Below, one piece after another: positions 1-64,000 of a DNA stretch of 64,000 nucleotides. Numbering within the stretch: position 1 is the first letter of the stretch; every line of letters begins with the position of its first letter. The translations under genes and the position numbers were made by a program. The notes under the pieces are model-generated. The model worked only from the letters and a program-made list of their open reading frames with translations, was not told the origin of the DNA and ran no database searches. This DNA comes from Methylococcus mesophilus (GTDB lineage Bacteria; Pseudomonadota; Gammaproteobacteria; Methylococcales; Methylococcaceae): contig NZ_CP110921.1 of assembly GCF_026247885.1 (NCBI RefSeq), positions 3,913,501-3,977,500 of the forward strand, read 5' to 3'.

Positions 1-489
1 GACAAGATCATTGCCGAATCGGGCGTGGCCAAGATGTCGTTCTACCGGAATTTTCCGTCGAAGAAGGATCTCGTGCTTGCGTTCCTGGACCGGCGCCATG
101 CGTTCTGGATGGACTGGTTCAAGGCGCGTATCGAAGCGCAGAGCGAGCGGGAAGGGCGGTTCCGGCTGGGCTTTATCGCCGGGTTCCTGAGGGAATGGTT
201 CGAGTCGCCCGATTTCCGCGGCTGCGCCTTCATCAATACTGCCACGGAGACCGTGGACCTTTCGGCGGAGGAACGCCGACGGGTGTTGGACCACAAGCAG
301 GAACTGATCGACTACCTCGCCGGTCGGCTCGATGCGGCCGGTCGGGGCGAGTCCGGGCGCGTGGCCGCGCTGGCGTTACTGATCGTCGACGGTGCCATCG
401 TGCGTGCCCAAATGACGGGAGACCCGGGGATCGCCGACGATGCGCAGAGCCTCCTCGACATGCTGGACCGGGAGGTCGCGTCCGGGTGA
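1..489 (+). CDS. TetR/AcrR-family transcriptional regulator, 5' end missing
   Basis: The reading frame is open from the first base of the window, so the gene begins upstream. The visible 162 residues start inside the helix-turn-helix (IIAESGVAKMSFYRNFPSKK), where the recognition helix and the following YRNFPSKKDL segment are typical of TetR repressors. The rest is the all-helical ligand-binding and dimerisation domain with the FxRGCAFINTATE-type motif of the AcrR subgroup. Ligand and targets cannot be read from the sequence. It converges on the wecA-like gene, 26 bases away. The ATG at 25 is internal to the DNA-binding domain and is not the real start. Confidence 0.85.
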   Translation, partial: DKIIAESGVAKMSFYRNFPSKKDLVLAFLDRRHAFWMDWFKARIEAQSEREGRFRLGFIAGFLREWFESPDFRGCAFINTATETVDLSAEERRRVLDHKQELIDYLAGRLDAAGRGESGRVAALALLIVDGAIVRAQMTGDPGIADDAQSLLDMLDREVASG

Positions 490-515
490 AGACCTGCAGC
501 GTCCGGCGGCGCAAG

Positions 516-1733
516 TCAATAATGCCGGAGCCGCTGTTCGCGGTAGCCGTCGATGCCCTCCGACGTGGGGTTGACCTCGATTGGCAACTCGGCCGCCTTC
601 GGCAGGCAGTGCCGGACCGACAGGGCATTGAGACTCTCGGGTGCCGGCACAGGCCGAGCGGCAGGATCGGCTTGGTCCAGGCGGCAGCCGTAAGTCGTCA
701 GCCGGTAATGTGCCGCGAAAATCCCGATAAATCCGATTGTCAGCCAGAAGTCGGGCACTCCCAGATGGTGGCCTGTCACGCCGATTCCGCCGAGAATTCC
801 ATTGATGCCGACCAGGAGCCAAGAGGTTTGTCCAGGGGTCAGGTTCTTCCGCAGAAGGATGTGGTGGAGATGCTCGCGGTCGGCCACGAAGGGGTTGCCG
901 CCCCGCAGTCCCCGCTGAAGCATCAGCCTGACCGTGTCGATGACCGGCAACGCCAGCACCCAAGCCACAGCAATGGGGGAGAGGATGCGGTTCGGGCCGC
1001 CTTCCACCATTTGGATGGCGATCCAGGCAAGGGCGAAGCCGAGCAGCATGCTGCCGGAATCGCCGAGGAATACCGAAGCTTTTTTGCGCAAGGGATGGCG
1101 CATGTTGTAGGCGGCGAAGCCGAGGATGGCCGCCAGTAGTATCCATTCCTTGAGCGGAATCGCTTGGTCGGCGAGCCAAGTCGCGAAGATGAACCACGAC
1201 ATGGCGGTTAGGGCACAGCCCGAGGCCAGCCCATCGATTCCGTCCGACATGTTGAAGGCGTTGATGAATCCGACGGTGCACAGCACCGTGAAGGGGATCG
1301 CGAACAGACCCAGCCGCAGCGACCCCGTGCCGACGATGTCGCCGAGGTCGTGAATCATCTTTTCCCCCCAGATCACCATGATCAGGGCGGCCCCGATTTC
1401 GGTCGCAAGGCGGAAGCGCGCGGACAGGCCGTAAAGGTCGTCGACCAGGCCGACCGCCAGGACGAAGCCCATCCCCAGCAGCAATATCGGAGAGACGATT
1501 TCGGCGCCGCAGCCTGAGGCGACGACGAAGCCGCCGTAGATGGCCAGCCCGCCCGTGAGCGGAATCAGCCCCTCGTGTGTCTTGCGCCCTCCGGGCCGGT
1601 CCACCAGGCCGAAGCGCTCGGCGGGTTTACTCAACAGATGGACGAGCAGCGCGGTGAATGCGAGCCCCCCTCCCGAGACCAGGACCGGAGTCGCGTTGCT
1701 CAAGTAGCCAAGGATATCCTCGATCATTGCCAT
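516..1733 (-). CDS. wecA: WecA/MraY-family undecaprenyl-phosphate sugar-1-phosphate transferase
   Basis: Polytopic membrane enzyme of 405 residues that would move a GlcNAc-1-phosphate-type group from a UDP-sugar to undecaprenyl phosphate, the first step of lipid-linked glycan synthesis. Visible family motifs in order are RPGGRKTHEG near the N-terminus, the acidic GLVDD motif, NAFNMSDGIDGLA, FLGDSGSMLLGF, and the cytoplasmic DREHLHH histidine motif. About ten hydrophobic segments can be seen. The C-terminal 50 residues are polar and unlike the family core. It is the only initiating transferase in the window, so it may prime the glycan locus 18 kb away; that link is inference. The exact sugar specificity (WecA or another PNPT member) is not settled by sequence. 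Confidence 0.85.
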   Translation of the reverse strand: MAMIEDILGYLSNATPVLVSGGGLAFTALLVHLLSKPAERFGLVDRPGGRKTHEGLIPLTGGLAIYGGFVVASGCGAEIVSPILLLGMGFVLAVGLVDDLYGLSARFRLATEIGAALIMVIWGEKMIHDLGDIVGTGSLRLGLFAIPFTVLCTVGFINAFNMSDGIDGLASGCALTAMSWFIFATWLADQAIPLKEWILLAAILGFAAYNMRHPLRKKASVFLGDSGSMLLGFALAWIAIQMVEGGPNRILSPIAVAWVLALPVIDTVRLMLQRGLRGGNPFVADREHLHHILLRKNLTPGQTSWLLVGINGILGGIGVTGHHLGVPDFWLTIGFIGIFAAHYRLTTYGCRLDQADPAARPVPAPESLNALSVRHCLPKAAELPIEVNPTSEGIDGYREQRLRHY

Positions 1734-2256
1734 GGCGTTGACCTGCCCGATAAATCAAAAAATTGCGGGGGATCCGATCTGTCTTCCGCAGGACGAATGT
1801 GCGAAAGCATTTACTGCTCCAAATGTAGTCAACAATCTCGAAAAAGCCAGTTATCCGGTTAGTCGGCCATGGCGCAATGCCGGGCTATAGCTTGTGTCCC
1901 CTGGATTCGGTCCGTCCCTTCGTTTTTCCTGAGGCATAGGGGGCGTGCGATTTCTCGGGCGGCGAATTACGTCCGTGTCGGTCGGGTTGGGAACAGTGCG
2001 GGGCGGGCGCCGGATCCGTGCCTTGGATTTCGGTGTTGTCGGTCATGTGGGCATTTGCTTGTCGAGGTTCGTGAGAAACAAGTGATCAGTCGTTCCGGCG
2101 GAACCCGAAAAAACCGGTTCCGCTCTACATCGTTCCCGTAGGACCCGTAGGTGCGCACGCGCAGCGTAATCGCACGCATGGCTCAGCATTCCCGTTCGAC
2201 TCCGCTCACGGCAGAACCCGTAGGTGCGATTAGCATCGCGTAATCGCACGCATGGC
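1734..2256. other. Intergenic stretch with no recognisable gene
   Basis: About 520 bases between the wecA-like gene and the broken secreted-protein gene. I see no coding region with family resemblance. Its right-hand part (from about 2147) is built from copies of a dispersed repeat described separately. Confidence 0.5.
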
Positions 2257-2296
2257 TCAGCATTCCCTCCGATTACGCTGCGCGTGCGGAGCTACC
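2147..2296. repeat. Tandem copies of a dispersed GTAGGTGCGATTA-type repeat
   Basis: A unit reading roughly CGTAGGTGCG..GCGTAATCGCACG occurs at about 2147-2180 and again at 2217-2254, and a third partial inverted copy (GATTACGCTGCGCGTGCGGA) lies at about 2270-2292. The first two are each followed by the same stretch GCATGGCTCAGCATTCC, so about 26 identical bases (2167-2192 and 2242-2267) are duplicated. The array abuts the 3' end of the decayed gene at 2257-3032. Confidence 0.7.
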
Positions 2297-3032
2297 ACCG
2301 GTGGGCGGAGGCGTGGCCGCGGCTCTGCGCCGCACGGCCGGCGAGGCCTTGCGGCTGCCCGGCGGCGGCGGGGGGGAACGACCCAGTCCAGCCAGCCGAG
2401 GTACCAGGGCAGCTTGCCTTGCGCCAGGTGTTCCGTGGGAACGGGGAGGGCCTGGCCGGTGGTGCTGGGGGCGGCGGGAATGAGGAGATGCAGGGTGTGG
2501 CCGTTGGAGCCGGCCAGGGTCTTGACGAACAGCGACTGGAACACCTTGAGGGTGCCGGTCATGCTGGGGGTGGCGTCGTCGTAGACGTCGTAGCTGGTGC
2601 CGTTCCAGATCCAGAAGCTCTTGGACATGAGGTTGTTGGTCTCGGCGTCTCCACAACGGCGCCGCGGCGGTATTCGATCCGCGTTGCCTGTGCGGAAACT
2701 TCGGCCGGAGCGACCGGGCGGAGGGCATCCGGCGTGCCGTAGCCGGTGAGCTTCATCCCCCAGCGCCAGGCGGGCAAGGCTTTAGCATGCTCCGGCTTGC
2801 CCTGCGGGCCGACGGCGACCGCGCCCTGCTCGAAACGCAGCGCGAAGCCATGGTCCGAATTGAGCGAGGCGTAGCCGCCTTCCGCCGCCTCGATCTTCCG
2901 CAGTTCGGCGCTCACCGCAGCCTTGAGCCCCGGCGGCATCGCCGGCTTTCCCGCCGCCCTCGCTCCATACACGGGCGCGCCCAGAACCAGTATCAGTCCG
3001 ATGGTCCGCAACAGCCGAAGTCCATCACACAT
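2257..3032 (-). pseudogene. Remnant of a secreted protein gene, frameshifted and internally deleted
   Basis: The start at 3032 follows a strong ribosome binding site (AAGGAGAG) and encodes a clear signal peptide (hydrophobic LLRTIGLILVLGAPVYG, then ARA-A cleavage site). About 120 residues follow, in the style of the N-terminal part of large secreted FG-GAP-like proteins (RIEYRRGAVVE). Near 2645 the sense shifts to another frame that reads ETNNLMSKSFWIWNGTSYDVYDD and continues as a C-terminal-like domain to about 2390. After that the frame becomes Arg/Pro-rich noise running into the repeat array. The two halves look like the beginning and end of a much longer gene joined by a deletion with loss of frame. 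The family assignment is tentative. Confidence 0.6.
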
Positions 3033-3441
3033 GTCCAAGCTCTCCTTCGTTTTTTGAAGTTTGTACCGACAAATAACGCGATGGGAATGCAACATATATT
3101 TATAAAGAACAACATGTCAACATTTTAATGGGCGATGAGTCAAGGTTGCGAAGTTATTCAGCGGAGGTAGCGAGAGGAAATTTTGGCCGATTGGCGACTC
3201 GAATGTGATATATGCCACTGATTTCCATGATTTGTGAAGAAACATTTCTTGGGGCATCCGACGATGCGCACTCTTTCTGGCCCGCTCAGGACGGATTCCA
3301 AAGGCGAGGCGTTGAGTGAAATCGAAGCGCTGTGCTGTGCTCAGGGCATTTACGCTTCTACTGTTCTCGGTTCGGCGAAGTGTTATCGCCGAACTGCGTT
3401 GCCGCCAGTTTCAGCCTTGAAGCGCCGGGAATGGCAGGGAT
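3033..3441. other. Intergenic stretch, AT-richer, no gene seen
   Basis: Contains the ribosome binding site and presumably the promoter of the decayed secreted-protein gene on the minus strand. Nothing else with coding character or structure was recognised. Confidence 0.4.
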
Positions 3442-4227
3442 TCAAACGGTACCCAGGAGGTCCGGCAGGTCGGCAACCGAATCGATGATCCGGTCCGGCC
3501 GCACGGAGCCGGTTTCCATTTGGGAAGGTCGGAACTTGCCGGTTCTGACCAGAATGCCGTGGAGCCCCACGGATTGGCCTCCCCCGATGTCCGCCTCGAT
3601 GTCGTCTCCGACGATGGCGGCCTGTTCGGGCGGCAGTCCCATGTCCTGGAGGGCGATGGCAAAAAAATCCGCCGACGGTTTGCCCATGACCAATGCCCGC
3701 ATTCCAGCGCAGTATTCAAGCGCGGCCACCAGCCCGCCGATGTCCATGCGCAGACCCCGTCCGGTTTGCCAGAAACGGTTCTTGTGCATGGCGATCAGCC
3801 GCGCTCCCCGCATGATGGCGTTGAACATCCGGTCGAGGCAGTCGTGAGTCCAGACGGCGCCGGTATCGCCGAGCACCAGCGCGTCGGCGTCCTCCATCGA
3901 AGCCTGGGGAATCCCGTCGAAATCGGCTTTCACGTCGTCCTCCAGCAGCAGGTGGGCGTGCATGCCCGTGGTTCGCAGGAGGCGCAACGCGGCCTGTGGG
4001 GCGCTGAGGATTTCGCTTCGTTCCACGGGAAAACCCAGCGCCCTGATCTTTCGTTCCAGTGCGGCCAGGGATAGCGTGCTGGTGTTGGTGACGAAACGGC
4101 AGATCGTGCCGTCGGCCTTGATCTTCGCGACGGCCTCCACGGCGCCGGGAATGGGTTGCGAATCCACATAAAGCACGCCGTCCAGGTCGAACAGTACGCC
4201 ATGAATGTTCCGATCGTATTCGTGCAT
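3442..4227 (-). CDS. HAD-superfamily phosphatase (NagD/LHPP-like, class IIA)
   Basis: A 261-residue haloacid-dehalogenase phosphatase. Motif I is FDLDGVLYVD with the nucleophile and acid-base aspartates, motif II is RFVTNTST, the motif III lysine lies in VMGKPSADFF, and motif IV is VGDDIEADIGG. The cap between motifs II and III is the class II type of NagD and human LHPP. Substrate unknown; phosphate monoesters or phospholysine/phosphohistidine are known for relatives. I chose the start at 4227 because AAGGAGATCC stands just before that ATG; an in-frame upstream extension to 4311 has no family similarity. It is transcribed away from the STAS-like gene at 4495. Confidence 0.85.
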   Translation of the reverse strand: MHEYDRNIHGVLFDLDGVLYVDSQPIPGAVEAVAKIKADGTICRFVTNTSTLSLAALERKIRALGFPVERSEILSAPQAALRLLRTTGMHAHLLLEDDVKADFDGIPQASMEDADALVLGDTGAVWTHDCLDRMFNAIMRGARLIAMHKNRFWQTGRGLRMDIGGLVAALEYCAGMRALVMGKPSADFFAIALQDMGLPPEQAAIVGDDIEADIGGGQSVGLHGILVRTGKFRPSQMETGSVRPDRIIDSVADLPDLLGTV

Positions 4228-4494
4228 GGATCTCCTTGGGCTGCAGCTGGCAGGAAGGCGCGGGCGGGAGCGCTCGCCTGGAATGTTCCGTGATGGCGGC
4301 GTCACCGACAAGAGCTGGAGGCGGAGGGATTCCGGCGGCCGGCTGCAATCCCCAAGTGCCGGGGGTGGATTTCCCCCATCAGCGCGGAGAGATTTTAACC
4401 GTCTTCATGCAAATCAATGTCTTCGCCTTGTATTGAGCTGGCACGAACCGTGTTTACCCTAATCCGGAACCACCGCTCGTCCTTCGCCGATGCC

Positions 4495-4887
4495 ATGAAC
4501 TCGACCGATCCTTCCCGCAGCGTCCCCGCCACGATCCATTTGCTGGCTTATGCCAGTCCCAGAACCCATGCGCTCGATTCGGTCCGCCAGGCGCATTCGG
4601 TGATCGCCAGTCTCGGCCGCAAGGCCGGCAACTGGGTCGAACTCGATTTTTCCGGGGTGGAGAGCGTGAGCGCAGCGTTCACCGACGAACTGTTCGGCTT
4701 CCTCGAGCGGGAGGTGCCGGACATCTGGCTGGTGCCGACACATTACAACGAGAGTGTCAGGCCTCTCCTCAACCGCCATCTCAGCTTGCTGCAGCTAAGG
4801 CGGGACCAGGCCTGGTCCCGGGCTTCGACAGCCACGGAATTCGGAAGCTGCGCCGCCTTGGCCGGCCACTCCCAATCACAGCGTTGA
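4495..4887 (+). CDS. STAS-like protein (DUF4325 type)
   Basis: About 130 residues. The middle (NWVELDFSGVESVSAAFTDELFGFL) has the alternating strand and helix pattern and the conserved central sentence of STAS-like DUF4325 proteins, which are usually small regulatory or scaffold proteins. The ATG at 4495 is preferred because similarity starts soon after it; an earlier ATG at 4417 is possible. The last 25 residues are low in similarity and may be extra. It converges with the hydrogenase-like operon that ends at 4900. Confidence 0.6.
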   Translation: MNSTDPSRSVPATIHLLAYASPRTHALDSVRQAHSVIASLGRKAGNWVELDFSGVESVSAAFTDELFGFLEREVPDIWLVPTHYNESVRPLLNRHLSLLQLRRDQAWSRASTATEFGSCAALAGHSQSQR

Positions 4888-4899
4888 AGCTGCGGCTCT

Positions 4900-5409
4900 C
4901 TACCGCGAGATCAGGGACAGGAGGCCGCGGACCAGATCCGTCGGCGTCGGCGGGCAGCCGGGGATCACGGCGTCGACCCTGAGCACGTTGCCGACCGCAC
5001 CACAGCTCGCGTAGTTCACGCCGAACTCGCCGCCGCCGGCGGCGCACGTTCCAATCGCCACTACCCACTTGGGTTCCGGCGTCGCTTCCCAGGTCGCCAG
5101 CAGCGCCGCCTGCATGTGGCGGGAAACCGGCCCCGTCACCAGCAGCACGTCGGCATGGCGGGGCGAGGCGACGAAATGGACGCCGTAGCGCTCGACGTCG
5201 TAGAAGGGATTTCCCAGCGCGGCGATCTCCAGCTCGCAGGCGTTGCAGGAACCGGCGTCGACTTGCCGGATCGCGAGGCTCCCGGCGAAGCGCCCGTCGA
5301 TCACGGCTTTGAGTTCCGCACCCAGGCGGTCCAGCTCGGGGTCGGTCAGCGGTTTGAAGGTTTCGGTGACGATGCCAGCGCGGGCAATTTTGCTCAATAG
5401 ATTGTTCAT
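4900..5409 (-). CDS. hyfI: NuoB/HyfI-like FeS subunit of a hydrogenase-related complex
   Basis: A 169-residue small subunit of the NuoB / hydrogenase-4 small subunit family, the electron-transfer partner of the large subunit. Four cysteines match the proximal [4Fe-4S] ligands: CNAC at about 55-58 (hydrogenase-style spacing, not the adjacent CC of NuoB), GTC at 122 and PGC at 152. So the cluster site appears intact even though the partner large subunit has lost the NiFe site. The ATG at 5409 lies 10 bases after the stop of the large-subunit gene. Last gene of the six-gene operon. It sits on the cytoplasmic face of the membrane complex. Confidence 0.88.
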   Translation of the reverse strand: MNNLLSKIARAGIVTETFKPLTDPELDRLGAELKAVIDGRFAGSLAIRQVDAGSCNACELEIAALGNPFYDVERYGVHFVASPRHADVLLVTGPVSRHMQAALLATWEATPEPKWVVAIGTCAAGGGEFGVNYASCGAVGNVLRVDAVIPGCPPTPTDLVRGLLSLISR

Positions 5410-5419
5410 GGCGGCGGCT

Positions 5420-7042
5420 TTAGAGGTCGTGGCCGGAATACGAGCCGTTGACCGACTTGTTGCACAGGGGAAAGTCCGGAACGATGTTGCCGAGGATGAG
5501 CTTTTCCAGGGCCGGCCAGTTGAACACGCTGGGGTCGCGGGGGAAGAAGCGGGCGATGCGGCCGGTGCCGTCGAAGCGCACATAGGTGGCGATTTCGCCG
5601 CGCCATCCCTCCACCAGGCCCAGCCCTTCGGCATTTTCCGGAGGATCGCGCCAGGCCGCCCGCAGCGGTCCCGGTTCGATCCGCCGCAGGCATTGGTCGA
5701 GGATGTCCAGCGAAGCGAGCAGCTCTCCGTACCGGACGTACAGGCGGGCGGCGACGTCGCCGTCGCTGCGGGTGACGGCCTTGATCCCCAGCCGATCGTA
5801 GGGCGCGTGCGGCGCCCGTTCCCTTACGTCGCGGCCGATGCCGCAGGCCCGGGCCACGTAGCCCAGACAGCCCAGTTCACGGACGATGCGCTCCGGCAGC
5901 ACGCCCGCTCCGACCACGCGGTCCTGAAAGATCGTGCCTTCGTCCAATATCGGCTTCAATTCGTCCAACTCGCGCCGCAGGGTGGCAATGGCGCCCGGCA
6001 TCGCGCTAATGGCCTCCTCCGGCAGGTCCGCGGCGACGCCGCCCGGCACGACCCGGTCCATCAGCAGGCGATGGCCGAACCAGCGCAGGTTGTCGCGGAG
6101 CCAGAGCTCGCGCAGGCGGCTGAACTGGTAGTAACCGAAGGCGAAGGCCGTGTCGTTGCAGATCGCGCCGATGTCGTTGAGGTGATTGGCGACCCGCTCC
6201 CGTTCGGCGAAGACGGCCCTCAGCCATAAGCCCCGCTCCGGCGGCTCGACACCGGCGGCGCGCTCCATGGCCTGGCACGCGGCCCAGGCGTGGCCCACCG
6301 CGGTGTCGCCGGATACCCGCCCGGCCAAGCGTGCCAGGCTTTCGGGATCGCGGCCCTCGGCCAGTTTTTCGATCCCCTTGTGCACATATCCGAGGCGTTC
6401 TTCCAGGTTCAGCACCGTTTCTCCCACCGCAAGGAACCTGAAATGCCCCGGTTCGATGATGCCGGCATGGACCGGGCCGACCGGGATTTCGTTTACCTCG
6501 GGGCCGTGGGCGGAGGCGAACCCATAGCCCCGGTCCGGCGCCGTGACGGCCGGTGGATGGCCTGCCAGGGGGAAATCCGGCCGCAGCGGAAATTCGCGTT
6601 CACCCCAGGCCTGATGGCGCACCCAGCGCCGGTCGTCGGGGTGGCCGGTAAAATCCAGGCCCAGCAGGTCCCGCACATGGCGTTCGGGACGGGCCGCGCC
6701 GGGGAAGTGAGGCGTCTGCGAGGGCAGGTCGTTCCGGCCCGGCGGGAGCACCGTTCTGAGCAGCAGATAGTCGCCGGATTTTTCCAGCAAGGCGTTGACG
6801 ACCCAGCTTTCGCCCTGGGCGTCACCCCAGCCCGCCGCCCAGCGGCAGCCTTGGGCCGCGGCGGCTTCCGCGGCAAGAGCCCAGTCGTCGGGGCCGACCG
6901 GGCACAGCAGCGCGGGGCCTACGGCGCCTGCTCGGGATGTCTCATTGCCGAACTCCGGGGTTCCCAGGCTCTGCAAGCGTCCCGTCAGCCTGTCGGTGAC
7001 CGCGAATCTTTCCTCGTTGACGGCGGTTCGGATGGCGCTCAT
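5420..7042 (-). CDS. hyfG: HyfG/HycE-like large subunit (NuoC-NuoD fusion) lacking NiFe ligands
   Basis: A 540-residue fusion: residues 1 to about 160 resemble the 30-kDa NuoC domain, and about 170-540 the NuoD / group 4 hydrogenase large subunit (HKGIEKLAEG at 221-230, NHLNDIGAICNDTAF at 287-300). In true group 4 hydrogenases the first nickel-binding pair lies in RxCGxC; here that place reads GRVSGDTAVGHA (241-252) with no cysteine. The C-terminal DPCxxC is replaced by VNGSYSGHDL (531-540). All four ligands are therefore absent, as in the energy-converting hydrogenase-related (Ehr) complexes. Hydrogen turnover is not expected; the true substrate is unknown. The start ATG overlaps the stop of the preceding gene by four bases (ATGA), indicating translational coupling. 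Confidence 0.88.
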   Translation of the reverse strand: MSAIRTAVNEERFAVTDRLTGRLQSLGTPEFGNETSRAGAVGPALLCPVGPDDWALAAEAAAAQGCRWAAGWGDAQGESWVVNALLEKSGDYLLLRTVLPPGRNDLPSQTPHFPGAARPERHVRDLLGLDFTGHPDDRRWVRHQAWGEREFPLRPDFPLAGHPPAVTAPDRGYGFASAHGPEVNEIPVGPVHAGIIEPGHFRFLAVGETVLNLEERLGYVHKGIEKLAEGRDPESLARLAGRVSGDTAVGHAWAACQAMERAAGVEPPERGLWLRAVFAERERVANHLNDIGAICNDTAFAFGYYQFSRLRELWLRDNLRWFGHRLLMDRVVPGGVAADLPEEAISAMPGAIATLRRELDELKPILDEGTIFQDRVVGAGVLPERIVRELGCLGYVARACGIGRDVRERAPHAPYDRLGIKAVTRSDGDVAARLYVRYGELLASLDILDQCLRRIEPGPLRAAWRDPPENAEGLGLVEGWRGEIATYVRFDGTGRIARFFPRDPSVFNWPALEKLILGNIVPDFPLCNKSVNGSYSGHDL

Positions 7043-8505
7043 AGCGGCGCGCTCCCGGCAATGAGCCGCGTGGCTTGGCTGAACCAATCGGCCAGCACGC
7101 CCGGAATCGAGAGCCCCAGCCACAGGACGATGCCGAGATGGGCCATCACCGGCCAGAGGTTGGCCTGCACCGGCGCCTGTCCTGCCGGTTGTGGCCCGTA
7201 GGCCATGGGGTGCAAATGGCGGAACAGTCCGGCGAAGGCGACCGCGATCCCCAGCAGCAGGAGCGGCGTCAGCCAGGGGAATTCCTCCATGGTGGCGGTG
7301 AGCACCAGGAATTCGCTGGTGAAGACGCCGAACGGCGGCATTCCCGCGATCGCAACGACGCCAAATACCAGGCCCCAGCCGACCATCGGCTGGGTCCGCA
7401 TCAGGCCTCGGATATGCTCGATCCGCTGGGTTCGGGCGATCTGTGCGGCATGGCCCACCGTGATGAAGATCGCCGACTTGGTGAGCGAATGCACCGTCAT
7501 GTGCATCAGGGCCGCGAAGGTCGCCAGCGGGCCGCCCAGGCCGAAGGCGAAGGTCATGATGCCCATGTGTTCGATCGAGGAGTAGCTGAACAGCCGCTTG
7601 ACGTCGCGCTGGCGGTGCAGGAACAGCGCCGCCACCAGGAACGACAGCAGGCCGAAGCCCATCATCAGGTGGCCGGCCAGCGGACTTTGCAGCGAGCCGT
7701 CCACCAGCATCTTGGAGCGGACTACCGCATACAGCGCGTCGTTCAACAGCAGGCCGGAGAGGATGGCCGACATCGGCGTCGGGCCCTCGGAATGGGCATC
7801 CGGCAGCCAGTTGTGCAGAGGCACCAGCCCGATCTTGGTGCCGTAGCCGACCAGCAGGAAAACGAAGGCGATGCTCATGACCGTGGGATTCAGGTCGGCG
7901 GCATGGGCGTAGAGCACCGACCACTGCAATCCGTGCTCGCCTATTCCTTCCACCTGGCCCGCGGCGAAATAGAGCAGCACGGTGCCGAACAGCGCCTGGG
8001 CGATGCCGACGCCGCACAGGATGAAATATTTCCACGCCGCTTCGATCGATTCCGGGGAGCGGTACAGGCTGACCAGCAGCACCGTGGCCAGGGTCGCGCC
8101 TTCCATCGCCACCCACATCAACCCCAGGTTGTTGGTGGTCAGCACCAGGTACATGGTCAGCATGAAGCCCTGGTACATGGCATGGTAGAGCCGCATGCGC
8201 GCGGCGTTCACCCGCCCGTGTTCACGCTCGTTGGCCATATAGGGCGCCGAGAACATGGCCGTGGTGGTTCCCACGAAGGCAGTCAGCACGACCAGGTAGA
8301 CATTGAAAGCATCGACGCGGAACTGCAGGTCCGCCAGTTCGATGGTGCCCTGGCGCAATACCTCGGCCGCCAGCACCAGCGAAGCCAGGAAGACCAGGCC
8401 GCACAATCGCGTGTTGAGCCGTCCGGCCTGGGGCGCATCGCCGCGCCAGGCCTGATAGAGCATCCCGGCAAAGGGGATGCCCAGAATCCAGTAGACTGCG
8501 CTCAC
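7039..8505 (-). CDS. hyfF: HyfF-like proton-translocating membrane subunit
   Basis: A 488-residue antiporter-like membrane protein of the NuoL/M/N and MrpA/D superfamily. About 14 hydrophobic segments are visible, with the family sentences HNWLPDAHSEGPTPMSAILSG and LFSYSSIEHMGIMTFAFGLGG, including the lysines, histidines and acidic residues of the ion path. It would carry protons (or sodium) across the membrane in step with electron transfer by the HyfG/HyfI module. Overlaps hyfE by four bases upstream (ATGA) and hyfG by four bases downstream. Confidence 0.88.
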   Translation of the reverse strand: MSAVYWILGIPFAGMLYQAWRGDAPQAGRLNTRLCGLVFLASLVLAAEVLRQGTIELADLQFRVDAFNVYLVVLTAFVGTTTAMFSAPYMANEREHGRVNAARMRLYHAMYQGFMLTMYLVLTTNNLGLMWVAMEGATLATVLLVSLYRSPESIEAAWKYFILCGVGIAQALFGTVLLYFAAGQVEGIGEHGLQWSVLYAHAADLNPTVMSIAFVFLLVGYGTKIGLVPLHNWLPDAHSEGPTPMSAILSGLLLNDALYAVVRSKMLVDGSLQSPLAGHLMMGFGLLSFLVAALFLHRQRDVKRLFSYSSIEHMGIMTFAFGLGGPLATFAALMHMTVHSLTKSAIFITVGHAAQIARTQRIEHIRGLMRTQPMVGWGLVFGVVAIAGMPPFGVFTSEFLVLTATMEEFPWLTPLLLLGIAVAFAGLFRHLHPMAYGPQPAGQAPVQANLWPVMAHLGIVLWLGLSIPGVLADWFSQATRLIAGSAPL

Positions 8506-9179
8506 GGTTCCACCTCGCTCAGACGGTTCAGCCGGTCCACGTCCAGCGAGTCGATGCTGGAACGGATGTGGAAGAAGAACACGCCGAAGATGACGGCGGC
8601 GACCAGCACGTCGAAAGCGATGCCGAGTTCGACCACCATCGGCATGCCCTGGGTCGAGGCCACGGCGGCGAAGAACAGGCCGTTTTCGATCGCCATGAAG
8701 CCGATCACGTGGGTGACGACCTGGCGGCGGGTGATCATCAACAGCATTCCCAGCAGTACAACCGCCAGACTCACCGCCATGGCGTTGCGGGTCGCCAGCG
8801 TGGAGAGGTGCTCGATCGGTTCCACGACGTAATAACTGAACATTACCAGCGCGGCCGCGGCCATCATGACGTAGCCGTACAGGTAGAGCGGCTCGGCGTC
8901 GCGGTGCATGTCCAGCCGGACGATCAGCCGGTGGAGCATCGCCGGTATCAGGATGACTTTCAGCGCCATGATGATGAGGGCGGAAATGTAGAGGTGCGGA
9001 TAGGGCAGGGTGTAGGCGGCGAGCGCGGTGGTCGCGGCCAGCAGGGCGCCCTGGGCCGCGAACAGATGGATCATGCCGGACAGGCGTTTCTGGCCCAGCA
9101 TCAGGAACGACGTGAAGACTACCAGGGCGGCGATGAACAGGATCGCCTGTTCGTAGACCGAGTAAGCCGGAACGGGCAT
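8502..9179 (-). CDS. hyfE: HyfE-like membrane subunit
   Basis: A 225-residue protein with about seven hydrophobic segments, homologous to hydrogenase-4 component E. Its C-terminal half (VVTHVIGFMAIENGLFFAAV, then VELGIAFDVLVAAVIFG) is the NuoK/MrpC-like part, with the membrane-embedded glutamate in the MAIENG segment. Function is structural and part of ion translocation. The gene begins 5 bases after the stop of hyfC and overlaps hyfF by four bases. Confidence 0.87.
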   Translation of the reverse strand: MPVPAYSVYEQAILFIAALVVFTSFLMLGQKRLSGMIHLFAAQGALLAATTALAAYTLPYPHLYISALIIMALKVILIPAMLHRLIVRLDMHRDAEPLYLYGYVMMAAAALVMFSYYVVEPIEHLSTLATRNAMAVSLAVVLLGMLLMITRRQVVTHVIGFMAIENGLFFAAVASTQGMPMVVELGIAFDVLVAAVIFGVFFFHIRSSIDSLDVDRLNRLSEVEP

Positions 9180-9184
9180 GATGC

Positions 9185-10123
9185 CTAGACCTCCAGGATG
9201 ATGTGGCTCAGCATGCCGAGCAGGCTGAGCAGGTAAGCGAACCCCAGGAACTCCTGGACCCGGAACAGCCGCATCTTCGCGACCGAGGTTTCCGCCAGCG
9301 CGAGGGCGACCGCCAGTGCGCCGAGCTTGGCCGCGATGGCCGCGGCCCCGATGCCCAACGCCTCGGGCGTGAATTCACGGGCCAGTCCCCAGGGCAGGAA
9401 GATGTTGGCGATGAGTACGCCGTACAGCATCAGCCGGATCTGGCCGGCCCATTCGATCAGCGCCAGATGGCGGCCGCTGTATTCGAGGATCATGGCTTCA
9501 TGGATCATGGTCAGCTCGAGATGGGTGGCTGGGTTGTCGATGGGGATCCGCCCCGTTTCCGCCACGGCCACCAGCAGCAGTCCCCCCAGCGCGAACAGGA
9601 AGGAAGGCCGCAGCGCCAGACCGGTGTCCAGCAGATAATCGATGGCGACGGAAATATTGGTGGTGGAGGCGGTCAGCGCCAGGGTGAAGATGGCCATGAG
9701 CATGGCGGGTTCCGCCAGCGAGGCGATGGTCATCTCCCGCGACGAGCCCATGCCGCCGAAGGCGGTGCCGACGTCCATCCCGGCCAGGGCCAGGAAGAAC
9801 CGGCCCAGGGCGAAGAAGCCCACCAGCACGATCATGTCGGCGATGGCCGCCGTCGGCAGGTCTACGGCGAAGAACGGCACGATGGCGCCGGACAAGGCCG
9901 CCGCGCAGAACACGACGTAGGGCGTCACCGGAAACAGCCACGACGCGGTGTCGGCGACCACCGGGCGCTTGCCGAAAAGCTTCCGCAGGTCGCGATAGGG
10001 CTGCCACGGCGGCGGCGGGCGGCGGTTCTGCAGCAGGCACTTGATCCATTTGAGCCAGCCCGAAAACAGCGGCGCCAGCAGCGTGAACAGCACGGCCTGG
10101 GCCAGAGCGAGCAACCAATCCAT
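9185..10123 (-). CDS. hyfC: HyfC-like membrane subunit (NuoH homologue)
   Basis: A 312-residue multi-spanning protein of the NuoH/HycD/HyfC family that connects the soluble electron-transfer arm to the antiporter-like subunits. The cytoplasmic loop AETGRIPIDNPATHLELTMI with its conserved acidic residues is the family signature. The ATG at 10123 shares one base with the stop of hyfB (TGATG). Confidence 0.9.
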   Translation of the reverse strand: MDWLLALAQAVLFTLLAPLFSGWLKWIKCLLQNRRPPPPWQPYRDLRKLFGKRPVVADTASWLFPVTPYVVFCAAALSGAIVPFFAVDLPTAAIADMIVLVGFFALGRFFLALAGMDVGTAFGGMGSSREMTIASLAEPAMLMAIFTLALTASTTNISVAIDYLLDTGLALRPSFLFALGGLLLVAVAETGRIPIDNPATHLELTMIHEAMILEYSGRHLALIEWAGQIRLMLYGVLIANIFLPWGLAREFTPEALGIGAAAIAAKLGALAVALALAETSVAKMRLFRVQEFLGFAYLLSLLGMLSHIILEV

Positions 10124-12243
10124 CAGCTTACGACTCCCAAAAGAACGATCAGCGTCACGAAGGAATACGCGATGTATATCCGCACCTGCCCGGTCTGGAT
10201 CCGCGCCGTCAGGCGGGCGAGGTCTTCGACCACGCGGGTCAGCGGCAGGTACAGCCAGCGCCAGGAGCGGTCCCCGATCTCCAGCCGGTAGCGCAGGGCG
10301 GTGACCTGCAAGGGGTTGGCGGCCGCCGTTTCCGGGGCCGAGGTTTCGACGGTATCCCACACCGGTGCGAAGATGCGCCGGACCGGCTGAGCGAAGGCGG
10401 CGGCGGTGTATTGCATCCGGGGACTCAGGCCCCCGAAGCCGCAATCCCAGGCCGGTGCGTGCCGGACGTCAGCCGCCGGGCCGCGATGCTCGAGCCTGCG
10501 CAGGAGCCACCAGGCCAACGCCATCGCCAGCACCACCAGCGGCGCCGAGTACGAGGCCGTGCTGACGCCGCCCGGCGTCAGCCACAGCCAGCCTTGGGCC
10601 GAAGCGCTAGTCAGGGTTTCCCCGAGCAGTTGGCGGGTGATGGGGCGCATGGCGTCGAGCACCCAGGTCGGAAGCACCCCGAGCAGCAGGCACAGGCCGC
10701 CCAGCATAGCCGGCGCCCACAGCATGCCGGTATGCGACACCTCACGGGCATGGGCCGAGCGCCGCTCGCGCGGCTGGCCCAGGAACGCCACGCCGTAGAG
10801 CTTGACGAAACAGGCCGCAGCTACCGCGGCGGTAAACGCCAGGATTGCCGCCGCCACCGAGACCATGCTGCGCAGGATACCGTTGTCGATGACCGACGCC
10901 GCCTGCAGGGCCGCCTGAAAGGTCAGCCACTCCGAGACGAAGCCGTTCAGCGGCGGCAGGCCGGCAATCGCGACCGAGCCCGTCAGGAACAGCCCGGCGG
11001 TGACCGGCATGCGCTTGATCAACCCCCCCATGTGTTCCAGATCGTGCCGATGGGTCTGGTGGACCACCGAGCCCGCCGCCAGGAACAGCAGGTTCTTGAA
11101 CAATGAGTGGTTGAGGACGTGATACAGCGCGGCGACCAGGCCGATCAGCCCGAGCTGCACGTGTCCCTTGCCGATGAAGACCATGCAAAGGCCCAGCCCC
11201 ATGAACACGATCCCCATGTTCTCGATCGAAGAGTAGGCCAGCAGGCGCTTCAAATCGCTCTGTACCACCGCGTACAGAATGCCGAGCACCGCCGAGCCGG
11301 TTCCGAGGCCCAGCACGATGGCGCCCCAATACCACTGCACGTCGCCCAGCAGGTCGAACGCGAAGCGCAGCAGTCCATAGACCGCGATTTTCAGCATCAC
11401 GCCGCTCATCAGGCCGGAAATGTGGGCCGGCGCGGCGGGGTGGGCTTCCGGCAGCCAGGCGTGAAGCGGCACCAGACCCGCCTTCATCCCGAACCCGGCC
11501 AGGGCCAGCAGGAACGCGGCGGTTCCCCAGGCCGGCGTGACATGGACGTCCCGCCAGGCGTCGAAAGCGAAGCTGTGCGAAACCGCGGCCAGGACGCCGA
11601 ATGCCAGGATGATGGCGATGGCGCCCACCTCGCCCATCAGCAGGTAGAGGAAAGCCGCCCGCCGATGCGAGGCATGCTCATGCTGGTAGGCCACGAGGAA
11701 ATAGCTCGAGACCGTCATGGCTTCCCAGGCGATCACGAAAAAATAGGCATCGTCCGCAAGCAGGACGCCTTCCATGCCGGCAACGAACAAGCCGGTGAAG
11801 AGCCCGAGTGCTCCGAACGAGTACTGGCCGGCGAACTGGCGGGTGTAGCCCGGACCGTAAACGCCCGCGGCGATGACGCCCAGGCCGAGCACCACGAGAA
11901 AGAAGGCCGACAAGGTATCGAACCGCACATGCCAATGCAGCCAGGGCAGTCCGAAGGGTAGTTGGCCGGAAACTGCCGTACCGGCATGGAGCTGCAGGCC
12001 GCCGGCCGCCAGGGCCAGCACGCCGGACGCGGTCAGCAGCGCGAATACCAGGCGCCGCCAAGCGTGTGGCAAGCGTCGGGAATGGTTGGCCGCCTGTGCC
12101 AGGCTCGCGGGGATCGGGGGCTGGATAAGACCGGCGGCCCGCCGTGCCAGCCCCCCCCACGCTGCCCGATGTTCCCCCAGCAGTGCCAGCAGACCCGAAG
12201 ATAGCGCGGCCGCTACGGAGGCATAGGCCAGAAACAACGTCAT
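10123..12243 (-). CDS. hyfB: HyfB-like proton-translocating membrane subunit, first gene of the operon
   Basis: A 706-residue NuoL-type antiporter-like subunit with about 16 hydrophobic segments. It shows family sentences HAWLPEAHPAAPAHISGLMSG and LAYSSIENMGIVFMGLGL, and a long C-terminal extension ending in one more hydrophobic helix (VTLIVLLGVV), as in HyfB. The ATG at 12243 is chosen because the protein then starts with the first membrane helix (MTLFLAYASVAAALSS); an upstream in-frame extension of about 100 residues has no similarity. As first gene of the operon it should carry the promoter upstream, in 12244-12488. Only two antiporter-like subunits (HyfB, HyfF) are present; E. coli Hyf has a third, HyfD. 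Confidence 0.9.
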   Translation of the reverse strand: MTLFLAYASVAAALSSGLLALLGEHRAAWGGLARRAAGLIQPPIPASLAQAANHSRRLPHAWRRLVFALLTASGVLALAAGGLQLHAGTAVSGQLPFGLPWLHWHVRFDTLSAFFLVVLGLGVIAAGVYGPGYTRQFAGQYSFGALGLFTGLFVAGMEGVLLADDAYFFVIAWEAMTVSSYFLVAYQHEHASHRRAAFLYLLMGEVGAIAIILAFGVLAAVSHSFAFDAWRDVHVTPAWGTAAFLLALAGFGMKAGLVPLHAWLPEAHPAAPAHISGLMSGVMLKIAVYGLLRFAFDLLGDVQWYWGAIVLGLGTGSAVLGILYAVVQSDLKRLLAYSSIENMGIVFMGLGLCMVFIGKGHVQLGLIGLVAALYHVLNHSLFKNLLFLAAGSVVHQTHRHDLEHMGGLIKRMPVTAGLFLTGSVAIAGLPPLNGFVSEWLTFQAALQAASVIDNGILRSMVSVAAAILAFTAAVAAACFVKLYGVAFLGQPRERRSAHAREVSHTGMLWAPAMLGGLCLLLGVLPTWVLDAMRPITRQLLGETLTSASAQGWLWLTPGGVSTASYSAPLVVLAMALAWWLLRRLEHRGPAADVRHAPAWDCGFGGLSPRMQYTAAAFAQPVRRIFAPVWDTVETSAPETAAANPLQVTALRYRLEIGDRSWRWLYLPLTRVVEDLARLTARIQTGQVRIYIAYSFVTLIVLLGVVS

Positions 12244-12488
12244 GGAGAATCCTGGGGAAAGGCGAAAGGGATACCGCCGTGAAGCGAGTTCCGTGCCAAT
12301 GAGCCGGGTACCCGAAACGACAGGGAGTTCGCGAAGGTTTCCAAAACCCGCTGGCATGGCCGGGGTTGCTATGAACCGATGGATACGGGGTATTTGAACG
12401 GAAAGCCGCTGGAAAGCGGCGAGCGCATTGCGCCTCCAGACCCGAGCCGGCACACTGTGTGCTGCCTTCAATCGGAGGAACGACAGCC
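12244..12488. promoter_or_regulatory. Divergent intergenic region between hyfB and the Uma2 gene
   Basis: A 245-base gap between two outward-reading genes, so it should hold promoters for both. A ribosome binding site (GGAGGAA) just before 12489 serves the Uma2 gene. I could not pick out convincing -35/-10 pairs or an operator. Confidence 0.4.
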
Positions 12489-13058
12489 ATGGGACAAGCA
12501 CAAGCAGTTGCCGTACCGACGCCCTATGAGCGTCTGATGGCACTGCCCGACAATCTGGTCGGCGAGATCGTGGATGGCGAGCTTTACGCCCAGCCTCGGC
12601 CTGCCGGACCGCATGCCTTAGTGGAGCGCAGCCTTAACATCGAACTGGGCGGACCTTTTGACAAAGGCCGGGGCGGCCCCGGCGGCTGGTGGATTTTGCC
12701 GGAACCCGAACTGCACTTCGTCCGCGACGTGGAAGTCGTCGTGCCCGATCTCGCCGGCTGGCGCCGCGAGCGCATGCCCGCGGTGCCCGAGGACCATCGC
12801 TTCGAAGTGGTGCCGGACTGGGTCTGCGAAATCCTCTCGCCCAATACGGCCAAAAAGGACCGAGCCATCAAGCTGCCGCTGTACGCCCGCCGCGGCGTGG
12901 CCCATGCCTGGCTGGTCGATCCGCAGGCGCGCACCCTCGAAGGATTCGAACTGCGCGACGGTTCCTGGTTGTTGCTCGGCACCTATAAGGACGACGATCC
13001 GATCTGTCTGGCGCCTTTCGATGCCGTCACTTTTTCGCTGGCGGAGCTGTGGACATGA
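12489..13058 (+). CDS. Uma2-family putative endonuclease (DUF820, PD-(D/E)XK fold)
   Basis: A 189-residue member of the Uma2/DUF820 family, restriction-endonuclease-fold proteins that multiply in some bacteria. The core residues are visible: GEIVDGELY near the start, then VVVPDLAGW (catalytic aspartate) and WVCEILSPNTAKKDRAIKLPLYA (catalytic glutamate, lysines, helix). The ending SLAELW is also typical. The ATG at 12489 follows GGAGGAACGACAGCC. Biological role is unknown for most members. Confidence 0.85.
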   Translation: MGQAQAVAVPTPYERLMALPDNLVGEIVDGELYAQPRPAGPHALVERSLNIELGGPFDKGRGGPGGWWILPEPELHFVRDVEVVVPDLAGWRRERMPAVPEDHRFEVVPDWVCEILSPNTAKKDRAIKLPLYARRGVAHAWLVDPQARTLEGFELRDGSWLLLGTYKDDDPICLAPFDAVTFSLAELWT

Positions 13059-13108
13059 AACCGAAATGGCTTGGCCCGAGGCAAAGCCGGTTTGTGAGGG
13101 ATCAGCGG

Positions 13109-13540
13109 ATGAATACGACGCAGCAGATGGCGCCGATGAGCGGCGCAAGCCAATGTCGTGTTCCGGTGTTCGCGATTGTGCTCTTCCTCCTTGCGGGGTG
13201 TGCGGGCAAGGAAGAGAAGGTCGAAAGCGTCGAAGAACTGCTTTCCGCCTCCGGGTTCACGATCTTCTACGCCCAGAACCCGCAGCAGCAGGCCAACCTG
13301 GAAAAGATTCCGCAGCGCCAGTTGGTCGCGCACCGGACCGACAAGGCCGTAACCTACCTCTATGCCGACGACGAGCTTTGCGACTGTGTCTACGTCGGAG
13401 ACCAGCAGGCCGAAGACCGCCTAAAGCAGCTCGCCGCCCGGAAAGTCCAGGCGGACAAGCGGCTCATGGCGTCCGAACTCAAGCTCGACATGACGGAAAA
13501 TCCGCAAATGTGGATGATGGGAACCGGATTTGGATACTGA
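13109..13540 (+). CDS. Hypothetical lipoprotein
   Basis: Begins with a hydrophobic signal segment (VFAIVLFLLAGC) ending in the lipobox L-A-G-C, so it should be lipidated and anchored to a membrane. The mature part of about 110 residues is charged, has a CDC pair (ELCDCVYVG) and ends with MWMMGTGFGY. I recognise no domain. Start choice: the ATG at 13109 has AGGGA upstream and gives a normal signal peptide; an earlier ATG at 13049 would overlap the Uma2 gene by ten bases. Transcribed with the Uma2 gene by position. Confidence 0.6.
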   Translation: MNTTQQMAPMSGASQCRVPVFAIVLFLLAGCAGKEEKVESVEELLSASGFTIFYAQNPQQQANLEKIPQRQLVAHRTDKAVTYLYADDELCDCVYVGDQQAEDRLKQLAARKVQADKRLMASELKLDMTENPQMWMMGTGFGY

Positions 13541-13660
13541 AACCCGTGCGCTGTTTCCCGCGGGCATGGGCCGGGTTCGTGCTTGAGAACCGTGACCGAC
13601 GAAGATTGTAATTTTTGCGTGCGCTTGCGTCGGATGATGGGAAACCAAAGCCACTCGAAT

Positions 13661-13688
13661 TTGACGTAACCAGTTTGGCTGCTAAGCT
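13661..13688 (+). promoter_or_regulatory. Possible sigma-70 promoter for the EPS regulator gene
   Basis: TTGACG, then a 16-base spacer, then TAAGCT, lying 36 bases before the start of the MarR-type gene. The -35 is good and the -10 is poor, so this is a weak suggestion. Confidence 0.2.
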
Positions 13689-13723
13689 CCGTTCAATGCC
13701 TGAACAGACCTTACGCCGAACCG

Positions 13724-14092
13724 ATGACCCCTCGTGAACAAGCCCAATTGCGGATTCTCAAGAACCTGGAGGATTCCCCGGGCATCAGCCAACGGGTGCT
13801 TGCCGAGCGGCTCGGCATCAGCCTGGGAAAAACCAACTATCTCCTCAAGGCGCTGCTGGAAAAAGGCTTCATCAAGGCCGGCAACTTCCGCCGCAGCGGC
13901 AGCAAGCTGGGCTATCTTTACTTGCTGACTCCGCAAGGCATCGAGCAGAAGCTCAGCCTCACCCGTGCGTACCTGGCGCGCAAGGAAGCGGAATACGAAG
14001 CGCTGCGCGCCGAGATCGCGGCGCTGCAGCTTGAGTTGTCGGTCTCGGCTGATTCCAATGCGGCACGTAACAAATCCATCCAAACCCAGTGA
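13724..14092 (+). CDS. MarR-family EPS-associated transcriptional regulator
   Basis: A 122-residue winged-helix protein. The N-terminal half (LRILKNLEDSPGISQRVLAERLGISLGKTNYLLKALLEKGFIKAGNF) is the DNA-binding domain of the small MarR-type regulators that typically sit at the head of exopolysaccharide or O-antigen loci. The C-terminal part is a short coiled coil (ARKEAEYEALRAEIAALQLEL), probably for dimerisation. By position it should regulate the glycan locus, although about 5 kb of toxin-antitoxin genes and debris now separate it from tviB at 19312. Operator not identified. Confidence 0.85.
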   Translation: MTPREQAQLRILKNLEDSPGISQRVLAERLGISLGKTNYLLKALLEKGFIKAGNFRRSGSKLGYLYLLTPQGIEQKLSLTRAYLARKEAEYEALRAEIAALQLELSVSADSNAARNKSIQTQ

Positions 14093-14219
14093 GCAAAGGA
14101 CGCTGTCTTTTTGCTCAAGCTGCAACTATCCCAAATGCGCGCCTCAGCCGACGTGCGGACGAGGCACTGCTCAATGCGACTCTGCGTAACCTGCTGGACA
14201 TGCAACGATCGGATGCTGG

Positions 14220-14510
14220 CTTGCATTTTCTTGCGGGAAGGCCTCGAAGAAACCTACAAGGCATTCCTGGTCGAGAAAAGTCAGGCTGGAGATCAAGGAA
14301 ACCGAACTGCGATTGGAGGAGGAAAACGAGCAGGTCCGACTGGAAATCCGGGGAAGTTCGAGCCCGGCTGCAGAAAGATTTCCGGCAGTTCGACATCAAG
14401 ATCGAGAAGACCCGTTCCGACGTGTTGCGCTGGGTGGTGGGAGCGGGCCTAGTGCAATCGAGCCTGATGATCGTAGTGCTCCTGAAGATTGCCCGCCTGT
14501 TTGATCGGAT
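14220..14510 (+). pseudogene. DUF1640-like coiled-coil membrane protein gene, broken by frameshifts
   Basis: Across two frames the sequence reads LEETYKAFLVEK, then RLEIKETELRLEEENEQVRL in the next frame, then ARLQKDFRQFDIKIEKTRSD followed by VLRWVVGAGLVQSSLMIVVLL. This is the coiled coil plus C-terminal membrane anchor of DUF1640 (CCDC90-like) proteins. At least two frame changes separate the pieces, so no intact product is expected. Confidence 0.65.
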
Positions 14511-14713
14511 GCAGCCTCGCCGCCCAGGAGCCAGCGGGGAGAATCACGAGCCAGCTTACGTGCCAACCCTTGCGCTTAACCGACGTCCGGACCGCGATCG
14601 GCCGTTGGTTGCCCATGTTCCCATGCTGGAAGCGGCCGGACATTTGGCGAGCATAACCGAGCAGCGCATTCGCGGGGTGGACAGCTTAGACGCAGTCCAG
14701 AAGCTTCAAAGCG

Positions 14714-15018
14714 ATGCGGCTCACCCACGACCAGATTCATACCACCCGCCATCTTGTCCGCCAAACGGCTGGGGAGACGGCCCGCGTGAGGCTTTTCGGC
14801 TCCAGGCTGGATGATGGCGCCAAGGGCGGAGACGTCGATCTGATGCTCGTACTGCCCGAGCCGGTCGACAATACCGCGCTGCCGGCCGCGCAGCTGTCGG
14901 CCCGGATATCCCGGGCCATGTCGGGACGCAACTGGACGCATTGATCAGCGCACCCAAGCTCATACGCCGGCCCATCCACGAAATCGCGTTCCAGGAAGGG
15001 ATGCTGCTATGGCCTTGA
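14714..15018 (+). pseudogene. MNT-domain nucleotidyltransferase (antitoxin type), frameshifted
   Basis: Starts MRLTHDQIHTTRHLV and contains the nucleotidyltransferase signature GSRLDDGAKGGDVDL. Near 14930 the frame is lost and a premature stop appears at 14944. In the shifted frame the family's C-terminal end continues as LDALISAPKLIRRPIHEIAF to a stop at 15018, overlapping the start of the next gene as in the intact pair at 16074-16837. The product would be truncated after the catalytic motif. Confidence 0.75.
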
Positions 15019-15487
15019 CGCCAACGACCCAGGTGCGTCTGCAATTCCTCGCCCGCGTGGTGCGCAAGGAGTGCCGGCACCTGGCCGTCCCGACCGTCGG
15101 CTGCTCCATGCTCCCTTTACCACGGAGCGAGCCATAGAGATGGAAAATGACGTGGAGTTCGCAGAGCGTGTCGAGGCTTTCGTTGGCCGCTTTCCCAGGC
15201 TGCAGGATAAGGTAGGCGATAGGTTGCTGCCCCTGCTTCTACATGCCTTGGGAGAAAAAGCGTCTTCAGTCATCGACAATCTCGATCGTGCCGAACGCCT
15301 CGGATTGATCGAGTCCGTTGACGAATGGATTTCGATGAGCAATCTTAGGAATCAGATGGTTCACGAATATGTCGAAGATCCCGCAATCCTCGCCAACGCC
15401 TTGCAAACCGGGCACGGTTTCGTTCCCACGCTCCTTGCGACCGCCAATGGAATGATTGGGGAAATGGAGCGGCGGGGTTGGGTGTGA
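15009..15487 (+). pseudogene. HEPN-domain toxin (HepT type), frameshifted near its N-terminus
   Basis: The frame starting at 15009 (MALTPTTQVRLQFLARVVRK) loses register at about 15080. From there the adjacent frame reads LLHAPFTTERAIEMENDVEF through the RNase-like signature RNQMVHEY (an R-x4-H-x-Y motif) to a stop at 15487. A single-base change would restore one reading frame. It forms a degraded pair with the MNT gene just before it; the same family is intact at 16358 and 61037. Confidence 0.75.
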
Positions 15488-15739
15488 ATCGAGATGCCAG
15501 GCATGTTCATCTCGGTACCAGAAATATTCCGCTTGGCTTATCTGTGGGAGCTGGCTTAAGCCCGCGAAGCGTCCAGCTGATTTTCCCCATTTTTCTTGCC
15601 AATCGGGGGAAACCATAATGTATATCGGAGGAGAATAGGTTCAGGACGGATTTGCAGCAAGGCTCGCCGTTCGCCCTCTCCATTAGCCTGAATGGGATTG
15701 AGCCTGGCTTCTTACATTTTCAAGAGATAGAAAAAATCC

Positions 15740-16027
15740 ATGGGCCTTATCAGCGTGCAAATCGAGCTCTCTAATCCGAAAAACAGAACGCTCAGGCCGA
15801 TTACAGTTCGGGCCCTGGCGGACACCGAGGAATTGCACCTATGCATACCTGAGCACGTTGCAATTCAGTTGCAGTTCGAGGAGCTGTACAAGCGCGAGAT
15901 CACCACGGCTGACGGCGGTACGCACCTTTGCTCTTATGTTGGCCCAGTGGAGCCAAAGGAGCGGTGTAGCAACAAAGCTATCAGTGTTGGGGGGCATGAC
16001 GGGCCGCCATGGTTGGTCGTAGCCTGA
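15740..16027 (+). pseudogene. Remnant of a clan AA aspartic (retropepsin-like) protease
   Basis: Reads MGLISVQIELSNPKNRTLRP, then LCIPEHVAIQLQFEEL and YVGPVEPKE, the style of small bacterial clan AA aspartic proteases. Where the family has its catalytic D-T-G triad this protein has D-T-E, and after about residue 75 the frame appears shifted, so the end is nonsense. Probably inactive. Confidence 0.55.
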
Positions 16028-16073
16028 AATAACCAGAACAAATACATGACATTACTTCCGGAAGCTTCAATCC

Positions 16074-16361
16074 ATGCGTCTTAGCCAGACGGAAATCACC
16101 GCCATCAAGCAAACCGCGCAAGAGGTTTTCGGTGCCGACGTGGAGGTTGTCCTTTTCGGCAGCCGCACTGATGACAACAAAAGAGGCGGGGACATCGATT
16201 TGTATATCAAGGCTGGCCAGAATCAGGACTTAGCCCACAAAATCAAGTTCCTGGTTCGACTGGAGCAGAAAATAGGCGAGCAAAAAGTGGATGTGATTTT
16301 CAGCGAGGATGCAGGCAGGCCCATCGAGCGGCAGGCCGCAACGACCGGTATACCCCTATGA
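16074..16361 (+). CDS. mntA: MNT-domain nucleotidyltransferase antitoxin
   Basis: A 95-residue minimal nucleotidyltransferase with the signature GSRTDDNKRGGDIDLYI (GS, then the D-x-D metal-binding pair). In MntA/HepT systems this protein adds AMP to a tyrosine of the HEPN partner and so neutralises it. The partner gene follows with a four-base ATGA overlap. Complete, no damage seen. The family assignment is from motif and gene pairing; activity is inferred. Confidence 0.85.
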   Translation: MRLSQTEITAIKQTAQEVFGADVEVVLFGSRTDDNKRGGDIDLYIKAGQNQDLAHKIKFLVRLEQKIGEQKVDVIFSEDAGRPIERQAATTGIPL

Positions 16362-16837
16362 TAGATATCAGGCTGGAAAAACTTTTCAGCGAATGCGATA
16401 AGCATCTGGCTCGGATCAACCGCGCCGCAGCCAAAATGGCTCATTTCATGCCATTGAACCCCGCCACTTTCCGGGAGCTTACTGAAGATGACATCGAGCA
16501 TATCGACCAGTTCCTGTTCCGTTTCGCCAAACTGCAAGATGCTATTGGTGAAAGGCTGATAGTGCTATTGCTTGAATTTCTCCAAGAGCCCAACCCAAAG
16601 GGAAAGCCTTTTATCGATATCCTTAACAGGCTGGAGCAATTAGGCATCATGGATGACAAAAACGCCTGGCTGGAGCTGCGCAAATACCGGAACAACATCA
16701 CTCATCAATACGAAGATGAGCCCCGACTGGCCGCCGAAGCGCTCAATGCCATCTATACGGGAAAGTCCACGCTGGAACAGATTTATCAAAGGCTCAAGGC
16801 AAGTTACTTTCAGGCGCGCGGTAAGGCTTCATCGTAA
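16358..16837 (+). CDS. hepT: HEPN-domain ribonuclease toxin
   Basis: A 159-residue helical HEPN protein. The RNase-type motif R-x4-H-x-Y is present as RNNITHQY (about residues 111-118); in the HepT/MntA systems the arginine and histidine form the active site and the tyrosine is the AMP acceptor. Translationally coupled to the MNT antitoxin just upstream. The module is intact and is one of five MNT copies in the window. Confidence 0.82.
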   Translation: MIDIRLEKLFSECDKHLARINRAAAKMAHFMPLNPATFRELTEDDIEHIDQFLFRFAKLQDAIGERLIVLLLEFLQEPNPKGKPFIDILNRLEQLGIMDDKNAWLELRKYRNNITHQYEDEPRLAAEALNAIYTGKSTLEQIYQRLKASYFQARGKASS

Positions 16838-16926
16838 GCACGAAATTTCACGAAAATACTGATCTCGTCGACGTGATCTCACATATTTCCCCTCCGCCTT
16901 CAATGCCGTTAAGTCAAGCAGAACTC

Positions 16927-16985
16927 GTCGTTCCGGCAGGGAATGCCGGAACCCAGAGGCCATGGATGGCAAGGCTGATACATTC
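16927..16985. repeat. Dispersed palindromic repeat (GTCGTTCCGGCA type)
   Basis: An inverted repeat, TTCCGGCA and TGCCGGAA around five bases, followed by CCCAGAGGCCATGGATGGC. This resembles the mobile-looking intergenic repeats of many proteobacteria. A diverged relative appears to lie inside tviB at 19751. Confidence 0.5.
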
Positions 16986-17107
16986 CTGTAACCTGGACCT
17001 CGGCACTCGTCAGAGCGCGTAGTGAATCCCTGCTGAGGTGACGAACGACCGGTTTTTCTTAACGCTTATTAACGGCTTGGCCCCGCCCGCCTCGACAATC
17101 GAGAACT

Positions 17108-18040
17108 GTGAAAACTGACAGTCTTTTTTACCGGATATTCCAACGCTGGCCCGAACTGGTGCTCGAACTCGCCGAGATCGAAACCAGCGAGGCTTCTCGT
17201 TACGTATTCCGTTCTGAGGAAATCAAGCAGACGGCCTTTCGGATCGACGGCGTGCTGGCTCCGCCGGAAGATAGCGACGCTCCCTGGATCTTCGTCGAAA
17301 TCCAGTTCCAGCCCGATGACAGTCTGTACCGCCGCCTGTTCGCCGAAGTGTTCCTGTTCCTGCACCGCACGGATCCACCCAGGGCTTGGCGAGCGGTCGT
17401 GCTATACCCCGACTGGAGCATCGAGAGAGTTCCCGTCGGCTATGCCAGTCTGCTCTCGCTGCCTGAGATACGCCGGGTAGACCTCAGCGCCCTGTCCGGG
17501 CTTGTCGTGAGCGAAGCCGAAGGGCAGGATAGAAAATCCCTGGGGTGGGATATCCTGCACATCCTGATCGCTGATGACTCCCAGGCTGCGATTCAGAGGG
17601 CGCGCCGTCTCACCCGTCCCGAATATCGGGCACAATTGCCCGAGGCCATAGCTTGGTCGGAACTGCTGGATTTCGTCGAAACCGTAATGGTCTACAAATT
17701 GCCACGGAGCAGCCGTGAGGAGATACAAGCCATGCTTGGACTGACCGACATCGATCTCAAGCAAACCCGTTTTTACAAAGAAGTGCTGGCCGAAGGCCGG
17801 CAAGAAGGCCGACAAGAAGGCCGGCAAGAAGGCCGACAAGAAGGGCGACAAGAAGGGCGACAAGAAGGCCGCCAGGAAGAAGCTCTCCGGCTGTTGAAAA
17901 CGCTGTTGAACCGCCGCTTCGGCGTCTTGCCCGATTGGGTGGAAGCCCGGTTCGAGGAAGCGGAGCAGACCCAGCTGGAGCAATGGGCCGTGCGCGTGCT
18001 CGACGCCGAGACTCTGGAAGCCGTATTTCAGGACAAGTGA
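17108..18040 (+). CDS. Rpn/PD-(D/E)XK-type nuclease-like protein (DUF2887) with GRQE repeats
   Basis: A 310-residue protein. The N-terminal 200 residues (SLFYRIFQRWPELVLEL, then FRIDGVLAPP and IFVEIQFQPDDSLYRRLFAE) match DUF2887, related to the Rpn recombination-promoting nucleases with a PD-(D/E)XK fold; D in RIDGVL and E-x-Q in VEIQF would be the active site. Then come seven GRQE repeats, and the C-terminus (LLKTLLNRRFGVLPDWVEAR and onward) matches DUF4351. Intact. The start GTG at 17108 is consistent with the usual MKTD opening. Orphan gene between two toxin-antitoxin blocks. Confidence 0.8.
   Translation: MKTDSLFYRIFQRWPELVLELAEIETSEASRYVFRSEEIKQTAFRIDGVLAPPEDSDAPWIFVEIQFQPDDSLYRRLFAEVFLFLHRTDPPRAWRAVVLYPDWSIERVPVGYASLLSLPEIRRVDLSALSGLVVSEAEGQDRKSLGWDILHILIADDSQAAIQRARRLTRPEYRAQLPEAIAWSELLDFVETVMVYKLPRSSREEIQAMLGLTDIDLKQTRFYKEVLAEGRQEGRQEGRQEGRQEGRQEGRQEGRQEEALRLLKTLLNRRFGVLPDWVEARFEEAEQTQLEQWAVRVLDAETLEAVFQDK
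17795..17878 (+). repeat. Seven in-frame copies of a 12-base repeat encoding GRQE
   Basis: The unit GGCCGGCAAGAA recurs seven times with few changes inside the DUF2887 gene. Because the unit is 12 bases, copy-number change would alter protein length without breaking the frame. The charged linker probably forms a long helix. Confidence 0.85.
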
Positions 18041-18337
18041 GTCGAACTCCGCAGAGAACGTCCCTCATCATCTTGCCGGTCGCGCCGACTCCACCGCTAG
18101 TCACGTGGTTTCCCGCCGCACGCGGAGCGGAGCCGAACCCAACTCGTTTGCTTCGGCCACGCTCAGGGCCGACCGTTCCGCAAACGATTAAACATACGGC
18201 ATGGCCCGTTCGGGAAAAGAATCCGCCAGCATGAGACACGGAATCGTGGCCGAGAAAATGACGAAGCAATACCTACTGATCTTGCCGCTCTCTACCCTAC
18301 GGAATGGCGGAGAAGCCGGTCGCGCCGTCCGCAATCA
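18041..18337. other. Intergenic stretch, nothing recognised
   Basis: About 300 bases between the DUF2887 gene and a HEPN remnant. No gene, repeat or clear terminator found. Confidence 0.4.
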
Positions 18338-18534
18338 GTGCCGAGAAAGCGAACTGCAGTGCTTTTTCCGCTGGATGCCGAGACCACGGCCGGACTCGAT
18401 GACCAATCGCTGGAACGTCTCGACGCGTTCCGCATCCGCCACGCACTGATACAAGACCTGCTCGCCAGCATACTGTTTCGCGCCCGCTCGAACTCGAAGA
18501 AGAGCACAAGGGTGCCGGGCAGGACCGCGCGGCA
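18338..18534 (+). pseudogene. HEPN-family gene remnant
   Basis: Reads LDDQSLERLDAFRIRHALIQ then DLLASILFRA, the start of a HEPN-like helical protein, and after a frame change LELEEEHKGAGQDRAA. The part with the R-x4-H-x-Y motif is missing. It precedes an MNT gene by about 150 bases and may be its lost partner. Confidence 0.5.
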
Positions 18535-18681
18535 TGACCAACCCGATCGGGAACAATTGCGGGCTCTGGCGCTGACCCGGCCCACCGATCGGCAGTAGAG
18601 TCGATGAATGTCCTGGACGCGTGCCTCATTACGCCATAGGCCGGGTAGGCCTGCAGCCGGCGGCAGTTCCCACAGTCCCCT

Positions 18682-19008
18682 ATGCGTCGGGACCCTGAGC
18701 TGGCAGCGAGCCTGCAAGCGGAAATCCGCGTCGTATACGGCGCCGATACCGAAGTCTGGCTGTTCGGGGCACGGATGGACGACTGTGTGCGAGGCGGCGA
18801 TATCGATCTTTATGTCGAAGTGGCCGACGATACTGGCCTGCTGGACCGCCACTTGGCGGTGCGCCGGGCGCTTTACCGCCGGCTCGGCGAGCGCAAGGTG
18901 GACCTCCTCGTTCGTCCGCGTACCCGCGAGCCCTCACCGATGGAATTGATTGCCAGAAAGACCGGTGTTCCCCTCCAGACCATGTCGCCTTCCCCGCAAG
19001 CCCCGTAG
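18682..19008 (+). CDS. MNT-domain nucleotidyltransferase, altered and without intact partner
   Basis: A 108-residue nucleotidyltransferase protein (YGADTEVWLFGARMDDCVRG then GDIDLYVEV). The conserved serine of the GS motif is alanine here (GAR), which may impair nucleotide binding; the D-x-D pair is kept. The family's natural end (RKTGVPL) is followed by about nine extra residues, and the stop codon is supplied by a REP element starting at 19005. No HEPN gene follows. Probably a decaying third copy. Confidence 0.65.
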   Translation: MRRDPELAASLQAEIRVVYGADTEVWLFGARMDDCVRGGDIDLYVEVADDTGLLDRHLAVRRALYRRLGERKVDLLVRPRTREPSPMELIARKTGVPLQTMSPSPQAP

Positions 19009-19026
19009 GAGCGGCTCCGCCGCGAC
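19005..19026 (+). repeat. REP-like palindromic element
   Basis: Contains the core GGAGCGGCTCCGCCGCGA, preceded by GTA. The same core is found at 59076-59117, 59609-59695, 60647-60725 and 61949-61975, so these elements flank the glycan locus on both sides. Confidence 0.8.
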
Positions 19027-19311
19027 CCCCACAGATATCCCCGGCAACCCAACCCCCAAAAATTTTTTCGAAAGAACCCTTGCCACCCCGTTTCGGCCAG
19101 CTATGCTTAGCGTTCAAGTGTTGAACATGCGGCGAGGCGCCATGTTTTCGACTATTCCCACCGACAGACTTCCGGCTCGGCCAGTGGCTCCTTCTCCCGC
19201 TGAACCAGCCCACCGGTTCGTTCAAGAACCACGCGTCTCGCCCGGGCGATCGCCGTATCGCCGCCCCATCCAACTTCCTGCCATCCGTTTTGCGCGCGCC
19301 TGAACCACCCA
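19027..19311. promoter_or_regulatory. Leader region before tviB, likely promoter of the glycan locus
   Basis: About 285 bases with no gene. As the only long gap before the string of plus-strand glycan genes, it should contain the main promoter; no clear -35/-10 or ops/JUMPstart element was found. Confidence 0.35.
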
Positions 19312-20679
19312 ATGAATCCTGACAACGTCCGCATCGCCATCATCGGGCTTGGCTACGTCGGCCTACCGCTTGCCGTGGAATTCGGCAGGCATTTCCCCAC
19401 CATGGGCTTCGACCTCAAACAGGCCCGCATCGACGAGCTTCGCGCTGGCCAGGACAGCACGCTCGAAACGACGGCCGACGACCTCAAGGCCGCCAAGCAC
19501 CTCGGCTACACCACCACCCCGGACGATCTGGCCGGCTGCAACGTCTATATCGTCACCGTACCGACCCCCATCGACCGCTACAAGCGCCCGGATCTCACCC
19601 CCCTGGAAAAAGCCAGCGAGACCGTAGGGCGGCTGCTCAAGCCCGGCGACCTGGTCATCTACGAATCCACCGTCTACCCCGGCTGCACTGAAGAAGTCTG
19701 CGTGCCCATCCTCGAACAGACCTCCGGTCTCGAATATCTGTCGGAAGACCGTCATTCCTGCGGGCAGGACAGCCCGGCCGGCATCCAGGCCACGGACGGT
19801 AACCTCGCATTAGCCACTCAGCCTGTCTCAACCCAAGGCTTCTTCGTCGGCTACAGCCCCGAGCGCATCAACCCCGGCGACAAGGAACACCGGCTCACCA
19901 CCATCAAGAAGATCACCGCCGGTTCCACCCGGGAAGCCGCCGCCTTGGTCGATGCCCTCTACCGCCGAATCATCGAAGCCGGCACCCACCCGGCCACCAG
20001 CATCCGCGTCGCCGAAGCCGCCAAGGTCATCGAAAACACCCAGCGCGACGTGAACATCGCCCTGATCAACGAACTCGCCATGCTGTTTCAAAAGCTCGGC
20101 ATCGACACCAGCGAAGTGCTTGCCGCCGCCGGCAGCAAATGGAACTTCCTGCCGTTCCGCCCCGGCTTGGTGGGCGGACACTGCATCGGTGTCGACCCCT
20201 ATTACTTGACCCACAAGGCGCAGGAAATCGGCTACCACCCGGAAATGATCCTCGCCGGCCGCCGTATCAACGACCAGATGGGGCAATACGTCGCCGGCCA
20301 GGTCGCCAAGCTCATGATGCAGCGCCAGATCCCGGTCAGCGGCTCGAAGATACTCATCCTCGGCCTTACCTTTAAGGAAAACTGCCCGGACCTGCGCAAT
20401 ACGCGCGTCGTCGACATCATCGACGAACTGCAAAGCTATGGCGCTGAAGTCGAGGTACACGATCCCTGGATTGACCGGGACGAAGCGCGGCATGAATACA
20501 GCATCGACGTCCTCGATCAGCCTGATGCCGGCCGGTACGACGCCATCGTCCTCGCCGTCGCCCATGACGAGTTCCGCCAAAAAGGCGTTAGCGCCATCCG
20601 CGGGCATGGCCGTCCCGGTGCCGTGCTCTACGACGTTAAGCACCTGTTTCCGGTACATCTGGTCGATGGGCGGCTGTGA
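19312..20679 (+). CDS. tviB: TviB/WbpA-type UDP-N-acetylhexosamine 6-dehydrogenase with internal insertion
   Basis: A 455-residue NAD-dependent nucleotide-sugar dehydrogenase that oxidises UDP-GlcNAc or UDP-GalNAc to the uronic acid. Evidence: NAD-binding [31 protein letters not shown], central [20 protein letters not shown] with the catalytic cysteine replaced in family order by the GGHCIG motif, and the C-terminal [20 protein letters not shown]. Between SGL (about 142) and [14 protein letters not shown] (about 178) there are about 30 more residues than relatives have. That segment ([20 protein letters not shown] and onward) looks like translated repeat DNA. First gene of the glycan locus. 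No TviC epimerase is found in the window. Confidence 0.88.
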
Positions 20680-20765
20680 ATACCGATTCCTTATCCCTAA
20701 TTGTCGAGCCCCAATTTGTTAAGGGGTTCAACGATGTTTGCTGATGTTCACACTGCTGGCCCGAC

Positions 20766-21554
20766 ATGAATATGCCTCAAGCCATGAAAGCCGTTATTCT
20801 TGCGGGTGGATTCGGAACTCGTATCAGCGAAGAATCGCATCTCAGGCCCAAGCCGATGATCGAGATAGGTGGGCGACCTGTTTTGTGGCATATCATGAAG
20901 ATTTATTCCAGCTTTGGAATTAATGATTTCATAATATGTCTTGGCTACAAGGGATATGTCATCAAGGAATATTTTGCAAATTATTTTTTGCACATGTCGG
21001 ATGTTACTTTTGACATGGCCAGAAATCAGATGGAAGTTCATCAACGATACGTGGAGCCATGGCGTGTCACGTTGGTCGATACCGGACCGGACACAATGAC
21101 TGGAGGGCGCCTGAAGCGAGTCCGTTCCTATGTCGGTGATGACACATTCTGTTTTACCTACGGCGACGGTGTCAGCGATGTACCCATAGATAAGTTGATA
21201 GCTTTTCATCGCAGCCATGGGCGCCCAGCCACAATCACAGCAATCCAGCCACCCGGCCGCTACGGAGCGCTTAATCTCAAAGCGAACCAGGTGCTTAATT
21301 TTCAGGAAAAGCCTGACGGCGACGGCGCATGGATTAACGGAGGATATTTCGTACTGGAGCCATCCGTATTCGATGCGATTGAAGGCGATTCGACGAGCTG
21401 GGAGGACGGTCCGCTCCAGCGTATGGCGGGAAAAGGCGACTTGATGGCCTTCGAACACGGAGGGTTCTGGCAACCCATGGACACGCTCCGCGACAAGAAT
21501 TATCTGGAAGAATTGTGGGCTGGCGGTCAAGCGCCTTGGAAGGTATGGAAGTGA
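20766..21554 (+). CDS. rfbF: Glucose-1-phosphate cytidylyltransferase
   Basis: A 262-residue nucleotidyltransferase making CDP-glucose from CTP and glucose-1-phosphate. It starts with the signature [31 protein letters not shown]; the RfbF-type continuation [18 protein letters not shown] and [10 protein letters not shown] is clear. The next gene (rfbG) overlaps by ten bases, so both are made together and commit the pathway to CDP-4-keto-6-deoxyglucose. The preferred start is the ATG at 20766; ATG 20784 is an alternative. Confidence 0.92.
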
Positions 21555-22600
21555 GTTCGGCTTTCTGGACCGGAAAGCGGGTTTTTCTCACCGGGCACAC
21601 GGGCTTCAAAGGCAGTTGGCTTTCGCTTTGGCTGCAGCAGCTTGGTGCGGATGTAACGGGATACGCATTGGCTCCGTCCACCAGCCCCAACTTATTCGAA
21701 TTGGCGCAGGTAGGGGAAAGTATGGTCAGCCACATTGCAGATATAGGAGATTCTTCCAAATTGGCCAGCGCCTTGCAGAATGCCCGGCCGGAGATTGTTT
21801 TTCACTTGGCAGCCCAGCCGCTGGTGAGAGAAAGCTACCGGAATCCGCTGGGTACGTTCTCCACCAATGTGATGGGCACGGCGAACGTCCTTGAGGCAAT
21901 GCGAGAGTCCACAAGCATTCGAGTTGCAGTGATGGTCACGACCGACAAGGTCTATCGAAACAACGAGTGGTCCTGGCCCTATCGCGAAGACGATGCCCTT
22001 GGAGGTCATGACCCCTATAGCGCAAGCAAGGCTGCGAGCGAAGTCGTTATTACCAGTTACAGGGATGCTTTTCTGGCAGCCCATGGAATCGCGGTCGCCT
22101 CGGCCCGCGCCGGCAACGTCATTGGAGGCGGAGATTGGTCTGAAGACCGCCTCATTCCGGATGCCGTGCGGGCTTGGAGCGCCAAGCAGACGCTGTCTGT
22201 CCGGCGTCCCGATGCAATACGTCCCTGGCAGCACGTCCTGGAGCCGTTGTCGGCCTATCTGTGTTTGGCGGAGCGGCTTTGGAATGAGCCCAAATTAGCC
22301 GGGGCATATAATTTCGGTCCCCAGACCCATGAGGCCGCGACCGTGCGGGAAGTGATAGCCCATGCACGCGCGGCATACGGGGCAGGGGAGGTCGTATGGG
22401 GTGACGGGACGGAAGGACCGCACGAAGCCAGTTGGCTGGCTCTGGAAATTTCCAAGGCGAGGAAGCTGCTCAGCGTCGAGCCGCGTTGGAATCTGGCGCA
22501 GGCAGTCTCCCGCACCTTGCATTGGTACCGTCGCCAAAGCGAAGGCGAGGCGGCCCGCCGGCTTTGCGAAGACGATCTTGCCGCCTATACCGCCGCCTAA
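21545..22600 (+). CDS. rfbG: CDP-glucose 4,6-dehydratase
   Basis: A 351-residue short-chain dehydrogenase/reductase of the extended type that converts CDP-glucose to CDP-4-keto-6-deoxyglucose. NAD-binding GHTGFKGSW, catalytic TTDKVY and YSASKAASE (Y-x3-K) are visible, and NVIGGGDW plus [14 protein letters not shown] are specific for RfbG. Start taken at the ATG inside the end of rfbF (ten-base overlap); an earlier in-frame ATG at 21515 would overlap more. Confidence 0.92.
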
Positions 22601-22618
22601 AACCAGCCTCATACCGGT

Positions 22619-23182
22619 ATGATGACTCGCTTCGCACGCCTCGACACCCCACTTGCCGGCCTTGCGTTGATCCAGCGCCAGCCCATCGGTGACCACCGCG
22701 GGTATCTGGAGCGCTTGTTTTGCCGGGACGAATTGGACGAACTGCTGCAAGGCCGCTCGATCGTCCAAATCAACCATACCTATACAGCAAAGGCCGGTAC
22801 CGTTCGAGGCATGCATTTTCAACATCCGCCTCATGCCGAGATGAAGGTGGTTACCTGTCTGCGCGGCGAGGTTTTCGATGTCGCCGTCGATTTGCGCCAG
22901 GGCTCGCCGACCATGCTGCATTGGCACGCGGAACATCTAAGCGCTGACAACCACCGCTCGCTCCTGATTCCGGAAGGTTTCGCCCATGGCTTTCAAACCC
23001 TCACTGACGATTGCGAGCTGATCTATTTGCATACGGCAGCCTACCAGCCTCAGGCAGAAGTCGGGCTGAACCCCCTGGATGAGCGCTTGGACATCATCTG
23101 GCCGCTGCCCTTTACCGAGATGTCTGACCGCGATCGTGGCCATGCGCTGATCTCCGACGAGTTTGCGGGGCTGGCATCATGA
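22619..23182 (+). CDS. RmlC-like cupin sugar epimerase
   Basis: A 187-residue cupin of the dTDP-4-dehydrorhamnose 3,5-epimerase family (GDHRGYLERLFCRDEL, VRGMHFQHPPHAEMKVVTCL, LLIPEGFAHGFQTL). In this setting it more likely epimerises the CDP-4-keto-6-deoxy sugar than a dTDP sugar: rfbF and rfbG stand before it, a C-methyltransferase follows with a four-base overlap, and no rmlA, B or D is present. The exact epimerised carbon cannot be told from sequence. Confidence 0.85.
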   Translation: MMTRFARLDTPLAGLALIQRQPIGDHRGYLERLFCRDELDELLQGRSIVQINHTYTAKAGTVRGMHFQHPPHAEMKVVTCLRGEVFDVAVDLRQGSPTMLHWHAEHLSADNHRSLLIPEGFAHGFQTLTDDCELIYLHTAAYQPQAEVGLNPLDERLDIIWPLPFTEMSDRDRGHALISDEFAGLAS

Positions 23183-24405
23183 ATTGCCGCCACTGCCACG
23201 CTCCGCTGGACCATGTTTTTCTCGATCTGGGTTTCGCCCCGCCTTCCAACGCCTATCTGGATGCTGCAGGTCTTAAAGCCCCGGAACTGTATTTCCCTCT
23301 GAAGCTGTACGTCTGTGAGCACTGCTGGCTGGTGCAGACCGAGGATTACGCCAAGGCCGACGCCCTGTTCAGTCCCGACTACGCCTACTTCTCCTCCGTA
23401 TCGCAGAGCTGGCAGGACCACGCGGCGCGCTACGTGGATACGATTAGCAGGCGGTTGGAGCTTGGTCCGTCCAGTTTCGTGATTGAAGTCGCCTCCAACG
23501 ACGGCTACCTGCTGAAAAATTTCGTCGCCGCCGGCATCCCCTGCCTGGGTATCGAACCCACAGCCAGCACGGCGGCGGTAGCCGAAGCGCTGGGCATTCC
23601 GGTGTTGCGAGAATTCTTCGGGAAAAAACTAGGAGATCGGCTCGTTGCGGAAGGCCGACAAGCCGACCTGATTCTGGGCAACAACGTCTACGCCCACGTG
23701 CCCGACATCAACGACTTCACCGCAGGGCTCAAGGCCGCGCTCAAGCCGGGAGGCACCATCACCCTGGAGTTTCCCCATCTTATGCGGCTGATCGAACACC
23801 GCCAGTTCGACACCGTCTACCATGAACATTTCTCCTACCTGTCGCTATATACGGTAAGTCGTATCTTCGCCGCAGCGGGTCTGCGCGTTTGGGATGTGGA
23901 GGAACTGGATACCCACGGCGGCAGCCTCAGGGTCTACGGCTGCCACGCTGCCGACTCCCGTCGTGACAGCGAAACGGTTGCGGCCCTGATTGCCGAAGAA
24001 GAGCGGCGGGGATTGCGCCAACGTGTGACGTATGCTGGATTCCAAGCCCAAGCCGACCGGGTCAAGGATGATTTACTGGGGTTTCTCATCGAGCAGAAGC
24101 GCACGGGAAAGCGGGTCGCTGCCTACGGCGCCGCCGCCAAGGGCAACACCTTGCTGAACTATGCCGGCGTCAAACCTGATCTGCTGCCCTGCGTTTGCGA
24201 CGCCGCACCGTCCAAACAAGGCAAATTCTTGCCCGGCTCGCATATTCCTATTTTGCCGCCGTCGGTCTTGGCCGAGCTCAAGCCGGAGTGGGTGCTGATC
24301 CTGCCTTGGAACATCGCCGACGAGGTGATGGCGCAGCAATCCCTCATTCAGCAATGGGGCGGGCGTTTTGTCACCGCTGTACCTGAATTGAGATATCCGG
24401 GGTGA
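23179..24405 (+). CDS. Sugar C-methyltransferase (TylC3/NovU type)
   Basis: A 408-residue SAM-dependent methyltransferase with three parts: an N-terminal zinc-binding module with CRHCHAPL and CEHCWLVQ, a Rossmann methyltransferase core (VIEVASNDGYLLKNF, LGNNVYAHVPDINDF), and a C-terminal domain (AAYGAAAKGNTLLNYAGV, CDAAPSKQGKFLPGSHIPI). This architecture belongs to enzymes that add a methyl group to a carbon of keto-deoxy sugars, as for mycarose, noviose or virenose. Following rfbFG and an epimerase, the predicted product is a branched C-methyl 6-deoxyhexose on CDP. Confidence 0.88.
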   Translation: MNCRHCHAPLDHVFLDLGFAPPSNAYLDAAGLKAPELYFPLKLYVCEHCWLVQTEDYAKADALFSPDYAYFSSVSQSWQDHAARYVDTISRRLELGPSSFVIEVASNDGYLLKNFVAAGIPCLGIEPTASTAAVAEALGIPVLREFFGKKLGDRLVAEGRQADLILGNNVYAHVPDINDFTAGLKAALKPGGTITLEFPHLMRLIEHRQFDTVYHEHFSYLSLYTVSRIFAAAGLRVWDVEELDTHGGSLRVYGCHAADSRRDSETVAALIAEEERRGLRQRVTYAGFQAQADRVKDDLLGFLIEQKRTGKRVAAYGAAAKGNTLLNYAGVKPDLLPCVCDAAPSKQGKFLPGSHIPILPPSVLAELKPEWVLILPWNIADEVMAQQSLIQQWGGRFVTAVPELRYPG

Positions 24406-24411
24406 AGCGGC

Positions 24412-25386
24412 ATGACCGCGCATGACGGGTCCTACAAGCACATATTCTCCCACGCCCAAATCGTGGAAGACCTTCTGCGCGGGTTCGTGCATGAAGACTG
24501 GGTGGCCCAGATCGACTACGGCAGCCTGGAGAAGGTGGGTGGTAGCTACGTCACCGACGACCTGCGTGAGCGGGAAGACGACATCATTTGGCGGGTGAGG
24601 TTCAAGGGTGAATGGCTGTATGTCTACCTGCTCATCGAATTCCAAAGCCGCAGCGATCCCTGGATGGCGCTGCGCATCCTGGTGTATACGGGATTGCTGT
24701 ATCAAGACCTAGTGAAAAGCGGCCAGATTGCCGCGCCGAAAAAGCTGCCCCCGATTTTTCCCGTCGTGGTTTACAACGGCGAAAGCCCCTGGCGGGCCGC
24801 CTGCGAAGTGGCTGAATTGATCGAGCCGGCAGGACTCAGCGCCTGGCGACCCAGTCAGCGCTACTTCCTGCTGGACGAAGGGCGGGTGAGCGAACCCGAA
24901 TTAGCAGAAGCGGACAACTCGCTGGCCGACATCATCCGGCTGGAATCCAGCCCGGAACCCGAAGCCATGCGGCACATCATCGGCCGGCTGACCCAACGGC
25001 TGAGGGAACCCCGTTATGATAGCCTCCGGCGGGCCTTGGTCGTCTGGATCAACCGGGTGGTACTCAAACGGCTCGTGCCCGGTGAAAGCATCCCCGAAGC
25101 AACCGAACTACAGGAGATCGATACCATGCTAGCCGAACGCGTTGTCGAATGGACGGAAAAGTGGAAGCGGGAAGGCCTTGAGCAAGGACGTCAGGAAGGA
25201 ATTCACCAAGGCCGAAGCCAAGGCGAAATCGCGCTGTTGCGCCGGCAACTGACCCGCCGCTTCGGCCCCCTGCCGGCATGGGCAGAGGCCCGTTTGGTGC
25301 AGGCCAGCACCGAACAGTGCGAAACCTGGGCGGATCGCCTCCTGGAAGCCGATAGTCTGGAAGCCGTACTGGGATCGCCCGAATGA
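24412..25386 (+). CDS. Rpn-family recombination-promoting nuclease / putative transposase with DUF4351
   Basis: A 324-residue protein. It opens with HDGSYKHIFSHAQIVEDLLRG, and REDDIIWRVRF plus VYLLIEFQSRSDPWMALRIL carry the PD-(D/E)XK residues of the Rpn (Transposase_31) family, DNA nucleases that promote RecA-independent recombination. The C-terminus is a DUF4351 domain (LLRRQLTRRFGPLPAWAEAR). A short GRQEG-type repeat lies before it, as in the protein at 17108. It sits between two sugar-modifying genes of the same pathway and has no obvious role there; likely a selfish or recombination-promoting insertion. Confidence 0.85.
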   Translation: MTAHDGSYKHIFSHAQIVEDLLRGFVHEDWVAQIDYGSLEKVGGSYVTDDLREREDDIIWRVRFKGEWLYVYLLIEFQSRSDPWMALRILVYTGLLYQDLVKSGQIAAPKKLPPIFPVVVYNGESPWRAACEVAELIEPAGLSAWRPSQRYFLLDEGRVSEPELAEADNSLADIIRLESSPEPEAMRHIIGRLTQRLREPRYDSLRRALVVWINRVVLKRLVPGESIPEATELQEIDTMLAERVVEWTEKWKREGLEQGRQEGIHQGRSQGEIALLRRQLTRRFGPLPAWAEARLVQASTEQCETWADRLLEADSLEAVLGSPE

Positions 25387-25529
25387 ATCAATTTGCGAGT
25401 TGAAATGTCGCGGATCCATTACGCCACACCTTCTGAAGACGCCATCCGCAAGGGATGCGGGGAGTTTAGGTATGAATCCGCTTTGGATATCGAAGCGACG
25501 TCTGCCGTTCCGGAGTCTCGAGGATTGTC

Positions 25530-26378
25530 GTGAAAATACTGGTTACGGGAGCGACCGGCTTTTTAGGGCAACATGTGGTGCCTGCCCTCATGGCGCGAGG
25601 TCACGAAATCATTGCCACCGCGCGTTCATTAGAGCCTGTCAAGGTATTTCCATGGTCTAACGCCGTTCATTTCTACTCCCATGATATCCATGCAGATCCG
25701 GTGACCATGCCGGAATGCTTCGGCGAAGTCGAAGCCTTGGTTCATCTGGCTTGGCAAGGTCTGCCCAATTACAAGGCCCCATTTCACTACGAAACCAACC
25801 TGCCGGCCGATTACCGTTTTCTTAAGTCCATCGTTGAACGGGGGGTTAAACATCTGCTAGTGACGGGAACCTGTTTCGAATACGGAACTCAAAATGGCTG
25901 CCTGTCTGAGGAAATGCCAACCGATCCGGCCAATCCTTATGCCCTGGCTAAGGATACGTTAAGAAAATTTCTGCAAATGCTCCAAAGTCAAATGCCGTTC
26001 ATTTTGCAATGGGTACGGTTATTCTATCTCTACGGACCGGGCCAGAACCCCAACAGCCTGTTGTCTCAGCTAGATAAAGCCATCGATCGAGGGGATGCCT
26101 TGTTCAACATGTCGGGCGGTGAGCAGCTGCGTGACTACCTGCCCATAGAGGAAGTAGCCAGGGTGCTGGCGATAATGCTTGAGCATCCGGAGTTGGCGGG
26201 CATCATCAACTGCTGCAGCGGAATCCCGATCTCGGTGCGCAGCTTGGTGGAAGCCAGGCTGGCCGAGCGGGGCTCGGACATGGCTTTGAACCTCGGTCAT
26301 TATCCTTACCCGGATTACGAGCCCATGGCCTTTTGGGGAAGCCGGAACAAACTTTACAGGGCTTTGCGAACAGCATGA
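25530..26378 (+). CDS. NAD(P)-dependent SDR sugar reductase/epimerase
   Basis: A 282-residue extended SDR protein. NAD(P)-binding GATGFLGQHV, the catalytic pair in NPYALAKDTL (Y-x3-K) and FYLYGPGQNPNSL are visible. Placed after the C-methyltransferase (with the Rpn gene in between), it most likely reduces the 4-keto group to finish the CDP-linked C-methyl deoxy sugar. Overlaps the next methyltransferase by four bases (ATGA). Confidence 0.82.
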   Translation: MKILVTGATGFLGQHVVPALMARGHEIIATARSLEPVKVFPWSNAVHFYSHDIHADPVTMPECFGEVEALVHLAWQGLPNYKAPFHYETNLPADYRFLKSIVERGVKHLLVTGTCFEYGTQNGCLSEEMPTDPANPYALAKDTLRKFLQMLQSQMPFILQWVRLFYLYGPGQNPNSLLSQLDKAIDRGDALFNMSGGEQLRDYLPIEEVARVLAIMLEHPELAGIINCCSGIPISVRSLVEARLAERGSDMALNLGHYPYPDYEPMAFWGSRNKLYRALRTA

Positions 26379-27457
26379 ACGCGTTCAACACGATATACCA
26401 GGCGGAACGTTTACCGGTGTTGCAAAATCGGATGTTTGCCAGCGAATCGGAGGCTAGGGCGTGCGCAAGGGGCGATATGCGGTTAGTTCAGGATCAAACA
26501 ACCGGTATCATTTCCAACCAAGCGTTCGATCAGAGTCTGATGCGTTATGACGCCGATTACCAGAACGAGCAGGCGGTCAGTGGGGTTTTTCAGCAGCATC
26601 TTGAGGATGTCTCTGAAATTATATGGAAACACTTTTGTGGAAAATCGCTGATCGAAGTGGGCTGTGGCAAAGCTCATTTTTTGGAGCGGCTTCAAAAGCT
26701 TGGATTTGATATTACAGGAATGGACCCGGCGTACGAGGGCTCAAACCCATCAATACTAAAAAGATATTTTACCTCGGAGGTCGGGCTACGGGCGGACGGC
26801 CTGGTGCTGAGGCATGTTTTGGAGCATGTCCCACACCCCTTGGATTTCTTAAACAACCTTCGAGAAGCGAATGGAGGGGGGGTAATATACATCGAAGTGC
26901 CATGCTTTGATTGGATTGGTAGCCACCGGAGTTGGTTTGATATTTTTTATGAGCACGTCAATTATTTTAGGCTTGCTGATTTTCATAGAATGTTCGAAAA
27001 GGTACGCGAGTCTGGTTATATATTCCACGGACAATATCTATATGTCGTCGCTGAGTTGGCGTCACTTAGACAACCAGTGCGTGATGACGGGGATGTCGCG
27101 GCCTTGCCAAACGACTTCCTCGATACTATCAGTTTGTACGCGAACCGCTTGAAGCAACGAAACGCCAACCCTCGTTCGGCCTCCGTCATTTGGGGAGGCG
27201 CCTCGAAAGGCGTGATTTTTTCGCTGCTGATGGACCGGGCTGGCGCTAAGGTTGACATGGTTATTGACATCAATCCCGGGAAACAGGGTAAATTCCTTGC
27301 GGCGACGGGGCTACGAGTGTTTTCTCCCGCAGAGGCCGTGTCCGCCCTGCCCGACGGAGCAGACATCTTTGTGATGAATAGCAATTACTTGGATGAAATC
27401 CGGAAATCGACAGAAAATCGATTCAACTATTTATTGGTGGAACATGACTGTATTTGA
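26375..27457 (+). CDS. SAM-dependent methyltransferase with C-terminal C-methyltransferase-like domain
   Basis: A 360-residue protein with the SAM-binding sentence LIEVGCGKAHFLERLQKLGF and then LRHVLEHVPHPLDFLNNL. The C-terminal portion (IWGGASKGVIFSLLMD, VIDINPGKQGKFLAATGLRV) is the same domain found at the end of the C-methyltransferase at 23179, but the N-terminus lacks the two CxxC zinc pairs. Acceptor unknown. Coupled to the SDR gene upstream and overlapping the next gene by 14 bases. Base composition becomes AT-richer from here on. Confidence 0.8.
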   Translation: MNAFNTIYQAERLPVLQNRMFASESEARACARGDMRLVQDQTTGIISNQAFDQSLMRYDADYQNEQAVSGVFQQHLEDVSEIIWKHFCGKSLIEVGCGKAHFLERLQKLGFDITGMDPAYEGSNPSILKRYFTSEVGLRADGLVLRHVLEHVPHPLDFLNNLREANGGGVIYIEVPCFDWIGSHRSWFDIFYEHVNYFRLADFHRMFEKVRESGYIFHGQYLYVVAELASLRQPVRDDGDVAALPNDFLDTISLYANRLKQRNANPRSASVIWGGASKGVIFSLLMDRAGAKVDMVIDINPGKQGKFLAATGLRVFSPAEAVSALPDGADIFVMNSNYLDEIRKSTENRFNYLLVEHDCI

Positions 27458-28250
27458 GGAAGAAGTTAGAAACAGGGTGGAGAGCAACGTGGAAAATAAT
27501 GGCTTGTTGGGAGCGACTCAGGTCTTCCTGTTAGAGTCAATCAAAGCGCAATATTCCTACAATTTCTTTTGGCTTGGCCGTCCCATCATCCAATATCCCC
27601 AAGATGTCGTGGCGATGTGGGAACTCATCTGGCAGATCAAGCCCGACCTCATCATCGAGACCGGCATTGCCCATGGCGGATCGCTGATCATGAGCGCTTC
27701 CATGCTGGCCCTCTTGGACTATTGCGATGCGGTCCAGGCGGGCAAATCGCTCGACCCGCAAGCCACCCGACGCCAGGTGCTGGGTATCGATATCGACATT
27801 CGCGCCCACAACCGCTCCGCCATCGAAGCGCATCCGATGTCACACCGCATCGACATGATCCAGGGGTCTTCCATCGCTCCGGAGATCATCGCTCAGGTGC
27901 ATGAATATACCCGAGGCTATGAGAGGATATTAATTTGCCTGGATTCCAACCATACCCATGAACACGTCCTGGCTGAACTGGAAGCCTATGCGCCATTGAC
28001 CAGCCAGAACAGCTATTGCGTCGTGTTCGATACCATCGTCGAAGACATGCCCAAGGAAATGTTCCCCGACCGCCCTTGGGGCCCCGGCAACAACCCTAAG
28101 ACTGCTGTGCATGAATACCTTCGCCGGCTCGCAGAAGAGGGCTGCATTGCAGCCGACGGCGCACCGCTACACCTCGAGATCGATCACACGATTGATCACA
28201 AGCTGCTCATCACCGTGGCGCCGGATGGTTATCTGAAGCGAGTGAAATAA
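27444..28250 (+). CDS. Cephalosporin-hydroxylase-like (CmcI) family methyltransferase
   Basis: A 268-residue protein of the CmcI/rhamnosyl O-methyltransferase family. Visible: FFWLGRPIIQYPQDVVAMWE, the SAM-binding IIETGIAHGGSLIMSASML, QVLGIDIDIRAHN, LICLDSNHTHEHVLAELEAY and YCVVFDTIVEDMP. Despite the name, members in glycan loci are mostly O-methyltransferases of sugars. The last residues (HKLLITVAPDGYLKRVK) have a diverged second copy left over at 29796. Confidence 0.82.
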   Translation: MTVFEEEVRNRVESNVENNGLLGATQVFLLESIKAQYSYNFFWLGRPIIQYPQDVVAMWELIWQIKPDLIIETGIAHGGSLIMSASMLALLDYCDAVQAGKSLDPQATRRQVLGIDIDIRAHNRSAIEAHPMSHRIDMIQGSSIAPEIIAQVHEYTRGYERILICLDSNHTHEHVLAELEAYAPLTSQNSYCVVFDTIVEDMPKEMFPDRPWGPGNNPKTAVHEYLRRLAEEGCIAADGAPLHLEIDHTIDHKLLITVAPDGYLKRVK

Positions 28251-28260
28251 GGACGAAGCC

Positions 28261-28530
28261 ATGCCGACCATCAGTATGTTTTATGGAATTCTTGTGTCGA
28301 TGTATGTACTTGATACCCAGAAACATCATTTGCCGCATATTCATGTGCGATATGCAGCGTTTAAGACGGTCATTGAGATTCCATCCGGAGAGGTGCTTGA
28401 GGGCTCAATTCCGGCAAAACAGATGAAACTCGTTCAAGCCTGGATAGTTCTTCACGCCGATGAATTGATGGCGGACTGGGAATTGGCCGCGCATGGCGAA
28501 GCCCCCTACAAAATAGATCCTTTGCGTTGA
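28261..28530 (+). CDS. DUF4160-domain protein
   Basis: An 89-residue protein with the DUF4160 sentence ISMFYGILVSMYVLDTQKHH followed by LPHIHVRYA. Members are generally found next to DUF2442 genes, as here, and are suspected toxin-antitoxin-like pairs; this is unproven. It begins ten bases after the CmcI-like gene and does not look like a glycan gene. Confidence 0.75.
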   Translation: MPTISMFYGILVSMYVLDTQKHHLPHIHVRYAAFKTVIEIPSGEVLEGSIPAKQMKLVQAWIVLHADELMADWELAAHGEAPYKIDPLR

Positions 28531-28546
28531 GAAGAGGGGAGAATAC

Positions 28547-28780
28547 ATGACTCCGGATGTTGTAGCCGTAACTGCACGCAAAGATTTCGAACTCATCGTA
28601 GAATTTGCCGACGGTCAAATCAAAAGATTTTCGATGGTTCACTATCTCGATTACCCAGCCTTTCAGCCGCTGAAAAAGGATAATTTGTTCATGTCGGCTC
28701 ATGTCGAAAATGGGACCGTCGCGTGGCGGGAGGATATCGATATCTCTCCGGATACGCTTTATCTTGCTGGACAATCGTGA
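28547..28780 (+). CDS. DUF2442-domain protein
   Basis: A 77-residue protein (DVVAVTARKDFELIVEFADG, VAWREDIDISPDTLYLAGQS) of the DUF2442 family, paired with the DUF4160 gene 16 bases upstream. The ribosome binding site (GAGGGGAG) is good. Function unknown; the pairing recalls small regulatory or toxin-antitoxin modules. Confidence 0.75.
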   Translation: MTPDVVAVTARKDFELIVEFADGQIKRFSMVHYLDYPAFQPLKKDNLFMSAHVENGTVAWREDIDISPDTLYLAGQS

Positions 28781-28844
28781 CATGTTAGAAATGGCAACAC
28801 TCTTTCTGGATCAATGTACGGGAAGACATACAGGGGATTGATAC

Positions 28845-29723
28845 ATGAGTAACGAAAAAATTACTAAGCTGCTAGTGGGCTTGCTGGGGAAACAAGCAGC
28901 CTACAGATTAGGGCGCGCGCTTTATCAGCAAGCGCGTGGTGATATTGCAAATGGCATAGCCACTAATGGCGAATTAATGGTCCAAAGGTGTGTGTTGAAT
29001 GCATGGAGAAAATCATTAATATCTGACAGCAAATTAGTCGTATTTGACGTAGGGGCAAATATTGGCGACTGGTCTTACGAGTTTATACAAAATTTCTTAA
29101 AATCGCATGATCTCAAATCATTGGATCTCTTTCTGTTCGAGCCTGCTCCAGGCTCTTTCGAAACTTTAAGAAAGCGATTGAGTAAGTTTGATGGTATTCT
29201 GAATTTTGAACAGTTAGTGCTTTCTTCAGATGATGGAGTTGATCAATTTTATATAAACCGCAATAAATATAATGCGGGTACGAACTCATTATATCAACAA
29301 GATTTTGAAGTGTCTCCTGTCAGCGTGACAAAAAGCACAGCCAGTAAATTTTGCGAAAAAAATGACATCGAGAAAATACATCTATTTAAATGTGATACCG
29401 AAGGTCACGACATGGAAGTAATTCGAGGCGCATTGTCGTTGCTTGATGAAGAGAAAATTGCCGTTCTTCAGTTTGAGTACAATCATCGATGGATTTATGC
29501 AAGAAATTTTCTGCGTGATGCGTTTATTTTCGCTGAAAAACGACCTTATAAAATTGCTAAGCTTCAAAGCGATCATCTCCTGATATTTACTGAATGGCAC
29601 TTTGAGCTTGAAAAATTCTTCGAGGGAAATTATGCACTCATCCATACGGATACATTAGGGTGGTTTCCGAGCCAGAAGGCTTCGTTTGACCGTTTCAATA
29701 CTTTGCGTGTAGGTATTGAATGA
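28845..29723 (+). CDS. FkbM-family methyltransferase (1 of 5)
   Basis: A 292-residue FkbM-type SAM-dependent O-methyltransferase. SAM motif VVFDVGANIGDWSYEF, then LFLFEPAPGSFETLRKRL and IHLFKCDTEGHDMEVIRGAL, the three family landmarks. Strongly AT-rich, unlike the flanking GC-rich genes, suggesting separate acquisition. Acceptor sugar unknown. Confidence 0.83.
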   Translation: MSNEKITKLLVGLLGKQAAYRLGRALYQQARGDIANGIATNGELMVQRCVLNAWRKSLISDSKLVVFDVGANIGDWSYEFIQNFLKSHDLKSLDLFLFEPAPGSFETLRKRLSKFDGILNFEQLVLSSDDGVDQFYINRNKYNAGTNSLYQQDFEVSPVSVTKSTASKFCEKNDIEKIHLFKCDTEGHDMEVIRGALSLLDEEKIAVLQFEYNHRWIYARNFLRDAFIFAEKRPYKIAKLQSDHLLIFTEWHFELEKFFEGNYALIHTDTLGWFPSQKASFDRFNTLRVGIE

Positions 29724-29795
29724 ACATGCTCACCATTCGTTGGTAATGTTTACACCGAAGGTTTCTTTCTTCACGTTACGGAGAGAATTGAATAG

Positions 29796-29846
29796 AAGTT
29801 GCTGGTCACGGTGGCGCCGGATGGATACTCGCGGCGGGTGGCCTGA
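29796..29846 (+). pseudogene. 3' remnant of a second cephalosporin-hydroxylase-like gene
   Basis: Seventeen codons read KLLVTVAPDGYSRRVA and a TGA stop, nearly the same as the end of the gene at 27444 (KLLITVAPDGYLKRVK). Nothing of the body of this gene is left, so this is the scar of a deletion or replacement just before wzx. Confidence 0.75.
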
Positions 29847-29873
29847 TGCCAACGCACAGATCAAACTACCATT

Positions 29874-31403
29874 ATGTCCCTAAAAAAAAACGTTGTCGCC
29901 AACTATCTCGGTCAGGGCTGGCGGGCCTTGATGGGTTTGGCGTTTATTCCGCTATATATCCAATACCTCGGGGTTGAGGCCTATGGGCTGATCGGCATTT
30001 TCGCCATTCTGCAAGCTTGGCTAGCGCTGCTTGATATGGGGATGCGGCCAGCGTTGGGGCGAGATATGGCCCGGTTCACTGGCGGTGCACACGATCCCCA
30101 GGCTATCCGCGACCTGCTGCGGAGTGTTGAGGTTATTGGGATCACCATCGCAGGAGCCGTTGCACTCGGCATTTGGGCTGCTTCGGGCTGGTTGGCTTCC
30201 GACTGGTTGGCGGCGAAAAATCTACCGGCCGAGGCGGTAGCTCGCGCATTTACCGTGATGGGCGCGGTCACCGCCCTTTCGTTTATCGAGAGTATCTATG
30301 GGAGTAGTATCGGGGGTTTGCAGCGTCAGGTACAGCAAAACGTTATTACTAGCGTGATGGCTACGGCGCGCGGCTTTGGCACAGTCGGCGTGCTCGTCTG
30401 GGTATCCCCAACCATCGAGGCTTTTTTTATCTGGCAGGGTCTGATTTCGCTGATCACAGTCGCTTTGTTTGCGGGCGCCGTATACGGAGCGCTGCCACCC
30501 GGCCACAGGTCCGCTCGCTTCTCAATTTCAGCGCTGATGGGTATCTGGCGTTTCGCAGCGGGAACGACGGCGATCACGTTGCTAGCGTTGCTGCTGACCC
30601 AAACTGACAAAATTCTGCTGTCGCGCCTGCTGAGCTTGGAATCTTTTGCGTATTACAGCTTAGCAGGGATAGCGGCTAATGCGCTGTATATGTTAGTGGG
30701 GCCGGTCGCCGCAGCGTTTTTTCCACGCTTTACCGAACTGGTAACACGCGGCGACGACCTTGCCTTGCGGGCGGTTTACCACCACGGCGCGCAATTAGTC
30801 ACGGTGCTGATGGGTACGGCAGCGACGGTGCTGATGGTGTTTGGTGACCGTGTGTTGACGCTGTGGACTGCGGACCCGGCACTGGCCCACCGGGTGGCGC
30901 CGCTCATGGCGGTGCTGGCGCTGGGAACCCTGTTCAACGGGCTGATGTGGATGCCCTATCAGATGCAACTCGCCCATGGCTGGACCACTCTGACGGTAAA
31001 AATTAACATCGTGGCAGTCGGAATCCTTATACCCGCCATTTTATCGGTAGTTCCCCAATACGGTGCGATTGGGGCAGCGTGGGTATGGGTAACGCTGAAT
31101 GCGGGGTATCTGGTGTTTGGCGTTCATTTCATACATCGTAGATTATTACCCAGAGAAAAATGGCGCTGGTACAGTCAGGACATCTTCATTCCCCTGGCAG
31201 CCGCAACGGTCACGGTGGGGTTCTGCCGCTGGGCCACGCCTCATCAGACCCTAGGTAGGCTCGGTGAATTCGGCGTGTTATTGATAAGTTTGAGTTGCGT
31301 GCTGTTGGCGGCGGCTCTAGCTGCTCCATGCGTGCGTACCCAACTCGCCAGGTATGTGCCTGGCCAATTTAAATCAAGGTTTAACGCGGCGAAAATGGTA
31401 TGA
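29874..31403 (+). CDS. wzx: Wzx-type lipid-linked oligosaccharide flippase
   Basis: A 509-residue inner membrane protein with about 12 to 14 hydrophobic segments. The opening KKNVVANYLGQGWRALMGLAF and the following FIPLYIQYLGVEAYGLIGIFA are typical of polysaccharide transporters of the Wzx/MATE-like group. It would move the undecaprenyl-linked repeat unit to the periplasm for Wzy polymerisation. Its stop overlaps the next glycosyltransferase start by four bases. Confidence 0.85.
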   Translation: MSLKKNVVANYLGQGWRALMGLAFIPLYIQYLGVEAYGLIGIFAILQAWLALLDMGMRPALGRDMARFTGGAHDPQAIRDLLRSVEVIGITIAGAVALGIWAASGWLASDWLAAKNLPAEAVARAFTVMGAVTALSFIESIYGSSIGGLQRQVQQNVITSVMATARGFGTVGVLVWVSPTIEAFFIWQGLISLITVALFAGAVYGALPPGHRSARFSISALMGIWRFAAGTTAITLLALLLTQTDKILLSRLLSLESFAYYSLAGIAANALYMLVGPVAAAFFPRFTELVTRGDDLALRAVYHHGAQLVTVLMGTAATVLMVFGDRVLTLWTADPALAHRVAPLMAVLALGTLFNGLMWMPYQMQLAHGWTTLTVKINIVAVGILIPAILSVVPQYGAIGAAWVWVTLNAGYLVFGVHFIHRRLLPREKWRWYSQDIFIPLAAATVTVGFCRWATPHQTLGRLGEFGVLLISLSCVLLAAALAAPCVRTQLARYVPGQFKSRFNAAKMV

Positions 31404-32245
31404 TTATGTTAACGCTCCAAGATCCGGCTACAATCACCTCAAAAGTCAGTATTGGTATGCCAGTATACAACGGCGAAAAATTTATCCGCGAGGCACTGGA
31501 ATCCTTGCTCACGCAAACCTTTACCGACTTTGAGCTAATCATCTCCGACAATGCCTCTACTGATGGTACCGAAGCCATTTGCCATGAATATGCCGCCCGT
31601 GATCCGCGTATTAGGTATATCCGACAAAGTGAAAATAGAGGGGCAACGGCTAACTTTCAGTTTGTGCTGGATGAGGCAGTGGGAGAGTATTTCATGTGGG
31701 CGGCGGCGGATGATAGGAGAAATCCTGAGTTTCTAAGACTGGCTCTGAGCGTATTCGAGGATGATGATGATTGCGGCCTGGTTTTCTGCGATTATCATTC
31801 TATGGATCTAAAAACCAAGCGTTCGGTAAGGCATCATGTTGGCATGTATAATTCGAAAAATCCAGGAAAGAATTATCTAATAAGGCTTTTGGCGCCCTGT
31901 GCAAATATAATTTATGGTCTCCATAAAACTTCAATATTAAAAAAAATGCCAATTGAGAGCTATGATTTCTTTGATGTGCATTTAACGCATGCGTATGCTA
32001 TTAATTCAGTGGTTAAAATCATACCAAATGCATTGTTTATAGCGGGATCATGGGGGGTTCGTATACCTTATAGCCTAACTGGGCATAGGATCGATCCCAG
32101 AACGTTCTTTAAGGAAGAACGGTTAATGCTTTTTAAGCATCTAAGCTTTTTTTCAGCATTGTTTTTATATGTATTACTAAGATATATGTATATCAAGTCC
32201 ATGTATCACCTTAGACGGAGCGAGAATCTAAAGATTTGTTCATGA
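31400..32245 (+). CDS. Glycosyltransferase family 2
   Basis: A 281-residue GT-A fold enzyme. VSIGMPVYNGEKFIREALES and FELIISDNASTDGTEAICHE are the nucleotide-sugar-binding start of family 2, and WAAADDRRNPEFL carries the metal-binding acidic residues. A hydrophobic stretch near the C-terminus (FSALFLYVLLRYMYI) may attach it to the membrane. The second half is markedly AT-rich. Sugar specificity unknown. Confidence 0.85.
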   Translation: MIMLTLQDPATITSKVSIGMPVYNGEKFIREALESLLTQTFTDFELIISDNASTDGTEAICHEYAARDPRIRYIRQSENRGATANFQFVLDEAVGEYFMWAAADDRRNPEFLRLALSVFEDDDDCGLVFCDYHSMDLKTKRSVRHHVGMYNSKNPGKNYLIRLLAPCANIIYGLHKTSILKKMPIESYDFFDVHLTHAYAINSVVKIIPNALFIAGSWGVRIPYSLTGHRIDPRTFFKEERLMLFKHLSFFSALFLYVLLRYMYIKSMYHLRRSENLKICS

Positions 32246-32368
32246 AAACATCACGGTCAATATCGAGGCATCAATGGAAACGACAATGCGGAAACCGCTG
32301 CCGATTAGTTGTCTAACGCCTGCTTTAGCAGGTTAGTGTGTGGTTATAAAAACACGAGACTGGTTAAC

Positions 32369-33190
32369 ATGATGATGACAAAGTTTATCCGCTTCGCCAT
32401 TGAGCCATTCCCCGCTGTTGCGCTATTTCTGCGCAATGTCCGCGATCTGCTTGATCAATGCGATCAGCCCAAAATGACGCTATGGGGATTCACTCTGGCT
32501 GGCCATGAGGGAATGGCCGCTGGGACGTTCGAGCCACAAGAAACCGAGCTTGTACGCGACCTGTTGCTAGAAGTGGATGTGCTGGTCAACGTGGGTGCAA
32601 ATGTCGGGTACTATTGCTGCCACGCGCTAAGTCTTGGCAAGCCCGTTGTTGCCATAGAGCCTATTGTTCGTAACCTGAATTATCTGCTGAAAAATATTCA
32701 CAACAATGGCTGGGCGACCCAGGCTCAGGTGTTCCCCGTGGCGCTAGGGCGCGATACCAATATTCTCGAAATGTGGGGTGGTAAGACCGGTGCATCGCTG
32801 GTCGAGGGTTGGGCTTCGATGCCACAGAGCTATAAAACAGTAGTTCCGGTATTGAACCTGGATCGGGTGGTTGGAAATATGCTGCAAGGCAAGCGTGCCT
32901 TGATTCTGGTGGATATAGAAGGCGCGGAACTGATGATGCTTCAAGGTGCGAATGAAACCCTCGCGCAGGATCCTCGCCCCATTTGGATGGTCGAAATCAT
33001 GACTACTCAAAGCCAGCCCGAGGGAGTTCCAGTGAACCCAAATTTTGCGCAAACCTTTGAGATCTTTTTTAGTCGTGGTTACCGTGCATATACGGCGGAT
33101 AAGCGGCAGGAAGAGTTGACAAGGGAGGTGGTAGCTCGGATTGCTGAGGGCAAAGAGAGTTTTAGTACGTATAACTTTTTGTTCAGGTAG
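32369..33190 (+). CDS. FkbM-family methyltransferase (2 of 5)
   Basis: About 273 residues: VDVLVNVGANVGYYCCHALS (SAM site), VVAIEPIVRNLNYLLKNI and LILVDIEGAELMMLQGANET, the FkbM landmarks. Start is uncertain: the ATG at 32369 is the simplest; a TTG at 32309 would add 20 residues. A short hairpin CCTGC-TTTA-GCAGG lies upstream at about 32318-32331. Confidence 0.8.
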   Translation: MMMTKFIRFAIEPFPAVALFLRNVRDLLDQCDQPKMTLWGFTLAGHEGMAAGTFEPQETELVRDLLLEVDVLVNVGANVGYYCCHALSLGKPVVAIEPIVRNLNYLLKNIHNNGWATQAQVFPVALGRDTNILEMWGGKTGASLVEGWASMPQSYKTVVPVLNLDRVVGNMLQGKRALILVDIEGAELMMLQGANETLAQDPRPIWMVEIMTTQSQPEGVPVNPNFAQTFEIFFSRGYRAYTADKRQEELTREVVARIAEGKESFSTYNFLFR

Positions 33191-33203
33191 CCAAGAAGAA
33201 CAG

Positions 33204-34103
33204 ATGGATGTTAGGCAAGCAGTTAATAATCACTATCTAAATATTGATTCCTCTGTTTCTGATGTTTCTGATGTTTCTGATCAGACGCAGCCTAGCTGTA
33301 TGAATAAAGTACATTCATTTCTCTTTATTACCTACAATCGTTCTGAATTGTTAACTAAGTCGTTCACCTCCCTGCGCGAAGCGGTTTTAGCGCTAGGATT
33401 GCCGGTCGAATTCGTTGTGTCTGACGATGCTAGTAGTTTAGAGCATCAGGTCGTTATTAACAGCCTAGGATTTGACGTCTTATCGATATCAGATATTAAT
33501 CGCGGTCTTGGCGCGAATCAAAATCGTGGTATTGCGAGCTGCAAGGGGGGGTTTATATTCCAGATTCAAGATGATTGGATTTTCGTTGGACAACCTTCTG
33601 ACCTAACCGATGCCGTTCAGGTTATGGAATCTGACCCTGAGGTCGGGATCGTTCAACTCACTGATGTTTCATCTGATCTACCTTCTGAGCGGCGGATCAC
33701 TCGAGGGGGAGTAATGTACGATGTCTTCAGAAATGACCAACTGCCGTGGGATCGTGATTGTGGCTTGCGCCCCTATTCTGACCATCCCCATGTGAAAAGG
33801 ATTTCCTTCGTTAAGGAAATTGGCTCTTACCTAGAAGGTGTGGCAATGGGGGTAATGGAAAACGACTACAAGCGACGTATCGCAACCCAAAAGCGTTGGC
33901 GTGTTGCACAGATGACTTCCAAGAGAATTTTTATTGATTACGAGGCTGAACACAGCTTAAATCCAGGTGGGAAAAGGCATGAGTTAGTTGTACTGCTTCA
34001 CAAGATCCCATTTGTAGGAAAATGGATTGAATGGTTCATTCGGCAAATTTGGCGAAGAGTGGATCATCTTGCGGCGGTAGTTATAGCTCGTTTGTCAGCC
34101 TAA
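33204..34103 (+). CDS. Glycosyltransferase family 2, with a short N-terminal repeat
   Basis: About 299 residues. HSFLFITYNRSELLTKSFTS, EFVVSDDASSLEHQVVINSL and GANQNRGIASCKGGFIFQIQDDW form the GT-A nucleotide-binding and acidic metal-binding region. Before this lies a 30-residue leader with a VSD repeat (see 33255). If translation started instead at the ATG at 33300, that leader would be untranslated, but only 33204 has a plausible ribosome binding site (AAGAAGAAC). Acceptor unknown. Confidence 0.78.
   Translation: MDVRQAVNNHYLNIDSSVSDVSDVSDQTQPSCMNKVHSFLFITYNRSELLTKSFTSLREAVLALGLPVEFVVSDDASSLEHQVVINSLGFDVLSISDINRGLGANQNRGIASCKGGFIFQIQDDWIFVGQPSDLTDAVQVMESDPEVGIVQLTDVSSDLPSERRITRGGVMYDVFRNDQLPWDRDCGLRPYSDHPHVKRISFVKEIGSYLEGVAMGVMENDYKRRIATQKRWRVAQMTSKRIFIDYEAEHSLNPGGKRHELVVLLHKIPFVGKWIEWFIRQIWRRVDHLAAVVIARLSA
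33255..33281 (+). repeat. Three tandem copies of a 9-base repeat (GTTTCTGAT)
   Basis: Perfect threefold repeat in the extreme 5' part of the glycosyltransferase gene, encoding V-S-D three times. Unit length divisible by three, so copy changes keep the frame. Confidence 0.85.
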
Positions 34104-34710
34104 TTAGAGTTCGATATAGATAAGTCGATAGTCTTAAACTAATATATTTTACTTGCTTAGATATATAAGAGAATATATGCGTATTAGCCAAACAACTCGC
34201 AAGTGTTTTATTCGCGAGTATACGTGGAGGCGCCGATTTCAACATGTTTTTTTTGAGTTTGGAAGTGTACATCAATCGCATTGAATATTTTATAATTAAT
34301 GTTGAACACCGCGAGTCATACGGCGGATCAAGTGTTGAATCTATTCCGGATCATCAGGCTTACAAATACACTGAGAACGGCAAGCTACCCACTTGGAGCT
34401 ATGCGTAACCCAGATGCAAAAGCTGTGCGGGATGGGATTCATCAGCCTAAAGCTTACACGCAAGATATTGCAACCATCTGAAGGTAAAAGTTATAGCCCC
34501 TGCAATGGGATACGGTCAACCCAGAAAAGAAATCAAAGAGTATAAAATATAAAGTTACCAAGTTAGGATTTACGTCAACCTTTGAAAAAGTCATAAGCCA
34601 AATAATGGCGACTACCGGATGCGCTATTACGGAATAGCTTAGAGGCAAGTTGGTATCATGTTATTTGCTTGGACATCCAAAACCTCGCATAAAAGGGTTA
34701 TAGGTTAGGT
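34104..34710. other. AT-rich gap of 600 bases, no gene recognised
   Basis: Contains only short random reading frames (the longest about 60 codons) without family resemblance. Possibly the residue of a lost gene or a promoter region for the following glycosyltransferase. Confidence 0.4.
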
Positions 34711-35736
34711 ATGAAGCTGCTTTATCATGGCCCGCTTTGGCAGGGCTCTACATCTCTTCAACGGGCACAAGCTTTTCAGGAACTCTCCGATATACAAGTC
34801 ATTGCTAATGATGATGGGCATCGCGTGGGCAAAAGTGCAAATATCATTCATCGGATACGATGGAAATTGAGATGGCCAGTCGATGTTAACCATGAGAATG
34901 AATCTCTCTTTGTCGCCGTTGAGCAACACAGGCCAGATATCATATTCGTTGACAGCAGTAAGGTGATTCGGAGGTGTACACTACGAAATATCCGGGCTTT
35001 GTGTGAAGCGCGATTGGTCTATTACACACCCGATGATATTATGGCTCGTCATCATTTCAGTTACCCACTACGACAGACTTTCCCTGACTGGGATGTGTTT
35101 TTTACTACTAAGACGTTCAACGTTCCTGAGCTAAAAGCCGCTAAAGTAAACAATCCGATCTTGGTGGGAAAATCATTTGACCCGATGCTACACAATCCGA
35201 TGTTGTCTATAGACGTTGGAGAAGAATTTGAGGCATTCGACATCGTCTTTATTGGGGCATACGAAAAAGACCGCTGCCAAAGTATTAATCGGCTGGCGGA
35301 GGCCGGCTTAAGAATAGTGCTTTACGGTTCAGGTAAAGGTAGATGGTCTGGGAAATCAATGCATCCTAGCATCACACTACGTCCTAGTGTTTTCGCCGAG
35401 GAGTATCGCCGCTGCTGGCATCATGGAAAGGTGGCGCTTTGCTTCTTACGGAAAATAAACCGTGACCGCATTACGCAGCGCACTATGGAAATTGCAGCCA
35501 TGGCACGCCCGATGTTGGCAGAGAAGACTGATGAGCATGACGATCATTTCGTTGATGGCAAAGAATATATCGGCTTTCGAGATGATGATGATTTGGTTAC
35601 ACAGGCTCGATGGTTGCTTCAGCATGATGAGGAACGAACAAAAATTGGCCACGCCGGAAGGCTGCGCTGTTTGAATTCCAATTATTCCTCACTAGATCGC
35701 GCACGTTGGATGCTGCGCAAGATACTTGAGAAATGA
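34711..35736 (+). CDS. Glycosyltransferase, GT-B fold, CgeB-like
   Basis: A 341-residue protein. It opens MKLLYHGPLWQGSTSLQRAQ; YYTPDDIMARHHFSYPLRQT and VFFTTKTFNVPELKA belong to the acceptor domain, and FDIVFIGAYEKDRCQSIN onwards to the nucleotide-sugar domain, ending with ALCFLRKINRDRITQRTMEI and GHAGR in the style of CgeB/Glyco_trans_1_2 proteins. Activity inferred from the fold; sugar unknown. Confidence 0.72.
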   Translation: MKLLYHGPLWQGSTSLQRAQAFQELSDIQVIANDDGHRVGKSANIIHRIRWKLRWPVDVNHENESLFVAVEQHRPDIIFVDSSKVIRRCTLRNIRALCEARLVYYTPDDIMARHHFSYPLRQTFPDWDVFFTTKTFNVPELKAAKVNNPILVGKSFDPMLHNPMLSIDVGEEFEAFDIVFIGAYEKDRCQSINRLAEAGLRIVLYGSGKGRWSGKSMHPSITLRPSVFAEEYRRCWHHGKVALCFLRKINRDRITQRTMEIAAMARPMLAEKTDEHDDHFVDGKEYIGFRDDDDLVTQARWLLQHDEERTKIGHAGRLRCLNSNYSSLDRARWMLRKILEK

Positions 35737-35925
35737 AGCATATAGGGAATATATAGAATTCGGGAAAGTCGTACATCAGTGAGGGAGAGTCGGTCAAATA
35801 GAAGCCTGAAACTCGCCACAAAAGTCCGACCAAAATTTTAATTATTATTGATCGATACTAAGCGTCTGCTTGGCGTAACGACTAGCGGCATACAGGTAGT
35901 TATTATAATAAATTACATCACTTTG

Positions 35926-37917
35926 ATGCGCGAAATTCTTTCAGGATACATAACCGGCGACTCGTTCCGTCGGACCGATATTGATGGACTGCGTGCGATT
36001 GCGGTGATATCGGTGCTTTTCTATCACTCAGGAGTTCCGGCTTTTTCCGGGGGATATGTTGGAGTAGACGTATTTTTCGTGATTTCTGGGTTTCTTATTA
36101 CTCGTATCATCGACACGGAAATTAGGGAGAAGCGCTTTTCACTGAGCATCTTCTACGAGCGCCGAATTCGGCGGATTGCACCAGCTCTATTTTGCATGAC
36201 GTTGTGTTCGCTATTAGTTGGCTTTGCCGAATTATTCCATCTGGAGTTTGAGTTTCTTGGAAAGAGTGCGATTGCATCGTCTCTTTTTTACTCGAACATA
36301 TTTATGCGGAGGACTGTTGGGTATTTCATGCCTAGCGCAGAGACTATGCCGCTTATGCATACATGGTCGTTGGCTGTCGAAGAGCAGTACTATATATTGT
36401 TTCCCATAGTTTTTATGGCAACGGCTGTGTGGTTCGCTCATAGGAAGTTTGTATTCCTGTCCATTATTTTTCTCACATCGTTAGCAGCCAGCGCGTTTGC
36501 TATTGGGATTTCTCGTCACGCGGTCTTTTACCTTACTCCTTTCCGAATCTGGGAGCTGCTGACGGGTAGCCTACTTGCAGTCGGGTGTATCCACCCTTTG
36601 CCCCAGCGGCGGGCGCTGGAGGCGCTGGCGTTGATTGGGATCGCCCTAATTCTAGGTCCTGTCTTTCTATACGATCACCGGACAACCTTCCCTGGACTTG
36701 CGGCGTTGCCACCCTGCCTCGGAACGGCTCTACTGATCTATGCCGGAGGGAGGGGTTCGACAATAGTCAACCGCCTGCTGTCGGCGCGAGTTCTCGTATT
36801 TGTCGGGCTCATTTCCTATTCGCTCTATCTCTGGCACTGGCCGGTTATCGTGTTCGTGCGGCGCGTTCTTGGGCCAGTAGAGAGTTCTTGGATGCGGAGT
36901 GCGCTTGCTATCATCTTTTCGTTTCTGTTTGCTATGCTTTCCTGGCGGTACGTGGAGCAGCCCTTCCGGAGATCTGATTGGATCGGACGGCGCACTATTT
37001 TTGGGGGCTTTTTCGTCGGGCTGGCGGTCATCTGTATCTTCTCTGCGGTAATCATCAAACTGAATGGGTTTCCTGATCGTTTTAGCTCTGATATAAGAGC
37101 TCTCGCCGAACCCGAGCCAGTTAAGTGGATGCAGACATATTGCCGTTATGATACCGATGGGCTCTGCTATCTCGGCTCGGAAAATACGACGGCGCCTATT
37201 ATTTTTGTGTGGGGAGATTCACACGCTCATACTATGTTGCCGGCTATCGAGCATGTGGCACGTTTGCGAGGGCGGAGACTGATTGTGGCGTCCGGTGTCG
37301 GCTGTACTCCTTTGCTTGGCGTTAAACGTGTCGATGAGATCACCGATATTTGTACCGCACGAGCGGAAAAGGCACTTTTATGGATACTCTCTCATAAGAA
37401 GCAGATAGATAATGTGGTGCTCGTTGGTCGATGGGGACTCTATGAGACCGGATATTTCAACGAGTCTGGCCTTTCATTTCGTATCGCCGATTCGTACGCA
37501 GATGCCGGCAGGACAGAAGAAGCCGTAACGAATGCGATAATTATTCAGCGGGCAATGCGGCGTACCATTTCGGCGATATCGATCGATGGCGGTCTTCCCT
37601 TGATTTTGATTGGTCTTGTTCCGGAAATCGGCTGGGAAGTCCCCTCTACAGCTGCCGCGTCGCGCCAGTGGGGATGGGAAATGCCTCCGACACCTAATCT
37701 TAGGGATGTGCGGATACGAAATACACATACTCTAGCAGTTATTGAAGATATGTCTTCTTCCGTCGATCTCAAGCTGCTCTCCGTCGCCGACGTGATTTGC
37801 AAGCCAGATTGTCCGGTTGTCAAGCATAATCGAGCTCTCTATTCAGATGACAACCATATGACCCCTTATGCCGTTGTTACACTTCTTCAACACGAAATTG
37901 AAGCGATTCTGCGATGA
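35926..37917 (+). CDS. OafA/YrhL-type acyltransferase with C-terminal SGNH domain
   Basis: About 663 residues. The N-terminal half is an acyltransferase-3 membrane domain with ten or so helices (DIDGLRAIAVISVLFYHSGV, FFVISGFLITRII, HTWSLAVEEQYYILFP). The C-terminal third is an SGNH hydrolase-like domain: block I VWGDSHAHTML with the catalytic serine and block V DDNHMTP with aspartate and histidine. Such fusions O-acetylate glycans, with the membrane part passing the acyl group outward and the SGNH part transferring it. Start taken at the ATG at 35926; a longer start at 35848 adds a segment with no similarity. Confidence 0.87.
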   Translation: MREILSGYITGDSFRRTDIDGLRAIAVISVLFYHSGVPAFSGGYVGVDVFFVISGFLITRIIDTEIREKRFSLSIFYERRIRRIAPALFCMTLCSLLVGFAELFHLEFEFLGKSAIASSLFYSNIFMRRTVGYFMPSAETMPLMHTWSLAVEEQYYILFPIVFMATAVWFAHRKFVFLSIIFLTSLAASAFAIGISRHAVFYLTPFRIWELLTGSLLAVGCIHPLPQRRALEALALIGIALILGPVFLYDHRTTFPGLAALPPCLGTALLIYAGGRGSTIVNRLLSARVLVFVGLISYSLYLWHWPVIVFVRRVLGPVESSWMRSALAIIFSFLFAMLSWRYVEQPFRRSDWIGRRTIFGGFFVGLAVICIFSAVIIKLNGFPDRFSSDIRALAEPEPVKWMQTYCRYDTDGLCYLGSENTTAPIIFVWGDSHAHTMLPAIEHVARLRGRRLIVASGVGCTPLLGVKRVDEITDICTARAEKALLWILSHKKQIDNVVLVGRWGLYETGYFNESGLSFRIADSYADAGRTEEAVTNAIIIQRAMRRTISAISIDGGLPLILIGLVPEIGWEVPSTAAASRQWGWEMPPTPNLRDVRIRNTHTLAVIEDMSSSVDLKLLSVADVICKPDCPVVKHNRALYSDDNHMTPYAVVTLLQHEIEAILR

Positions 37918-38087
37918 AGCTTCGCTATCCTACGTTTTTTGGATAGAAGACAGCCGCTATTCCGTGAGTCCGCAATCTGTTCACGTCCTCATGGCCTATC
38001 AATTTGACGTAGACTTTCGAGCTTAGAATTTTTTTCGAAACAAAATGCGCTACTTGTAAACTTACTATCAATGGATAATTCGGGACA

Positions 38088-39272
38088 ATGAAAATACACC
38101 GTATTGCTGTTGTTGTCTCTCATCCAATTCAGCATTTTTGTCCACAGTATTCCAGCTGGGCCTCATTGCCTGGAGTCGAGCTGCGCGTTTTTTTTGCATC
38201 CAAATATGGTTTGAAACCGTATGAAGATAGCGGTTTTGGCCGAACTATACAATGGCCGGGCATAGAGCTTGATTTTCCGCATGAGTTTCTTCCAGCGGCT
38301 GAAGGCCGAACTCTTGACACTAATATTGATTCCGCTCAATTGAACGTATCTTTAGTGAGTTTCTCACCCGACGTATTGATTGTCTATGGCTATTCACAAA
38401 GACTTCAGCGACGGGCATTGCGATGGGCAGAGAAAAATCAGATTCCCGTGTTCATGCTTTCTGACTCCGAACTGCGATCATTCAGGAGTTTGTTAAAGCG
38501 TGCTGTTAAGGCTTTGACGCTACCTAGATGGTATCGATCTGTTCGGCTGTTTCTTACTGTCGGTGACGCCAATGAAGCCTACTACCGTAACTATGGCGTT
38601 ACGGATGATCGCCTTATTCGCTGTTTCTTTCCTATAGATATCAAATATTACGACTCCATCGTTGCAAATCGCCACGATTGCCGGAAACGTATACGCGACA
38701 AACTAGGAATACCAATGCATCACAAGGTTATTCTGATGGTAGGAAAACTGGTATATTGGAAACGGCAAATGGATCTAATTCTGTTTTCTAATGCAAACCA
38801 TGACGTATACGATGACGTTACGGTTGTGCTTGTGGGTACGGGTCCTGAAGAAGCGAGGTTACATGGCTTGGCAAAACGAATCGGAGCAGGTGGCGTTATA
38901 TTTGCGGGTTTCGTTTCTCCTGATATACTCGCCGAATTTTACTGCGCTGCGGATGTTTATGCCCACTGCTCAGACCATGAGCCGCATTCTCTTGCCATCA
39001 GCGAAGCGATTTACTGCGGGCTTCCGGTGGTTCTCTCAGATCGGTGTGGTAGCTATGGCCCATCTGATGATGTTCGTCAAGGGCTTAATGGGTATATCTA
39101 TCCGTGCGGAGAGATATATGATATGTCACGATGTTTGAAACGCATCTTTGATGATGCAGAAAGCTATTCGCGTATGTGTGACGCCTCGCAGAGGATAGGT
39201 CGCCAGCATCAGGCGTTGGCGCACGGTATAGCATTAACTCAAGCCATTTCCGTTATCGATTTGAACTGTTGA
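38088..39272 (+). CDS. Glycosyltransferase family 4
   Basis: A 394-residue GT-B enzyme. VVSHPIQHFCPQYSSWASLP near the start; in the C-terminal domain VILMVGKLVYWKRQMDLI, VVLVGTGPEEARLHGLAKRI and the E-x7-E motif region HSLAISEAIYCGLPVVLS. Retaining mechanism expected for the family; sugars unknown. AT-rich with short flanking gaps. Confidence 0.85.
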   Translation: MKIHRIAVVVSHPIQHFCPQYSSWASLPGVELRVFFASKYGLKPYEDSGFGRTIQWPGIELDFPHEFLPAAEGRTLDTNIDSAQLNVSLVSFSPDVLIVYGYSQRLQRRALRWAEKNQIPVFMLSDSELRSFRSLLKRAVKALTLPRWYRSVRLFLTVGDANEAYYRNYGVTDDRLIRCFFPIDIKYYDSIVANRHDCRKRIRDKLGIPMHHKVILMVGKLVYWKRQMDLILFSNANHDVYDDVTVVLVGTGPEEARLHGLAKRIGAGGVIFAGFVSPDILAEFYCAADVYAHCSDHEPHSLAISEAIYCGLPVVLSDRCGSYGPSDDVRQGLNGYIYPCGEIYDMSRCLKRIFDDAESYSRMCDASQRIGRQHQALAHGIALTQAISVIDLNC

Positions 39273-39287
39273 TATGGAGATTTTGTT

Positions 39288-40088
39288 ATGAATATGGAAC
39301 TCATCCGAAGATTTATAAGAGGGTGTCTTGGTTATAGATCACCAGCGTACCGCTTAATGGCTTGTCTGCTAGTACAGTATCAGATTCTGCGCTGCGAGGG
39401 TTGTCGTACGGCCTATAAACTCGAAAAAATTAGACGGAGTACCGGGCCGGAGGTGGAAGTGAGTCTTAATCGTCTTCTGTACCCCTTAATTATTAGGCCT
39501 GGTACTGACGACGTGTCGGCAGTGGTCAATAACGCTATTCGGGAGGAGTATGGTCGTTTCGATAATGATTTTGCTCCTAAAGTTATTATCGATGCAGGTG
39601 CTTATATAGGGGATACTTCTGCTTATTTTCTTTCAAAGTTTCTTACATCCAGCGTTATTGCTCTTGAGCCAAATCAAGACAGCTTTTTACTTGCGCAAAA
39701 GAATCTTATGCCCTATGGCGATAGGGTTTTCTTGCTAGAGGCGGCGCTTTGGAATGAACTGACAACTGTTTTTTTCGGTGGAGCGGAAATGGGTGCCTCT
39801 ATTGGCTTACAAGGAATAGAAGTGTCTACCGAGACTATTGCTTCTTTGATGACGAAATACCGCCTGGACTTTATTGATCTACTGAAGATTGATATTGAGG
39901 GCGCTGAGTTACAGGTTATCCCGTCAGGGGTTGGTAGCTGGCTAAATAATATTGGGATGATTTTGCTTGAAACACATGGAATCGAGATCGAAGAATCACT
40001 AGTTAACATATTAACGGATGCAGGTTTTAAGTGTTCACGTTATCGAAATGTATGGTACTGTAAAAATAGGTTATATTATCAGTGTTGA
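39288..40088 (+). CDS. FkbM-family methyltransferase (3 of 5)
   Basis: A 266-residue protein with VIIDAGAYIGDTSAYFLSKF (SAM site), VIALEPNQDSFLLAQKNL and LLKIDIEGAELQVIPSG. The canonical GAN triplet is GAY here. Begins 15 bases after the glycosyltransferase stop. AT-rich like its neighbours. Confidence 0.82.
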   Translation: MNMELIRRFIRGCLGYRSPAYRLMACLLVQYQILRCEGCRTAYKLEKIRRSTGPEVEVSLNRLLYPLIIRPGTDDVSAVVNNAIREEYGRFDNDFAPKVIIDAGAYIGDTSAYFLSKFLTSSVIALEPNQDSFLLAQKNLMPYGDRVFLLEAALWNELTTVFFGGAEMGASIGLQGIEVSTETIASLMTKYRLDFIDLLKIDIEGAELQVIPSGVGSWLNNIGMILLETHGIEIEESLVNILTDAGFKCSRYRNVWYCKNRLYYQC

Positions 40089-40139
40089 GATGGCGTTTCT
40101 TGGGTGGCTCAAGTTATTAATCCTTAATAAAGGACACCT

Positions 40140-41330
40140 TTAATAATCTAATTTGCTGAAATGATAGCTGCATCTCAACCGCTGTAAGAAGACCCGTGAT
40201 GAAGATCAAAGCAAGCCTGTTTGCCGCCGAGGAACGTGAAGCTAAGCTCGGTTGCTTGGGTGACGTGTTGCAACTGCTGGAGAAGGATGTCGATTTTGCA
40301 GCGCTGGCGAGCGCGATCGATCAGGCCGCTCCGCGTCCCGGCCGGGCACGCGGCGGGCGTCCGCCATTTCCCACCGAATTGATGGTGCGTGCGCTGATTC
40401 TTCAGCAACTTTACAACCTCAGCGATGAGCAGATGGAATTCCAACTGCTGGATCGGCTGAGCTTTCAGCGTTTTGCCGGCCTGCGCCACAGCGGCCAGAT
40501 CCCCGACCGCACCACGCTGTGGACTTTCCGGGCACGGCTGCTGAGTGGTGGCGCCGGCGAGAGGCTGTTTGAGGCGGCGAATCGAGAGCTGGCGAAGCAC
40601 GGTTATATCGCGCGGGGCGGGCAAATCATCGACGTCAGCATCGTCCCGGTGCCCCAGCAGCGGATCGGTAAAGAGGAAAAGGCGCTGATCCAACGCCAGG
40701 CCACCCCGTCGGCGTGGTCACCCGCGCAATGGCGGCAAAAAGACACCGACGCCACCTGGACGAAAAAGCACGGCAACAGATGGCCGATGAGACCGGCCGG
40801 CGCTACCTGTTCGTCGCGATCGATCGCGCTACCCGCTGGGTGTTTTCATTGCGATCAAACCGAACAAGACCGCAGCGGCCGCCAAGGCGTTTCACAAGGC
40901 GGTCCACAAAGCCTGCCCGATCAAGATCAACCGGATTCTGACCGACAACGGCAAGGAGTTCACCTACCGTTTCACCGCCTAAAACGAGCGCAGCCCACGG
41001 GCCGCCACGCCTTCGATCAGGGTTGCCAGGCCATCGGTGCCGAACACCACCTGATCCCCCCGCCCGGCCACCCCCAAACCAACGGCATGGTCGAGCGCTT
41101 CAACGGCCGCATAGCCGATATCCTTTCAAGACTCACCACTTCGATTCGGCCCAAGACCTCGAGCAGAACCGTGCACCGCTATGTCACCCTCTACAACCAC
41201 CAGCTGCCCCTGGGCGCCTGGGCAGCCAAACCACCATGCAGACTATGCAAGCCTGGTTCAAAACACACCCCCGATCTGTTTTATCGTAAACCTTATAATT
41301 GGCCGGGACGTGACAGGTTGAAACTGGAGT
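40140..41330 (+). mobile_element. Chimeric insertion-sequence remnant: IS5-type 5' part joined to IS481-type 3' part
   Basis: The first part (about 40199-40765) encodes an IS5-type transposase N-terminus with its DUF772-like domain (FPTELMVRALILQQLYNLSD, FAGLRHSGQIPDRTTLW) up to KDTDATWTKKHG, just before the central catalytic region. From about 40770 the sequence instead belongs to an IS481/rve integrase: QMADETGRRYLFVAIDRATR, ILTDNGKEFTYRFTA, NGMVERFNGRIADIL and LYNHQLPLGA. The second part needs at least four frame changes and contains a stop at 40980. The element lies between fkbM and wzy. GC-rich, unlike its surroundings. No functional transposase expected; exact ends not determined. Confidence 0.75.
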
Positions 41331-41336
41331 AGCCTT

Positions 41337-42761
41337 ATGGCCAAGATGTTTTCTAAAAATGATTATTTTCAATGCCAACTTATCGTTTTATGCGGCATTC
41401 TTTGTATGCTACTAATCCCATTTATTTTTGTTCGCGCATTCGCTATAATGTTATTAGGAATGTTGATTTATACCCATGAGCGCCAACTAAAAATGCTCGT
41501 TCCTGCGTCGCCTGGTTTTCTGTTTTGGTTTGGTAATGTGCTATCTTATATTGTTGGCGGATTTGGCTTTGCAATTTTAGCAGATGCTTGGGATGATTTT
41601 GGTATTCGCTATCTAAATGACGCACTTTTTTATCTTGGGATAGGCTTGTCTTGTTATGTTGTGGGAATGTGGCTGGGGGGGGTGTTGAAAAAACAAAACA
41701 CCCCAATAAATGTTTTTATGGATTTGAAATTTAGTCATGTTTCAATCATCTCAATTAGCAGCGTTTTTCTATTGACCGTATTGCTTGGTGGAACCGGCGA
41801 TTCCGAAATGGATGTCAAGTCCTCTTATTATAATATTGTAATTGGATCGTTTCAGTCTATAGAAAATATTCCCCTTATATTGCTATCGATTTATCTTTTA
41901 CAGAAACATCCAAAATGGTGGCTGGTTGGTATTTTGTTTTGTTCAAAATTTGTCATAGCAATTAGCGGGATGTCAGTTGGCTATGGGCGTAACAAGTTAA
42001 TTTTTGCTTTGCTGAGTATTAGTCTGACTTGGCTGGCTTTGCATTATTGGTATGGTATAAAAATATCTAATAGTGCAAAATTGATAATCCTTTGTTTGCC
42101 ATTTGTCGTAATAATTTATTTTGGCATTGCTTCCACTTATAGGCATTCAGTTAAATTCGATGCCTATTCTAGTATTAGTGAACGACAAGAATTCCTGAGG
42201 GAGTCTATTAACTCGGCATCCTCGTCAAACAATTTTGTGATTGACTCTCTTACTCAGTTTTGTGAGCGATTGGTTCAAGCTCATGGGCTTGAACTGCTTG
42301 GAATGGCTGAAACAGGTTATATTGAATACTATGGATGGACTATGAATGATCTAGAGCAAGCTATTTTTGTTTATATTCCAAAGATATGGTATAAAAACAA
42401 AGGCAATGGCTTGGGTAGTGATATAATGGTGTATTATGGATTTACTGAATACAACCATGTTCCACCTACCATTTTGGCTGATTCTTTTCGTCGATCCGGT
42501 TTATTTGGGGTGGTTATTGTTTATTTTGTTTTGGGTTTTGTTGCCACTACTATTACCATTTATTTTAACAATCACTGGGGGAGTTTTGGTCCTTTACTCG
42601 CGCTGTATGTGGCATTATCATCAACTTATTTTTTATCATTCGATGTTATGGATATTTACACGTTTTATGTGTACCGAATTGTATCTAGCGGGCTCGTGAT
42701 TTATGTTTTACTGCGGATAACTGGATTTTTACCAAAAGGCACACTAAGAAAATCCTGCTAG
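41337..42761 (+). CDS. wzy: Wzy-type O-antigen/polysaccharide polymerase
   Basis: A 474-residue membrane protein with about 10 to 12 hydrophobic segments and one large hydrophilic loop (about 255-355, KFDAYSSISERQEFLRESIN and onward), the usual shape of a Wzy polymerase. Sequence similarity in this family is low, so the call rests on topology, the loop, low GC, and position with wzx and glycosyltransferases. It would join repeat units on the periplasmic side. Confidence 0.72.
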   Translation: MAKMFSKNDYFQCQLIVLCGILCMLLIPFIFVRAFAIMLLGMLIYTHERQLKMLVPASPGFLFWFGNVLSYIVGGFGFAILADAWDDFGIRYLNDALFYLGIGLSCYVVGMWLGGVLKKQNTPINVFMDLKFSHVSIISISSVFLLTVLLGGTGDSEMDVKSSYYNIVIGSFQSIENIPLILLSIYLLQKHPKWWLVGILFCSKFVIAISGMSVGYGRNKLIFALLSISLTWLALHYWYGIKISNSAKLIILCLPFVVIIYFGIASTYRHSVKFDAYSSISERQEFLRESINSASSSNNFVIDSLTQFCERLVQAHGLELLGMAETGYIEYYGWTMNDLEQAIFVYIPKIWYKNKGNGLGSDIMVYYGFTEYNHVPPTILADSFRRSGLFGVVIVYFVLGFVATTITIYFNNHWGSFGPLLALYVALSSTYFLSFDVMDIYTFYVYRIVSSGLVIYVLLRITGFLPKGTLRKSC

Positions 42762-42805
42762 GACTTTAAATGTAGTTTACTGTGGTGGGAGGCGATGATA
42801 AAGCA

Positions 42806-43825
42806 ATGATTCATGTGACGCACTACCTACGCCGACCGGGATCTGGTGGCTACAGCGTGGAGCGGCTATACGTGGATGTCCGAGCTCACCTACCGACGGA
42901 TATCCGAACCCGCCTTTGCGTCAGCCGGTTCTTTTCGAATAGCCTGTTTGGGCGGCTATACGACATTGGGCGAGCATGGTGTTACCAGGGCGATGTGAAT
43001 CATGTCACGGGTGACGTGCATTTTTTGACCTACTTGCTAGATCACCGGCGGACGATCTTGACTATTCTCGACTGCGTGACGCTAGAGCGGATGCATGGGA
43101 TCAAACGCCAGCTTTTATGGTTGCTATGGTACTGGCTACCGGAAAAACGCTGTGCAGCGATTGTTGTCATTTCCGAGTCCACGCGCCAGCAAGTGTTGCA
43201 ATATTTGCATTGCGATCCCAACAAGGTTCGGGTGATCTACTGCAATATATCGGAAGAATTCAAGCCGGGGCCGCGGCCATTCAATGTAAGCAGGCCGCGC
43301 TTGTTGCAAATCGGCACTACGGCCAATAAGAATCTGGTGCGTCTGGCAGCAGCGCTGGATGGTGTGGAGTGCGAACTGGTCATCATCGGGCAACTGTCAA
43401 GCTTGCAGACTGAGGCATTGCGGCAACACCATGTGCGCTACGAAAATTGGGTGGGATTATCGCGTGATGCGCTGGTGGCGCAATACCAACGCTGTGACAT
43501 GGTGGTGTTTGCATCGACCTACGAAGGCTTCGGTCTGCCGATTGTGGAGGCCAACGCCGTGGGACGGCCTGTCGTGACGAGCAAGCTCTGGTCGATGCCC
43601 GAGGTGGCAGGCGATGCGGCCTGTCTGGTAGATCCGTTTGATGTGGCTAGCATTCGCGCTGGCATTTGCAGGGTGATTGATGATGCCGCCTATCGCGAAC
43701 GCTTGGTGGAGAACGGCTTTGAAAATGTCAATCGCTTTCAGATTGAGGCCATCGCCAAGCAATATGCGGATTTGTATCGTAGCGTGCATGCCCGGTTGGG
43801 CAATGCTTGTGAGAAGAGTGCATGA
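42806..43825 (+). CDS. Glycosyltransferase family 4
   Basis: A 339-residue GT-B enzyme. VVISESTRQQVLQYLHC, LLQIGTTANKNLVRLAAALD and the E-x7-E region VFASTYEGFGLPIVEANAVG are the family features. The preferred start is the ATG at 42806 (MIHVTHYLRRPGSGGYS), with GGGAGG upstream; a GTG at 42782 is possible. GC content rises again from here. The stop overlaps by four bases the start of the gmd pseudogene that follows, showing the two were once an operon. Confidence 0.85.
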   Translation: MIHVTHYLRRPGSGGYSVERLYVDVRAHLPTDIRTRLCVSRFFSNSLFGRLYDIGRAWCYQGDVNHVTGDVHFLTYLLDHRRTILTILDCVTLERMHGIKRQLLWLLWYWLPEKRCAAIVVISESTRQQVLQYLHCDPNKVRVIYCNISEEFKPGPRPFNVSRPRLLQIGTTANKNLVRLAAALDGVECELVIIGQLSSLQTEALRQHHVRYENWVGLSRDALVAQYQRCDMVVFASTYEGFGLPIVEANAVGRPVVTSKLWSMPEVAGDAACLVDPFDVASIRAGICRVIDDAAYRERLVENGFENVNRFQIEAIAKQYADLYRSVHARLGNACEKSA

Positions 43826-44363
43826 GGACCGCATCAAATAATGGTGTCACCGGTCAGCAGTATGGCGCGTATCTCGCCGAGTTCCTGCTGCAACTAATGC
43901 TTAATTACATTGGTGCTCGACAAATATATTTGCTTATTTTTCTGTTAGTTATATCGCACCCAAATATCGCGTAATTATGCTATTAAGCACTAGGTTATAC
44001 AATTTGCGGTACCCATCAACACATGCCGGTTGGAATACCTAAGCGCAATGGGGCATCCACGGTTTCATCTGTATGAGTGCGACCTCACGGATATCGAGGG
44101 CCGCAGAGCGCTGATTGACCGTGTTAGCCCGAATGAATTCTACAATTTCGCTGCGCAAAAGTTCGTGGGCCTGGCGTTTAAAGAGCCTCTCGCGACGCCA
44201 CAAATTGGCGGGATGACGGCGCTGAATTCATTAGAAACCGTTCTCGTTGTGAAAACGGCCGTTCGCTTCTGCTACGCTTCTACTTCAGAACTGTTTGGCC
44301 TGGTTCAGGAAGCACCGCAAACCGGACCCCCTTCTATCCGCGCAGCCAGTATGCAGTGGCTAA

Positions 44364-45206
44364 GAGCCTGTTCACGATCTTCCATCTAATTGAAAATGGG
44401 GGCTATGCGGAAGAAAAGTTATCCAAGCGACATCAGCCGAGAGCAGTTCGAACAGATCAGGAGTTTGCTGGAAGGAGTACGCAAGCAGACCAAGCCCCGT
44501 GTGGTGGATTTGTACGGAGTGTTTTGCGCGGTGCTGTACCTGCTCAGGAGCGGCTGCCAGTGGCGGATGCTGCCTGGGGAGTTTCCGAAATGGCGCACAG
44601 TGTATTCGTACTTCGCCAAGTGGAGTGAACCCGGCCCGGATGGAATCAGCGTGCTGGAGCGGGCATTAAAAAAAATCAGGTTGGCGCGGTCCGTACCGGC
44701 CAGGGGCGCCGAGCCATGACGAGCTTCCTGATCGTTGATGCACAGAGCGTGAAGAACACCGACAGCGCCGACCAATAGGGCTACGACGCGGGTAAAAAGG
44801 TCTCGGGCATCAAGCGCCCTATTGCGGTGGATACCCAAGGGTTACCGCATGCCATTGCGGTGACGACGGCGGAGGTGACCTATCGCCAGGGCGCACTGCA
44901 GGCGATAGACCGGTGTGCGGGCAACCTGACGCAGGTCGAGAGCGTATGGGTGGACGGCGGCTATACCGGACGGCCATTTGCCGAAGCGGTCAAGGACAAG
45001 CTCGGCGCGACGGTGCGGGTGGTCAAAGGCAATGAACTGCACACGTTTGCTGTGCTGCCACAGCGCTGGGTGGTAGAGCGCAGCTTTGGCTGGCTGGAGA
45101 AGTGTCGCCGATTGTGGAAGAACTGCGAACGCAAGCTCAACACCAGTTTGCAGTTCATCCACTTGGCATTTCTCGTCCTGCTCATCAGAAGATCGTGAAC
45201 AGGCTC
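44364..45206 (+). mobile_element. IS5-family insertion sequence, 843 bp, with perfect 19-bp ends
   Basis: Terminal inverted repeats GAGCCTGTTCACGATCTTC (44364-44382) and its exact complement (45188-45206). A 3-base target duplication TAA stands on each side (44361-44363 and 45207-45209). The transposase is described separately. The element interrupts a gmd-like gene. Confidence 0.92.
44390..45198 (+). pseudogene. IS5-family transposase with slippery site and an in-frame amber codon
   Basis: The first frame reads YPSDISREQFEQIRSLLEGV to LERALKK, and after a run of eight A (44668-44675) sense continues in the next frame (NQVGAVRTGQGRRAMTSFLI with the first catalytic D in VDAQSVKNT). The A run is the usual place of programmed frameshifting in this IS group. 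The second frame then has TAG at 44776-44778 where relatives have a codon before GYDAGKK, and continues with VWVDGGYTGRPFAEAV (second D) and VVERSFGWLEKCRRLW (E). With that stop the DDE enzyme cannot be finished. Confidence 0.82.
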
Positions 45207-45531
45207 TAAGCTGTTCGCCCACTGGCGTACGATCGACTACCATGAGTCTTACGGGATGTTTGCTTTTGTACAACTAGGAATCGTCGCTGCGCAGCAAGGA
45301 CTTCGTGACCCGCAAAATCACTCATATGGCAGCGGCGATTGCTTTAGGCCGCGATGAGCGACGGGTTTTGGGCGAGGGGTTGCGTCGATGAGCAATTTTA
45401 TCGGCCTTATGAATTCGATACCATGCGGGGCGATGCTAGCAAAGCATATGCCGTATTTGGTTGGCGCGCCCAAACTACTTTGGAGCAGTTATGCCAAATG
45501 ATGATGCAGGAAAACTTGCGTCGTGCGGAGT

Positions 45532-45690
45532 AGGGGGTTCCATTTCGATGTCAGTGAAACAACTCAACCGAAACCCAGCTAAAGGTGAAATCGTTGGCAC
45601 CAATGTCCCGAGTCCTTTAGCTGGCCTGAACGGGCAGGCTCTATCAGTAAAGTGGCGTAAAAGATTGCGATATAGATCGGGGGCCTGCTG
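45532..45690. other. Short gap before asnB, nothing recognised
   Basis: About 160 bases between the gmd pseudogene end and asnB; possible promoter region, no clear motif. Confidence 0.35.
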
Positions 45691-47511
45691 ATGTGTGGGA
45701 TAGCGGGCTGTATTTTTACGTCGAACCCGGCGCCAGTTCCAGCGTTTGAGGCGGTTCAGAGGATGGTCGGCGTGATGCGTCGGCGTGGCCCCGATGCGGA
45801 GGGGATTTGGCCGGGTGAAGGCGTCGTCCTTGGTCATTGCCGTCTGGCGATCCTCGATCTGGACGCTCGCGCCAATCAGCCTTTGTTGTCCAACGATGGT
45901 CGCTACGCAATTGTCTTCAATGGCGAGATTTACAATTTCCGCGAGTTGCGCCGGAGCTTGGAGGCGGACGGCGCAACCTTCCGTACGGCCTCCGACACCG
46001 AAGTACTACTGGCGCTGTTCGCCCGCGAAGGTGAGCGGATGCTGCCCAAGCTGCGCGGCATGTTCGCCTTTGGCATTTGGGATAACCAGACCCGCGAACT
46101 ATTCCTGGCGCGCGACCCCTACGGTATCAAACCGTTGTATTACACGCGAACTGGGCAGGGTCTGGCCTTCGGCTCCCAAGTGAAGGCACTACTGGCGTCT
46201 GGCTTTGTTTCAACTGAACAAGAACCGGCAGGACTGGCGGGTTTTTACCTGTGGGGCAGTGTGCCGGAACCGTGGACGCTTTACCGTGATGTCTTCGCCC
46301 TGCCCGCGGGTCACTGGCTTCGCGCGCGAGAGGGCATGATGGACGCGCCGGTTTGTTGGCACGACATCCGTACTCATTGGCAGATGGAAAGCAGTAAGAC
46401 ATCCGCTTCGGAACTGCGTGAAAGGGTGCGACAAGCAGTGCGAGATTCGGTACGCGCCCACTTGGTGGCGGACGTGCCGGTGAGCGTGTTTCTTTCCGGC
46501 GGCATAGACTCGGGTGCGATCGCCGGACTGGCTGCCGAGATGGGGGCGCAGGTTGAGGGGATAACCATTGGCTTCGAGGAGTTCGCCGGTCGGTACGATG
46601 ACGAGGTGCCCGCGGCCAGCGCCATTGCCGCCCATTACGAGGTGCCGCACCATGTGCGCCAAGTCACCCGGACCGAGTTCGAGCAGGACCTCCCGCGCAT
46701 TCTCGACGCCATGGACCAACCTTCCGTGGATGGCGTCAATACTTGGTTTGCCAGCAAGGCAGCGGCGGAACTCGGCTACAAAGTGACGCTCTCGGGCGTG
46801 GGGGGGGATGAGCTATTCTGCGGTTATCCCTCCTTTCGGCAGATTCCGCGCATGGCGGCGCTGGCGCGCGCGGTCGTGGCTGTTCCTGGCGCTCGGGCCT
46901 TGTTGAGCGCGCCCTGCGCTTGGCTTGCGCGGCTAAGGGCGCAACCGAAGTTTGCCGGCATCCCCGAATGGATGGACACCCTGGAAGGCTTGTATTTCCT
47001 ACGGCGCTGCCTGTTCCTGCCTGGGGAGCTGCCGGCCCTGATGGGCGCGGAAAGGGCGCGGGAGGGGCTGGCGCGGTTGGGCAGAGCGCCGCCCGGTATG
47101 ACCCCGGGCAAAGCACGGGATGGGGCAGCAGCTGTCGGCCTGCTGGAATCCACCCACTACCTGCGCAACCAGTTATTGCGCGACAGCGACTGGGCCAGCA
47201 TGGGACATTCGCTGGAACTGCGCACGCCGCTGGTGGATGCGAAAGTGCTAGATACGCTAGGGCCGTGCGTATCCGGCTTCACAGGCGGCGCAGGCAAGGC
47301 CATGCTGGCACGGTCGCCGGCAAAGCCCTTGCCGGATGCCATCATCCATCGCCCCAAGACCGGTTTCGGTTTGCCGATGGCGAAATGGCTGTCAGCAGCG
47401 ACGGCGGATAAGAAGGCCTGGGCTGAAGTGCCTATGCTAGCTGTGCCGGGGACGCCGTGGGCGCGGCGCTGGGCGAAAAGCATTGTCACGGAGGCGCAAG
47501 TATGCGTGTGA
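45691..47511 (+). CDS. asnB: Asparagine synthase (glutamine-hydrolysing), amidotransferase of the glycan locus
   Basis: A 606-residue two-domain protein. It begins MCGIAGC with the catalytic cysteine at position 2; VMRRRGPDAEGIW and VFNGEIYNFRELR complete the glutamine amidotransferase domain. The synthetase domain carries the ATP-binding SGGIDSGAIAGLAAEM and LSGVGGDELFCGYPSFR. In polysaccharide clusters such proteins are thought to amidate sugar uronic acids or bound amino acids, not free aspartate; tviB upstream would supply a uronic acid. That role is inference. The next gene overlaps by ten bases. Confidence 0.9.
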   Translation: MCGIAGCIFTSNPAPVPAFEAVQRMVGVMRRRGPDAEGIWPGEGVVLGHCRLAILDLDARANQPLLSNDGRYAIVFNGEIYNFRELRRSLEADGATFRTASDTEVLLALFAREGERMLPKLRGMFAFGIWDNQTRELFLARDPYGIKPLYYTRTGQGLAFGSQVKALLASGFVSTEQEPAGLAGFYLWGSVPEPWTLYRDVFALPAGHWLRAREGMMDAPVCWHDIRTHWQMESSKTSASELRERVRQAVRDSVRAHLVADVPVSVFLSGGIDSGAIAGLAAEMGAQVEGITIGFEEFAGRYDDEVPAASAIAAHYEVPHHVRQVTRTEFEQDLPRILDAMDQPSVDGVNTWFASKAAAELGYKVTLSGVGGDELFCGYPSFRQIPRMAALARAVVAVPGARALLSAPCAWLARLRAQPKFAGIPEWMDTLEGLYFLRRCLFLPGELPALMGAERAREGLARLGRAPPGMTPGKARDGAAAVGLLESTHYLRNQLLRDSDWASMGHSLELRTPLVDAKVLDTLGPCVSGFTGGAGKAMLARSPAKPLPDAIIHRPKTGFGLPMAKWLSAATADKKAWAEVPMLAVPGTPWARRWAKSIVTEAQVCV

Positions 47512-48656
47512 TCCACGTTGTGCCCGCCATTACCGAAGAGGCAAGCGGCCCTTCTTATTCGGTAGTGCGCCTGTGCGAGTCATTGATCGGGCAAGGACAG
47601 GAGGTCACGCTGGCTGCGCTCGATTTAGCGCCGATGCAGTCTCCACCCTCCTGCCTAAAAGCCTTCCCGCTGGGATGGGGGCCACCCCGTTTGGGGCGGT
47701 CGCCAGCGATGCGGCGCTGGCTTGATGGACAGGTGCGGTCTAAAAGTCTCGATCTTTTGCATAACCACGGTATGTGGCAGATGAATGCCATCTATCCGGG
47801 GTGGGCCGCAAAAAAAAGCAACATCAATTTTGTCGTTTCGCCCCGTGGCGCATTTTCTAAATGGGCCATGCGGCATGGTACAGTGATGAAAAAAGTGTTT
47901 TGGCCCGCGCTTCAGCGGCCCGCCCTGGAACATACGGCCTGTTTTCACGCCACGGCAGAATCGGAATACGAGGATATCCGGCGCATGGGTTTCCGCCAGC
48001 CAGTAGCAATCATCCCCAACGGCATCGATATTCCCGACTTGCCACCGAAGAAATGGGGTGATTTCCGTACTGTGCTGTTCCTCGGGCGCCTCCACCGGGT
48101 CAAGGGGCTGGACATGCTGCTGCCGGCCTGGCGGGCAGTACAGGATCGCTTTCCCGACTGGCGGCTGGTTATCGCTGGAAGCGATATCGGTTATTACAGA
48201 AAGAGCGGCTATCTAGAAGAACTGTATCGGCTGGTTCAAAAACTGGGACTGGAACGCATAGAGTTTGTTGGCGGGTTGTACGGGGCTGAAAAGACGCAGG
48301 CTTACTACAATGCCGACCTCTATATCTTGCCTAGCTATTCCGAGAACTTTGGCGTGACCGTGGCGGAGGCGCTGGCGGCGGGGACACCCGCCATCGTCAG
48401 CAAAGGAGCGCCTTGGGGAGGTTTGGTGACGCAGCAGGCAGGGTGGTGGAGCGACGTCAGCCTGGATGCACTGGTAGCCTGCCTGGAGGATGCGCTAGGA
48501 CGATCACCGGATGAATTGGAGCAGATGGGCTTGCGTGGACGCAACTGGATGGAAACCGAGTTTTCGTGGACGCGCATCGGCGCGCAGATGGCTGACACCT
48601 ATCGATGGTTGTTGGATAAGTCCTTGCCTGATCCGGCTGGGTTGCGAGTGGATTGA
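47502..48656 (+). CDS. Glycosyltransferase family 4
   Basis: A 384-residue GT-B enzyme. MRVIHVVPAITEEASGPSYS and FVVSPRGAFSKWAMRHG belong to the first domain; AIIPNGIDIP, TVLFLGRLHRVKGLDMLL and the E-x7-E region PSYSENFGVTVAEALAAGTP to the second. The ATG at 47502 lies inside the end of asnB. Specificity unknown. Confidence 0.87.
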   Translation: MRVIHVVPAITEEASGPSYSVVRLCESLIGQGQEVTLAALDLAPMQSPPSCLKAFPLGWGPPRLGRSPAMRRWLDGQVRSKSLDLLHNHGMWQMNAIYPGWAAKKSNINFVVSPRGAFSKWAMRHGTVMKKVFWPALQRPALEHTACFHATAESEYEDIRRMGFRQPVAIIPNGIDIPDLPPKKWGDFRTVLFLGRLHRVKGLDMLLPAWRAVQDRFPDWRLVIAGSDIGYYRKSGYLEELYRLVQKLGLERIEFVGGLYGAEKTQAYYNADLYILPSYSENFGVTVAEALAAGTPAIVSKGAPWGGLVTQQAGWWSDVSLDALVACLEDALGRSPDELEQMGLRGRNWMETEFSWTRIGAQMADTYRWLLDKSLPDPAGLRVD

Positions 48657-48677
48657 TAATTCCAAGGGTTTATAAAG

Positions 48678-49376
48678 ATGAGTTGGCGAACAAATAGCCT
48701 CGTGCTGGTTTTGCGTAATATTGGCCGCACACTAGGCCTGAATAAAAGGATTGCTTCATACTTGCTCGGACAGGGGTATGAGACGAGGTACGACAACAGC
48801 TTTTCTAGTGCCTTGCGGCAAGGTGATTGTGTCTGGGATGTCGGTGCCAACGTAGGGTATTACACTAGATTATTCTCAGAGCGAGTGGGTAAACAAGGCA
48901 GGGTGTTTGCCTTCGAGCCTAGCCCTGTGAATTTCGTCCGCCTCGCCTCAGCCTGCGCCTCACTAGGCAATGCCACTTTGCTGCAATGTGGCTTGGGAAA
49001 AGAAGACGGCAAGCTTCGTTTCCAGCAAGGTGCCGACGACCTTGGAGCCACGAGCCGGATTGTTGAAGACGACTCGGAAGGTGTGGTAGTCGTCGATATC
49101 CGCTCAGGCGTGAGCTTGCTTGACGGAGGCGAAGCATCAGTCCCAAACGCCATCAAGATCGATGTGGAGGGCTTTGAACATGAGGTGCTTGAAGGACTGG
49201 GAGAACACATTAAAAAGCCGGATGTCCGTTTGATCGGCATCGAAGTTCACTTCCGTATCTTGAAAGAGCGTGGCGTCCCGCATGTGCCGCAACAGATTGA
49301 AACTCTGTTGAATCACCATGGATTTTCAGTGAGTTGGCCTGATCCCAGCCACATCATCGCATTACGCAACACCTGA
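48678..49376 (+). CDS. FkbM-family methyltransferase (4 of 5)
   Basis: A 232-residue protein: CVWDVGANVGYYTRLFSERV (SAM site), VFAFEPSPVNFVRLASAC and IKIDVEGFEHEVLEGLG. Its stop shares one base with the start of the aldo/keto reductase (TGATG), so the two are co-translated. Confidence 0.85.
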   Translation: MSWRTNSLVLVLRNIGRTLGLNKRIASYLLGQGYETRYDNSFSSALRQGDCVWDVGANVGYYTRLFSERVGKQGRVFAFEPSPVNFVRLASACASLGNATLLQCGLGKEDGKLRFQQGADDLGATSRIVEDDSEGVVVVDIRSGVSLLDGGEASVPNAIKIDVEGFEHEVLEGLGEHIKKPDVRLIGIEVHFRILKERGVPHVPQQIETLLNHHGFSVSWPDPSHIIALRNT

Positions 49377-50176
49377 TGCAGTACTCGACCATCGAGAATA
49401 CGGATGTGCGTGTGTCGCGGATTTCATTCGGCACCGCATCCTTGCATCATCTGTTCAGCGCAAGACAGCGCCAACAGGTGCTTGAGGCGACGGCATCGGC
49501 GGGCATCAGTCATTTCGATACCTCGCCCTATTATGGCTGCGGTCTGGCCGAGGCCGATCTTGGGGAGTTTATGGAGGGGCGTCGCGATGTTTTTACCGTT
49601 GCGACCAAAGTCGGACTTTACCCGTTTGGCGGCGCGGCACACGGGACATTCGACGTGTGGGTGCGCAAGGCGGCGGGGAAAATCTATCCCCGATTGTCCG
49701 CGCCTGAAGTGGATTGGCGCGTCCAACGTGCCGCCGACAGCCTCAACGCCAGTCTGAAGCGGCTCAAAACCGATTATGTGGATTTCCTGTTTCTGCATGA
49801 ACCGGATATCAGCTTGGTGGATGCAGACGAATTCTTGCACTGGATTGAGGCCGAGCAGTCAAAAGGAAAAATCCGCCATTGGGGTTTGGCCGGGTTGCCG
49901 GTATTGCTGGAACCATGGCTTCAGAACGACCATCCACTGGCCCTGGTGCTACAAACCAGAGATTGTGTTGACGGGCATCAGGCTGATTTTATCTTGAATA
50001 AGGGCCGCAGCTTGCAATTCACCTATGGTTATCTGTCTTCACAGCTCAGACAAGGCAAAGCTGTTCAGGTTGACGTGCTGATACACAAGGCGCTCATCAG
50101 AAATACTCAGGGTTCCATCTTGGTCTCGACCTGCAAAGCTGCGCGGATCAACGAGATTACGAGGCTGGCAGAATGA
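49376..50176 (+). CDS. Aldo/keto reductase
   Basis: A 266-residue TIM-barrel NADPH reductase. The catalytic tetrad can be followed: aspartate and tyrosine in ISHFDTSPYYGCGLAEADLG, lysine in VATKVGL, histidine in DFLFLHEPD. Within the operon it may reduce a keto sugar or act with the following GMC oxidoreductase to invert a sugar hydroxyl by oxidation and reduction; that is inference. Overlaps neighbours on both sides by one and four bases. Confidence 0.85.
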   Translation: MQYSTIENTDVRVSRISFGTASLHHLFSARQRQQVLEATASAGISHFDTSPYYGCGLAEADLGEFMEGRRDVFTVATKVGLYPFGGAAHGTFDVWVRKAAGKIYPRLSAPEVDWRVQRAADSLNASLKRLKTDYVDFLFLHEPDISLVDADEFLHWIEAEQSKGKIRHWGLAGLPVLLEPWLQNDHPLALVLQTRDCVDGHQADFILNKGRSLQFTYGYLSSQLRQGKAVQVDVLIHKALIRNTQGSILVSTCKAARINEITRLAE

Positions 50177-51750
50177 GTGGCACGGTGTTTGTCGATCTTG
50201 CAGCCACAAATGACGGCGTCGTGACAGAACAAGGCGACGTTTGCGTGATCGGCGCCGGCGCTGCCGGAATATATCTGGCGGTTCAACTTGCGGGCAAAGG
50301 GCTGAATGTCATCCTGGTTGAAGCGGGTAATATCCATTGCTGCGATGCCTCGGCGGTCGGTTTTGATGCGCAATTCGAGACTGCGTTTTATCCGGGCGCG
50401 ACAGTCGGGCGCTTTTTTGGTGTGGGAGGCTCGACCTCGCGATGGGGCGGGCAGCTAGTACCGCACTCTCGGCATGATTTGCGGGAGCATTCCAACGGCT
50501 TTGACACTTGGTCACATATTGTGCAGACAGCCGCTGCCGAGGCGGAAATTGTCTTAGCGAGGCTTGGATGGCATGACGGAGCCGATTTTTCTGCCTTTGC
50601 ACATCGACAGTTGGGCGATGTCGGCAAAGTCCTGGACTCTGCCGGATTTGATGTGATGGCAAGCCTTTTCTTACCGTTTCAAAAAAAAAATATCGCTTAT
50701 TTGCTTAAGCAGAAATCATCTGCGCAGGGACGGCTCAAAGTGATTTATAACGCAGTCGCAAAAGCCTGGGTAGTCGGACAGTGCAGTGCGACCGATACTC
50801 GATTAAAGCAGTTGCTGGCCGTTTCTAACAATGGCAACCAACTGGAAGTCTCTGCCAACCGATTTGTTATTGCTGCCGGGGCCATTGAATCAGCCAGGAT
50901 ATTGCTTGAACTGGATGATTCGGCTCCACTGCCCGTGATACGCCGAGGATCGGCGATAGGGTGCCTTTTGTCTGATCATCTTTCTTTATCGATTGCCGAT
51001 GTCGCACCGGATAGCCTGAGTCGTGCGATTGATTTATTTGCGCCACGTTTTGTAGGCGACTGGATGCGTGGCTTCCGATTTATCGAGTCCTCTTTGTCAT
51101 CTGATGCGCCAAGAGTTTTCTCGCATTTTATCTTTGAGAATCAAAATTCCGGGTTTGCCCTCGCCAAGGAGCTATTGTTTGCCATGCAAGGCCGCCGCTG
51201 GCCCAAAGTCTCCGTGTCGGCAGTGGCATCCGGCATGACTGGTTTGCTGAGTCTTGGCTACAAAAGATACTGTCAATCCGTTTTGCACATCCCTGCCGAT
51301 ACTCCATCACACTTACAGATGGATATCGAACAACAGCCTGTGCACACTAACCAAATATCGCTTGCATCCAAGAGAGACCGTTATGGCCGTCGGATAGCAA
51401 AAATCAATTGGGGCATCAATGACAAGGATATGGAAAATATTTATCAGAATGCGCAACGCATATTGAATAAATGGCCCGGCAAGGCGGCAGGCTTGCCTGA
51501 GTTGCTACCGACGGTCACTGGCTGTAATGCAGCCAAGCCACATGATGCTTATCACCCGGTGGCGACCTGCCGTATGGGCGATGACGCGGAAGCTGTGGTA
51601 GATGGAAACATGAAGGTTTTTGGGGTAGAAAATCTTTGGGTGGTCAGTACAGGTGTTTTGCCAGGCGCAGGCACGGCTAACCCGACTTTCACGATGCTCT
51701 GCCTGGCAGAACGTTTGGTTCATCATATGGATGCCAATCGTGTCGCGTAA
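50173..51750 (+). CDS. GMC-family FAD-dependent oxidoreductase
   Basis: A 525-residue flavoenzyme. FAD-binding VCVIGAGAAGIYLAVQLAGK near residue 25, FGVGGSTSRWGGQLVPHS (flavin loop), FVIAAGAIESARILLELD, and the C-terminal GMC signature HPVATCRMGDDAEAVVDGNM then TGVLPGAGTANPTFTMLCLA. Members oxidise alcohol groups of sugars and related compounds. Coupled to the aldo/keto reductase by a four-base overlap. Confidence 0.88.
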   Translation: MSGTVFVDLAATNDGVVTEQGDVCVIGAGAAGIYLAVQLAGKGLNVILVEAGNIHCCDASAVGFDAQFETAFYPGATVGRFFGVGGSTSRWGGQLVPHSRHDLREHSNGFDTWSHIVQTAAAEAEIVLARLGWHDGADFSAFAHRQLGDVGKVLDSAGFDVMASLFLPFQKKNIAYLLKQKSSAQGRLKVIYNAVAKAWVVGQCSATDTRLKQLLAVSNNGNQLEVSANRFVIAAGAIESARILLELDDSAPLPVIRRGSAIGCLLSDHLSLSIADVAPDSLSRAIDLFAPRFVGDWMRGFRFIESSLSSDAPRVFSHFIFENQNSGFALAKELLFAMQGRRWPKVSVSAVASGMTGLLSLGYKRYCQSVLHIPADTPSHLQMDIEQQPVHTNQISLASKRDRYGRRIAKINWGINDKDMENIYQNAQRILNKWPGKAAGLPELLPTVTGCNAAKPHDAYHPVATCRMGDDAEAVVDGNMKVFGVENLWVVSTGVLPGAGTANPTFTMLCLAERLVHHMDANRVA

Positions 51751-51780
51751 ATTAGCGTCTAATCGTTTGGGACACGGGCA

Positions 51781-52575
51781 ATGCGATTAATACTTCATGC
51801 AGATGATTTTGGCATGTCGGAAGACATGTATCGTGCGACGGTTGACTGTTTCGATAAAGGTGTGCTGACAAGCGCGACCCTGATGCCGCTGATGCCTTTT
51901 TCCGATATGGCAATCCAGTATGCGAAAGAGCATCCGAACTACAGTTTTGGCGCACACTTGACATTTGCCAAGAACACGGTTGAACGACCGGTCTCCGATC
52001 CATCAAAAATTCCGCATTTGGTCGATGCAGAGGGGAATTTCATGAATTCAAATTTGATTCGTGTCAAGGCACTCTGCCACCAGATCCCTTCCGGCGAGAT
52101 TGAATGCGAAGTAAAGGCCCAGCTAGGGTATTTCCGCGACCATGGGCTTGCCCTTTCGCATGTGGACAGTCATGGCCATATGCACAAGCTTGGCCCTTTT
52201 CCCGATGCCATTGCCAAAGTGCTCCCGCATTTCGGCATCTCCCGAGTCCGTGCGGTACAAAATATTTATGTCCGCAAGCCGCTGGGTAGCCCCACTTTTT
52301 GGTTGTGTCATTATTGGGGACGGTCAATCCGCAAGAAATTCATGACAACGAAGTTCTTTTTCATGCCCAGGACTGGAGAAGGTCTTGGCTTGATCAATAA
52401 TGAATCAACATGGTTTGACGGACTGGTTAGAAAATGCCAAAGCGAGACTATCGAAGCCGGGTTTCATCCGGGTTTCATCGGATGGAATGACATCGAACGT
52501 AGAGCCTTAATCGCCTTCGCTGAACAGGCGAATAAACATTCAATTGAACTAATTAATTGGAACGAAATAAGGTAA
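51781..52575 (+). CDS. ChbG/HpnK-family carbohydrate deacetylase
   Basis: A 264-residue member of the YdjC/ChbG/HpnK family, metal-dependent deacetylases of N-acetylated sugars. Metal-binding LHADDFGMSEDM at the start and SHVDSHGHMHKLGPF in the middle; FGAHLTFAKNTVERPVSD and EAGFHPGF complete the pattern. It may remove an acetyl group from an N-acetylhexosamine of the repeat unit or of a lipid-linked intermediate. Confidence 0.87.
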   Translation: MRLILHADDFGMSEDMYRATVDCFDKGVLTSATLMPLMPFSDMAIQYAKEHPNYSFGAHLTFAKNTVERPVSDPSKIPHLVDAEGNFMNSNLIRVKALCHQIPSGEIECEVKAQLGYFRDHGLALSHVDSHGHMHKLGPFPDAIAKVLPHFGISRVRAVQNIYVRKPLGSPTFWLCHYWGRSIRKKFMTTKFFFMPRTGEGLGLINNESTWFDGLVRKCQSETIEAGFHPGFIGWNDIERRALIAFAEQANKHSIELINWNEIR

Positions 52576-52578
52576 GTC

Positions 52579-53235
52579 ATGGTAAAGCATTGGCAAAGAA
52601 AGTTCTTCTACTCTTTATTTGGACCCGTTATGTGGATTAACGGGAAAATATATAAATATACTAGAGCCCCAAAGAAGGGGCTTAAAGTCCACTTAGGGTC
52701 TGGGTATAGATGTTACCTAGACGGCTGGCTCAATGTTGACGCGAACATAACCGCCAAGATAGACCTTTTCGCTAATCTTGCGTATTCATTGCCATTTCAT
52801 AAAAATAGTGTGAGCGCCCTCTACACATTTAATGTGTTACAGCACCTTCCTTATTCTCGCGTGGAGCCAATTTTCAAAGAAATTTATTCTTGTTTAGAAC
52901 CTGGAGGATATGCGCGAATTTCAGTAGTGAACTGGGGGAATGCAGCCATAGCCTACACCGAAAATCGAGTGGATTGGTTTGGCGTGTGGCCATTGGCTTA
53001 TGAAAGTCTAGGCGGCAAGTTTGTCAACTTTCTTCTCTGTGCCGGAGAGGTCAAGCATGGTTTTGATTTCGGTCTTCTTTCTGAGTTGCTTGTCAGGGCT
53101 GGTTTTACAGATATCACCGAATCTAAACCTTGTGAGACACCCTTGCCTGATGTTTTTGGTAAAGCAGTCGAAATGGAGCATGAAGGCTGTCCCGATCTTC
53201 CTCATCAGATTGTCGTAGAAGTCAGAAAACCCTAA
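52579..53235 (+). CDS. SAM-dependent methyltransferase (class I)
   Basis: A 218-residue protein. It starts with VHLGSGYRCYLDGWLNVDAN, the SAM site of small glycan-locus methyltransferases, followed by VSALYTFNVLQHLPYSRVEP and LEPGGYARISVVNW. The start at 52579 lies 4 bases after the deacetylase stop. Acceptor unknown. Confidence 0.78.
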   Translation: MVKHWQRKFFYSLFGPVMWINGKIYKYTRAPKKGLKVHLGSGYRCYLDGWLNVDANITAKIDLFANLAYSLPFHKNSVSALYTFNVLQHLPYSRVEPIFKEIYSCLEPGGYARISVVNWGNAAIAYTENRVDWFGVWPLAYESLGGKFVNFLLCAGEVKHGFDFGLLSELLVRAGFTDITESKPCETPLPDVFGKAVEMEHEGCPDLPHQIVVEVRKP

Positions 53236-53372
53236 TTGACCGGTTTTTCTGAATATGTTGTCTCGGGAGCCAACATCATGCCAGACACCTCTAACTTGCC
53301 GCCGGTCGAATATGTTGACTTGTCTTGGATACAGTAGGGTAAATTGATCTTATTGACTTGATAGGGTGAGCA

Positions 53373-54167
53373 ATGACCTTTTTAACGAAGTTATTTGGGG
53401 ATTTTATAGGATTGTCTCGGATGCTCGGTCTACATCCGGCATTGAAGTGGGCGGCAATGATTCCTGTCAACTTTCTGAGTATTTTTAGACAAAAAAACCT
53501 CCAGGCCGCAGATCAGGCGATGGGGGAAGGTCCATTTCATGTCCACTTTCGGCCAGGTGTTGATTTCTGTGTTTGTGGAAACGGTGCCTTTAGCGCTATC
53601 CGTGGGGAAATGTATGTGCGCGATGTCTACCTAGGTAACGGTCTGTTAACAATTGAGGATGGCGATACGGTCGTGGATTTGGGGGCCAACATAGGAAACT
53701 TGACGAATCTCGCCCTTGCGCATGGCTCATCCGTCAGGGTTAATTCTGTAGAGCCTGGACTCATCTTGAATGACTCCTACAAGAAATCAATTTCTTTGAA
53801 CGATGGGTTCATCGAGCGTACCCAACTTGTGAGGGCATCTGTTGGCAAAATGGGTGCGATACAGAGCAGCATGCTCGACGTTAAGCAATACAAGGGCGCC
53901 GAATGGATCAGCGAGGATGAGCTAGTGTCCTCCACGCAACTTTCGAAGATCGATTTCCTGAAGTGTGATATTGAAGGCGGAGAGTTTGATTTATTGCATT
54001 CCAGCAGCAAGATGCTTCAAATGACCCGAAAGATAGCAATCGAAATTCACCAGTCAGCCGGTGATGTTGACGGGTTTATAGAGATGCTGGTTGCGCAAGG
54101 TTTCGAACTGAAATCTATACAGCGTGAGCCTGATGGAAGTGCAACAGTTCTCGGTACTCGCTCTTGA
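53373..54167 (+). CDS. FkbM-family methyltransferase (5 of 5)
   Basis: A 264-residue protein: VVDLGANIGNLTNLALAHG (SAM site), VNSVEPGLILNDSYKKSI and LKCDIEGGEFDLLHSSS. It is joined by a four-base overlap to a glycosyltransferase that starts with TTG. Confidence 0.84.
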   Translation: MTFLTKLFGDFIGLSRMLGLHPALKWAAMIPVNFLSIFRQKNLQAADQAMGEGPFHVHFRPGVDFCVCGNGAFSAIRGEMYVRDVYLGNGLLTIEDGDTVVDLGANIGNLTNLALAHGSSVRVNSVEPGLILNDSYKKSISLNDGFIERTQLVRASVGKMGAIQSSMLDVKQYKGAEWISEDELVSSTQLSKIDFLKCDIEGGEFDLLHSSSKMLQMTRKIAIEIHQSAGDVDGFIEMLVAQGFELKSIQREPDGSATVLGTRS

Positions 54168-55105
54168 ACACCAAGGCGACCTTAGCATCAATAGATCATT
54201 CATGCAGACAAATCACTACGGAATTGGCGGATTGGCGGCCGGGCATCGCGCCTGTGGCAGTGGTGATGATCTCGCTGAACGAAGCGCACAACATGGGGGC
54301 AGTGCTGCAGAACCTAGTCGGCTGGGCTCAGGAGGTGTTTCTAGTGGACAGCTACAGCCAGGACGACACCATCGATATTGCATTGTGTTACGGCGTTCAT
54401 GTGGTGCAGCGGCGCTTTCGCGGCTTCGGCGACCAGTGGAGCTTTGCGCTGGAACATCTACCGATTACCGCGCCTTGGACTATGAAGCTGGATCCGGATG
54501 AGAGATTGTCTGATCCATTGAAAACGGAAATTATCGAGGTTATATCGAACACTGATGCCGAAGGATTTTTCGTAAAGATTAGGCTGTTTTTTATGGAGCA
54601 ATCCCTCCCCGTGAGGCTCCGGCTGTTACGTTTATGGCGTACTGGTAGAGCTTCAATGTCAGATGTACTAGTCAATGAACATATAAAAGTAAAAGGAAGT
54701 GTAGCAGAACTCAAGCATGATATAGAGCATCACGACAGCCCTGATCTCGAGCATTGGTTGGATAAACAAAACCGCTACACCACTGCCGAAGCCATTATTG
54801 CTTACAACGATTTACCATTGGCAGATACACCACGCCTACTGGGTACAGTTTTTCAGCGCCGCATGTGGGTGAAGCAGAATTTCAATCGACTACCCTTGCG
54901 TTATGTTTTGCTGTTCCTTTATCACTGGTTATGGCAGGGGGCGTGGCGCGCAGGCTGGGTCGGCTATGCTTGGGCACGGCTGCGCTCGGATGTAAAGCGC
55001 CTCAGAGAATACAAGCGCCGCGAAATTGAGATCACCGGGCGCTTGCCGGTGAAGCGTTTTTACGGGCCGGGCAAGCCAGATAGTCGAGTTCAAAATTTCG
55101 ACTGA
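54164..55105 (+). CDS. Glycosyltransferase family 2, WaaE/LPS-core type
   Basis: A 313-residue enzyme. VVMISLNEAHNMGAVLQNLV and QEVFLVDSYSQDDTIDIALC give the nucleotide-sugar site; WTMKLDPDERLSDPLK contains the metal-binding aspartates; FLYHWLWQGAWRAGWVGYAW is a membrane-associated C-terminal helix. This is the pattern of WaaE-like GT2 proteins. A TTG start overlapping the preceding stop is assumed. Confidence 0.84.
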   Translation: MNTKATLASIDHSCRQITTELADWRPGIAPVAVVMISLNEAHNMGAVLQNLVGWAQEVFLVDSYSQDDTIDIALCYGVHVVQRRFRGFGDQWSFALEHLPITAPWTMKLDPDERLSDPLKTEIIEVISNTDAEGFFVKIRLFFMEQSLPVRLRLLRLWRTGRASMSDVLVNEHIKVKGSVAELKHDIEHHDSPDLEHWLDKQNRYTTAEAIIAYNDLPLADTPRLLGTVFQRRMWVKQNFNRLPLRYVLLFLYHWLWQGAWRAGWVGYAWARLRSDVKRLREYKRREIEITGRLPVKRFYGPGKPDSRVQNFD

Positions 55106-55140
55106 CTACAAACTAGAGAGTTATCGAGAGAGGAAAAAAC

Positions 55141-56073
55141 TTGAGCAAAAAACACCGCTCCATAGATTTTGTACCAAAAACTTTCGACGACCCAGAAAAG
55201 CTTCCCGGCAGCCTGAGTGAGGCCGAAGATTGGCAGAAGGCCAATCGTACGTACTGGGAGTCTAACCCCATGCGTTACGACTGGAACCAGGAGATTGGTT
55301 CAACCGAGGGTTCCAAAGCTTTTTTCGATGAAATTGACCGGCGTTTTTTCGAGACTATCAAGCGAGTAATGCCATGGAAGGAAATCCCGTTTGATAATGT
55401 CATTCCATTTGATGAACTGAAAAACAAGAGAGTTTTGGAAATTGGTGTGGGCAGTGGCAGTCATGCAGCTTTAATTGCACCGCGTGCGCTTTCGTACACG
55501 GGCATAGATTTGACTGACTATGCAGTCAGGATGACTTCCGAGCGTATGAAGGTGATTCAGATAAACGCAGATATAAGGCAGATGGACGCCGAAGTACTAC
55601 AATTTCCAGATGCTTCGTTCGATTTTGTTTGGAGTTGGGGGGTTATTCATCATTCGTCTAACACGCTAAAGATACTGGAAGAGATAAATCGCGTACTCAT
55701 GCCTGGTGGGAGAGCCGTGATTATGATCTACCACCGTGGGTGGTGGAATTACTATACCGTTGGCGGATTGGCCTACGGCATCATTTGTGGAGGCTTTCTT
55801 CGGCACGGATCACTTGCCCGTGTTGTGCAGGCGGCGACGGATGGAGCTTTGGCTCGATATTATTCAAAGAGAAGTTGGGTGGCCCAGGTCAATAACTTAT
55901 TTTCCGTGAAGTCTATGTCTGTAATAGGAAATAAGGCCGATCTTTTTCCTATTCCGGCCGGTCGAATCAAGGATATCTTGATGCGTCTTGCCCCGGATGC
56001 AATAGCAAGATTTTTCTTGACTGATCTCCACATGGGTAGCCTCCTGATTTCTAGACTCTCAAAGGATACTTGA
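55141..56073 (+). CDS. SAM-dependent methyltransferase (class I)
   Basis: A 310-residue protein: VLEIGVGSGSHAALIAPRAL (SAM site), YTGIDLTDYAVRMTSERM, FDFVWSWGVIHHSSNTLKIL and VLMPGGRAVIMIYHRGWWNY. It starts with TTG after a GAGAGAGGA ribosome binding site. The C-terminal 100 residues are of a type seen in other glycan-locus methyltransferases; acceptor unknown. Confidence 0.82.
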   Translation: MSKKHRSIDFVPKTFDDPEKLPGSLSEAEDWQKANRTYWESNPMRYDWNQEIGSTEGSKAFFDEIDRRFFETIKRVMPWKEIPFDNVIPFDELKNKRVLEIGVGSGSHAALIAPRALSYTGIDLTDYAVRMTSERMKVIQINADIRQMDAEVLQFPDASFDFVWSWGVIHHSSNTLKILEEINRVLMPGGRAVIMIYHRGWWNYYTVGGLAYGIICGGFLRHGSLARVVQAATDGALARYYSKRSWVAQVNNLFSVKSMSVIGNKADLFPIPAGRIKDILMRLAPDAIARFFLTDLHMGSLLISRLSKDT

Positions 56074-56529
56074 CATCTGTGTTCCAATTCCAATATTGCG
56101 CTTTAATTAATTGATATATAAGAAATAAGTTATTTTTATTTATCACTCACTTTACACCATCCCGCTATATACAACTGTTGAAGGTGAATGGGGTTGACTC
56201 TGTAAGAGATCATGCAGGGGGCAGAAGCTTGCGTGATTTGGAACGGTTGGCACGGTCGGACGCCAGGGTGTTGGGGGCGGAATGGTTGGATAATGCCGGA
56301 TTACCCGGTTATCGGGCGTTTTGTGCGGCAGCATGAGGATATGTTGACGGAGGGAATTTGGTGCGGCTGACACGGCATGTATTAAAAGGCACAGGCTCAG
56401 GGAGGACGACGGTGACAAGCGAAGGAACCGCGATCGAAGCGACTTAATCTTTGGCGTCCACTCTTGACGACCGACCTCAGTTTAGCGCTGGCCACGAATC
56501 ACGGGAAAATGGGACAAATTCGACGATAA
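56074..56529. other. 456-base gap before gmd, nothing recognised
   Basis: AT-rich at the start, then GC-rich with broken reading frames (for example RSLRDLERLARSDARVLGAE) that I cannot assign. It may be gene debris and should include the promoter of gmd-rmd. Confidence 0.4.
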
Positions 56530-57582
56530 ATGAGACACGACCTAATGACTAAGATTGCGTTGATTACCGGCGTCACAGGCCAGGATGGTGCCTATTTGAC
56601 CCAGCTTTTACTTGAGAAGGGCTACCGCGTTTTTGGCGCTTTTCGCCGGACCAGTTCAGCCAATTTCTGGCGTCTGGAAGCGCTGGGATTACTGGATCAT
56701 CCTGAACTCAAATTGTGCGAATTTGATTTGACCGACCCCGGCGGCGGCCTGCGGCTGATCGAGCATACTCAGCCTGCCGAGGTCTATAACTTGGCGGCGC
56801 AGAGCTTTGTGAAGGTGTCTTTCGATCAGCCCGTGACGACGGCGCAGATTACAGGCTTGGGGGCTTTGCACCTGCTGGAGGCGATCCGGACGGTGAACCC
56901 CGGTATTCGCTACTACCAGGCATCGACCTCGGAAATGTTCGGCGAGGTGCAGGAGATTCCGCAGACGGAGATGACGAAGTTTCATCCACGAAGCCCTTAC
57001 GGAACGGCCAAGCTGTTTGCGCACTGGACGACGATCAATTATCGGGAGTCCTACGGTATCTTCGGGTGTAGTGGGATTCTGTTCAACCATGAGTCGCCGC
57101 TTCGGGGGCTCGAATTCGTGACCCGCAAAATCACGGACGGCGTCGCGCGTATTGCGCTCGGCAGTTCCCAGTGTCTGGCGCTCGGCAATCTGGATGCGCG
57201 GCGCGACTGGGGTTATGCGCCCGAGTATGTCGAGGGGATGTATCGCATGATGCAGCATGCCGTGCCGGAGACATTTGTTCTCGCGACGGGACTGACGGCC
57301 TCGATACGCGATTTCGTCGAACTTGCCTTTCAGGCTGTCGATATTGCGCTGGAGTGGCATGGTAAGGGGGAAGAGGAGTATGCGGTGGACAGCGCGAGCG
57401 GGGTGGTGCGGGTTCGGGTTCACCCGGACCATTATCGGCCCTGCGAAGTGGAGTTTCTGCAGGGGGACGCGAGCAAGGCGGCCAGCGAATTGGGTTGGAA
57501 GCCAGAAGTTACGTTGGAGCACCTGTGCCGATTAATGGTGGAAGACGATTTGAGACGGGTGCAGTGTGGCACATCCTTCTGA
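56530..57582 (+). CDS. gmd: GDP-mannose 4,6-dehydratase
   Basis: A 350-residue extended SDR enzyme converting GDP-mannose to GDP-4-keto-6-deoxymannose. NADP-binding [37 protein letters not shown], the Y-x3-K pair in [12 protein letters not shown], the conserved [20 protein letters not shown] and [20 protein letters not shown], all Gmd hallmarks. The start at 56530 or ATG at 56545. The downstream reductase overlaps it by 17 bases. A broken second copy lies at 43822-45531. Confidence 0.93.
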
Positions 57583-58492
57583 AACCGTCCTGGTTACCGG
57601 AGCGACTGGTTTCACTGGCCGCTACCTGGTTGATCATCTACGCGGTGCCGGCTATGTGGTGGTAGGAACTACATGTCAGCCCGAGGATGCAGATCCGAAC
57701 TTGGGGATTCTCCATGCCGATCTTAATGATGAAGCCTCCCTTCGTGCGCTGGTCGAGGCGGTGCGACCTGGCGCGGTCATCCATCTCGCAGCCATCAGCT
57801 TCGTGCCTTATGCAGATGCTCTGAACATTTACCGCGTCAACGTGCTCGGTACGGAAAATCTGCTGAGAACCTTGGACGCGTCGCGGCTGGAGCTGCGTAA
57901 ACTGATTATTGCGAGTAGTTCGAATGTCTATGGAAGCCCCGATGTCTCGCCCATCAGCGAGACGGTATGTCCGCGGCCCGTGAGTCATTATGCATGCAGC
58001 AAGCTCGCCATGGAGCACATGGCGGCGCTTTACGCTGATCGCTTCTCGACGATAATCACTCGTCCCTTCAACTATACGGGGCCGGGCCAGTCGGTGAGCT
58101 TTTTCGTGCCTAAGCTGGTGGCGGCATTCCGGCGGCATGAGAGGGTGCTGGAGTTGGGCGATCTGGATGTGGTGCGGGATATTTCCGATGTGCGGGCTGT
58201 GACTGTATGTTATCGCGCCCTCCTGGAGTCGGACGCCTCCGGTGTGACAGTGAATCTCTGTACGGGCCAAGGCGTGCATCTGACCGAAGTCTTCGAGGCA
58301 CTGGTGGAAATTGCGGGTTACAGGCCGGAGGTGCGTGTGAAGGAGGGCTTCCTGCGATCCAACGACATTCGGCGACTGGTGGGGTGTCCCGGTCGTCTTC
58401 ATGCTTTGATCGGAGAACCTCCCGCGTATGCCTTGCGGGATATTCTCCTGAACATGTATCGAACTGGCGATAGTCGGGAATTTTTACGCTGA
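57566..58492 (+). CDS. rmd: GDP-6-deoxy-D-mannose reductase (RMD-like SDR)
   Basis: A 308-residue SDR protein. NAD(P)-binding [38 protein letters not shown], and the catalytic Y-x3-K in [14 protein letters not shown] are visible, plus [20 protein letters not shown] as in RMD. Translation starts at GTG overlapping gmd, so the two likely make GDP-D-rhamnose. An alternative role such as GDP-6-deoxy-talose or fucose synthesis cannot be excluded by sequence alone. Confidence 0.86.
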
Positions 58493-58755
58493 GATCGCTG
58501 TGACACGGGAGCAGGCCAAACGGAGGAGTGCATCAAAATACCTCATAACCGGTAGCGTAACCATTCTACGTTGGGTCATCGAGCTTCTGTCGAGTTCGGT
58601 CAACTGTGCCGAAAGCCGCCTGATTTTATGTCCGGAAATGTTTTGCCAGATCAGATGGAGGCTAGGAACTGAAGCGCGGTTGTATAGGTGGTTCCCCCGC
58701 GGTCGGGTCGGAATCGGAAAAGCGATAGGGATGCTTCAGATTGTAAGAGCGGCTC
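58493..58755. other. Gap after the glycan locus, nothing recognised
   Basis: About 260 bases with no recognisable gene. Confidence 0.4.
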
Positions 58756-58965
58756 ATGATCCCAGGGCAGGCGCAAGCAGCAGTTCTGAAGCTGGCGAAA
58801 GGCTTTTCCATTCTGGCGCTCACTGGGCCGTGTTAGTCGGGGAAGACGACGCTTGCCCGCATGCTCTTTCGCAACGTGAGTAAGTTACGCTTGAAGATCT
58901 CGAGCAGTCGGTCTGCGTTCCGGGATCAGCCAGCCGCTGGCAGGCCGTGTCGGTTTGGTGCAATT
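58756..58965 (+). pseudogene. N-terminal remnant of an AAA_14/DUF4143-type ATPase
   Basis: Reads QAQAAVLKLAKGFSILALTG, then the Walker A region GPC-stop-SGKTTLARMLF, where an amber codon at 58834-58836 stands where relatives have glutamine (GPRQSGKTT). After a frame change TLEDLEQ follows, matching the next conserved step. The remainder of the gene is absent. Confidence 0.6.
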
Positions 58966-59075
58966 GCTGCCGCCTTGCCGCCGCGGCTCATCCACGACGG
59001 TGCCGAGGGGTACCAACGGGAGGGTGCAACGGTCTTGGCATGGAGGGATCTTGCGAAGCGGGAGATCTAGATTTT

Positions 59076-59117
59076 AGCGGCGGGGCCGCTCCCACTGTAG
59101 GAGCGGCTCCGCCGCGA
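59076..59117. repeat. REP pair (inverted), upstream of the RAYT gene
   Basis: GCGGCGGGGCCGCTCCCACT and GTAGGAGCGGCTCCGCCGCG face each other, a BIME-like hairpin. The RAYT gene begins 18 bases downstream. Confidence 0.82.
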
Positions 59118-59134
59118 AGACACCAGACCATCAC

Positions 59135-59596
59135 ATGAAACAACCTCCTCACTCCCGCGACTTGCGCCGTGGCCGTTTCTCGGAAACGGGACGGCCTTAT
59201 TTGGTGACGACCGTCACTTATGAGAGAACGCCGCGATTCGTGGCTTTCGACGTGTACCGGTGCGCGGCGCAGGAACTGCGCAATGCGGATGTGCGGGATG
59301 ATGCTCGTACGTTGGCCTGGGTGTTGATGCCGGACCACCTGCATTGGTTGTTTGAGTTGCAGGCTGTCTCTCTGTCCACGGTGGTGGGGAGGCTCAAGTA
59401 GGCCTCGGCCCGGAATGTGAATGGTTTGCTTGGGTGCAAGGGGCAGCGCTTCTGGCAGCCGGGGTTCCATGACCGGGCGGTAAGGAAAGAGGAAGATATT
59501 CGAGCCATTGCCCGGTACGTTGTCGCAAATCCGTTGCGGGCGGGGCTTGTGTCGCATTTGGGGGATTATCCTCATTGGGATGCTGTGTGGCTTTAG
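59135..59596 (+). pseudogene. REP-associated tyrosine transposase (RAYT) with an in-frame amber stop
   Basis: A 153-codon reading frame interrupted by TAG at codon 89 (59399-59401). Before it: RGRFSETGRPYLVTTVTYER and the HUH motif MPDHLHWLFEL (H68, H70). After it: GQRFWQPGFHDRAVRKEEDI, then RAIARYVVANPLRAGLV with the catalytic tyrosine, and DYPHWDAVWL as the family's usual end. Everything else of a single-strand-specific Y1 REP transposase is present. It is flanked by REP elements at 59076-59117 and 59609-59695. If the stop were read through, the enzyme would be whole. Confidence 0.88.
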
Positions 59597-59608
59597 CTGA
59601 TTGGTATT

Positions 59609-59695
59609 CGCGGCGGAGCCGCTCCCACAGGTCCTTGTAGGCCCTGTCGCGACAGCAGGGTGTGGGAAGGTAGTGGGAGCGGCTACGCCGCGACA
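59609..59695. repeat. BIME-type REP cluster, copy 1
   Basis: GCGGCGGAGCCGCTCCCACAGG, a spacer with GCGACAGCAGGGTGTGGGAA, then GTGGGAGCGGCTACGCCGCGAC. The same arrangement, spacer included, is repeated at 60647-60725. Confidence 0.85.
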
Positions 59696-59710
59696 AATCA
59701 GGAAATTAAG

Positions 59711-59881
59711 ATGAAACAAGTAGCCGAGGTTCCTGTGCCGGGCGTGAAGCTCGGCCAGCTCCTGGTCTGGACATCCAGATACTTTGGTATCTGCCGTACG
59801 GAGCGTGTGCTGGTCGATTTCCGTAAGGCGGGTTGGATCGTTGACACGCAAGGGATTGATATGGATGAACTCATTAAGTAA
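59711..59881 (+). pseudogene. Truncated duplicate of the N-terminus of the bi-domain oxidoreductase
   Basis: The 56 codons read MKQVAEVPVPGVKLGQLLVW and TERVLVDFRKAG. This matches, with changes, the start of the oxidoreductase at 62005 (EVAEVPCPALKSGEILIRSA and TERMLVDFGKAS). After that the frame ends with unrelated residues. It is a duplicate or an older copy cut off by rearrangement, bounded by REP elements. Confidence 0.65.
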
Positions 59882-59914
59882 GTTGCAGTCATTGCTTAAT
59901 TGCGGAGATATTCC

Positions 59915-60163
59915 ATGGCAACCATGACGATTCGCAACATCGATGATCGGCTCAAGGCAAGACTGCGGGTGCTGTCGGCCATGCACGGCCGTTCCATGGA
60001 GGATGAGGCTCGCGACATTCTGAGCACGGCTCTGTCTGCCGAGCCTACGAGGGGGCGACACCTGGTGGATTCCATTCGGGCCAGGATTGAACCGCTGGGT
60101 GGGGTCGAACTGGAGCTTCCGGCTCGTGAGGTGATCCGCGCGCCCGTAGACCTTGGCGCATGA
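59915..60163 (+). CDS. fitA: FitA-like ribbon-helix-helix antitoxin
   Basis: An 82-residue protein. MATMTIRNIDDRLKARLRVL and the following SAMHGRSMEDEARDILSTAL form the Arc/CopG-type ribbon-helix-helix fold of FitA-like antitoxins (with a GRSMEDEAR sentence). The C-terminal half should bind the PIN toxin encoded next, which overlaps by four bases. GGAGATATTCC precedes the ATG. Confidence 0.85.
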   Translation: MATMTIRNIDDRLKARLRVLSAMHGRSMEDEARDILSTALSAEPTRGRHLVDSIRARIEPLGGVELELPAREVIRAPVDLGA

Positions 60164-60578
60164 TCGTACTGGATACCAATGTGCTGTCGGAATGCCTGCG
60201 GCCGGTGGCCAGTCCAAGGATTCTCGGTTGGCTGGCCCGGCAGCAGCGTTCTTGCTTTTTACGAGGGCCGTGGTCGAGGGCGAGATCCTCTACCGAGGCC
60301 AGCTTTCGCCCGACGGCGCGCGACGCGACTCCCAGTTGCACGCCGTGCGCGCCATTTTCGATGAGGATTTTTCCAACCGGGTGCTCGGCTTTGATCGCGG
60401 TGCGGCTGATGCCTACGCGGAAAATGCCGCTATGAGGAAGCGGGTTGGAAAACCCATTAGCCAGTTCGACGCGATGATCGCCGCTCTTGCCAGTTCCCGA
60501 GGGGCATGCTTGGCGACGCGCAATACCAAGGATTTTGTGGACTGCGGGATTGATCTTATCAATCCTTGGATGACCTGA
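60160..60578 (+). pseudogene. fitB: FitB/VapC-type PIN-domain toxin, frameshifted
   Basis: It starts MIVLDTNVLSECLRPVASPR (first catalytic aspartate) and continues to GWLARQQ. Around 60242 the sense moves to another frame: AFLLFTRAVVEGEILYRGQL, then QFDAMIAALASSRGACLATR and NTKDF to the stop at 60578. Both halves have the PIN acidic residues, so one frame change has disabled the toxin while the antitoxin remains intact. Confidence 0.8.
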
Positions 60579-60646
60579 CGGGCCGGAGTTTCCCGGCCAT
60601 TGGCGTTGCTCCGATGCCAATGACTGTGCCGTAACCGTAGCCGTGT

Positions 60647-60725
60647 CGCGGCGGAGCCGCTCCCTCAGGTGCTTGTAGCCGCGACAGCAGGGTGTGGGAA
60701 CGCAGTGGGAGCGGCTCCGCCGCGA
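60647..60725. repeat. BIME-type REP cluster, copy 2
   Basis: Begins GCGGCGGAGCCGCTCCC and ends GGAGCGGCTCCGCCGCGA, with the spacer GCGACAGCAGGGTGTGGGAA shared with the copy at 59609-59695. The two copies are direct repeats around the truncated duplicate and fitAB. Confidence 0.87.
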
Positions 60726-60737
60726 TGGTCAGGAGGC

Positions 60738-61040
60738 ATGATGAGACTGACGGACGACCAGGTTCGAACCGCCAAGAGCACGATAGACCGCGTGCTTGGC
60801 GTCCCTCACAAAGTATGGCTTTTTGGGTCGCGCGCAGACGATAAGCTGAGAGGAGGGGATATCGACTTGATGATCGAAACGGATGCGGTATTTCCCAATC
60901 GAGCCCGGGTGCTCTGCCAGCTTCATGGTGCGCTTACGATGGCTTTGGGGGAGCGCAAGTTGGATATTGTCCTGAAAGATGGGCGTACCGATGAAAGTCC
61001 AATTTTCCAGATTGCACGGCGTACGGGGTTTCCGCTATGA
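60738..61040 (+). CDS. mntA: MNT-domain nucleotidyltransferase antitoxin
   Basis: A 100-residue nucleotidyltransferase: VWLFGSRADDKLRGGDIDLM has the GS and D-x-D motifs, and LGERKLDIVLKDGRTDESPI follows. An AGGAGG site precedes two adjacent ATGs (60738 and 60741). The HEPN toxin follows with an ATGA overlap. Intact; predicted to AMPylate its partner. Confidence 0.85.
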   Translation: MMRLTDDQVRTAKSTIDRVLGVPHKVWLFGSRADDKLRGGDIDLMIETDAVFPNRARVLCQLHGALTMALGERKLDIVLKDGRTDESPIFQIARRTGFPL

Positions 61041-61531
61041 CCTTGGCTTATTTGCCGGAGCATGCGGAAAATGCCTTATTGGCCCTTGAATTGGCCGAAA
61101 GGGAGGCGGTACACCTCGCTTATACTCATCGGACGCTGTTTGCTCAGGGGATCGGTCTGGATTGGGTGCTGTCGCTTGCGCAGCGTGAAGACCTGTCGGA
61201 AAAGGTGGATGCATTCGTCAGCCGATTTGGCCGTCTGCAAGATCACATAGGCGAAAAGCTTATTCCGCGTTTCGCCGCACTGCTCGGCGAATCACCCAAG
61301 TCGATGCTGGATGTGCTGGCTTTCGCTGAAAAAATAGGTTGGCTCGATAGTGCCGAAGCGTTTATTGGCGCGAGAAAGCTCCGGAATCTGTTGGTGCATG
61401 AATACATGGCAGATCCGGAACTATTTCTGGAAACCCTTCGTGTGGCCGATGAAGCAACGGGTATGTTTTTAGGCGTCGTCGATAGAATTGGGCATCATGC
61501 CGATTCGATCGGCTTGCGCTCCGGAGCTTGA
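61037..61531 (+). CDS. hepT: HEPN-domain ribonuclease toxin
   Basis: A 164-residue helical HEPN protein with RNLLVHEY (R-x4-H-x-Y, about residues 116-123), the catalytic and AMP-acceptor motif of HepT-type toxins. Complete, and coupled to the MNT gene. Closely similar in layout to the frameshifted pair at 14714-15487 (LQDHIGEKLIPRF against LQDKVGDRLLPLL). Confidence 0.84.
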   Translation: MTLAYLPEHAENALLALELAEREAVHLAYTHRTLFAQGIGLDWVLSLAQREDLSEKVDAFVSRFGRLQDHIGEKLIPRFAALLGESPKSMLDVLAFAEKIGWLDSAEAFIGARKLRNLLVHEYMADPELFLETLRVADEATGMFLGVVDRIGHHADSIGLRSGA

Positions 61532-61589
61532 GTGATGGCCTGGTGTCTTCGTCTTCCTTGATCCATGGCGGAGGTGTCGATCCGTGCGT

Positions 61590-61895
61590 ATGACACAGCA
61601 CCAAATCGATACTGTCAGGAGGCTTGTCCACAGCCACTTCGGTGAGGATGCCGATGTATGGCTCTTCGGGTCACGAGTGGATGATAGCAAAAAGGGTGGT
61701 GATTATGACTTTCTCATTGAAACTTCATTGAAACAGCCCGATGCTATTATCGAACAGAAAATTGCGTTGATTGCTGAGCTTCAATCAGCGGTGCCCTTCG
61801 AAGATGAAGAAATCGATTTGATCGTGAAACGGCGAAATTCCAGTTTTGACATTCCTATTTATTCGATAGCGAAGAAAGACGGGATTAAATTGTGA
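61590..61895 (+). CDS. MNT-domain nucleotidyltransferase, partner truncated
   Basis: About 102 residues: VWLFGSRVDDSKKGGDYDFL gives the GS motif and D-x-D (here DYD). The start is the ATG at 61590 (GTG at 61584 is an alternative). Its HEPN partner begins with GTG at 61892 in a four-base overlap but lasts only about 20 codons (IPEQLIPIYLYKCRQHPT) before a REP element at 61949 interrupts it. So the antitoxin is alone. Confidence 0.75.
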   Translation: MTQHQIDTVRRLVHSHFGEDADVWLFGSRVDDSKKGGDYDFLIETSLKQPDAIIEQKIALIAELQSAVPFEDEEIDLIVKRRNSSFDIPIYSIAKKDGIKL

Positions 61896-61948
61896 TCCCA
61901 GAACAATTAATTCCCATCTATCTTTACAAATGTCGCCAGCATCCTACG
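61892..61948 (+). pseudogene. 5' fragment of a HEPN partner gene cut by a REP element
   Basis: About 19 codons from a GTG overlapping the MNT stop: IPEQLIPIYLYKCRQHPT, then REP sequence. No continuation is found beyond the REP. Confidence 0.5.
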
Positions 61949-61975
61949 GTAGGAGCGGCTTCGCCGCGATAGCGG
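61949..61975 (+). repeat. REP-like palindromic element
   Basis: GTAGGAGCGGCTTCGCCGCG followed by ATAGCGG, the same core as the other REP elements. It lies at the broken end of a HEPN gene and upstream of the oxidoreductase at 62005. Confidence 0.8.
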
Positions 61976-62004
61976 TTAAATGTGACAACTGACGGTAACT
62001 ACTT

Positions 62005-64000
62005 GTGAAACAAATCCTTCAATCCCTGAAAACCGGCGTTACCGAAGTGGCGGAGGTGCCATGTCCGGCGCTGAAGTCCGGAGAGATATTGATCCGTAGC
62101 GCCCGGAGTTTGGTGTCGTCGGGCACCGAGCGCATGCTGGTCGATTTCGGTAAGGCCAGCTTGCTCGACAAGGCCCGCCAGCAGCCGGACAAGGTGCGGC
62201 AGGTGCTGGACAAGGTAAAAACCGACGGGCTGGCGCCGACACTGGAAGCCGTGCGGAATAAGCTGGATCAGCCGCTGGCGATGGGGTACTGCAATGTCGG
62301 CTCGGTCCTGGAACACGGGGCGGGCGTGACGGGGTTTGTCGCCGGAGACCGGGTCGCGTCGAACGGCAAGCATGCCGAGGTGGTTACCGTGCCCATGAAC
62401 CTGTGCGCCAAGGTGCCGGAAAGCGTTTCTGATGAAGAGGCGGCTTTTACGGTGATCGGGGCGATTGCGTTGCAGGGCATCCGGCTGGCACAGCCGACCC
62501 TGGGCGAGGCGGTGGTGGTGACCGGGCTCGGTTTGATCGGATTGATCACCGTGCAGTTGCTGCGCGCCCACGGCTGCCGGGTGCTCGGCATCGATTTCGA
62601 CCGGGCCAAGCTGGATCTGGCTCGGCAGTTCGGCGCCGAGGTGGTTGATTTGTCCGTCGGACAGGATCCGGTCGCCGCCGCGCAGGTGTTTTCGCGGAGA
62701 CGCGGCGTGGATGCGGTCATCCTCTCGGCGGCGACCAAAAGCAGCGAACCGGTGCATGAGGCGGCGCAGATGTGCCGCAAGCGGGGGCGGATTGTGCTGG
62801 TGGGCGTGACGGGGCTGGAACTGTCGCGGGCGGATTTCTTCGAGAAGGAGTTGAGTTTCCAGGTGTCCTGCTCCTACGGTCCGGGCCGTTACGATCCGAA
62901 TTACGAGGAGAAGGGGCAGGACTATCCGGTTGGCTTCGTGCGCTGGACCGAGCAGCGCAATTTCGAAGCGGTGCTGGACATGCTGGCGGATGGGCGGCTG
63001 GATGTGAAGCCGCTGATTTCGCATCGGTTTCGGATCTCCGAAGCGGAGGCGGCCTATGCCTTGGTCGGTGGTTCCGAGCCGTCGTTGGGAATCGTGTTGG
63101 AGTATCCCGCAGGGCAGGACAAGCCAGAGGTGGAATTGCGCCGGGCTGTGGTGCCGCTTGCCCTTCACCCCCATTCTCAGGAGGAGAGGGGAGCAAAGGC
63201 TTCGGTAGCCTTTATCGGGTCGGGTAATTACGGGACAGCAGTGCTGATCCCGGCGTTCAAGGCGGCGGGTGCACGGTTGCATACGGTGGCTTCGAGCGGC
63301 GGTGTCAGCAGCGTGCATGCGGGGCGCAAGTTCGGTTTCGCCAAGGCGACGACCGATTTGGCGACGGTATTCGACGATGCGGAGGTTGATGCGGTGGTGA
63401 TCGCTACCCGCCATGATACCCATGCGGGTCTGGTCCGCCGGGCGCTGGAAGCGGGCAAGCATGTGTTCGTGGAAAAGCCATTGTGCCTGAGGTTGAACGA
63501 ACTGGCCGAACTCGAGGCAGCTACGGCATCCCACCCTGGCCAGAAAGTGATGGTGGGGTTCAACCGCCGGTTTGCGCCTCAGGTGGTGAAAATGAAGGCG
63601 TTGCTGGATTCGGTTTCCGCGCCCAAGAGTTTCGTCATGACCGTCAATGCCGGCGCGATTCCCGCCGAGCACTGGACTCAGGATCGTGTGGTGGGCGGTG
63701 GCCGTATCATCGGGGAGGCTTGCCATTTCATCGATCTGCTGCGCTTTCTGGCCGGTGCACCGATCGTCGGGTATTCGGCGACGGCGATGGAATGTCCCTC
63801 GCGGGATTCCGTGAGTCTTACCCTGCGCTTTGCCGACGGTTCGGCCGGCACCGTGCATTATCTGGCCAACGGCCATAAGTCCTTTCCCAAAGAGCGGTTG
63901 GAAGCGTTCTGCGGCGGCCGCATTCTTCAACTCGACAACTTCCGTAAGCTGACCGGTTTCGGTTGGCCGGGATTCTCGAAGCTGAATTTGTGGCGGCAGG
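62005..64000 (+). CDS. Bi-domain oxidoreductase: zinc-type alcohol dehydrogenase plus Gfo/Idh/MocA, 3' end missing
   Basis: Open to the end of the window, 665 codons visible. The start is GTG at 62005 (KQILQSLKTGVTEVAEVPCP). Residues 1 to about 375 are an MDR-type dehydrogenase (SLVSSGTERMLVDFGKAS, VTGLGLIGLITVQLLRAHGC, LVGVTGLELSRADFFEKEL). From about 400 the second domain begins with NAD-binding VAFIGSGNYGTAVLIPAFKA, then VEKPLCLRLNELAELEA with the EKP motif and MVGFNRRFAP. Such fusions are common in glycan loci and often stand with heparinase-like genes. The linker (about 382-396) contains LHPHSQEERGAK, which looks like inserted repeat DNA. Exact substrate unknown. Confidence 0.88.
   Translation, partial: MKQILQSLKTGVTEVAEVPCPALKSGEILIRSARSLVSSGTERMLVDFGKASLLDKARQQPDKVRQVLDKVKTDGLAPTLEAVRNKLDQPLAMGYCNVGSVLEHGAGVTGFVAGDRVASNGKHAEVVTVPMNLCAKVPESVSDEEAAFTVIGAIALQGIRLAQPTLGEAVVVTGLGLIGLITVQLLRAHGCRVLGIDFDRAKLDLARQFGAEVVDLSVGQDPVAAAQVFSRRRGVDAVILSAATKSSEPVHEAAQMCRKRGRIVLVGVTGLELSRADFFEKELSFQVSCSYGPGRYDPNYEEKGQDYPVGFVRWTEQRNFEAVLDMLADGRLDVKPLISHRFRISEAEAAYALVGGSEPSLGIVLEYPAGQDKPEVELRRAVVPLALHPHSQEERGAKASVAFIGSGNYGTAVLIPAFKAAGARLHTVASSGGVSSVHAGRKFGFAKATTDLATVFDDAEVDAVVIATRHDTHAGLVRRALEAGKHVFVEKPLCLRLNELAELEAATASHPGQKVMVGFNRRFAPQVVKMKALLDSVSAPKSFVMTVNAGAIPAEHWTQDRVVGGGRIIGEACHFIDLLRFLAGAPIVGYSATAMECPSRDSVSLTLRFADGSAGTVHYLANGHKSFPKERLEAFCGGRILQLDNFRKLTGFGWPGFSKLNLWRQ

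Follow-up and report, generated by a model that had tools for sequence, protein, structure and literature searches.

The six-gene operon at positions 12243-4900 (minus strand) of the Methylococcus window (the whole 64-kb stretch of DNA analysed) was, as judged from sequence, an operon for an energy-converting hydrogenase-related (Ehr) complex, i.e., a complex I-like, NiFe-free ion pump. Assignment of Ehr to a sigma-54 regulon containing a SulP anion transporter, a histidine kinase (HK), and an NtrC-type response regulator was well supported. The reading given somewhat better than even standing was that this pump, placed in a SulP-containing two-component/sigma-54 regulon, energises CO2/bicarbonate acquisition; the carbon role was inferred, and the SulP substrate was not shown. 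Marreiros et al. 2013 is reportedly the reference for Ehr. Function was called unknown in the accessible parts of papers on Sulfobacillus, Nitrospira, and ammonia-oxidising archaea; what is new here is the genomic and regulatory context of Ehr, which suggests a testable job for this family.

Gene organization of the operon

The six genes corresponded to group 4 hydrogenase subunits B, C, E, F, G, and I:

10123..12243 (-): B, hyfB-like, 706 aa, antiporter-like membrane subunit; NCBIfam PRK06521 hydrogenase 4 subunit B, 903.6 bits, above cut-off
9185..10123 (-): C, hyfC-like, 312 aa, NuoH-type membrane subunit; Pfam NADHdh, 110 bits
8502..9179 (-): E, hyfE-like, 225 aa; NCBIfam hydrogenase 4 membrane subunit, 89 bits, below the cut-off of 136
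7039..8505 (-): F, hyfF-like, 488 aa, GTG start, antiporter-like membrane subunit; NCBIfam hydrogenase 4 subunit F, 809.9 bits, above cut-off
5420..7042 (-): G, large subunit without NiFe ligands, 540 aa; Pfam Complex1_49kDa plus 30kDa
4900..5409 (-): I, small subunit, NuoB-like, 169 aa, cluster cysteines C55, C58, C122, and C152; Pfam Oxidored_q6, 102.8 bits

Adjacent genes were separated by a 1-base overlap (B/C), a 5-base gap (C/E), 4-base overlaps (E/F and F/G), and a 10-base gap (G/I). These coordinates, together with the Pfam and NCBIfam names of a group 4 hydrogenase/complex I subunit set, bore out the gene set, order, and tight spacing of a hydrogenase-4-like operon given in the original prediction. 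No ferredoxin-type subunit, protease, or hyp gene was found in the operon, and within that scope the predicted absence of HyfA/HyfH-type subunits and maturation genes held. The immediate neighbours of the operon were DUF4325, HAD hydrolase, and Uma2 genes. Neither Rfam nor tRNA scanning of the window gave a match.

A shared sigma-54 regulon

The sequence comparison was applied to 61 genomes of the order and linked Ehr to a single NtrC-type sigma-54 regulator and a single SulP anion transporter. The NtrC ortholog was present in 45/61 genomes; Ehr or DabA2 occurred in 40 of these 45 versus 1 of the 16 without NtrC (p 3e-9), and by genus the regulator was found in 20/20 with Ehr or DabA2 and in 0/6 others. 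Within the 45 NtrC-bearing genomes, 31 had Ehr only, seven DabA2 only, two both, and five neither (p 0.0005), and this regulator adjoined a DabA/DabB inorganic-carbon complex in certain genera lacking Ehr: DabA/DabB apparently substituted for Ehr within the regulon. The exceptions were the five genomes with neither and G046, which had Ehr without a full NtrC match; the NtrC match of G054 had two stop codons, and G056 had two NtrC matches. Since related genomes are not independent, all p-values, here and below, are descriptive.

Within 9 kb, NtrC lay close to SulP in 18 genomes, to Ehr in six, and to DabA2 in three, with SulP-DabA2 pairs in two genomes and an Ehr-DabA2 pair in one. SulP was no more than 9 kb from Ehr in 14/34 Ehr genomes, where it was located upstream, divergently, or within the operon itself (separating F from G in L110, L113, and L116), and SulP and G divergence were correlated (Mantel r 0.62, 27 loci, 0/2000 permutations). 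Two DabA2 loci displayed the same regulatory parts: (i) a sigma-54 site, DabA2, DabB2, and NtrC in L182 and (ii) DabB2-DabA2, NtrC-HK-DUF2490, and SulP in L179. The partner of the complex had originally been called unknown; regulon-level candidates are now SulP, a DUF2490 protein, the histidine kinase with its sigma-54 response regulator, and, as an apparent substitute, the DabA/DabB pair, and the electron donor and acceptor remain unidentified. In the window's own clade (10 rows, three of which end at contig ends) no row had an adjacent SulP, and thus the SulP link there rests on the regulator and promoter only.

Two promoter elements were recognized upstream of B:

12283..12298 (-): sigma-54-type -24/-12 site TGGCACGGAACTCGCT, starting 55 nt ahead of the B start codon (ATG)
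12364..12377 (no strand assigned): palindrome GGTT-N6-AACC, lying 79 bp upstream of that site

The sigma-54 site was the only match in 64 kb (0.17 expected) and had the same position in related operons. At a score of at least 10 and 44-65 nt before the first gene, such sites were found in 20/43 loci, compared to 7/704 background ORFs and 0/45 other loci; the 43 loci included the near-duplicates L088/L123, L049/L050, and L073/L081, the 45 included three Cys-intact hydrogenase operons, and some SulP promoters will have been missed because gene starts were called mechanically. The palindrome, a candidate for the binding site of the NtrC-type regulator, was enriched upstream of the module (20/65 versus 14/677). 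It had been discovered by ranking dyads on 27 upstream regions; outside this set it was found in 11/38 regions (two from one genome), tested as 10/38 (p 6e-8). In the window alone, one copy against 0.86 expected was not significant and carried no weight by itself.

Elsewhere in the same genome, SulP-HK-NtrC at 1.73 Mb had a sigma-54 site 57 nt before SulP. A SulP-CA pair (L137) had a perfect palindrome but no nearby sigma-54 site, the genome's SulP L136 matched it at 7 of 8 positions, and no palindrome was found at the DabA locus (L135); this DabA, at 1.887 Mb, was distant from the operon of the window. The analysis turned up no data on expression or phenotype.

Association with inorganic carbon

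Ehr was present in 21/25 RuBisCO genomes versus 13/36 without RuBisCO (p 2e-4); the RuBisCO set comprised 25 genomes rather than 26, as G048 (64 bits) was left out. Several loci carried inorganic-carbon genes next to Ehr: DabA 378 bp downstream in L120, SulP2 plus beta-CA in L040 (with DabA 7.1 kb further), and beta-CA in L087 and L071. Outside the order, the link of Ehr to SulP, CA, or DabA was nearly absent: 1/38 loci of the class sample had any match, with another SulP subfamily, and only L051/L053 (that subfamily) and L071/L087 (CA) showed such neighbours elsewhere. Seven of these 38 loci were partly mapped or lacked a recognisable core (L152, L155, L164, L165, L167, and fragments), and misses are possible. 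No class-wide enrichment of DabA with Ehr was seen (9/38 versus 66/283).

These associations bear on two other readings. Ehr, SulP, and DabA2 could form a redox/pH homeostasis module responding to pH or envelope stress, which was considered unlikely without being set aside: Ehr and DabAB would exchange protons and SulP anions, which would make proton/bicarbonate balance, and not carbon supply, their common trait. Each of the parts named moves H+, Na+, or anions, RuBisCO was missing from 13/34 Ehr genomes, and the accessible part of one report suggested a proton-homeostasis role for a SulP/CA pair (PMC6458275). The RuBisCO, beta-CA, and DabA associations favour carbon, but not exclusively.

A generic respiratory Ehr pump, with SulP carrying sulfate, formate, or some other anion and DabA2 linked only incidentally via a shared stress regulator, likewise retained a small share of belief. 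SulP proteins carry varied anions, according to what was available of PMC10880623; the closest solved SulP chains, 5da0 (E 9e-22) and 6ki1 (E 4e-19), left the substrate unsettled, and Ehr operons outside the order were mostly without SulP, CA, or DabA. Such an incidental linkage was countered by the tendency of Ehr and DabA2 to exclude each other within the regulon and by the NtrC gene lying directly after DabA2-DabB2.

Loss of NiFe ligands and conservation of the pump

All four NiFe ligand cysteines of G were replaced (S244, T247, S534, and G537), within two motifs:

6302..6319 (-): RVSGDT, G residues 242-247, replacing RxCGxC
5432..5449 (-): NGSYSG, G residues 532-537, replacing DPCxxC

RVSGDT aligned with RVCGIC of Escherichia coli HyfG and HycE, just as predicted; NGSYSG aligned with DPCYSC, and here the predicted motif loss stood but the register, given as VNGSYS, was off by one residue. 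G stopped three residues past NGSYSG, at the place of the last Arg in CYSCTDR. In the alignment of 133 Ehr rows, the first ligand column was S in 125 rows, the second S/T in 127, the third S in 121 (5 gaps), and the fourth G in 127 (5 gaps), versus CCCC in three relatives of the same order with intact cysteines (L125, L131, and L132), and this consistency argues against loss by chance. One ligand-column cysteine was kept in eight Ehr rows and two in none. D246 was found in 133/133 and N532 in 129/129 readable Ehr rows, the corresponding residues of L125 and L131 being V and E. C256 plus C527, considered as a metal site of G, were both Cys in 114/133 rows and both absent in six (A with I or V).

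The best solved-structure match of G was HycE (7z0s_E, 1.8e-66), which was also the best Foldseek match (28% identity in the fold match) of its AlphaFold model (pTM 0.85, mean pLDDT 79.5). Residues 178-221 and 525-540, including much of the pocket, had pLDDT below 50, so the pocket could not be read from the model.

The four cluster cysteines of I, 55, 58, 122, and 152, were kept in 120, 120, 120, and 119 of 120 rows, as the original prediction had claimed for the window. Key charged residues of the membrane subunits were kept as follows: E174, K254, and K383 of B in 112/112 rows; E135 and K343 of F in 130/130 and K224 in 129; and E189, D196, E203, E209, and E214 of C in 119/119. By these alignments the ion-pump core and Fe-S site were shown to be intact. 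A quick tree placed an Ehr clade of 122 rows (SH-aLRT 97) as sister to Cys-intact hydrogenases, followed by HycE/HyfG; it had SH-aLRT support only, was rooted on one very long NuoCD branch, and included a single Nitrospinota row as Ehr from other phyla. Alignments and tree together supported the earlier claim of an Ehr-type, NiFe-free ion-pumping complex with a kept small-subunit cluster.

The window Ehr was probably the counterpart of MCA1137-1142 in Methylococcus capsulatus (Bath), which the accessible part of PMC517821 annotates as formate hydrogenlyase. A formate hydrogenlyase or hydrogenase 4, suggested by that annotation and by the NCBIfam subunit names, was very hard to sustain: the NiFe ligands were gone in the window, no ligand-cysteine pair was found in any of the 133 Ehr rows, the operon had no HyfA/HyfH-type subunit, and the large subunit of Acidithiobacillus ferrooxidans hyfBCEFGI was classed as non-hydrogenase (PMC7735108, as far as it was available). 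This reading was rejected on the ligand loss seen by sequence. A decaying pseudo-complex kept by linkage only was, as judged without dN/dS values, practically untenable, as frames were open across the family, new residues invariant, pump residues intact, and the promoter conserved, with nothing found in its favour. Near-invariant residues that are new, together with a pump core and [4Fe-4S] site that are both intact, speak for a new function and not for decay.

Proposed function and comparison with related systems

For a NiFe-free pump energising CO2/bicarbonate acquisition, I would receive electrons from an unidentified reduced carrier directly at its one [4Fe-4S] cluster and pass them to the rebuilt pocket in G, for an acceptor that was not shown; this flow would power B, F, C, and E to translocate ions, and the ion gradient, or direct coupling, would then drive bicarbonate/CO2 accumulation together with SulP. 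A bolder version, put forward only tentatively and doubtful as it stands, is that the vacated NiFe pocket is itself a CO2-handling site built from the invariant R242, D246, N528, K529, N532, and Y535, Ehr being a separately evolved complex I-type inorganic-carbon machine that can be exchanged with DabA/DabB inside a single sigma-54 regulon.

Should the regulon reading hold, Ehr can be tested in a methanotroph amenable to genetics, another family joins the inorganic-carbon supply machinery, and hydrogen production from formate is not to be inferred from this operon. A carbon-uptake pump in M. capsulatus would have practical value; this species is being engineered for CO2 use, according to the part of PMC11423575 available.

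Ehr elsewhere and the window complex shared the group 4 hydrogenase architecture without NiFe cysteines, but the regulon of SulP, HK/NtrC, sigma-54, and DUF2490 with the apparent DabA/DabB substitute was found here. A formate dehydrogenase partner was proposed for Ehr in Margulisbacteria; none was seen beside the window operon. E. coli Hyf (hydrogenase 4) and Hyc/FHL (hydrogenase 3) shared B, C, E, F, G, and I with the window operon, but the latter lacked NiFe ligands, HyfA, HyfD, HyfH, HyfJ, and HyfR, and its small subunit had 169 aa versus about 252 aa from HyfI coordinates. The Cys-intact group 4 hydrogenases of the same bacterial family (L125, L131, and L132) had the same order B-C-E-F-G-I and no C-terminal tail, but differed from Ehr in CCCC ligands, V246, E532, and R540, and none was scored in the NtrC regulon.

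Compared to complex I, the six-gene operon had no NuoE, F, G, I electron-input module. At the positions of what are presumably the NuoD quinone-site Tyr and His, the genome's own NuoCD had D-Y and PSVHG, while G of the window had S-G245 and I196. Cyanobacterial NDH-1 CO2-uptake forms, as covered by the available part of PMC6981117, show a relative of complex I at work in concentrating carbon; this is an analogy only, with no homology claimed beyond the shared core. In DabA/DabB (DAB/DAC), the DabB-like partner was antiporter-type (Proton_antipo_M) and DabA2 occupied the same regulon as Ehr, but Ehr had no DabA subunit of its own, except for the DabA directly downstream in L120.

The Ehr operon of Methylococcus and its relatives

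The energy-converting hydrogenase-related (Ehr) operon comprised six genes, and the gene order, overlaps and gaps of the originally predicted operon of group 4 hydrogenase subunits were confirmed:

12243 to 4900, minus strand: six tightly packed hyfB-, C-, E-, F-, G- and I-like genes (neighbours overlap by 1 or 4 bases or are 5 or 10 bases apart)
12298-12283, minus strand: sigma-54 type site; it begins 55 nt ahead of the ATG of B and is the single match in the 64 kb (expected, 0.17)

The source genome was complete (4.34 Mb). The large subunit G of Methylococcus capsulatus Texas was 90% identical to that of the window, and a GDP-mannose 4,6-dehydratase gene was located just upstream of the Texas Ehr operon. 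For M. capsulatus (Bath), Ward et al. 2004 (PMC517821) described genes MCA1137-1142 as a 'multisubunit formate hydrogenlyase' and MCA1146 as GDP-mannose 4,6-dehydratase. The window operon was inferred to be the MCA1137-1142 operon; Bath was absent from the sequence sets, and this stays an inference because the match rests on the GDP-mannose 4,6-dehydratase gene near the Texas operon. A DUF4325 (STAS-like) gene (4417-4887, plus strand) was convergent with the operon end, and its homologs were found beside Ehr in several relatives.

Ligand loss and retained residues

The best alignment of G was to HycE of E. coli formate hydrogenlyase (7z0s_E, 1.8e-66), with RVSGDT of G at RVCGIC of HycE and NGSYSG at DPCYSC. 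The predicted replacement of RxCGxC by RVSGDT was borne out by this alignment and by 133 Ehr rows; loss of the C-terminal DPCxxC also held, but not in the proposed register VNGSYS. The four ligand columns contained S (125 rows), S/T (127), S (121) and G (127), a single cysteine remained in 8 rows, and none of the 133 rows had two. D246 was found in 133/133 rows and N532 in 129/129 rows without a gap, while three Cys-intact group 4 hydrogenases of the same order, Methylococcales (loci L125, L131 and L132), had CCCC at the ligand columns and V and E at positions 246 and 532. G ended where these relatives ended, three residues past the last ligand position, so cleavage of a C-terminal tail would be unnecessary. 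The Tyr and His of complex I, which we take to be quinone-site residues, aligned with G245 and I196 of G. The suggested comparison with HycE and complex I thus confirmed ligand loss, and with the NiFe ligands lost and Tyr/His replaced, the pocket is predicted from sequence to lack both the NiFe site and a canonical quinone site.

The four cluster cysteines of the small subunit were kept, as predicted (120, 120, 120 and 119 of 120 rows), and the charged residues of the antiporter-like and NuoH-like subunits, presumably the pumping residues, were invariant or nearly so (112, 130 and 119 rows). From these conserved residues, the complex is inferred to be under selection as a redox-linked pump. 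The original reading of an Ehr-type, ion-pumping complex was supported.

The suggested tree of G (quick maximum likelihood, SH-aLRT support only) set Ehr apart: 122 Ehr rows formed one clade (97), the Cys-intact hydrogenases came next to it, and HycE/HyfG branched outside both. The window's G fell in a 10-row subclade with other Methylococcus copies, and most SulP-linked Ehr copies in a separate subclade of 36 rows. The Cys-intact operon of L125, L131 and L132 (RICGVC, CYSCTDR; same family as the window) encoded a G without a C-terminal tail and was the sister group of Ehr. Three basal-looking Ehr rows (L170, L172 and L173) had one ligand cysteine left (RICxDS or RSCGDS) with the others lost, and were possibly intermediates of ligand loss. 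Two Comamonadaceae (Rhodoferax) loci, L072 and L076, carried two Ehr-type operons head to head, the second incomplete at the sequence edge.

A sigma-54 regulon with SulP and DabA2

Loci were collected from 65 contigs and 61 genomes of the order, flanks included. A SulP anion transporter gene (PF00916) lay within 9 kb of Ehr in 14/34 Ehr genomes: immediately upstream of Ehr, in divergent orientation, or inside the operon with F and G on either side (L110, L113 and L116); in L134 it immediately preceded G at the contig edge. None of the 10 rows of the window's subclade (three cut off) had an adjoining SulP. SulP was present in 30/34 Ehr genomes vs 15/27 others (p 0.007). Ehr-linked SulPs formed one subfamily, distinct from carbonic anhydrase (CA)-linked SulPs; their divergence tracked that of G (r 0.62), and a histidine kinase (HK), an NtrC-type sigma-54 activator and a DUF2490 protein recurred beside them. 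The accessible part of PMC6458275 described one SulP clade without tested function, in which this subfamily could not be placed.

In the window's genome, SulP, HK and NtrC genes lay together at 1.73 Mb, away from Ehr; this NtrC was 73-74% identical to those beside Ehr in L105, L109 and L096 (next nine, 58-63%). Its ortholog, found in 45/61 genomes, had SulP as a neighbour (within 9 kb) in 18 genomes, Ehr in 6 and DabA2 in 3. DabA2 is a second DabA type (identity to the L120 DabA of 57% or more); its settings included: (i) sigma-54 site, DabA2, Proton_antipo_M partner (DabB2) and NtrC in L182; (ii) DabB2-DabA2, NtrC-HK-DUF2490 and SulP in L179; and (iii) DabA2 378 bp downstream of Ehr in L120. 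Ehr or DabA2 was present in 40/45 genomes with NtrC vs 1/16 without (by genus, 20/20 vs 0/6). The 45 comprised 31 with Ehr only, 7 with DabA2 only, 2 with both and 5 with neither (p 0.0005); avoidance over all 61 genomes was weaker (p 0.065). Co-occurrence p-values are merely descriptive because related genomes are not independent.

A sigma-54 type site with a score of at least 10 lay 44-65 nt ahead of a first-gene start at 20/43 loci of the order, 7/704 other ORFs and 0/45 other loci; that of the window genome's own SulP began 57 nt before the start. Ranking of dyads upstream of 27 sigma-54 sites yielded the palindrome GGTT-N6-AACC (11/27 vs 9/677 in the discovery set), which occurred upstream of 20/65 genes of the module, 14/677 other genes and 0/47 Ehr genes of other groups; the window's copy lay 79 bp upstream of the sigma-54 site. 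We conclude that, in this order, Ehr and a SulP transporter are members of one sigma-54 regulon, where DabA/DabB can replace Ehr.

In 23 loci (L051-L095, many Chromatiales), B came right after the gene of a small XRE-type regulator of about 90 aa, often with a 4-base overlap; this regulator seems to replace HK/NtrC control in other orders.

Inorganic carbon as a possible function

Supply of inorganic carbon was the best-supported function of Ehr and is judged somewhat probable; the substrate of the SulP subfamily is unknown. DabA was annotated as a probable inorganic carbon transporter subunit, and in L040 SulP-Ehr came before a second SulP and a beta-CA, with DabA 7.1 kb further on. Its SulP-CA pair was similar to that of the window's genome (L137), whose CA starts MEAFERM, as does the MCA1422 primer of PMC11423575; in that paper, CA3 (MCA1422) shares an operon with a SulP gene, and overexpressing CA3 increased CO2 assimilation. 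Ehr was commoner with RuBisCO (21/25 genomes vs 13/36 without); as counterevidence, 13/34 Ehr genomes lacked RuBisCO. In other orders, SulP/CA/DabA links were nearly absent (1/38 class-sample loci; elsewhere L051/L053 and L071/L087), and DabA was not enriched with Ehr across the class (9/38 vs 66/283).

The literature search, with subscription papers and preprints outside its scope, brought up no paper that by its listing connected SulP, DabA or inorganic carbon with Ehr or with genes of the hydrogenase-4 type, and the terms hydrogenase and hyf were absent from the accessible parts of PMC10880623, PMC12628692 and PMC6458275. The Ehr family was already known; going by the literature search, the regulon and the role proposed for Ehr are new.

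A perfect palindrome, GGTTGATATCAACC, with no sigma-54 site nearby, was located at L137 6201-6214, upstream of the SulP-CA pair. Elsewhere in the window, a nucleotidyltransferase-domain gene (16074-16837, plus strand) was followed by an ORF of 159 aa that overlaps it and has no Pfam match, a layout like that of a two-gene toxin-antitoxin pair. A DUF2887/DUF4351 protein (17108-18040, plus strand) contained, near its C-terminal part, a run of Gly-Arg-Gln-Glu (EGRQ) repeats that are almost identical to one another.
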